In this document: positions 1-27,026 of the stretch, one piece after another
Layout of the letters: each line of letters opens with the position of its first letter
Numbering within the stretch: position 1 is the first letter of the stretch
Source: a virus
Virus record (IMG/VR): IMGVR_UViG_3300043409_001009
Span: 1 to 27,026 of that record
DNA length: 27,026 nt
Strand: one strand, 5' to 3'
Made by a program: the position numbers and the translations under genes
Notes under the pieces: generated by a model
The model's input: only the letters and a program-made list of their open reading frames with translations
Told to the model about the DNA's origin: nothing
Database searches by the model: none

Positions 1-1
1 G

Positions 2-112
2 TTTTTAGGGGTGGAGGAATTACCCCATACTGAACAAAAAAACCGCATGGTGAATACCTATGTTTTACGACCATTTGCGTTTGATCACGAAATTGGTTTC
101 GTGATCAAATAA
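2..112 (+). CDS. Possible 3' end of an upstream gene, unknown product
   Basis: One frame stays open from the left edge to a TAA at 110-112 and encodes 36 residues ending in RPFAFDHEIGFVIK. The other two forward frames are closed by early stops. The amino acid mix looks protein-like, but a 36-codon open frame can arise by chance and I recognise no family. If real, it is the last part of a gene whose body lies left of the window, read towards the integrase. Its last codons coincide with a perfect inverted repeat at 80-109. Confidence 0.3.
   Translation, partial: FLGVEELPHTEQKNRMVNTYVLRPFAFDHEIGFVIK
80..109. repeat. Perfect 13-bp inverted repeat, 4-base spacer
   Basis: TTTGATCACGAAA at 80-92 is followed by TTGG and by its exact reverse complement at 97-109. 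No T-run follows, so it is a poor intrinsic terminator. A protein-binding dyad (operator or recombinase site) or an mRNA 3' hairpin fits better. It overlaps the end of the possible partial gene at the left edge. Confidence 0.7.
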
Positions 113-609
113 TCTTCGCTCTTAGTCCACGGAAACGCGTTTGCCTGAACTAAGAACGCTCCTTAGTTCACGATACTGGACTTAGTTAATCTTTGATTAT
201 TATCTAGCTACTCAAAGGATATTTAGACTCTTTTATCCTACCCTGTTTTACCCTAAAATGAGTTTTAAGGGGTAGTTTTGAGTATTATCTAGTAGTATTG
301 GATTTTGTTTGAAATAGCTATAAAACAAGGCGTTTCGTAGTGTTTTAAGACAAAAATAATTTTACTCGTAAAATGGCTCGTATTCATAATTTCGCTAACT
401 GTAAAGTTAAATCCTCTTACAACCACAAGTCATAAGTCCTTTACTGCCAACTGCTTACACCTTTTATTTTTCACTTCTTTTCAGTCTGAAAGTAATTCTA
501 GGGTACAAATTACCCTACTTTTACCCTGCTGACCTACTTCCGACTCATATCCTAGAATAACTTACAGAGTTATTAAAAACACTCAAGAAAAATCTAAGGA
601 GGATTATTC
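113..609. other. Non-coding repeat-rich region upstream of the integrase, candidate arm-site DNA
   Basis: No convincing gene lies here. Four copies of a CTTAGTYCA-like 9-mer fall in 70 bases: 121-129, 146-154 (inverted), 162-170 and 181-189 (variant). A 10-bp direct repeat TATTATCTAG lies at 198-207 and 283-292. ACTCAAA at 210-216 is mirrored by TTTGAGT at 277-283. Several TACCCT copies occur (239-244, 249-254 and two more around 510-527), with AGGGGTAG at 268-275. ATTCTAGG at 495-502 is mirrored at 551-558. Clusters of short direct and inverted repeats next to an integrase gene are typical of arm-type integrase sites and operators. No attachment core could be identified, because the other junction is outside the window. 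Confidence 0.45.
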
Positions 610-1653
610 ATGAAGAAGTTGCCACAGATGCACCACCACCGCGCATCAGACAAAGCAAGAGTTTATTTCAAAGGCAAGCATATCTACCTTGGCGAATGGG
701 GTTCACCAGCAGCTCAAATTGCGTATCAGAATTTCCTGCGCCAAATCAACGAAATATCGGCTCCAATAATGAAGGGCGGCGGTCTGCCGGTTTGCGTGGC
801 GGTTGGCAAGTTTCTCGACCATGCCAAGGAATATTACGCTGGCGGTCACGAAGTAGAAAATCTGAGGTCAACGCTCCGAGTTTTTATCGAATATTATGAG
901 TGGCAACCGATTACCGAAATCGGCCCTTTAAAAATAATGGACATGATGCAGTCAATGGCAAAGCAGGAGGTAAGCAGATACCGGATTAATCGCCTGTTGA
1001 GCCACATTAAAAGGCTAATGGATTGGCTGGTATCAAGGGAGTTGATCGGCTCGGAGAAGCTGGCAGCAATCAAAAGCGTTAAAAGCCTGAAGGCTGGTAG
1101 GACGGCAGCAAAGGAGTTGCCACCGGTTCCAGCGGTTCCGATTGAAGTTGTGGAGCAAACTTTAAAGGCGATTCGAAAGCCTCTTTGCGACATGATCCAG
1201 ATACAGCTATTAACGGCTATGCGACCAAATGAAGTTTGTGGCTTAAGCTTTGCCGAGATTGATCAGGCTAAAGCCGTTTGGATTTATTCGCCTGCAAAGC
1301 ACAAGACCAGCTACCGAGGCCACAAACGGCAAATATTAATAGGGCCAGAGGCGCAGGCACTTCTTAGGCCTTATTCGTTTTTGCCAAGAGATAAGCCTAT
1401 TTTCTACACAACTAAAGCCGAGCCTTTTGACGCTGGCACCTACGGCCGCGCCATTTTGGAGCATAACAAATCTAATGGAATCACGCACTGGATGCCAAAC
1501 CAGCTCCGCCACGCAGCAGCGACCAGGCTCGTAAAGGAGTTTGGCTGGCAGGCAGCCAGGATAATATTAGGTCATAAGAGTTTCAACATTACCGCAATTT
1601 ATGCCGAGGAGAATTTGGAGAAAACAGCGGAGATTATTGGTAGGATTGGATAA
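610..1653 (+). CDS. int: Tyrosine-type site-specific integrase
   Basis: Catalyses integration and, with a directionality factor, excision of the phage DNA. The length (347 residues) is normal for a phage integrase. The N-terminal arm-binding part has the VYFKGKHIYLGEWGSP segment typical of integrases I associate with Planctomycetota. A SAM-like core-binding domain covers roughly residues 55-165, and the catalytic domain follows. Catalytic residues visible are R205 (AMRPNEV), K230 or K232 (SPAKHKTS), R300 (NQLRH), H322 (LGHKS) and Y331 (AIYAE). The first histidine of the usual HxLRH box is an asparagine here (N297), a substitution tolerated in parts of the family. The ATG at 610 follows AAGGAGG at 596-602 with a good gap. 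It stands alone, with repeat-rich DNA on both sides, which suits a nearby attP. The family call is firm; the host phylum is inference. Confidence 0.96.
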   Translation: MKKLPQMHHHRASDKARVYFKGKHIYLGEWGSPAAQIAYQNFLRQINEISAPIMKGGGLPVCVAVGKFLDHAKEYYAGGHEVENLRSTLRVFIEYYEWQPITEIGPLKIMDMMQSMAKQEVSRYRINRLLSHIKRLMDWLVSRELIGSEKLAAIKSVKSLKAGRTAAKELPPVPAVPIEVVEQTLKAIRKPLCDMIQIQLLTAMRPNEVCGLSFAEIDQAKAVWIYSPAKHKTSYRGHKRQILIGPEAQALLRPYSFLPRDKPIFYTTKAEPFDAGTYGRAILEHNKSNGITHWMPNQLRHAAATRLVKEFGWQAARIILGHKSFNITAIYAEENLEKTAEIIGRIG

Positions 1654-1671
1654 ATAATTGACGCTAAAAAT

Positions 1672-1724
1672 CTTAGGACATTTCAGGACAAGTAACTACT
1701 TGTCCTAAGAATCTTTAAATGTCC
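1672..1724. repeat. Nested inverted repeats downstream of integrase
   Basis: AGGACAAGTA at 1685-1694 is mirrored by TACTTGTCCT at 1697-1706. CTTAGGACA at 1672-1680 is mirrored by TGTCCTAAG at 1701-1709. GGACATTT at 1676-1683 is mirrored by AAATGTCC at 1717-1724. Four GGACA-type half-sites therefore sit in 50 bases, two in each orientation. There is no T-run after them. This is consistent with an attachment core and arm sites, or with an operator; a terminator for int is less likely. Confidence 0.6.
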
Positions 1725-1765
1725 GCAGTTTTATAGGCTTTTTTGAAAGTGGCAAATAAGCTAAT

Positions 1766-1794
1766 TGACTCAAAGTGGCGCAAAGTGACTCAAA
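1766..1794. repeat. Two direct TGACTCAAA repeats
   Basis: TGACTCAAA occurs at 1766-1774 and 1786-1794, 20 bases apart start to start, or nearly two helical turns. The ACTCAAA core also occurs upstream of the integrase at 210-216 and inverted at 277-283. The same motif on both sides of int suggests integrase or excisionase arm sites. Confidence 0.45.
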
Positions 1795-1857
1795 AACGGA
1801 AGCACTCAGACGAATAATTAATGAGGCGTTTGAAAAGAAATAACGCATAGATTAGAC

Positions 1858-1893
1858 AAAGGCCGCAGGCATTACGCTTGCGGCCTTTTTTTT
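1858..1893 (+). terminator. Rho-independent terminator
   Basis: A 10-bp GC-rich stem (GGCCGCAGGC at 1861-1870 with GCTTGCGGCC at 1876-1885, one G-T pair) has a 5-base ATTAC loop and is followed by eight T at 1886-1893. It ends rightward transcription after the integrase, and possibly after a tiny ORF at 1775-1843. The reverse strand has no comparable T-run. Confidence 0.9.
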
Positions 1894-1917
1894 GTAACCA
1901 ATTGTAACGGTTACAAA
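1891..1917. promoter_or_regulatory. GTAAC palindrome with extra half-site, putative operator
   Basis: TTGTAAC at 1902-1908 and GTTACAA at 1910-1916 form a 15-bp palindrome around a central G. Another half-site, TTTGTAACC, lies at 1891-1899, exactly 10 bases upstream. It sits just beyond the 3' end of the leftward HTH gene. The GTAAC core is the same pentamer that builds the iteron array at 8.2-8.5 kb. A binding site for a regulator or integration cofactor is inferred. Confidence 0.5.
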
Positions 1918-1931
1918 TAATTACTTGACAT

Positions 1932-2117
1932 CTAATCCTGCCTTGGCCTGCCTTTGCCCTTGCGATTCTCCGCCTTCGCCAGTTCGGATTTTGGAATAAT
2001 CCAGAAGCCTCCAAGGCGCTCGCTGGTGATTGTACCAGCTTTAATTAATGCGTGAACACCTTGCGCCGTAAGGCCAAGCTTGTCTGCAAATTCTTTGACT
2101 GAGTAATAATCGTCCAC
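1932..2117 (-). CDS. Small HTH DNA-binding protein, excisionase/MerR-like
   Basis: The 61-residue protein begins DDYYSVKEFADKLGLTAQGV and continues with a recognition segment (HALIKAGTITSERLGGFWIIPKSEL). This is the order of the HTH_17 excisionase-like fold: helix, turn, helix, then a wing ending in a short helix. The tail is very basic (NRKGKGRPRQD). It is the only leftward gene and faces the integrase, so a recombination directionality factor or a repressor-type regulator are both plausible. The start is GTG at 2117, preceded by AGGAGG on the reverse strand; no better ATG exists. A promoter-like TACAAT box lies 26 bases upstream. The fold is fairly sure, the role is not. Confidence 0.85.
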   Translation of the reverse strand: MDDYYSVKEFADKLGLTAQGVHALIKAGTITSERLGGFWIIPKSELAKAENRKGKGRPRQD

Positions 2118-2142
2118 GATTTAATCCTCCTGATTAATAATC

Positions 2143-2170
2143 ATTGTAGCAAGTTTTTACCAAAAGTAAA
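2143..2170 (-). promoter_or_regulatory. Putative promoter of the leftward HTH gene
   Basis: On the reverse strand, TTTACT (2165-2170) and TACAAT (2143-2148) are separated by 16 bases, with the GTG start 26 bases further on. The -10 box is one base from consensus and the -35 is weak. It lies in the divergent control region beside the 13-bp repeats at 2178-2226. Confidence 0.4.
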
Positions 2171-2177
2171 AATATTA

Positions 2178-2226
2178 GGAAAAGTTTAAAGAATTAGTAT
2201 TGACTAGTATTTCGGAAAAGTTTAAA
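2178..2226. repeat. Two 13-bp direct repeats in the divergent control region, putative operators
   Basis: GGAAAAGTTTAAA occurs exactly twice, at 2178-2190 and 2214-2226, 36 bases apart. A rightward TTGACT (2200-2205) lies between them, and the second copy covers the place where its -10 (around 2223-2228) would be. A repressor bound at both copies could block the rightward promoter and touch the leftward one. The likely binder is one of the neighbouring HTH proteins. Confidence 0.6.
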
Positions 2227-2309
2227 CATTTAATTGTTGAGAGAAATTCAGATTTCCAACCTTGCAGTTTTCCTACCGCGACTTACATTAGGTGAAAGGA
2301 TGTACACTA

Positions 2310-2714
2310 ATGACAAACACACCAAGCAATCTTGAAGCACTTCAGAAGATCCGCCAGAAACTTTATTTAGCAGCGGCCCTTGCGCTAAAAAATAACATCG
2401 ATTTATCCGGTGAGCTATTCCGGATCTTCGGAAATGAGTCACCAGTGAGGCCAAGCAAAGGCCAAAACAAAACATCAATTAAAAAACTTTCAAAGCGAGA
2501 GCAGTTAATTTTAGACACAATTCCAACGACTGGCGAACCAATCACCATAAACGAATTGCTTGATAAATTAAAGAATAAAAGCGATACTAGATGTAGCAAA
2601 GGAACGCTAACGATTTGCGTTAAGATTCTTCGCACTTTGGAGCTAATTAGCTACACCGGCAGCGAGTCAGGCAAGAATGGATATCTAGTGAAAAATGGAA
2701 TTATTGACGCTTAA
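2310..2714 (+). CDS. Putative winged-helix regulatory protein
   Basis: 134 residues from the ATG at 2310, which has AAAGGA at 2295-2300. A GTG at 2292 would add six residues but lies over that ribosome binding site, so I reject it. The N-terminal third is helical. After a polar linker, SKREQLILDTI...ITINELLDKLKNK...KGTLTICVKILRTLELISYTG resembles a winged helix: helix, recognition helix, wing. It is the first gene of the rightward early block behind a two-operator control region. A role as transcription regulator is inferred from fold and position; no named family is recognised. The ribosome binding site resembles a CsrA-binding sequence. Confidence 0.7.
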   Translation: MTNTPSNLEALQKIRQKLYLAAALALKNNIDLSGELFRIFGNESPVRPSKGQNKTSIKKLSKREQLILDTIPTTGEPITINELLDKLKNKSDTRCSKGTLTICVKILRTLELISYTGSESGKNGYLVKNGIIDA

Positions 2715-3201
2715 AAAGTTTGCCGGTAATGTCATGCGAAATAAGCAGGGACTTTTATACGCTTACTACTTCCAACGCATCTCCGAGACTATGAAAAAAT
2801 TTATTGCAGGCGAAATCCAAACACCACTATCAGACGCACCGAGTGCAATAGTGGCTATCTCAGGGTGCAGCCTGCCAGCAGCAGTATTCCGAGAACGAGC
2901 CAACGGAGACTTTCCAATGGATTCTTTACTTATTACTGGCATCTTCGAAAAGGATTTGAATAAAGCCTTTAACGCAGTAATTAACTTGGACTTCGACACT
3001 ATCGATGAGAAAAAAGGCATACCGGTATTAATCGTTTACCGTGGCGGAGCTGTTGTCAGGCATCTCGATTTTGACATCTCAGCAGAAGGCTTTGAAGACT
3101 TTTACAGTGCTTTAAAGGCAGACCACCAAGAAGACCAAATCAACGAAATGGTCGAAGCTTTTCGAGCTTTCATGTTAATTAAAGATAAGTCAGGTCTTTA
3201 G
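2695..3201 (+). CDS. Hypothetical early protein
   Basis: 168 residues, not recognised. The start overlaps the end of the winged-helix gene by 20 bases and has no clear ribosome binding site, so translation is probably coupled. A later in-frame ATG at 2734 is possible. The N-terminus is basic and helical, the middle is hydrophobic and beta-like (SAIVAISGCSLPAAVF, IPVLIVYRGGAVV), and the C-terminus is acidic and helical. There is no signal peptide or membrane segment. Being tied to a regulator suggests an early or lysogeny function, but nothing specific can be claimed. Confidence 0.7.
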   Translation: MELLTLKKFAGNVMRNKQGLLYAYYFQRISETMKKFIAGEIQTPLSDAPSAIVAISGCSLPAAVFRERANGDFPMDSLLITGIFEKDLNKAFNAVINLDFDTIDEKKGIPVLIVYRGGAVVRHLDFDISAEGFEDFYSALKADHQEDQINEMVEAFRAFMLIKDKSGL

Positions 3202-3205
3202 ATAA

Positions 3206-3219
3206 TAATCTTGAGATTA
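3206..3219. repeat. Short inverted repeat after the hypothetical early gene
   Basis: TAATCT and AGATTA are separated by two bases and lie five bases after the stop codon, followed by a loose T-rich stretch. It could be a weak transcript end or an operator for the next gene; both readings are uncertain. Confidence 0.25.
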
Positions 3220-3260
3220 ATCTTATTTTGACTCTATGAACTTTTAAACTCCGTGATTAA

Positions 3261-3503
3261 ATGAACTACATGAAGACAACTAATTACAACTTGTTACTGC
3301 CCTTGAGAAAGTTTCAAACGGCAATACTAGGATCACGAAGTCCTGACGGAGCATCATTAGAATGGCTTCGCAGGATGTGCCGAGCAAGACAGCTCCGCGC
3401 TGTCAAGGTTTCTAGCGACTGGTTCACGACTTCGGTATGGGTCGATGAATTCAATCGCGCAAGGATTGGCGAGCCATCGGCTCGCACTAAGTCAACAAAA
3501 TAG
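3261..3503 (+). CDS. Small excisionase-like HTH protein
   Basis: 80 residues. The centre, SLEWLRRMCRARQLRAVKVSSDWFTTSVWVDEF, has the layout of small excisionase or HTH_17 proteins: a recognition helix, a short strand carrying RAVKV, then a W-F/T-T wing and a closing helix. The C-terminal tail is basic and polar. It could be the directionality factor for the integrase or an early regulator. A second ATG at 3270 is an alternative start; neither has a clear ribosome binding site. The last 11 bases form the 5' arm of the structured RNA element at 3493-3598. The fold assignment is moderate, the function is inferred. Confidence 0.65.
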   Translation: MNYMKTTNYNLLLPLRKFQTAILGSRSPDGASLEWLRRMCRARQLRAVKVSSDWFTTSVWVDEFNRARIGEPSARTKSTK

Positions 3504-3598
3504 GTTTCATCGGTATAGTTGCGCTGGTAAGCCTGGCGTAAGTAGCACACTGCCGGCGGCTCGTTGTCGCGAGATGTGAAGCCTATTTTGTTGTTTTT
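3493..3598 (+). ncRNA. Branched RNA element upstream of csrA (terminator-like leader or small RNA)
   Basis: CAACAAAATAGGTTTCA at 3493-3509 pairs over all 17 positions with 3577-3593 (one G-U pair). Between the arms lie a probable hairpin (GCC and TGGC around 3531-3537 with GCCG and GGC around 3552-3561) and a short CTCG/CGAG hairpin near 3560-3573. This gives a three-way junction. Five T follow directly (3594-3598), and the csrA ribosome binding site starts ten bases later. It does not fold as a tRNA. It could be a branched intrinsic terminator, a regulated leader or a separate small RNA. The long arm pairing is seen directly; the function is inferred. Confidence 0.6.
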
Positions 3599-3620
3599 AT
3601 GTCATCAAGGAGGATAGAAA

Positions 3621-3794
3621 ATGTTGGTATTTACACGCAAGTTGCACCAATCTTTTACCGTTGGAAATTCAACGATTACCATTGTTGCGCTGTCAAACGG
3701 AAAGGTTTCCGTAGGCATCACCGCACCGCCAGATGTAAAAATCTTGCGAACTGAACTTCAACAAAAGGAGGTCTTAGAGCCATGCAAAGTATAG
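3621..3794 (+). CDS. csrA: CsrA-family RNA-binding translational regulator
   Basis: A 57-residue protein beginning MLVFTRKLHQSFTVGN. It follows CsrA along its whole length: the N-terminal strand LVFTRK with R6, then strands TITIVAL and KVSVGI, the APPDVKILRTEL segment with R43 (equivalent to R44 of E. coli CsrA), and a short C-terminal helix. R6 and R43 are the usual RNA-contact residues. CsrA dimers bind GGA motifs in mRNA leaders and alter translation or stability. The ATG has AAGGAGG ten bases upstream. The gene opens a tight operon; its end overlaps the next start by 13 bases. A virus-borne copy could act on host mRNAs or on phage leaders. The family call is firm; the targets are unknown. 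Confidence 0.9.
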   Translation: MLVFTRKLHQSFTVGNSTITIVALSNGKVSVGITAPPDVKILRTELQQKEVLEPCKV

Positions 3795-4168
3795 AAGAAA
3801 TCGTGGCAGAAGCGGTAGAAAAGAAGCGTATCCAAGACGCAGAGCATGAAAGGAAATGCCAAGAATGTGCAGACGCATTCATTGCATCATTGCAACCAGC
3901 AATTGCGCAGTGTCTTGTTGACCGATCAAATCATCCTTCATGGATTTGGTTTGATTTTAAACTTCCTACCGGAGAGAAGTTTCAAGCCGAAGTTAACCTT
4001 TATTATTCAGAATCAAAGGGCGTTCAATGGAGGCCTTATGTTTTTAATCCAATCATGGGCTGGATGGAATACGGACGCAGATACCAAAGCTATTCCGAGG
4101 TAATCGCACAAGCAATAGACGCAAACAATTTAAAAAACTTTTTAGCATCAAAGGAGATTAAGATATGA
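3782..4168 (+). CDS. Hypothetical early protein
   Basis: 128 residues, not recognised. A charged helical N-terminus (EEIVAEAVEKKRIQDAEHERK) is followed by a compact alpha/beta-looking region rich in W, F and Y (SWIWFDFKLPTGEKFQAEVNLYY; QWRPYVFNPIMGWMEYGRRYQSYSE). Two cysteines (KCQEC) near residue 26 are too few for a zinc site. The start lies inside the end of csrA with a strong AAAAGGAGG ribosome binding site there, and the stop overlaps the next ATG (ATGA). It therefore belongs to the csrA-recombination operon. Confidence 0.75.
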   Translation: MQSIEEIVAEAVEKKRIQDAEHERKCQECADAFIASLQPAIAQCLVDRSNHPSWIWFDFKLPTGEKFQAEVNLYYSESKGVQWRPYVFNPIMGWMEYGRRYQSYSEVIAQAIDANNLKNFLASKEIKI

Positions 4169-5073
4169 ATTTTGAATTTAAAAAAGCACAGGTTTCCAAT
4201 CGCAAGCTTCGCCTTGCCATCCTTGGCCCGTCAGGCTCTGGAAAAACTTACACCAGCTTATTGTTGGCGCAAGGCATTGGCCAGCCAGTGGCTTTGATCG
4301 ATACCGAACACGGCAGCGCAGAGATGTACGCTAACGAGTTTGAGTTTTCAACTTTGGCGCTCAAGGATTTTCATCCTAATAACTATGTTGAAGCGATTGC
4401 CTCCGCAGTCAAAAGCGGATTTAAAACAATCGTTGTGGACTCTTTATCTCATGCGTGGACAGGCAAAGGTGGCGCGCTGGAGCTGGTCGATCAAGAACAA
4501 TCCAGAGGTAAAGGTAATTCTTTTACTGCCTGGAGGAATGTTACACCGCTTCACAACCGGCTCGTTGAATCCATCGTAGGCGCGGGAGCGCACATTATTT
4601 GCACGATGCGAACAAAAACGGATTATGTCATGGACAAGGACAAAAACGGCTCCACGCAGATTAAAAAGGTAGGGCTTGCTGCTATCCAGCGCGATGGCAT
4701 GGAATACGAGTTTGATTTTGTAGGCGAACTCGATGTTGACCATAAGCTTGCAGTGACAAAGAGCAGAATCAAAAGCTTGGCCGACAAAGTTTTTAGTAAG
4801 CCAGGCGCAGACCTTGCGAACGAGTTTAAAGCTTTTTTGCAGGCTGGCGAAGCTTCCAACTATATTCAGGAAGCTATTACGGTATTGGATGCAAAGGTAA
4901 TGATTTCAGGCGCACAGATGGCCGAAATATTTACTTTGATGGATCAGCTTAATCTGAGCGAAGACTGGACAAAGAAAGTCCACACTCATTACCAGGTTGA
5001 ATCGCTCAAGGATTTGACCGGCTCGCAGGCCGAGAAAGTTATTACAAATTTACAGTCAAAAGTTGCAGTTTAG
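4165..5073 (+). CDS. Sak4-like RecA-fold ATPase for phage recombination (AAA_24 type)
   Basis: 302 residues with a RecA-like NTPase core: Walker A GPSGSGKT at residues 21-28, an IDTEHGS segment at 45-51, Walker B TIVVDS at 88-93, and a sensor-like IICTMRTKTDY region. The C-terminal 80 residues are helical. This order is that of phage Sak4/AAA_24 proteins, which help single-strand annealing and recombination together with a cognate single-strand binding protein. Such a protein is encoded directly downstream, which supports the call. AAAGGAG precedes the ATG, which overlaps the previous stop. It probably acts in recombination-dependent phage DNA replication. A role as another RecA-type phage ATPase is the main alternative. 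Confidence 0.87.
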   Translation: MNFEFKKAQVSNRKLRLAILGPSGSGKTYTSLLLAQGIGQPVALIDTEHGSAEMYANEFEFSTLALKDFHPNNYVEAIASAVKSGFKTIVVDSLSHAWTGKGGALELVDQEQSRGKGNSFTAWRNVTPLHNRLVESIVGAGAHIICTMRTKTDYVMDKDKNGSTQIKKVGLAAIQRDGMEYEFDFVGELDVDHKLAVTKSRIKSLADKVFSKPGADLANEFKAFLQAGEASNYIQEAITVLDAKVMISGAQMAEIFTLMDQLNLSEDWTKKVHTHYQVESLKDLTGSQAEKVITNLQSKVAV

Positions 5074-5100
5074 TTTTTTTACTTTAACAGGAGTTTTTTC

Positions 5101-5583
5101 ATGGACGATAGTTTTACATTGGATCTTTCAACAGATAGACCAGCCTTTAAACCTATGTTGGAGCAGCTTGAAGCTGGCACTTACAATTTCAAAATCGTGG
5201 CAGCATATCCGCACGAAACGAAAACAGGAAAGAAAACTTTTAAGTTTGAACTTCTTGCGCTTGATGCGAATTCACCGATCTTCAACAAGACCGTTCACAA
5301 GCTGAACTTTCTAAGTAATGCGGTTGGCAAGAATATCCTTTGTCGCGAACTTAAAGCAGTTGGCGTTGATGTCAATTCTTGGGCTGATCAGACCAGCGGA
5401 GTAATCGAAGGCGCAGAACTGGACGCACAGCTCGCCAAGGTAGGCAGCGGAATTATCGGCAAAGTTGTCGCTGCGCTCAAGACGAAACGACCAAACGCCA
5501 ACGGCCAAGACTGGCACGAAATCACGATTACCGGCCTTTCATCCGTAGCAGCTCCGAGCAGCGAAGACGAATTGCCCTTTTAG
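5101..5583 (+). CDS. Single-stranded DNA-binding protein (DUF669-like) with SSB-type acidic tail
   Basis: 160 residues. The beta-rich body starts near residue 24 (GTYNFKIVAAYPHETKTGKKTFKFELLAL), as in phage DUF669-like single-strand binding proteins. It ends with a flexible S/A/P linker and the acidic tip EDELPF, the hallmark SSB tail that recruits partner proteins. It follows the Sak4-like ATPase by 27 bases, with CAGGAG before the ATG. Sak4 and SSB are a known working pair in single-strand annealing, so this is the partner that coats ssDNA. The tail and context carry the call; the body family is less certain. Confidence 0.85.
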   Translation: MDDSFTLDLSTDRPAFKPMLEQLEAGTYNFKIVAAYPHETKTGKKTFKFELLALDANSPIFNKTVHKLNFLSNAVGKNILCRELKAVGVDVNSWADQTSGVIEGAELDAQLAKVGSGIIGKVVAALKTKRPNANGQDWHEITITGLSSVAAPSSEDELPF

Positions 5584-5595
5584 TTTTCATGTGTT

Positions 5596-5678
5596 CTTTG
5601 CCTGGCGGGGTGGATTGATTTCTATACCGCGAGTGACTTCCGGATTGATCCACGGTTGAACCGTCAGGCAAAGTTTTT
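5596..5678 (+). ncRNA. Second branched RNA element (terminator-like leader or small RNA)
   Basis: CTTTGCCTG at 5596-5604 pairs perfectly with CAGGCAAAG at 5665-5673. Inside, GTGGAT at 5610-5615 pairs with ATCCAC at 5648-5653, and GGT-TGA-ACC forms a small hairpin at 5654-5662, giving a three-way junction. Five T follow at 5674-5678 and an AAGGAGG ribosome binding site starts at 5684. GGATTGAT occurs twice inside (5612-5619, 5642-5649). The plan matches the element at 3493-3598: closing helix, branch, U5, ribosome binding site. A terminator for the recombination operon, or a regulated leader of the next gene, are both possible. Confidence 0.6.
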
Positions 5679-5697
5679 CTTACAAGGAGGAATTGAA

Positions 5698-5967
5698 ATG
5701 CGAAAAGACTTTGTTAGTAACAATGGAAAAGTTTTTATTGCTTTTGATCGATGCGCCATATCTCAGCTAGATGTTTATTTATTCCAAATCGAAATCTTTT
5801 TCTTTGGAAAAAACGAGAAAATGTATCTTTGCCTAGATGAGTGTATTAAGTGGCACAAAAAAAATATCAATAATACTAAGCCTCAAATAAGCAAAACAAA
5901 GCAGAAGAAATTTTTGAAATTGCTGGAAAGCCGCCGCAAATTGTTTACCGAACTTATGAAGGATTAA
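5698..5967 (+). CDS. Small basic hypothetical protein
   Basis: 89 residues from the ATG at 5698, chosen because AAGGAGG lies at 5684-5690. A longer frame from TTG 5656 would run back into the structured RNA. The first half is hydrophobic (FIAFDRCAISQLDVYLFQIEIFFFGK) and may be a beta sheet; the second half is a highly basic helix. Not recognised. It starts the block that carries the methyltransferase, with five bases between its stop and the next ATG. The ribosome binding site region (UACAAGGA) resembles a CsrA site. Confidence 0.7.
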   Translation: MRKDFVSNNGKVFIAFDRCAISQLDVYLFQIEIFFFGKNEKMYLCLDECIKWHKKNINNTKPQISKTKQKKFLKLLESRRKLFTELMKD

Positions 5968-5972
5968 TTGAA

Positions 5973-7199
5973 ATGGCAACGCTTCTAACCAGTCTATCTA
6001 AGTTAAAGATTCATCCAGCCGCCGAAATCTTTCCAATGCTTTCCGATGTAGAAATCAGAGACTTGGCCAAAGACATTTCCGAGCGTGGATTGCAAAACCA
6101 TATTGTCACCTATGAAGGCCAATTGCTGGACGGAAGAAACCGACTGGCAGCTTGCATCCTTGCAGGCATTGAACCAAAGGCAATGGAGTACGGAGGCGAT
6201 TCGCCAGTTGGCTTTGTGATCAGCGCCAACCTAAGACGAAGGCAACTTGATCCAAGCCAAAGAGCAGCGGTTGCCGTGGAGATCGAGCCGATGTTTGCAG
6301 CGGAGGCGAAGGAGAGGCAAATCCGAAAGCCTATAGATTCTGTTAAGGTAAATTTGCCTAAACAGAATAAAGAACCTCAAGCAAGAGATCAAGCCGCTTC
6401 TGTAGTTGGTGTTTCTGGCAAGATGGTAAGCGATGCCAAAGCCATTAAGAAGAATAATCCAGAAGCCTTTGAGCGCATCAAGTCCGGTGAGGTTACCGTT
6501 CATGAAGCAAAGAAGGAAATTCGAGGCGAGGAAATTAAGGAAATCCGCGCCAAGATGGTTCAAGAAGCCGCCACAGTTCCAAAAGATCACCGGTACAAAG
6601 TAAGCGTAGGCAATATCGAAACCTACGAAATGCCTGACGAAAAGCAATTTGATTACATAATTAGCGATCCTCCGTATATGGAAGAATTTCTATACCTTTA
6701 CGAAACGCTTGCAGAGAGAGCCGCGGATGATTGGCTAAAACCTGACGGACTATTAATCGTGATGTGCGGTCAATCGTATGTAAATCGTATTTATACGCTC
6801 ATGTCTAGGCATCTTGATTACTACTGGACGGCAGCATATTTGACACAAGGCCAACCAACACCACTAAGAACACGCCAAGTCAATTCAACTTGGAAGCCTT
6901 TATTGTTCTTCGTTCCAAAGGGTAGCAAGTACAAAGGTAAAATTTTTGGCGATGTCTTTGTATCCGATGCCAATGATAAAAGCTTTCATGAATGGGGCCA
7001 GAGCGAAAGCGGAATGCTTTCCATCATCTCCGGTGTTTGTTTACCAGGACAAACTATCTTTGATCCGTTTCTTGGAGCAGGCACCACCGGAGTTGCAGCT
7101 CTAAAGCATGGTTGCCTATTCAAAGGTATTGACCTTGAATCGAACAATGTTGAACTGGCTAAGACGAGAATCCACGGCACACGCTGGAGGAGTTTATAA
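5973..7199 (+). CDS. ParB-like domain fused to a DNA N4/N6 methyltransferase
   Basis: 408 residues. Residues 1-100 form a ParB/Srx-type domain (DLAKDISERGLQNHIVTYEGQLLDGRNRLAAC, then RRRQLDPSQRAA). Residues 135-185 form a ParB-like HTH linker. The C-terminal part is a methyltransferase with DPPY at 232-235 and DPFLGAGTT at 364-372 (catalytic motif before the AdoMet motif, the beta-type order). It should transfer a methyl group from AdoMet to adenine N6 or cytosine N4. Such fusions are frequent in phages and usually act in self-protection or DNA marking. The TAATG junction with the next gene, a possible nuclease, hints at a linked role. Target base and site cannot be read from sequence. Confidence 0.92.
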   Translation: MATLLTSLSKLKIHPAAEIFPMLSDVEIRDLAKDISERGLQNHIVTYEGQLLDGRNRLAACILAGIEPKAMEYGGDSPVGFVISANLRRRQLDPSQRAAVAVEIEPMFAAEAKERQIRKPIDSVKVNLPKQNKEPQARDQAASVVGVSGKMVSDAKAIKKNNPEAFERIKSGEVTVHEAKKEIRGEEIKEIRAKMVQEAATVPKDHRYKVSVGNIETYEMPDEKQFDYIISDPPYMEEFLYLYETLAERAADDWLKPDGLLIVMCGQSYVNRIYTLMSRHLDYYWTAAYLTQGQPTPLRTRQVNSTWKPLLFFVPKGSKYKGKIFGDVFVSDANDKSFHEWGQSESGMLSIISGVCLPGQTIFDPFLGAGTTGVAALKHGCLFKGIDLESNNVELAKTRIHGTRWRSL

Positions 7200-7606
7200 T
7201 GACTATCCAAAGAAAATTTGGCAAAGGCACACCGTTTTCAGACTGGCTTAGACTGGTCAAAAAACTAGATTCATGGAAAGGATTCTACACAACGGATTTA
7301 GATTTTATCTGGCACTGCGACCAAGGCATTAATGCCGCAGGCAAGTATTTCTTTATCGAAGTCAAGAATAGGATGGCAACACCAAAATACAAGCAACATA
7401 ACTTGCTTAGTAAAGTTGCTAGGAATTGCCAAAATGATCCGTATTTCAAAGGCTTAGTTTACTTGCAATTTGAAAACACCAGTCCAGAGGATGGCAAAAT
7501 CTTCTGGAACTCGGTAGAGATAAACACCGAACAACTGATTGATTTTCTCGCCTTCGAGAAAGATGCTCCAGCCAAAACAAGTTTTGTTACACAAATATCC
7601 AATTAA
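7199..7606 (+). CDS. Putative PD-(D/E)XK-type nuclease
   Basis: 135 residues. A D-L-D pair at 33-35 is followed after about 19 residues by IEVKNR, with E54 and K56. This D...ExK spacing with hydrophobic strands around it (DFIWH; KYFFIEVKNR) is the signature of the PD-(D/E)XK fold. A following basic helix (KYKQHNLLSKVARN) would fit DNA binding. It overlaps the methyltransferase stop by one base, so the two are co-translated. It may be a restriction-like partner, a recombination nuclease or a degenerate one. The evidence is motif-level only; a non-nuclease protein is possible. Confidence 0.55.
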   Translation: MTIQRKFGKGTPFSDWLRLVKKLDSWKGFYTTDLDFIWHCDQGINAAGKYFFIEVKNRMATPKYKQHNLLSKVARNCQNDPYFKGLVYLQFENTSPEDGKIFWNSVEINTEQLIDFLAFEKDAPAKTSFVTQISN

Positions 7607-7630
7607 TCCACGACCTCAAGAGCTAAGAAA

Positions 7631-8044
7631 ATGAAGATCCTAGAATTCTGTCGAGTGACTTTCAATCAGACACAAAACAATAAGTATCTTAAAAATCGTA
7701 GGAAATGCTACATTGCCTGGTATTACTCCGCAGGCAGCTATTGGCAAGACGATAGCGGACAAGTAACGCAACGCTCATGGCTCGATTTATTCGCTGAATT
7801 AACGCCAGCAACTGAACGAACGACTGTATTCGCTCATATGTTTATTGCCGATCATTTAGAGGCCTTTAACGACCACGAAACGACCTTGGTAAACGATAAC
7901 TATCCGCCAGATTATCAGGGCGATTCACAGCGCAGGAATCAATGGGAAAGCGACGAGATGGAACTACTCAAAAAGATTGCTTCAACGGTGGCAGACAACA
8001 TGAAGAAATACGAAGAATTAAGCGAGGTGCTACATGGCGAATGA
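7631..8044 (+). CDS. Hypothetical protein preceding the replication initiator
   Basis: 137 residues, not recognised. The N-terminus has a YIAWYYSAGSYW segment, the middle has FAHMFIADHLEAFNDHE, and the C-terminus is a charged helix. Its last codons overlap the replication gene by 11 bases, so the two are co-expressed. The ribosome binding site is weak (AAGAG region). Confidence 0.7.
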   Translation: MKILEFCRVTFNQTQNNKYLKNRRKCYIAWYYSAGSYWQDDSGQVTQRSWLDLFAELTPATERTTVFAHMFIADHLEAFNDHETTLVNDNYPPDYQGDSQRRNQWESDEMELLKKIASTVADNMKKYEELSEVLHGE

Positions 8045-8912
8045 TTGGATTAAATTCCGTTCTGGACTGTTTGAATCACCAAAATTAATAGGCATGGCCA
8101 AGTTTTTGTCACGCTCAATTGATTTCCTCAACTGGCTTACTCCGGAGGTCTGCGAGGTTTGCGGTGACAATGTAACTTCAGAAAAAGCGTTACGAATGGT
8201 AACGGGTGCGTTACTTTCCGTTACCTGGTCACGGTTACGCCAGTTTGGTAAAGCGTTACCGAACGGAGATTGTTTCTTAGAATTTTTATCACTCTCTGAC
8301 CTTGATGGCATCGCAGGCGCACCAGATGTAGGCGCAGCAATGGAGTATGTTGGATGGGCTGAATACAGCGAGGAATTGCAGGGTGTAATAATCCCTAAGT
8401 TCTTTCTGGAACACAATGTTGCGTTAAGTTCTGCGGAAAAACAAAGCGCATATCGAGAGCGAAAAAGCACACAAAAACGAACGGAAAAGCGTTACCAAAG
8501 CGTTACTAATGCGTTACCAACAGCCGGTAACAAAACGGTAACTAGAGTAGAGGAGAGTAGAGTATTAGAAGAAGTAGTAGAAAAAGCAGAAAAATTATTC
8601 CAGCCTGAGATAATTTTTAAATGCAACGGTAAAGAAAAATCTTGGAGCCTGACCGAACAATTCTTGGCAACGGCTCGCGAAGCCTTTCCAGCCCTGCCAG
8701 TTCTTGAGATTATCCGAGGTGCTTGGTTCTGGACTGAAAACAATCCAGACCGCAGGAAGACGGCAAAGGGAATGCCACGATTCTTGAGCAACTGGATAGC
8801 CAACGAAAACAACAAACCACCGGCAGCCAATTTGCCACGCTCACGACCAGTCAAAGCCACCGTTGATGCCGAAGACTTCCTACGAAATAAACTTGCGGAG
8901 ATTCAATCATGA
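8034..8912 (+). CDS. Phage replication initiator (O-like)
   Basis: 292 residues. The start (DWIKFRSGLFESPKLIGMAKFL) is the winged-helix opening typical of phage replisome organisers. An AEKQSAYRER boundary, a low-complexity linker (residues about 150-195) and a C-terminal segment (WFWTENNPDRRKTAKGMPRFLSNWIA) complete the pattern seen in many phage O-like proteins. The expected role is to bind the phage origin and load helicase. Its gene carries a dense array of GCGTTAC repeats in several reading frames (8172-8542), as origins of lambdoid phages lie within O. The ATG overlaps the previous gene, and the stop overlaps the next start (ATGA). The family is likely; the specific partner is unknown. 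Confidence 0.8.
   Translation: MANDWIKFRSGLFESPKLIGMAKFLSRSIDFLNWLTPEVCEVCGDNVTSEKALRMVTGALLSVTWSRLRQFGKALPNGDCFLEFLSLSDLDGIAGAPDVGAAMEYVGWAEYSEELQGVIIPKFFLEHNVALSSAEKQSAYRERKSTQKRTEKRYQSVTNALPTAGNKTVTRVEESRVLEEVVEKAEKLFQPEIIFKCNGKEKSWSLTEQFLATAREAFPALPVLEIIRGAWFWTENNPDRRKTAKGMPRFLSNWIANENNKPPAANLPRSRPVKATVDAEDFLRNKLAEIQS
8172..8594. other. Probable phage replication origin: GCGTTAC iteron arrays and purine-rich tract
   Basis: GTTAC/GTAAC starts at 8172, 8189, 8199, 8210, 8220, 8234 and 8255 (array 1) and at 8491, 8502, 8513, 8527 and 8538 (array 2). Many copies extend to GCGTTACC or its complement. Steps in array 2 are 11, 11, 14 and 11 bases; array 1 has 10, 11, 10, 14 and 21. The sites therefore lie close to one face of the helix. 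The same heptamer is read in all three frames of the coding sequence, so protein coding does not explain it. Directly after array 2, 8543-8594 is about 83% purine on the upper strand and increasingly A-rich, as in the lambda origin. Confidence 0.75.
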
Positions 8913-9643
8913 AACCAACACTCACAGAGCTATTGTCTTGGACTAAAAAACACGCCAGCCGCTTCGCCTGGACAATGCCAGCAGATTTGGAATGTCTGGC
9001 CGAATGGGCGACGATTCAGACGAAGTACGGTGTGACACTTTCAGAGCTTGAGGAAGTATCTGAAAAAATGGTGATGAACACCAAAGATGTTTTCGGAAAG
9101 GAAAATCACTTGAAAACGCTTAATAACATTTTACACGGACTCAGAGAGCGCAAAACCTACGCAGTCATTGACGACGACCAGCGAGGAACTTGCACGACTT
9201 GCGGAGCTGGTTGCGGATTGGTGTCCGTTCCAGAGCCTAGGCAATTAGTCGCAGGCGAATGGACAGGCGTTCAATTTACTTTCGTTTATTGCAGTTGCAC
9301 CGATGGCTTCAGATACCGAAATACGAAGAATCACAAAGAACAGCCTTTGATGTCGCTCTTTGACTACGAGCGAAGAATCAATCCGTTTTGGAAAATCCAT
9401 GTCAAAAGCTACTTTGAAAAAATGATGTCAGAGAATCAAGTTATGAGTCTTGCCAGAAATCTCGATGGCAAGGTAGGAACTAATCTTTCGGTCTTGGATA
9501 AGTTACAACTCAAAATCATAGGAAGGATGAACGATGATATCGACAACGCATATATCGCAGAGCGTGCAGGAAATTCGCAGGGAAATTTGCCAACAATGCT
9601 TACGAGCAACGACAATCAGATATACGATCGGACTGGTTTGTAA
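8909..9643 (+). CDS. Zinc-finger protein in the replication block, unknown role
   Basis: 244 residues, not recognised as a family. Residues 95-130 carry C95, C98, C102, C128 and C130, which fits a treble or paired zinc site. The N-terminus (LTELLSWTKKHASRFAWTMPADLECLAEWA) looks like helical segments of loader or replication accessory proteins. No Walker motif is visible, so it is not a typical DnaC-type loader. Position directly after the initiator, with an ATGA overlap, suggests a replication accessory or helicase recruitment role; this is inference. Confidence 0.75.
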   Translation: MKPTLTELLSWTKKHASRFAWTMPADLECLAEWATIQTKYGVTLSELEEVSEKMVMNTKDVFGKENHLKTLNNILHGLRERKTYAVIDDDQRGTCTTCGAGCGLVSVPEPRQLVAGEWTGVQFTFVYCSCTDGFRYRNTKNHKEQPLMSLFDYERRINPFWKIHVKSYFEKMMSENQVMSLARNLDGKVGTNLSVLDKLQLKIIGRMNDDIDNAYIAERAGNSQGNLPTMLTSNDNQIYDRTGL

Positions 9644-9809
9644 GCGGTGCCTAGGCAAAAGCCTGCGAGGTAACGCAGATAAGTTTCTGAGATTAAACGC
9701 AACGATAAAACGACTGCGAGATTTAAAGCTGAAAGAGTCAATTAAAAATAAAAGATTGTTTGATGAAATTAAACGACTTGAGAAAATAATTAAGGCTTTA
9801 ACATTGTAA
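9534..9809 (+). CDS. Small zinc-ribbon protein with C-terminal coiled coil
   Basis: 91 residues. Cysteines C19, C22, C36 and C39 form a CxxC-x13-CxxC zinc ribbon, and residues from about 50 on are a strongly charged helix (IKRLRDLKLKESIKNKRLFDEIKRLEKII) likely to be a coiled coil. It overlaps the previous gene in another frame by 110 bases, but the GGAAGGA ribosome binding site at 9521-9527 and the intact zinc motif argue that it is real. The function is unknown; it may bind nucleic acid or a protein partner. Confidence 0.7.
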   Translation: MISTTHISQSVQEIRREICQQCLRATTIRYTIGLVCKRCLGKSLRGNADKFLRLNATIKRLRDLKLKESIKNKRLFDEIKRLEKIIKALTL

Positions 9810-9870
9810 AAACTATTTTCTTGTTTAATATTCGAGCAGCTGACCGCATTTTTAAAAGGAGTTTTGATAA

Positions 9871-10167
9871 ATGCAAACTGAAAAGATACTAGATAAATTG
9901 GAATTGATTTCTGGATTTCCTTGGTGTTTTAGACCTTCAAAGGACATGGACAGAGTGTTTGACAAGTTTGGAACTTGTATTTTATGGCTGGCCACGACTA
10001 AGGAAAACGATAAAAGAAATGGCGAATTTATTGCAGACGCGCCTTTTCTAATTATTAAGCTTCTCGAAGAAATTGACCAATTAAAGGAGCAACTTTCACA
10101 GAGTAAAAAGCTATGCCAAGAGAACGCCAGGAAGGCGACGAAGAAAACAATCTCGAGGAACTCTTGA
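9871..10167 (+). CDS. Small helical phage protein
   Basis: 98 residues with AAAAGGAG before the ATG. The C-terminal half has GEFIADAPFLIIKLLEEIDQLKEQL followed by a lysine-rich tail, a pattern seen in small accessory phage proteins of the ead/Ea22-like type. A coiled coil is likely from residue 65. The function is unknown. It overlaps the next gene by 55 bases. Confidence 0.65.
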   Translation: MQTEKILDKLELISGFPWCFRPSKDMDRVFDKFGTCILWLATTKENDKRNGEFIADAPFLIIKLLEEIDQLKEQLSQSKKLCQENARKATKKTISRNS

Positions 10168-10400
10168 TAAGAACGCAAATTTCAGCGTTTACCGGAATTT
10201 CTTTTAATCACCGACAGATACCAAGAGAGCTTTCCGTTGGAAAGGATTTCAGCGGAGAGGATTTCCGGAAGGCAACGCTTACATATCCAGGAACAGATGA
10301 ACGAATCAAAGTTTACGAGAAACGGTGTCAGCTAAATTTACCAATCTTTAACAAACAAGATAAAAAGGTGAACGATGGATTCGATACCGATATTTCTTAA
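10113..10400 (+). CDS. Small hypothetical protein
   Basis: 95 residues. The start is highly charged (PRERQEGDEENNLEELL), then a possible small folded part (ISAFTGISFNHRQIPRELSVGKDFSGEDFRKATLTYPG). No family is recognised. It overlaps genes on both sides and has only a weak ribosome binding site, so it depends on coupling. Length and composition favour a real but poorly known early gene. Confidence 0.5.
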   Translation: MPRERQEGDEENNLEELLIRTQISAFTGISFNHRQIPRELSVGKDFSGEDFRKATLTYPGTDERIKVYEKRCQLNLPIFNKQDKKVNDGFDTDIS

Positions 10401-10644
10401 CTTAGTCCAACAAACCATAGACCAGCGCGGACGCGACTACGGAACGCCAGCGGAAAACTTGAAAAGGATTTCAACGCTCTGGTCGATGCATCTGGAATTT
10501 GACATCTCGGAGTATGATGTTGCAATCATGATGGTAATGCTCAAGTTGGCGAGGAATGCCAACGAGGCAAAAGATGATAATATCTTAGACGCTGCGGCTT
10601 ATCTTGCTCTGGCCGATAGCGTAAAAGATTCGGCAAGGTGCTAA
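10375..10644 (+). CDS. DUF6378-like phage protein
   Basis: 89 residues. Motif order RGRDYGTPAENLKRISTLWSMHL, ISEYDVAIMMVMLKLARN, DDNILDAAAYLALA matches a widespread small all-helical phage family (DUF6378). Members are of unknown function and often lie among replication genes. The invariant-looking DYG, N, LW, K-AR and D-D-AAY positions are present. AAGGTG precedes the ATG. The family is fairly sure; the role is unknown. Confidence 0.75.
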   Translation: MDSIPIFLNLVQQTIDQRGRDYGTPAENLKRISTLWSMHLEFDISEYDVAIMMVMLKLARNANEAKDDNILDAAAYLALADSVKDSARC

Positions 10645-10967
10645 TGGGATATTCCGAGCGACCAAAATACCGAGCTAAAAGAACAACAGTACACGGCCAA
10701 ACCTTCGCCTCAAAGAAGGAGGCAAAGCATTATTTAATCTATCGAGCGTTGGAAGAAGCCGGTCAAATCAAAGACTTGAAAACACAAGTACAATTCAAAA
10801 TCGTTATCAAAGGAAGGCTTATTTGCAGCTATTTTGCCGACTTTACTTTCCTTGATTCTAAAGGAGTTTATTGCGTTGTTGATGTTAAAGGCTTCAGAAC
10901 ACCAGTCTACAAAATCAAAAAGAAGTTAGTTGAAGCCTGCCACCTTATCCAAATAATCGAGGTATAA
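10644..10967 (+). CDS. DUF1064-family nuclease-like protein (putative resolvase)
   Basis: 107 residues from ATG 10644, chosen over GTG 10638 because AAGG lies five bases upstream and the ATG overlaps the prior stop. The SKKEAKHY helix (E as first acidic residue), FADFTF (D) and VVDVKGF (D-x-K) give a PD-(D/E)XK active-site pattern of the DUF1064 family, seen where phages carry a Holliday-junction-type resolvase. It would act on branched DNA in recombination or before packaging. The family is good; cleavage activity is inferred. Confidence 0.8.
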   Translation: MGYSERPKYRAKRTTVHGQTFASKKEAKHYLIYRALEEAGQIKDLKTQVQFKIVIKGRLICSYFADFTFLDSKGVYCVVDVKGFRTPVYKIKKKLVEACHLIQIIEV

Positions 10968-10971
10968 ATTC

Positions 10972-11472
10972 ATGGAAGAGTTTTACAGTTTGCGTGATGT
11001 TGCAAAAGAAATAGGCGTTACTTACCAGACTGTTAAAAGCCGTACCGAACTTTTAGAAATAGAAGTTATTCAAATCCAGAACGATAAGAACTTATATCAA
11101 AGTTCAATCCGCATCGTAGATTTAGCCAGGCTAAAGGATTCCTTGGCTAACAGATCGCACAGCGAAAACGGTTACTTCTACATAATCGCTTTGATACCTG
11201 AATACAACAGAGGCCGCTTGAAAGTTGGCTTTGCCAGCAATGTGGAAGAACGACTAGGCCAGCACCGCACAGCAGCACCAACGGCAGAGTTGGTGCGCTC
11301 TTGGCCCTGCAAACGATCATTCGAGAAGACTATTATCGCAGCACTATCCAGCCTAGGAAAACAGGTGAGGAATGAGGTTTACGACTTCGACAATGTGGAT
11401 TTGATAGTAAGTAAGGCCGAGACATTGTTTAGCCTGCTGAACATAACGCCACCTAATTCGTTTGATAATTAG
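10972..11472 (+). CDS. HTH plus GIY-YIG/T5orf172-like nuclease domain protein
   Basis: 166 residues. The first 60 form a MerR-like HTH (YSLRDVAKEIGVTYQTVKSRTELL). From residue 67 a GIY-YIG-type domain is seen: YFYII at 68-72, KVGFA at 84-88, R94 in VEERLGQHR, E118 in SFEK and N134/E135 near the end, matching the T5orf172 subgroup. Both a sequence-directed nuclease and a DNA-bound regulator are possible. It lies just before the HNH gene, in the pre-packaging part of the early block. The HTH-nuclease fusion is uncommon enough to note. Confidence 0.75.
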   Translation: MEEFYSLRDVAKEIGVTYQTVKSRTELLEIEVIQIQNDKNLYQSSIRIVDLARLKDSLANRSHSENGYFYIIALIPEYNRGRLKVGFASNVEERLGQHRTAAPTAELVRSWPCKRSFEKTIIAALSSLGKQVRNEVYDFDNVDLIVSKAETLFSLLNITPPNSFDN

Positions 11473-11497
11473 ATAGTAAAAGGATAGGATAACTTAC

Positions 11498-11821
11498 ATG
11501 AATAGCCACAAGCCAAAGAAGTTATTCGAGTCAGGCGATGCACCTAAACACCGCAGAAGGATAAGGCTTTATCCTCGTGGCTGGTCAAAGATCCGTAAGG
11601 AGTTCATTAGCAAGCATCCATTGTGCCGTAGTTGCGAACTGTTTGGCACTATTGAGCTAGCCACTGAAGTTGACCACATCAGGCCACTGGCGAAAGGTGG
11701 CGAGCCTGCGGATGAAAGCAACTTGCAAAGCTTATGCAGAAGGTGCCACATTCGAAAGACAGCGGATGATATGCAGTACACACCAGGCAGAGGCAGGCGA
11801 ATGCCGAACAGGCAAGGGTGA
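11498..11821 (+). CDS. HNH endonuclease next to the terminase genes
   Basis: 107 residues. C43 and C46 (CRSC) with C80 and C83 (CRRCH) form the zinc site. D59-H60, N75 and H84 give the HNH catalytic signature (VDHIRPLAKGG...ESNLQSLCRRCH). Phage HNH proteins in this position work with the terminase large subunit at cos ends in HK97-like phages. It is followed by a 204-base non-coding gap and then terS. The assignment is firm; the packaging role is by analogy. Confidence 0.92.
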   Translation: MNSHKPKKLFESGDAPKHRRRIRLYPRGWSKIRKEFISKHPLCRSCELFGTIELATEVDHIRPLAKGGEPADESNLQSLCRRCHIRKTADDMQYTPGRGRRMPNRQG

Positions 11822-12025
11822 TTTTTTTTTGTGATAAGGCAAATACTAAAAAATTTTTTTTTAGTAAATCAGCCTAAAAAGACCGTTTTTTTGTCATTTT
11901 GGCAGGGTAAAGGGTAGGCGGGGTCTTCAGGACTATCCACAAGCGACGGTATCTACTTGGTGCGCCAAGAGTTTTTGAACTATTTTTTCCAAAATCCGTT
12001 TAAGGATTTGCAAAAGGGGTAGGTA
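11822..12025. other. Non-coding gap before terminase, candidate cos/packaging region
   Basis: No gene fits this 204-base gap. It contains poly-T runs and a 10-bp AT-only inverted repeat (TACTAAAAAA at 11844-11853 with TTTTTTAGTA at 11857-11866). AGGGTAAAGGGTAGG lies at 11905-11919, resembling the inverted TACCCT motifs upstream of int. A CTTGG-TGCG-CCAAG hairpin lies at 11956-11969 with a T5 behind it. In HK97-like phages with HNH before terS, the cos site sits in this gap, so it is the best packaging candidate. No cut site can be pinned down from sequence alone. Confidence 0.5.
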
Positions 12026-12478
12026 ATGGCTTTAAAGACCAAGACAGGGCCGAAAACAACGCCAATTCAAGGCGAACTTTTCCATTACGCACCAGAGGCC
12101 ACCTTTGAAGACTTCGCAAATGCTGGCCTTCCAGAGATTGAAAAGCGAATCGCTCTTGCGATCCTGAACAGCGCACCGGCAACGCTCATAGGCAGGCACG
12201 AAACGCAAGCGGTAGTTAGCCTGGCGAACACGCTTGGAATGATTGCAGGCCTTCAGCGAGAACTTGCCGTTCATGGATTAGTGGATGAGCTTGGCGAGCC
12301 TTCGCCAATCATCGCAAAGATTATTTCCTTGGAATCGCTGGCGTTAAAACTTGCGAACGCTCTACGCCTCACGCCAGCTACTAGGCACGAACTAACAAGG
12401 ATTGGAACGCCTGCGGATTATCCGGAAGACATTCCGATTGCTGGTAATAACGATGACCTTTTTGAAGGGATGGAATGA
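12026..12478 (+). CDS. terS: Terminase small subunit, P27-like
   Basis: 150 residues. A C-terminal segment of the P27 type (PSPIIAKIISLESLALKLANALRLTPATRHELTRIG) and a helical middle region mark it as a small terminase subunit that recognises phage DNA for packaging. Its ATGA junction with terL, and the HNH gene upstream, fit this. A GGGGTAGG site precedes the ATG. The N-terminus is divergent, and DNA-binding residues cannot be named. Confidence 0.82.
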   Translation: MALKTKTGPKTTPIQGELFHYAPEATFEDFANAGLPEIEKRIALAILNSAPATLIGRHETQAVVSLANTLGMIAGLQRELAVHGLVDELGEPSPIIAKIISLESLALKLANALRLTPATRHELTRIGTPADYPEDIPIAGNNDDLFEGME

Positions 12479-14043
12479 GTTCAAGCAAGAAGGCAATTCA
12501 TTTCATTGAGCATTTTTGCAGTCATGCTAAAGGAAAGCTTGCCGGTGAGAAATTCCAATTAGCGCAGTGGCAGAAAGATTTACTTGTCAAGTTTTACGAC
12601 ACAAAAACACCAGATGAGCAAAGGCAGTATCAGCAAGTTTGGCTCGAGCTAGGTAGAAAAAACGGCAAGTCAACGCTCGTAGCGGCTCTTGGCCTTTTCG
12701 CTTTATTGGGAGATGGCGGTCAGGCTGAAGTTATTAGCGCAGCGAGTACCAGGCAACAGGCCAAAATCATATTCGACACCGCAAAATCTATGGTGTTATC
12801 TTCGGAAATCCTATCGAGAAGGTGCAAAGTAAAGCAAAACGAAATCGAGGTGCCTTCAACGAATTCCATCTACCGAGTTATTTCCGCAGATGCCAAACGG
12901 CAACACGGACTCAATCCAAGCTTTTGTATCCTTGACGAAGTGCATTGCCTTGGTAATGATGAACTTTACACCGCACTCCGCACCGCTGGCGGATCGCGCG
13001 AGAACTTTGCCTTCTGGCAGATTACCACCGCAGGAACTCAGGCAAGCTTTGGATACTCTCAACACTCCTACGCAAGAAAAGTGGCAGACGGTTCGATTAA
13101 AGATCCAACTTTCCTACCGGTGATTTATGCCGCTGACCAAGGCGCAGACTGGAAAGATCCAGCGCAGTGGCTCAAAGCAAATCCGAATATCGGAATTAGT
13201 TTGAATTTAAAGTTTCTTGAAGACTCTTGCAGGGAAGCGCAGACCAGTATTAGCAAGGAAATGGATTTCAAACGCTATCATCTGAATCTTTGGGAAGGCT
13301 CCGCCGAACAAAACTGGATTCAAATAGATAGATATTTGAAGGTTGAGAAGATGCCAAAGGCGGAAATGATTGAGAAGTATAAAAATAGAATTTGTCATGG
13401 TGGCTTGGACTTGAGTTCAAAGAGAGATTTGAGCGCATTTTCTTTATACTTTCCTCCGACATACGGCGAGGATGTAGGCGCTTTCCTTGTCTGGCATTGG
13501 TGTCCGAAGTACGCCACCGAGTCAAGACGCGATTCTATAGGCGCGCAAGTCCTGGACGACTGGATTAGAGATGATTTCATTACCGAGCATCAAACCGAGT
13601 GGATCAATCAAGAGCTAATTGTAAAAGATATTGCTGCGCTCGCAGAAGAATTCCAGATTCAAAGTATTGGCGTTGATGAGTGGAACGCCAGCGAAACACT
13701 GCGCAAGCTAAAAGACGATCATAATGTTGAGGTTTTAACTTTCCGACAGACGCTAAAAAACTTGAATAATCCGACCAAAGTTTTAGAAGAATGGATTAAT
13801 TTCCAAAGAGTTATCTTGCCTGATGATCCGGTTTTGCAATGGGAGTTTTCGAACGCTGTTTGTATTTCTGACAGAAATGGGAATATAGCAATATCAAAAT
13901 CCAGAGAAAAGGATAAAGTAGATGGGGTAATGTCCATGATTATGGCACTTGGCCGATGGCAAGCCTCCACTGCAACGGAAACAGATTTTAGCTACCTAGA
14001 AGACGGAATAACAATCATAGGGGAAAATTATGAATTTTCTTGA
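12475..14043 (+). CDS. terL: Terminase large subunit (packaging ATPase and nuclease)
   Basis: 522 residues, a full-length Terminase_1-type protein. The ATPase part has a divergent Walker A (GRKNGKST at 60-67), Walker B CILDEVH (D154, E155) and a TTAGT coupling motif at 184-188. The C-terminal RNase H-like nuclease has acidic residues D312 (GLDLSS), D401 (IGVDEWN) and D483 (KVDGVM). It translocates DNA into the prohead and cuts concatemers. It overlaps terS by four bases and the portal gene by 14 bases. Confidence 0.97.
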   Translation: MSSSKKAIHFIEHFCSHAKGKLAGEKFQLAQWQKDLLVKFYDTKTPDEQRQYQQVWLELGRKNGKSTLVAALGLFALLGDGGQAEVISAASTRQQAKIIFDTAKSMVLSSEILSRRCKVKQNEIEVPSTNSIYRVISADAKRQHGLNPSFCILDEVHCLGNDELYTALRTAGGSRENFAFWQITTAGTQASFGYSQHSYARKVADGSIKDPTFLPVIYAADQGADWKDPAQWLKANPNIGISLNLKFLEDSCREAQTSISKEMDFKRYHLNLWEGSAEQNWIQIDRYLKVEKMPKAEMIEKYKNRICHGGLDLSSKRDLSAFSLYFPPTYGEDVGAFLVWHWCPKYATESRRDSIGAQVLDDWIRDDFITEHQTEWINQELIVKDIAALAEEFQIQSIGVDEWNASETLRKLKDDHNVEVLTFRQTLKNLNNPTKVLEEWINFQRVILPDDPVLQWEFSNAVCISDRNGNIAISKSREKDKVDGVMSMIMALGRWQASTATETDFSYLEDGITIIGENYEFS

Positions 14044-15661
14044 TACAGTGCAGAGATGGTTTCGTCCTACTGGACGCTATCAAAGTAATATGTTGGTCGA
14101 TGGCACTTCAAACTATTCAGGCGTTGCAGTTACGGAACAAACTGCGCTTGGAAGTTCAGCCGTATGGGCTTGCATCAATTTGATTTCGCAGACAGTGGCA
14201 ACACTTCCATTCAGGCATTATCTAAAAACAAAAGACGATAACAGGGTTCGCTTAGATTCAAAGCTTGATTTCATTTTGAACAACGAGCCTACGCAAGATT
14301 ATTCCGGATTCACTTTCAAGGAAATTATGACAGCAGCAGCGGTGCTTCATGGTAACGCCTACGCAGAAATAAGCCGAGACGCAAACGGAGAGTGTAACGG
14401 CCTTTGGTATATTCCTACGCAGAATGTTCAGCCTTATTTCGACACCGACACCGAGAGCGTTTGGTATGCGATTTACGCAGGCGACTACCGAGGTAGTAAG
14501 CCGTATATGGGAATACCAGCAAGGAATATGCTTCATATTCTTGGCCTTTCCTACGATGGCTTGGCAGGCTATTCGCCTTTATACCTTCAGCGCGAAACCT
14601 TCGCCTTGCACTTAGCAAGCCAGAGATATGGCGCAAGCTTCTTTAAAAATGGTGCGCGGCCAGCAGGGATTATAAAGTTTCCAAATAAGCTTTCGCCAGA
14701 AGCCAAAGACGGTTTAAGGCGTTCATGGGATTCATTTCATAGTGGCGCAGGAAATACCGGACGCGTTGCGATTCTTGAAGGTGGCTTGGATTTTCAAAAG
14801 CTTCAACTTGATCCAGAAGAAGCGCAGTTTCTACAGACGCAGCGTTATTCAAGAGAAGAAATCGCAAGCATCTTCAGAGTGCCGCCTTCGCTCATAGGTG
14901 CCGCAGATGCTAGCGACAACATCGAAGCGGTAAGCCTGCAATTCCTTAGAAGCCTCCAACCGTGGCTTTGCCGATGGGAGCAGGAAATTTCAAGGAAGTT
15001 AATTTATAACATGGCTGAATATGTCGAGGTAGACACCAAGACAGTTTTACGCACCGACATTAAAACACGGTACGAATCTATGGCAATCGGTAGGCAATGG
15101 GGCTGGCTGTCCGCTGGCGATTGCAGGCGGCTTGAGAATCTTAATAGCGATGTGCCAGGCATGGAAGACTATTTGAAGCCGATGAATATGGAAAAGCTGG
15201 ACGCAGCACCGGAACCAGTAACGGCACTTGTACCAGGCGGGCCAGCGATAACGGCTCCAGGCGTAGATACTCCAGACTCGGCCTTACCACCAAACCGCAG
15301 CGATAACAAAATCTTAGAACGAGTTTTAGTTTTGAAGGTGGCGCAGCTCCGAGCCATTGAGGCAACGGCATTAAAGCGAATCAGCAAAGACAAGCTATTT
15401 GTGTCGAAGCTGGACGAACTCACCGAGCAAACAAAGAAAAGGTATTATATGGCATTTGATGAAATTCTTGAAGCCTTTGAAATCAAAGGCAAAGAAAAGA
15501 TTGCTGAGTTCATCGCAAACACCGCAGCGACTAATTTAAAAGAAAAGTTCCTCGATGTCGCAGGCAATACGAACTTTGCTGGCTTGCCTGCCGCTGTCGA
15601 AAACGCTTTGCCAAGCTATCTTAATTCAAATTTACTTCCATCCTTCACCACGGAGCAATAA
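14030..15661 (+). CDS. HK97-type portal protein with extended C-terminus
   Basis: 543 residues, longer than the usual 400-450. The body (residues 1 to about 380) carries classical portal features: SAVWACINLISQTVATLPF near the start, the FTFKEIMTAAAVLHGNAY segment, and SREEIASIFRVPPSLIG. It forms the dodecameric DNA entry ring. After a P/A/G-rich linker (about 385-420) an additional helical region of 110 residues follows (VLVLKVAQLRAIEATALKRISKDK...). This extension may be an internal core or scaffold-binding part; it is not recognised. Adjacent to terminase and protease as expected. Confidence 0.94.
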   Translation: MNFLDTVQRWFRPTGRYQSNMLVDGTSNYSGVAVTEQTALGSSAVWACINLISQTVATLPFRHYLKTKDDNRVRLDSKLDFILNNEPTQDYSGFTFKEIMTAAAVLHGNAYAEISRDANGECNGLWYIPTQNVQPYFDTDTESVWYAIYAGDYRGSKPYMGIPARNMLHILGLSYDGLAGYSPLYLQRETFALHLASQRYGASFFKNGARPAGIIKFPNKLSPEAKDGLRRSWDSFHSGAGNTGRVAILEGGLDFQKLQLDPEEAQFLQTQRYSREEIASIFRVPPSLIGAADASDNIEAVSLQFLRSLQPWLCRWEQEISRKLIYNMAEYVEVDTKTVLRTDIKTRYESMAIGRQWGWLSAGDCRRLENLNSDVPGMEDYLKPMNMEKLDAAPEPVTALVPGGPAITAPGVDTPDSALPPNRSDNKILERVLVLKVAQLRAIEATALKRISKDKLFVSKLDELTEQTKKRYYMAFDEILEAFEIKGKEKIAEFIANTAATNLKEKFLDVAGNTNFAGLPAAVENALPSYLNSNLLPSFTTEQ

Positions 15662-15663
15662 TC

Positions 15664-16218
15664 ATGGAACGCAGAAACGCAGTAGAATACCGCACCGAAA
15701 ACGAAGGCAGCACTATTACCGGCTACGCTGCGGTCTTCACCGACTCTAGCGGTAAGCCTTCACTCTCGGAAAACCTCGGAGGCTTCAGGGAGATAGTTGC
15801 GCCTACCGCATTCAACGAACGCTCTGGCAAAGTCCTTGCGTTTTATAATCACGACTCAAGCCAGGTGTTAGGCAAGGAAGGAACGAATCTTGAATTGTCC
15901 GTTGATTCCAGAGGCTTGAAGTTTTCCTTGGTATTGCCTGACACCACCACCGGCAGAGATGTCAGAGAACTAATCAGAGCAGGAATTTTATCCGGTGTTT
16001 CGTTTGGCTTCACGGTCAACAAGGATTCTTGGGCGGTGGTCAATAACGAAAAGATTCGAACGCTCGAAAGCGTTACGCTTTACGAAATCTCACCAACTGC
16101 CAATCCAGCCTATCCAGACACCTCGGTTGCGCTGCGAAATCTTGCCGAGTGCGAACGCTCTGAAGCACGAAGAAAACAAGCAGTTGCGAAAATTAAATTG
16201 ATGAAATGGAATTTTTAG
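15664..16218 (+). CDS. HK97-type prohead protease (U35 fold)
   Basis: 184 residues. Typical features are ITGYAAVF near the start, FREIVAPTAF, the catalytic H63 in FYNHD and S113 in SGVSFGF, then VTLYEISPTANPAYPDTSV. It cleaves the delta region of the capsid protein and scaffold during head maturation. The ATG lies two bases after the portal stop. Its last codons overlap the -35 box of a promoter for the capsid gene. Confidence 0.95.
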   Translation: MERRNAVEYRTENEGSTITGYAAVFTDSSGKPSLSENLGGFREIVAPTAFNERSGKVLAFYNHDSSQVLGKEGTNLELSVDSRGLKFSLVLPDTTTGRDVRELIRAGILSGVSFGFTVNKDSWAVVNNEKIRTLESVTLYEISPTANPAYPDTSVALRNLAECERSEARRKQAVAKIKLMKWNF

Positions 16219-16248
16219 TTGACATATTTAAGATATTGCTAGTAGACT
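16219..16248 (+). promoter_or_regulatory. Putative capsid gene promoter
   Basis: A perfect -35 box TTGACA at 16219-16224 is separated by 18 bases from TAGACT (16243-16248), followed by AT-rich DNA. It starts just after the protease stop and would drive the major capsid gene at a higher level, through the hairpin leader at 16265-16323. Confidence 0.5.
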
Positions 16249-16264
16249 AATATTAATTAGATCA

Positions 16265-16323
16265 CACGCTTTTGCGTGAACAGCTTTGGAATTGTCTCCG
16301 AAGCCGTTCACGCATTTTTTTTT
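16265..16323 (+). terminator. Leader hairpin with U-tract and a competing hairpin, attenuator-like
   Basis: GCGTGAAC (16274-16281) pairs with GTTCACGC (16306-16313). Then GCTTTGGA (16283-16290) pairs with TCCGAAGC (16297-16304) around a six-base loop, and nine T follow (16315-16323), forming a strong intrinsic terminator. The CACGC at 16265-16269 can instead pair with GCGTG at 16274-16278 over a TTTT loop. This alternative uses the same GCGTG and would break the terminator. The capsid ribosome binding site (GGAG at 16324-16327) begins right after the T-run. The 1:2 versus 2:3 pairing is seen directly; its use in regulation is inferred. Confidence 0.75.
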
Positions 16324-16335
16324 GGAGTTTTTGAA

Positions 16336-17676
16336 ATGAACAAAGTTGAACTTCGCGCCGAGCGCACCAGATTGATTGCTGAAGGCGAATCCATTACCAG
16401 CGAACAACGCCAATGGACACCAGAGGAAGAAACTCGTTTTGCTGACCTTGAAGCCAAGGTTAACGAAATCGATGCAATGCTTGCAGCAGACACCACCGCT
16501 GAAGCAACTGCCTCCGCAGATGTGGCAAGAAATAAATTGCAAGCTTGGAAAGCCTCCGCACCAGTTGCGCCGACTGTGCAACGCTCCAAGGTTTATTCCA
16601 GCGCGCCTAATTTCGTAAGAGATTTTGGCGATAAGAACGACCGCCAAAAGCGAAGCCTAGCAATCAAAGGCTGGCTTGCTGGTGGTTCGCGCTCTGAATT
16701 GGTCAACGATGAAATTCGAAGCGCAGCAAATGAAACAGGCCTTAACATCGATGCCGATAGATTGACTTTGGATTTGTTTAGAAGCGCACCAAAGAAAGCC
16801 GAAGAAATCCGCGCCAATCTTTCCGTTGGCACTAATAACGCCGGTGGTTATTTGGTTCCTACCGAGTTTATTGCTTCGCTTGAAAAGGCTATGCTTACTT
16901 TCGGTGGTATCCGTGAAAAGGCTTCTATCATCCGCACCGCTGGCGGAAGTCCTTTGCAAATGCCAATGGTGAACGATACCAGCTCCGTTGCCTCAATCGT
17001 TGGCGAAGGCTCCGCAATCACTGCGGCTAATACTACCTTCAGTCAATTTACCTTGGGAGCCTATAAATACGCTGCTTCGGTGCAAGCATCTTGGGAATTA
17101 ATCCAAGATTCTGGCATCAATCTTGAGTCTGAACTTGGAAACATCCTTGGCGAAAGATTGGCGCGAGGACAAGGCGCACACCTAGCAACTGGCACCGGCT
17201 CAAGCCAGCCAGCCGGCTTGGTTACGGGTTCGACTTTAGGCGCAACTCAGGCCACCAACAATGTTTTGGCTTACCAAGATTTAATCAATCTTTACCATTC
17301 CGTTGATGTTTCCTATCGACGAAATGCAAGTTGGGTCTTTCATGATAACTTCCTTGCGCTCTTGCGCGGTCTTACCGATGACGCTGGATATTTGATTTTC
17401 GGCGGGCCTAATGTTGGCGAGCCTACTACCTTGTTAGGCGCACCAATCGTTATTTGTAACGACATGGAAAGCGATATGACCACCGCAGCAGGCAAGATTG
17501 CTTTGTTCGGTGATATCTCAGCCTATAAGATTCGCGAAGTTTCCAACATCGAATTGACCAGGCAATCCGAACTTTATTCAAGTTCTGGTCTCGTTGGCTG
17601 GGTGATTCATCACCGATTAGATGCGAAGCTTGCAAACGCTGGAACTAATCCAGTTAAGCACTTTGTTACTGTCTAA
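16336..17676 (+). CDS. HK97-fold major capsid protein
   Basis: 446 residues from ATG 16336, with GGAG nine bases upstream. A longer frame from GTG 16276 runs through the leader hairpin and is rejected. Residues 1-70 are a charged coiled coil (delta/scaffold domain removed by the protease). The shell domain has NAGGYLVPTEF (168-178), IVGEGSAITAANTTFSQFTLGAYKYAA and the LLGAPIVICNDM region. It builds the icosahedral head. It is isolated from its neighbours by its own promoter and leader upstream and a terminator downstream, which suits very high expression. Confidence 0.97.
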   Translation: MNKVELRAERTRLIAEGESITSEQRQWTPEEETRFADLEAKVNEIDAMLAADTTAEATASADVARNKLQAWKASAPVAPTVQRSKVYSSAPNFVRDFGDKNDRQKRSLAIKGWLAGGSRSELVNDEIRSAANETGLNIDADRLTLDLFRSAPKKAEEIRANLSVGTNNAGGYLVPTEFIASLEKAMLTFGGIREKASIIRTAGGSPLQMPMVNDTSSVASIVGEGSAITAANTTFSQFTLGAYKYAASVQASWELIQDSGINLESELGNILGERLARGQGAHLATGTGSSQPAGLVTGSTLGATQATNNVLAYQDLINLYHSVDVSYRRNASWVFHDNFLALLRGLTDDAGYLIFGGPNVGEPTTLLGAPIVICNDMESDMTTAAGKIALFGDISAYKIREVSNIELTRQSELYSSSGLVGWVIHHRLDAKLANAGTNPVKHFVTV

Positions 17677-17698
17677 TTTGTGGTTTTGATCCTTCCTG

Positions 17699-17739
17699 AT
17701 CACCCTAGCTTTATCCTCCTTTTGCTAGGGTGATTTCTT
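17699..17739 (+). terminator. Rho-independent terminator after the capsid gene
   Basis: Perfect 11-bp stem (ATCACCCTAGC at 17699-17709 with GCTAGGGTGAT at 17724-17734), a 14-base loop and then TTTCTT. The loop contains ATCCTCCTTTT, complementary to the AAGGAGGAT ribosome binding sites of this phage. It lies 15 bases before the next start, so it probably only partly stops transcription and lowers expression of the connector genes. Confidence 0.8.
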
Positions 17740-17753
17740 AAAAAGGCCTTATT

Positions 17754-18335
17754 ATGCTACCAACTTGGACAACAAAAATAATCTCGGAACCAGCCACCGA
17801 GCCAGTCACTTTGGCGCAAGTGAAATTGCACAGCCGTATAAGTCATTCCGAGGATGATACTTGGCTAACAATGGCGATTGTCGTAGCTCGGCAGTACATC
17901 GAAAAGACTTGCGAATTAAGCCTAATCACACAAACACGCAGAACTACCTTTGCAGGCTTTCATAAGCCTTGGTTAACGCTGGCCTATGGCCCTACCATCT
18001 CGATTACCACCATTGAATACTATGACCAAGCAAACGCCTTGCAAACGCTGGCAACTTACCAAGCGGCGCTTGAATCCAATCCTTGCCTTATCGTTCCAGC
18101 GGCTGGCCAGCCTTGGCCTTCTACGATGCCGAATCGAATAGATGCGGTAAAAGTTACATATGTCGCCGGCTATGGCGCAGCGGAGAATGTACCAGCAGCA
18201 CTAAAACAAGGAATTCTTTTGCTTGTTGATTTCTGGTATTCAAACAGATCAGCGGTTGAAATGGGTTCGCCTGGTCCAATTCCTTTTGGCGTTGATGCAC
18301 TACTAAATTTATTCGCTTCAGGAAATTACCGATGA
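17754..18335 (+). CDS. Head-tail connector (HK97 gp6-like)
   Basis: 193 residues with the typical opening EPATEPVTLAQVKLHSRISHSEDDTWLTMAIVVARQYIEKTCELSLITQT, a helical bundle that binds below the portal ring. Next come the TYVAGYG segment and a C-terminal helix (PAALKQGILLLVDFWYSNR). It joins portal and tail in a 12-fold ring. Its stop overlaps the next ATG (ATGA). The family is firm. Confidence 0.9.
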   Translation: MLPTWTTKIISEPATEPVTLAQVKLHSRISHSEDDTWLTMAIVVARQYIEKTCELSLITQTRRTTFAGFHKPWLTLAYGPTISITTIEYYDQANALQTLATYQAALESNPCLIVPAAGQPWPSTMPNRIDAVKVTYVAGYGAAENVPAALKQGILLLVDFWYSNRSAVEMGSPGPIPFGVDALLNLFASGNYR

Positions 18336-18655
18336 TTGATTCCGGAGTCATGCGCCATGTTTGCGTCTTAAAGAGAGCGACATCTTCAGCAGATGATGTA
18401 GGCCAGCCAATCAAAACATGGAATACGCTAGAAACTTTCTGGGCTAGAGTATTGAGCTTTCCGGTAGGTGAGCAGCTTATTGGCGAGCAGACCGGCGCGT
18501 ACATGAATTACACGATCACGACACGAAAAACGGCAGCGGAGCCTGGCGACAGAATCGAAACGGAAGGCCACACGATTGAGATAAGAAGCGTAGGCATTAA
18601 AGATTTTATCGATGGCATAGAAGCCACTATCGAAGGCGTAGAAAGGGTTTCGTAA
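18332..18655 (+). CDS. Head closure / head-tail joining protein (SPP1 gp16-like)
   Basis: 107 residues of a small beta-barrel protein. The pattern (GVMRHVCVLKRA...DDVGQPIKTWNTLETFWARVLSFPVGEQL) is the phage head-tail joining family. It closes the head pore and forms the surface for tail docking. It overlaps both neighbours (ATGA before, TAATG after). Confidence 0.85.
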   Translation: MIDSGVMRHVCVLKRATSSADDVGQPIKTWNTLETFWARVLSFPVGEQLIGEQTGAYMNYTITTRKTAAEPGDRIETEGHTIEIRSVGIKDFIDGIEATIEGVERVS

Positions 18656-19194
18656 TGGCATCAGTTTACAAGCAAAATGGAATCACGATTGATGTAACGG
18701 AAGTTGAAAAGCTTCTGGCCAAGTTCGGAGATATCACGCCTAATTTAATGAGAAAGAGTTTACGCCGTGGATTTGCAGCAATTGGCAAGGATTTAAAGGC
18801 TATCCAGAAAAGCCAAATTAAAGCCATTGCAGGCAAACGCAAAGCTGGAATCGGATTTAATTCAAAAGGCAGTTATATAAAAAACGGACTAGAAAAAAGT
18901 ATTACGATTAAAAGTAATGTAGACATGAAAAAAGGCAAGGCTTATCTGTTTTGCGGGCCAAAGCGAAAAGCAGCAGAACTTGGCTACCCTTCAAAATACG
19001 CTCACTTTGTCGAAGGTGGAGTTAAGCCGCACAAAATTAAAGTCAATCGAGGCCGTAACGCTGGCCGTACCTTTAATCATCCAGGCTATAAGGCCATGCC
19101 TTTTGTCGCTCCGAGTTACGAAGCCGTAAGGGCCAGAGCGCAGCGGATGATGATAGAGGCAATGGAGCAAGCTATAAAGGAATCTCTCAAATGA
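18655..19194 (+). CDS. HK97 gp10-like tail completion protein
   Basis: 179 residues. The helix MRKSLRRGFAAIGKDLKAIQKSQIKAI followed by a basic region and YAHFVEGGVKPHKI, PFVAPSYEAVRARAQRMMIEAME matches the HK97 gp10 family, a small protein used to complete the head-tail junction. It is more basic and slightly longer than usual. The stop overlaps the next start (ATGA). Confidence 0.85.
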   Translation: MASVYKQNGITIDVTEVEKLLAKFGDITPNLMRKSLRRGFAAIGKDLKAIQKSQIKAIAGKRKAGIGFNSKGSYIKNGLEKSITIKSNVDMKKGKAYLFCGPKRKAAELGYPSKYAHFVEGGVKPHKIKVNRGRNAGRTFNHPGYKAMPFVAPSYEAVRARAQRMMIEAMEQAIKESLK

Positions 19195-19586
19195 GCATTT
19201 CAATAGCAGTAACGACCAGGCTAAAAACAGTAGCAGCATTTGATAACAATGTTTTTCCTGATAGCGCACCGGAAGGGATTGCGTATCCTTTTTGCGTTTA
19301 CAAAATGCAATCGGTTGAACGATTTTTTCATCTTGATGGCACGACTAACGGACTGCCAGTAGCAAACTTTCAATTTATGATATTTGGCACGAATCGAATT
19401 GCAGTTGAAAGCTTATCTGTGGAAGTAGGAAATCTTTTTAGCGGCTTTTTCGGAACAGTTTCCGGTATCAAAATTGTAAGTAGCGTATGGAATAATCAAG
19501 AAACCAATGATGTTTTCATTGAAGGAAATGACATTCCAGTTTATAGTTATATTAATAGTCATCTTATCCAATTTGAAGAGGAGTAG
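19191..19586 (+). CDS. Tail terminator protein (DUF3168-like)
   Basis: 131 residues. The pattern SISIAVTTRLKTVAAFDNNVFPDSAPEGIAYPFCVYKM...GLPVANFQFMIFGTNRIAVESLSVEVGNLF is that of small tail-end ring proteins capping the tube. Position between gp10-like and tail tube genes agrees. Assignment rests on position and fold pattern more than on clear motifs. Confidence 0.75.
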   Translation: MSISIAVTTRLKTVAAFDNNVFPDSAPEGIAYPFCVYKMQSVERFFHLDGTTNGLPVANFQFMIFGTNRIAVESLSVEVGNLFSGFFGTVSGIKIVSSVWNNQETNDVFIEGNDIPVYSYINSHLIQFEEE

Positions 19587-19590
19587 AGTT

Positions 19591-20001
19591 ATGACGATAG
19601 CAGCATTTTCAGGCATGGGAACTACGGTTACGGTTGGCGGTACAACATTCAAAGCGATTTCGATTACTACGCCAGTTTTAAAGCGTGGCGCAATCGATGT
19701 AACAAATCTTTCTTCGCCAGATAATTGCAAAGAATTTGTTGCCGGTATGCTTGAAGCAGGCGATTTTTCAATGGATTTCTACTTTCCAGATAATAGCGTT
19801 GCCAAGCAGGCAACAATGTTAGAAACCCTAGAAGCGAATTATACGCAAGCCTTTGTTATAAGCTTTCCTAATGGTGGCGGTGCCACCTTTAACGGATTCA
19901 TTACCGAGTTTGCAATTGATGCCGTTGCCGCTGGCGATAACGCAGTAAAAGGCAAACTTACCGCAAAAGTAATGGGCCTGCCTACTTATGTAGCTGATTA
20001 G
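19591..20001 (+). CDS. Major tail tube protein
   Basis: 136 residues from ATG 19591, with GAGGAG about ten bases upstream. A longer frame from 19507 would read through the previous gene and has no ribosome binding site. The protein is beta-rich (TTVTVGGTTFKAISITTPVLKRGAIDVTNLSSPDNCKEFVAGMLEAGDFSMDFYFP), a known tail tube pattern. It polymerises around the tape measure. It precedes the assembly chaperone gene as usual. Confidence 0.88.
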   Translation: MTIAAFSGMGTTVTVGGTTFKAISITTPVLKRGAIDVTNLSSPDNCKEFVAGMLEAGDFSMDFYFPDNSVAKQATMLETLEANYTQAFVISFPNGGGATFNGFITEFAIDAVAAGDNAVKGKLTAKVMGLPTYVAD

Positions 20002-20025
20002 TTTTTATTCTAAAGGAGGATTTTA

Positions 20026-20373
20026 ATGGAAGTTTCTAAGGATAGTTTTTTGGCATTTGCCAAAGGCGTAGTACGAAAACAAGAAGTTGAAATCGAAGGC
20101 TACGGCAAGGTGTTTATCCGAGTTTTAAAAGCCAGAGATCGAGATAACTACGAAGGCGCAATTGCAGGAGGCGACAAGTTTAATTTCGATAACTTCAGAA
20201 GTAAACTTGTTGCTCTGTGTTTTTGTGATACTAACGGCAATCGTATTTTTTCCGATAGCGAAGTTAATTTACTTGGCGAATTGCCTGCCGACATTGTGAA
20301 TAAATTGTTCACCGTGGCGCAGGAGTTAAACGGATTTACGGCAAAAGCGGTGGAGCAGGCGGAAAAAAACTAA
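20026..20373 (+). CDS. Tail assembly chaperone, G-type upstream frame
   Basis: 115 residues with AAAGGAGGA at 20012-20020 before the ATG. The protein lies between tail tube and tape measure, where the tail assembly chaperone pair is found, and ends at the frameshift site (AEKN stop). Some ribosomes slip to -1 and continue into the downstream frame, giving a longer GT-like protein. The body (EVEIEGYGKVFIRVLKARDRDNYEGAI...LVALCFCDTNGNRIFSDSEVNLLGELPADIVNKLF) is typical of the family. Confidence 0.9.
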   Translation: MEVSKDSFLAFAKGVVRKQEVEIEGYGKVFIRVLKARDRDNYEGAIAGGDKFNFDNFRSKLVALCFCDTNGNRIFSDSEVNLLGELPADIVNKLFTVAQELNGFTAKAVEQAEKN

Positions 20374-20412
20374 GGGAACAGCCAGCGAAAAGATTCTTGT
20401 TTCGGCTGGCTG
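20364..20412 (+). promoter_or_regulatory. Programmed -1 ribosomal frameshift signal (A AAA AAC plus stem-loop)
   Basis: A slippery heptamer A-AAA-AAC lies at 20364-20370, directly before the zero-frame stop TAA at 20371-20373 and in the correct phase. After eight bases a hairpin follows: CAGCCAGC (20379-20386) with GCTGGCTG (20405-20412), plus GAAA (20387-20390) with TTTC (20400-20403) past one bulged G. This is the classical tail chaperone recoding signal. The -1 frame is open to 20705. Confidence 0.93.
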
Positions 20413-20705
20413 GACACCTTAAGAAATCCGTAGGCGAAATACTCGAAACGATGGATTCAGATGAGCTAACGGATTGGATGGCTTTCGCCAGGATAGAACC
20501 GCTGGACGGATACCGCAACGATATTAATTTTGCGAGTCTGCAAAGTTTGCTTGGAAATTGCAACCGAGGATCTAGCCAAAAAGCTTTTACCATCGAGGAC
20601 TTTTTGCCGGATTATTTCAAAGAAAATAAGCCGGAACAAACTCCTGAAGACATGGAACGAAGCTTATTAGCATGGGTCAAAGCCGCAGGCGGAGAAATTA
20701 AATAA
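20370..20705 (+). CDS. Tail assembly chaperone, T-type frameshift extension
   Basis: Reached by -1 slippage at 20370, it adds about 111 residues (from LREQPAKRFLFRLAGHLKK onward) to the upstream chaperone. The segment TMDSDELTDWMAFARIEPLDGYRNDINFASL is the usual T-region signature. It has no ribosome binding site of its own before 20397, so it is made only as a fusion. It binds the tape measure protein and helps tube assembly. It ends one base before the tape measure ATG. Confidence 0.88.
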   Translation, partial: LREQPAKRFLFRLAGHLKKSVGEILETMDSDELTDWMAFARIEPLDGYRNDINFASLQSLLGNCNRGSSQKAFTIEDFLPDYFKENKPEQTPEDMERSLLAWVKAAGGEIK

Positions 20706-20706
20706 C

Positions 20707-22572
20707 ATGGCGACATCAATTTCTAAAACAAGCGTCGCTGTTGGCATGGATGCCAGTGCCTTCAAAACAGGCGCGGAATCGCTCAAAGGCTACTTTAAAG
20801 ACATTGGAGCCACCGCAGGAAAATTAGTTGGTGTATTAGGCCTTGCAACGCTTTCTATTGGCGGAATCAAGGCAGGCATTGAAGGAAGCCTTGGCAAAGT
20901 TATTGCATTTGAAAAAACGCAAGCAATTCTTGAAGCCATTGGCAAAACGGCAGGCGACTCCAAAGAATCCGTAGCAAATCTAGTAAGTACGCTTTCAACG
21001 ATCACCGGACGAAATGACGAGTCCGGAAAAGCCTTGGGTGACATGGCCAGAAAGATGATGTCGATTGGATTTTCCGCAGCGGAAACGGAAAAGATGGTAA
21101 GTAGTTTCTACAAAGCTGCAAAGGCTTCGCCTGCCGAAATCGGAGAAACCTACAGCACACTTGAAAAGATGGCTCTTAATCTAGACGAGTTTGGATTTGT
21201 TTCGTTGAAGCAGTACAAGGCAGTGGCGCAGCTCGGCATTCCAATCATGGAAATCTTAGCTAAGAAAATTTCTGAAATGAGAGGCGTTGTAGTAACTGCG
21301 GAGGATGTTGCAGCGCAATTGAAACTTTCTCAGCAAACTGGCGGAGCAAGCGGCATAACAACACAAGAGCAATTGGTAGTTTTGTCAGGCCTCGGCGATT
21401 CTGAATTAGTTCAGGCACAGATTGCAGCAGTTGGAAACACTTTCGCAGGCAGCATGAAGAAATCCAAGGAAGAAATTTCTTTGATGTTCTTTGAAATTGG
21501 TAAGGCGATCAACGCCTTCTTTGGTGGTACCAAAACTTATGTTGCCATCTTCAAGACAATCACCGCAGGCGTGAAACTAGCGCGCGAGCAAGTGGAGCTT
21601 TTAACTTTGGTGTTTGCCAACAATCGGCAATGGATAGATGATTTTAAGAACGGCATTGATATTTTAGTGGTTGCCTTCTTCCGTGGCTTTGAAGTCATGG
21701 GCCAGCAGTTAATGGAATCGAAGAGGCTTGTTGGAGAATGGTTTGATACTTGGAAAAACAACAACTCTGTCGCAAGCAAACTAGACGAAGCCGCAGGCAA
21801 GACGAATATAATGACGGAACTTTTCAAAGGCTTTGGCGAATACATGACCGATTTCGCAAGCAACTTTGAAGCCATCTTTGAAGTTTGGAATGTCATCCTC
21901 GATTCCTTTGGCGATGGCGTGGAAAATGTAACAAATATTTGGGAAGGAATGTACGAAATCCTTCAAACGATCAAGACCGCAGCGCAAGTAGGATTTTTGG
22001 CGATTGCTGAAATTGGCATTAATTCCATGAATGGAATTCTCGCAGTGTTCGAGGAAATTGCAGACTTTACGCAAAAATGGATTGATAAGTTTACTTATGG
22101 ATTATCAGCAATTGCCGAGGCTTTAGGAATAGTAAATAAAGGAACGACAGACGCAGCGATGGCGCAAGACAGAGGCAGAGCCGGAACGAACTTAGGCCGA
22201 ATCGGAACGGAAGGCATGGCAGAAGGCCGCGCACAAATTCAGGCGCAGGCCGAAGAAGAACGGCGCGCAAGAATCAAAATGTACAACGAACGAAAACTTG
22301 GATTGGCTAAAGACAAGCCAGACGCAGAAAATCCAGATTTTGCCAGAGGTAAAGGCGGCGCAGCAGGCGCACAGCTCGCAGCTCCTACGCTGTTGACCGC
22401 AGGCGGAACGGAAGAATATAAGCTAATCATGGAAAGAAACAATTCAAAGCTTCAGGATGGCAAAGAAAAAACAGATGCAATCCTTAAGGATCAACTTGCC
22501 TGTCTAAACGAACTAGTTATGAACAAGCCAGGACGGCCAAACACAAACACAATCGCTTTAATCGCAAGGTAA
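20707..22572 (+). CDS. Tape measure protein (short)
   Basis: 621 residues, small for a tape measure protein. The N-terminus (TSVAVGMDASAFKTGAESLKGYFKDIG) and the glycine/hydrophobic helix (GKLVGVLGLATLSIGGIKAGIEG) are typical, followed by long helical stretches. Hydrophobic helices occur around residues 190-350 and 420-470. The tail ends with a charged segment (QAQAEEERRARIKMYNERK). Tail length follows protein length, so a short tail of roughly 90 nm would be expected (family rule of about 0.15 nm per residue). Confidence 0.9.
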   Translation: MATSISKTSVAVGMDASAFKTGAESLKGYFKDIGATAGKLVGVLGLATLSIGGIKAGIEGSLGKVIAFEKTQAILEAIGKTAGDSKESVANLVSTLSTITGRNDESGKALGDMARKMMSIGFSAAETEKMVSSFYKAAKASPAEIGETYSTLEKMALNLDEFGFVSLKQYKAVAQLGIPIMEILAKKISEMRGVVVTAEDVAAQLKLSQQTGGASGITTQEQLVVLSGLGDSELVQAQIAAVGNTFAGSMKKSKEEISLMFFEIGKAINAFFGGTKTYVAIFKTITAGVKLAREQVELLTLVFANNRQWIDDFKNGIDILVVAFFRGFEVMGQQLMESKRLVGEWFDTWKNNNSVASKLDEAAGKTNIMTELFKGFGEYMTDFASNFEAIFEVWNVILDSFGDGVENVTNIWEGMYEILQTIKTAAQVGFLAIAEIGINSMNGILAVFEEIADFTQKWIDKFTYGLSAIAEALGIVNKGTTDAAMAQDRGRAGTNLGRIGTEGMAEGRAQIQAQAEEERRARIKMYNERKLGLAKDKPDAENPDFARGKGGAAGAQLAAPTLLTAGGTEEYKLIMERNNSKLQDGKEKTDAILKDQLACLNELVMNKPGRPNTNTIALIAR

Positions 22573-22576
22573 AATA

Positions 22577-23572
22577 ATGTCAATCACAGATGTAAAAGAA
22601 ACTTTCGGAAATCGCACACTGGCACAAGATAGTAAATATCAAGTGACGATCAATCGGCAGTTCCGCGTAATTAGCGACATCATTAACGAGTTGATGGTAA
22701 ATGTTACGCAGGCCGAAGGCATACCGGCAATGTTTGACGCTCATCCGGAATATGAAACTGCGGTAATGGTTGGGGCCAGCGCAAAGCAAGATTCCAGCGA
22801 ACCACGCTCTTGGCTGGTCGATTGTAATTACAGCACGAATCCAGACGCAGCGAGTCCAAACGGAGCCGGTGGCAGCACAGAACAATCGCCAGAGGTGCAG
22901 AGCCAGCAAAAAGGCAGCGAGCCAGCAAACAGAATAGAAAATCCTTTGGAACGCCCTGCCGATATCCAATTATCTACCGGCTTTCAAAGCTATGTTCTCG
23001 AAAAGAGTTTTTCACCGAATGCAACGAAAGTTTGCAACACCGCTGGCGAAATGTTTTCAACGCCTTTGATGTTTCGCTTTCCATTCCTTATCGTTAATTG
23101 CTCAAGGAATGTTTTAAACTTCAATATCTCGAATCTTAACTATTATGTTGATCGCACGAATAACGCTAGCGTAACGCTCTTTGGAGGCAACACCGGCATT
23201 GCTTCCAAGACGATAGGCGCAGGCGATTTATTAATAGAGAACATTTCAGCGAACCGAGTCCTTGAAAACAATGTTTCTTATTGGCGCGTGGCGATGGTGC
23301 TTCATGTTATCGTTCCGAACTCTTGGAGCAATCTACCGGAAAACGCTTCGCCAGGCTTTGACGCTCGGCTAAGAAATGTAGGATTCAACGCAAGGATTTC
23401 AGGAGCTAATCCAGCACTCGCGCCAATTACACCAGGCGCAAAGGTGCCTTCTGACTTAGACGAAACCGGCTATAAGCTTGGTGAAGTCGATCCGATTTAT
23501 TTAAAGTTTAATGTGCATCCAAGAGCAAACTTAGCTTGGGTCAATAAATTTTTATCGCTCGGAGCGTTTTAA
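22577..23572 (+). CDS. Tail-associated structural protein, unknown
   Basis: 331 residues, not a named family. The N-terminus (QVTINRQFRVISDIINELMVNVTQAEGIPAMFDAHPEYETAVMVGASAKQD) is followed by a flexible S/P/G/Q-rich linker at about 95-130, then a beta-rich domain. Such proteins sit right after the tape measure in phages of similar host type, where distal tail or tail tip proteins belong. The linker separates two domains, perhaps a tail-attached and a peripheral part. Function inferred from position only. Confidence 0.6.
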   Translation: MSITDVKETFGNRTLAQDSKYQVTINRQFRVISDIINELMVNVTQAEGIPAMFDAHPEYETAVMVGASAKQDSSEPRSWLVDCNYSTNPDAASPNGAGGSTEQSPEVQSQQKGSEPANRIENPLERPADIQLSTGFQSYVLEKSFSPNATKVCNTAGEMFSTPLMFRFPFLIVNCSRNVLNFNISNLNYYVDRTNNASVTLFGGNTGIASKTIGAGDLLIENISANRVLENNVSYWRVAMVLHVIVPNSWSNLPENASPGFDARLRNVGFNARISGANPALAPITPGAKVPSDLDETGYKLGEVDPIYLKFNVHPRANLAWVNKFLSLGAF

Positions 23573-24490
23573 ATGGAAAATGTTTCGTTCACTTTTGAAG
23601 ATGCTCAAAGAATTTCAAATACTGTTTTGGCGCAGGAGCGCAGCAAATACGCTGTAAAGCCGGTTGACCTTACCAGTCAAGCCGATGAACTTGTAATAAT
23701 CAATGTAACGGCAACGACTAAATTTGCAGACGGAACGCAAGACGGCAACCTAAGTTTCTGGAATGAAATAACGCACTTATACGCTGCTTATGATCCAGTT
23801 CAAACGGTACGAGTACGAGCAGCAAACACAGCGGACACACTTCCAACAGGCTATGTTTTCGCAAGGTTTCAAGGTGTGACATCGAGGAGCGGTGTTGTAG
23901 GGCCGTTGTATATTGCTGTTACGGTTCGACCTTCCGGTGGCTCCGCTACGATTGAAGTGGTTACGGATGTTATTTGCACTCCGACAGGAATAGAAGTTTC
24001 AACGGTTACGCTCTCAGGCGCAGATTATGACAACGCAGTAATCAGGCAATTCTTATCTTTATCCGATGTTACTCCAGCAAGTTACCTTGGCAACCAAGGC
24101 CGAGTAGTAAAGGTAAACGACGCAGCTACTGCGCTGGAATTTGGCGGAATAGGTGAAGGGCCAACCTATACCACCTTTATCGCTCTTAGTGATTCGCCTG
24201 CGACTTATGGAAGTGGTAGCACCTACTACAGCTTAACAGTCAATAGCGCAAATTCTGCAATAGTTTTTTCGGCAAATAATGTAACAACGACAAACAGCCT
24301 GACCGGCGGAGGCAATCCAAATTCGCCAGCCTGGACAGCGTTGAAGCTGGTGAACGACACGGCAACGCCTGGCAATAATAAGTATTACGGCACCAATGGA
24401 AGCGGTACTAGGGGTTGGCAATCTATTCAGGCAATGCTTGACGCAATCACAGACCTTACCGCAAGAATCGTAGTGTTGGAAGGTGCATAA
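23573..24490 (+). CDS. Tail fibre or tip structural protein
   Basis: 305 residues, beta-rich. A phage fibre motif, FLSLSDVTPASYLGNQGRVVKVNDAATALEFG (around residue 160), is followed by a variant copy, FIALSDSPATYGSGSTYYSLTVNSANSAIVF (around residue 200). This internal duplication is typical of host-interaction fibres. The C-terminus ends in a short helix. It begins on the base after the previous stop and overlaps the next by one base. Confidence 0.65.
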   Translation: MENVSFTFEDAQRISNTVLAQERSKYAVKPVDLTSQADELVIINVTATTKFADGTQDGNLSFWNEITHLYAAYDPVQTVRVRAANTADTLPTGYVFARFQGVTSRSGVVGPLYIAVTVRPSGGSATIEVVTDVICTPTGIEVSTVTLSGADYDNAVIRQFLSLSDVTPASYLGNQGRVVKVNDAATALEFGGIGEGPTYTTFIALSDSPATYGSGSTYYSLTVNSANSAIVFSANNVTTTNSLTGGGNPNSPAWTALKLVNDTATPGNNKYYGTNGSGTRGWQSIQAMLDAITDLTARIVVLEGA

Positions 24491-25905
24491 TGGAACTGGC
24501 AACAACGATCACAGGATATAGCCAGCAATCTATTTACGCTTCTAATATAAATCTGTCTACCAATGTAATTACATTTTCAATTTCAAATGCAACAGCAGAA
24601 TACTTGCCAAATATTTACAAGGTGTTTTTTAAAGAAATTACTTTAAAGCCTTTACCAACTAACATTGCATCTAATGAAGTTTATTTTCTTAGAAAAATCA
24701 ACAGCACAACTTGCAAACTTTACACCAGCGAAGCAGACGCATTAGCGCAGACCAACGCCGTAGACTGGACTAGCGAAAATGTCGCAAGTGTTAGCACTTA
24801 TTTTGCCATGTATTACCTCAGCAAGAAATACAGCATTTCCGAATGTATCGAATTAGGCGCAGCAGATGTAGAGGATATTATTTGTTGTCCGCCACCAGTT
24901 GCAATGCACGAATTTTTACCATCAACGGCAACAATCACAAAGGCGGATTCAAGCACCGTTACCGCAACAATATACGCAGATCCGTACAACCAAGAATTTA
25001 TGTTTCTTTATAATTTCTTTTACAATTACACCAGCGATTTGCCAATGGCTTGGACTGGATATTATTACGAGCCTCAAGGAACATTTGAAGTAGTTCGAGT
25101 TTATTTAATTAGAGGATCAGAAGGCTTTACTGTTTATGTCACTGTCCACACACCGACGGCAACAAGGACATTTACTTCTCGAACTGGGGTTGTTTACGGG
25201 TCTGGCGCACTTTCTGAATCTATACCTGAAGCAAACATTCAAAGTTCTATAGTAGTTACCGAGTATTTTGCATCCTCTCCGCCACCTACACTCGAACAGT
25301 GGACGGTAAATTTTAGCGTACCTTTCGAGCTACCTTCTACGCTTTCGCTATCTATGACAGGGGCAAAGTTTAAAAATGTAACTCAAACGGTAGTAGGTGG
25401 CGTAGTAACAGCCACAGCGACAAATGATATTAGCCTTGGCAATATCAGCGTTACGCTAACCTATGACTCAGAATCAGGCTATTGGTTTGGGCCTTTGGAA
25501 AATTACTACAACATTCCAGGCAGATTACATATGCAATCACATTTTTTTGATGCAGCGCCAAAATGGAACGCTGCAAACGGAAATTATAACAACAAACTAG
25601 ATATTGATCACGCTGCTATTATTGGCTCAAATAATGGGTTACCGATGCAAGTAAAACCAACTATTAAAGTAAACGACAGCGGCACTCTTTATATTGATGA
25701 AGACTCGGCAGGAAGCAGATTTTACATTAGATACAGCACCTACAAGCGAGCCAGAAAAGGACTTAATTTTGAATACGATTCTACGGCGTGGCCTTATGGC
25801 GGATCAATAGGCTCAAACGATTCGCAAGTATATCACTTTTTTAACTCAAACACATATTGGGTCGAATCAACAAATGTCACGATAACTGGCGGAACACTAC
25901 CTTAG
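24490..25905 (+). CDS. Structural protein of the tail, unknown
   Basis: 471 residues rich in S, T, N and Y, of all-beta appearance, without recognised motifs. A CC pair in IICCPPPVAM near residue 132 is unusual for the region. The C-terminal third (WFGPLENYYNIPGRLHMQSHFFDAAPKWN...) looks like a separate compact domain. The TAATG overlap with the previous gene puts it in the same operon. It is probably a fibre, tip or receptor-binding component. Confidence 0.55.
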   Translation: MELATTITGYSQQSIYASNINLSTNVITFSISNATAEYLPNIYKVFFKEITLKPLPTNIASNEVYFLRKINSTTCKLYTSEADALAQTNAVDWTSENVASVSTYFAMYYLSKKYSISECIELGAADVEDIICCPPPVAMHEFLPSTATITKADSSTVTATIYADPYNQEFMFLYNFFYNYTSDLPMAWTGYYYEPQGTFEVVRVYLIRGSEGFTVYVTVHTPTATRTFTSRTGVVYGSGALSESIPEANIQSSIVVTEYFASSPPPTLEQWTVNFSVPFELPSTLSLSMTGAKFKNVTQTVVGGVVTATATNDISLGNISVTLTYDSESGYWFGPLENYYNIPGRLHMQSHFFDAAPKWNAANGNYNNKLDIDHAAIIGSNNGLPMQVKPTIKVNDSGTLYIDEDSAGSRFYIRYSTYKRARKGLNFEYDSTAWPYGGSIGSNDSQVYHFFNSNTYWVESTNVTITGGTLP

Positions 25906-25908
25906 AAA

Positions 25909-25924
25909 ATTAAGATTGCTTAAT
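25909..25924. repeat. Short inverted repeat after the structural gene
   Basis: ATTAAG (25909-25914) and CTTAAT (25919-25924) flank ATTG, just after the stop codon at 25903-25905. No T-run follows, so it is weak as a terminator. It separates this gene from the next by a 73-base gap. Confidence 0.3.
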
Positions 25925-25978
25925 CTCTTGCGTGGATTAGAATAACTGAATAGTAAAACACTCTCAAAAGGACTTGAT

Positions 25979-26326
25979 ATGCCAGCAGGAACTTACAATT
26001 TTTTGGCAGAACAAGGCGCAACGCTAGAGCGTACCATCCTTTACACCGACGCTGACGAGGTCGAAACCGATTTGACCGGCTTTACCGCAGCAATGCAAGT
26101 ACGACCAACCGCAGCGAGCGCAACCGTCATCTTAGAACTCACCACCGAAAACACACGAATTACGCTTGGCGGTGCCGCTGGAACTGTGGATTTACTCGTT
26201 GACGCTGCCACGATGGAGGCGATTACGCCTGGTAAATACTTCTACGATCTCGAACTTTACACCGGCTCAACGGTGATCAGACTCATCGAAGGCACCTTTA
26301 CCGTGAAAGCGGAGGTGACCAGATAA
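25979..26326 (+). CDS. Tail/baseplate Ig-like accessory protein
   Basis: 115 residues. EQGATLERTILYTDADEVETDLTGFTAAMQVRPTA...ITLGGAAGTVDLLVDAATMEAITPGKYFYDLELYTGSTVIRLIEGTFTVKAEVTR is a small beta-sandwich pattern common among siphophage tail proteins upstream of fibres. AAAAGGA precedes the ATG, and the next gene starts at a TAATG junction. The exact job is unknown; it may join fibre and tail tip. Confidence 0.7.
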   Translation: MPAGTYNFLAEQGATLERTILYTDADEVETDLTGFTAAMQVRPTAASATVILELTTENTRITLGGAAGTVDLLVDAATMEAITPGKYFYDLELYTGSTVIRLIEGTFTVKAEVTR

Positions 26327-27026
26327 TGGCCGACATTGTAGTTGTAACAGAATCTGGTATCGTCACAGTTTCGCAAGGCGAAACGCTGGTAACCGTCTAC
26401 GATGGCCGTGGCTTTAAAGGTGATCCAGGCGACTCCTTCGATCAGACTTTAAACACAGTGGATGCAGTGGAGTTTGCTGGCTTGATTAATAACGGCCTGA
26501 CCTTTCCAACGGCAGACGGCACCGCAGGGCAAGTAATCGAAACAGACGGCGCGGGAGTCCTCTCGTTTGTTACGCCTAGTGGCGGTGATTTTCTGCCTCT
26601 CGCTGGCGGCACGATGACCGGCAATATTGTTTTTGATGGCACCTCGGGGCAATTCATCGGCAAGGGAACCTTCGACACCGCACGAAGCGGCAACTATGGC
26701 ATCTCAATCGTTTGTTCGGTAGGGTACGAATTTAACTGGCAAGCTGGCTGGCTGGTAACTACAGAACAAAGCTCGGCAACACCACGACCTCTTTACCTGG
26801 ACTCGCTCGCTGGCACTACCTTAAGATCATGGGATTCTTCAAAATCGACAGGAACGGAAGTTACGCATTTAGGAATTACTTTCGCAGATACCACGGTGCA
26901 GACCACAGCATACACCGGAGGCGCAGGCGTTTCCTCGCTCACCGCAGGCACCGGCATTTCACTAGATGTTACCACCGGCGATATCACCGTCACAAACTCC
27001 GAGCCAGATCAGACGGTAACGCTGAC
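26326..27026 (+). CDS. Tail fibre-like protein, partial at window end
   Basis: Open from ATG 26326 to the right edge, 233 codons seen without stop. GRGFKGDPGD near residue 30 is collagen-like. FLPLAGGTMTGNIVFDGTSG near residue 90 is the well-known phage fibre repeat signature. A later SLTAGTGISLDVTTGDITVTNS segment is also typical of fibres. It should be a trimeric fibre for host contact. The C-terminal receptor-binding part is missing from the window. Confidence 0.88.
   Translation, partial: MADIVVVTESGIVTVSQGETLVTVYDGRGFKGDPGDSFDQTLNTVDAVEFAGLINNGLTFPTADGTAGQVIETDGAGVLSFVTPSGGDFLPLAGGTMTGNIVFDGTSGQFIGKGTFDTARSGNYGISIVCSVGYEFNWQAGWLVTTEQSSATPRPLYLDSLAGTTLRSWDSSKSTGTEVTHLGITFADTTVQTTAYTGGAGVSSLTAGTGISLDVTTGDITVTNSEPDQTVTL

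Follow-up and report, generated by a model that had tools for sequence, protein, structure and literature searches.

Does this phage carry its replication origin inside the gene for its own replication initiator? The question is raised by two clusters of short repeated sites within an open reading frame at 8034-8912 (+ strand) of the window, the whole 27,026-bp stretch of a virus record, which also encodes an integrase and has one block of replication genes and one of terminase and head genes. To our knowledge, the origins of most phages are unmapped. Our analysis indicates that the region 8172-8597, embedded in the initiator gene, is very probably the replication origin of this phage. Elsewhere in the window, 5973-7199 is predicted to encode a fusion of a ParB-like N-terminal part and a DNA methyltransferase.

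We searched the product of 8034-8912 against protein families. An earlier note on this DNA had called it a replication initiator gene, and the searches agreed with this: the protein matched phrog_2509 (E 1.1e-13) and phrog_9474 (E 6e-5), both PHROG families of the type "replication initiation protein", and matched no Pfam family. These matches and the annotated homologs point to a replication initiator. The 292-aa product comprises an N-terminal winged-helix domain, a linker, and a C-terminal domain. In the AlphaFold2 model, residues 10-128 form a confident winged helix (pLDDT mostly >90), with helices at residues 50-71, 87-94, and 99-105 and strands at 110-112 and 117-120; this domain (residues about 10-128, codons 8061-8417, + strand) is the presumed reader of the repeated sites. 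Model confidence was low in the linker, within whose codons the second cluster lies. A Foldseek comparison of the winged-helix domain with the PDB gave as best matches CRP/FNR-type proteins, all weak and non-significant. The C-terminal domain (residues about 191-260, 8604-8813, + strand) is presumed to contact a helicase loader or helicase. It resembles a stretch in the loci L059, L022, and L089, and a Vibrio phage "replication initiation protein" also has such a stretch. The C-terminal half of the family profile matched the primosomal protein DnaT (E 4e-4). This would fit helicase recruitment, but the window itself has a C-terminal part that falls in another group. The gene immediately 3' of the initiator (8909-9643) contains a Cys cluster (CTTCGAGC) and gave no confident family in Pfam or PHROG; by its position, its product is a candidate helicase loader.

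Twelve GTTAC/GTAAC sites had been claimed in this gene, in two clusters of seven in 88 bp and five in 52 bp, and our recount gave the same sites and steps. Array 1 (8172-8259, + strand) lies within the winged-helix codons, with sites starting at 8172(-), 8189, 8199(-), 8210, 8220, 8234, and 8255 and steps of 17, 10, 11, 10, 14, and 21 bp. Array 2 (8489-8542, + strand), encoded in the linker, consists of three copies of GCGTTAC at 11-bp steps followed by two reversed sites (GTAAC). Its five sites start at 8491, 8502, 8513, 8527(-), and 8538(-), with steps of 11, 11, 14, and 11 bp, and fall within 8491-8542 (52 bp). The full GCGTTAC heptamer, proposed as the repeat unit, was found at 6 of the 12 sites. 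The proposal that the sites share one helix face stood for the runs 8189-8220 and 8491-8513, which are in phase, but not across whole arrays. In array 1, the sites at 8234 and 8255 stand about a third of a turn out of phase, as do the reversed sites in array 2.

The number of sites exceeds what chance or codon use would give. The whole window contains 65 GTTAC/GTAAC sites versus 31.5 expected, and its maximum of seven sites per 88 bp compares with four at most in 300 dinucleotide shuffles of the window. No 5-mer of the initiator gene is more over-represented than GTAAC. When synonymous codons were permuted, keeping both the protein and its codon usage, the mean was 5.7 sites and 12 were reached in 1 of 20,000 permutations; with codons drawn by whole-phage usage, the gene held nine sites at most and never reached 12. 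The claim that codon use is insufficient as a cause was thus borne out by a codon-preserving check. All three frames are used, with five, two, and five sites in frames 0, 1, and 2 and sites on both strands. Near the right end of the window, two further genes are rich in GTTAC (23573-24490 and 24490-25905), and codon content is sufficient to explain their sites (p 0.54 and 0.72).

We compared the gene with two close relatives, L002 and L003 (about 90% identity), and found all 12 sites unchanged. Over the first 801 bases, none of the 60 motif columns varied, compared with 116 of the 741 others (Fisher p 8e-5). The same was found at third codon positions, where 0 of 19 varied within motifs and 82 of 248 outside them (p 0.001). 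The purine-rich tract described below is almost as constant as the sites: 2 of 48 columns (8543-8590) varied.

To collect homologs by protein alone, we ran a profile scan that made no use of the motif and obtained 80 loci, 62 of them distinct. These loci, the window, L002, L003, and named phages gave an alignment of 71 genes. The sites were of type GTTAC/GTAAC in 40 genes (named members: Escherichia phage TL-2011b and Xanthomonas phage CP2), GTCAC/GTGAC in 13, often with GTTAC too (Aeromonas phage pAEv1818), and GCGGAC/GTCCGC in 18 (epsilon15, SPN1S, and phiPSA1). GTTAC-type genes had a mean of 9.8 sites versus 4.7 after codon permutation, with p<=0.01 in 32 of the 40. Homologs have their sites mainly in two clusters, one around window residues 30-80 and the other around 140-170. 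The named GCGGAC members share this layout; for the GCGGAC type as a whole, the first cluster is shifted a little towards the start of the gene (residues about 19-59) and the second starts from about residue 140. In the window, the second cluster has three sites one way and two opposite, then TAGAGTAGAGGAGAGTAGAG. In epsilon15, SPN1S, and phiPSA1 it has two sites one way and two opposite, then AGAGAAGAGAAGAGAAG; the epsilon15 counterpart of array 2 reads GTCCGC twice, then GCGGAC twice. In Vibrio phage VPBES (L437, 958-1926), the linker of the replication initiation gene carries a different repeat in a similar place, with four to five tandem copies of the CGAAAACGGTACTTTGAATAGGCC type.

A tree built from N-terminal domains requires one change for the GCGGAC type and at least seven for the GTCAC type. 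Since GTCAC arose this often and frequently stands alongside GTTAC, we treated GTYAC as one code. The replacement of GTTAC by GCGGAC in one clade, with the same layout, points to the initiator itself as the reader of the sites, and this covariation of iteron and initiator rests on one event, the single clean switch. Because the iteron sequence varies by lineage and the layout is constant, the layout is a DNA-level feature tied to the initiator. We tabulated the residues that differ between the GTTAC and GCGGAC lineages; the differing positions were too many for specificity residues to be named.

A purine-rich, A-rich tract had been reported to follow the arrays, and it is present at 8543-8597 (+ strand), adjoining the 3' end of array 2, as a presumed unwinding element. 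The purine peak of the gene begins 23 nt and its A+T peak 14 nt after array 2. Among the 71 aligned genes, which share ancestry and are thus not independent counts, the purine peak starts between -10 and +40 nt from the end of the second cluster in 68 (96%), compared with 6% for random positions. The lambda O gene, measured in the same way as a positive control, has peaks that begin 11 nt (purine) and 2 nt (A+T) beyond the end of its annotated iterons.

We then compared the locus with known origins. The iterons of lambda and Stx phages lie in the middle of gene O, beside an AT-rich tract (PMC7466680), and gp38 of SPP1 binds direct repeats within its own gene 38 (oriL), beside an AT-rich unwinding element (PMC6316719). 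Both hallmarks of lambda oriO and SPP1 oriL, repeats within the initiator coding sequence and an adjoining A+T- or purine-rich tract, were found in the window. With lambda ori, the window shares iterons in the middle of the initiator gene and, after them, a tract rich in purines and in A+T; with SPP1 oriL, going by the published description, it shares repeats inside the initiator's own gene. However, the four iterons of lambda are 18 bp long and stand 20-24 bp apart, unlike the 5-7 bp cores, mostly 10-11 bp steps, and two arrays of the window, and 18-bp ATCCCTCAAAACGAGGGA-type lambda iterons were not found in the window. The lambda O family was absent from the Pfam and PHROG matches of the protein; a very remote winged-helix kinship may exist. 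The description "lambda-like origin" therefore holds for layout (two clusters and a purine tract across the 71-gene family, with lambda O alike) but not for ancestry. The origin would be of the kind embedded in a phage initiator gene and may work like lambda oriO; by the sequence tests run, it appears to belong to a widespread GTYAC iteron class and not to be a lambda O homolog.

We also compared the window with the Salmonella phages epsilon15 and SPN1S and the Pseudomonas phage phiPSA1. The window's N-terminal domain is homologous to that of this family by profile, alignment, and tree, and the phages share the two clusters and the purine tract directly after the second. They differ in their iteron, GCGGAC/GTCCGC. 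A DnaT match is also noted in the annotation of the epsilon15 protein; in the window, the C-terminal part clusters with other proteins instead. TL-2011b and CP2 are of the same family and have GTTAC/GTAAC sites and a purine-rich tract, but fewer sites (6 and 5) and a reversed orientation order in the second cluster. Rep of TP901-1 and of Tuc2009, two Lactococcus phages, has been studied as an initiator of this general kind; unlike the window, neither has a GTTAC array. The annotation of Tuc2009 places the origin of replication within rep. The motif and layout had not been recognized in the earlier note. No GTTAC origin was found in the open-access literature, and an older description may exist, for instance in a review dealing with phage replication modules; the pattern recurs in many phages. 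Taken at the level of sequence, the comparison strongly supports origin iterons embedded in the initiator gene.

The arrays could instead be an operator, bound by the initiator for autoregulation or by another phage regulator for transcription control, with replication starting elsewhere. Mixed-orientation clusters of short sites are common in operators, and array 1 lies early in the gene. However, array 2 lies mid-gene, with the purine tract directly after it in the same 96% of homologs, which is the layout of lambda ori, and we consider an operator unlikely. GC skew showed no turn at 8172-8597.

For an embedded origin, we propose the following mechanism. The N-terminal winged-helix domain would bind GTYAC, about one site per helical turn in each run. 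The initiator would build a nucleoprotein complex on array 2, with array 1 probably looped in, and the resulting strain would open the adjacent purine-rich tract. The C-terminal domain would then recruit the helicase or its loader. The core origin would consist of array 2 plus the purine tract, and array 1 may be auxiliary, in loading, looping, or copy control.

We also ran a motif-first census, using a pattern of three GCGTTAC copies with gaps of 1-4 bases, which matched at least 120 viral loci. The control heptamer GCTTGAC, an unrelated permutation, gave 48 loci, most of them exact tandem repeats, as their gaps were identical. Among the matches listed, step pairs of 10+11 or 11+10 bp were found in 55 of 107 distinct GCGTTAC loci versus 2 of 41 control loci, and only 16 of the 107 had identical gaps, which sets most of them apart from tandem duplications. 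Arrays lay inside initiator ORFs in 77 of the 120 listed, as counted with an initiator profile partly built from the same loci, and in 0 of the 48 control loci; independent PHROG tallies at the motif-found arrays gave replication initiation proteins, DnaD-like loaders, and replisome organizers. The remaining listed arrays were near an initiator ORF (4), near terminase genes (13), or elsewhere, including collagen-like repeats (26). Same-strand steps within initiator genes were 10 or 11 bp in 207 of 247 (matches listed).

Because the arrays themselves create protein similarity, the residues that they encode were masked before the proteins were clustered. Among the matches listed, 63 of 83 masked N-terminal parts formed one group, and the C-terminal parts fell into at least 38 groups. 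The N-terminal subgroups are joined by a chain of significant profile matches, which reaches the window's subgroup via L014-type and L022-type proteins; direct matches between the window's subgroup and the more distant ones were not significant. A scan of genome contigs found mostly tandem repeats, with an initiator ORF over the array in 10 of 117, and a plasmid search found nothing. Genomes with arrays in initiator genes were named Pelotomaculum, Desulfosarcina, Acidobacteria, Verrucomicrobia, and Chloroflexi.

That a host factor, and not the phage initiator, binds the sites is very unlikely. The pentamer does recur beside unrelated phage genes, terminase genes among them, but the iteron type follows the initiator lineage, and the spread of arrays over genomes of those five names makes one host factor improbable. 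Scarcely credible is a protein-level repeat, in which VT and NA residues are selected in linker and helix and the DNA motif follows from the codons: the arrays do encode recurring VT and NA (alignment consensus VTxxNAxVTxxNA), and VT is common in the N-terminal helix, but all three frames and both orientations are used, codon permutation does not reproduce the sites, third codon positions are frozen, and the GCGGAC clade encodes other residues in the same layout.

An initiator-embedded origin would give a simple rule: in the initiator linker, GTYAC or GCGGAC sites recur every 10-11 bp and a purine tract follows. Such a rule would predict the origins of many uncultured phages and of relatives of the laboratory phage epsilon15. 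As two iteron types occur on one predicted fold, the code by which winged-helix initiators read iterons is directly testable. The break at the origin between shared N-terminal and diverse C-terminal parts suggests that helicase-recruiting modules are exchanged and origin recognition is kept. We more tentatively consider, as a possibility that we would not yet favor, that GTYAC is the recognition code of a superfamily of phage winged-helix initiators, that these freely exchange their helicase-recruiting C-terminal parts at the embedded origin, and that further phage machines, such as terminase packaging sites and primase-helicase origins, have adopted the code.

Since GTTAC arrays also stand at terminase and primase-helicase genes, the motif alone does not mean an origin. 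The 13 terminase-side arrays are mostly intergenic, lie beside small or large subunit genes, and may be packaging sites (among them L020 2519-2590, L030 2986-3590, L048 2860-3623, L005 3175-3542, L024 2027-2327, and L007 380-697). In bacterial genomes, GTTAC arrays adjoin or overlap Prim-Pol/AAA, D5-type, or helicase-primase genes (L186 4940-5050, L190 2120-2309, and L250 635-1262). The heptamer CATTGCG was tried as a second census control and proved unsuitable, as most of its matches were themselves 11-bp arrays, many beside polypyrimidine tracts. These CATTGCG (CGCAATG) arrays, with 11-bp steps beside polypyrimidine tracts (L124-L179, for example L153, L178, and L170), resemble a further iteron class that shares the layout; some, but not all, lie in the same initiator family.
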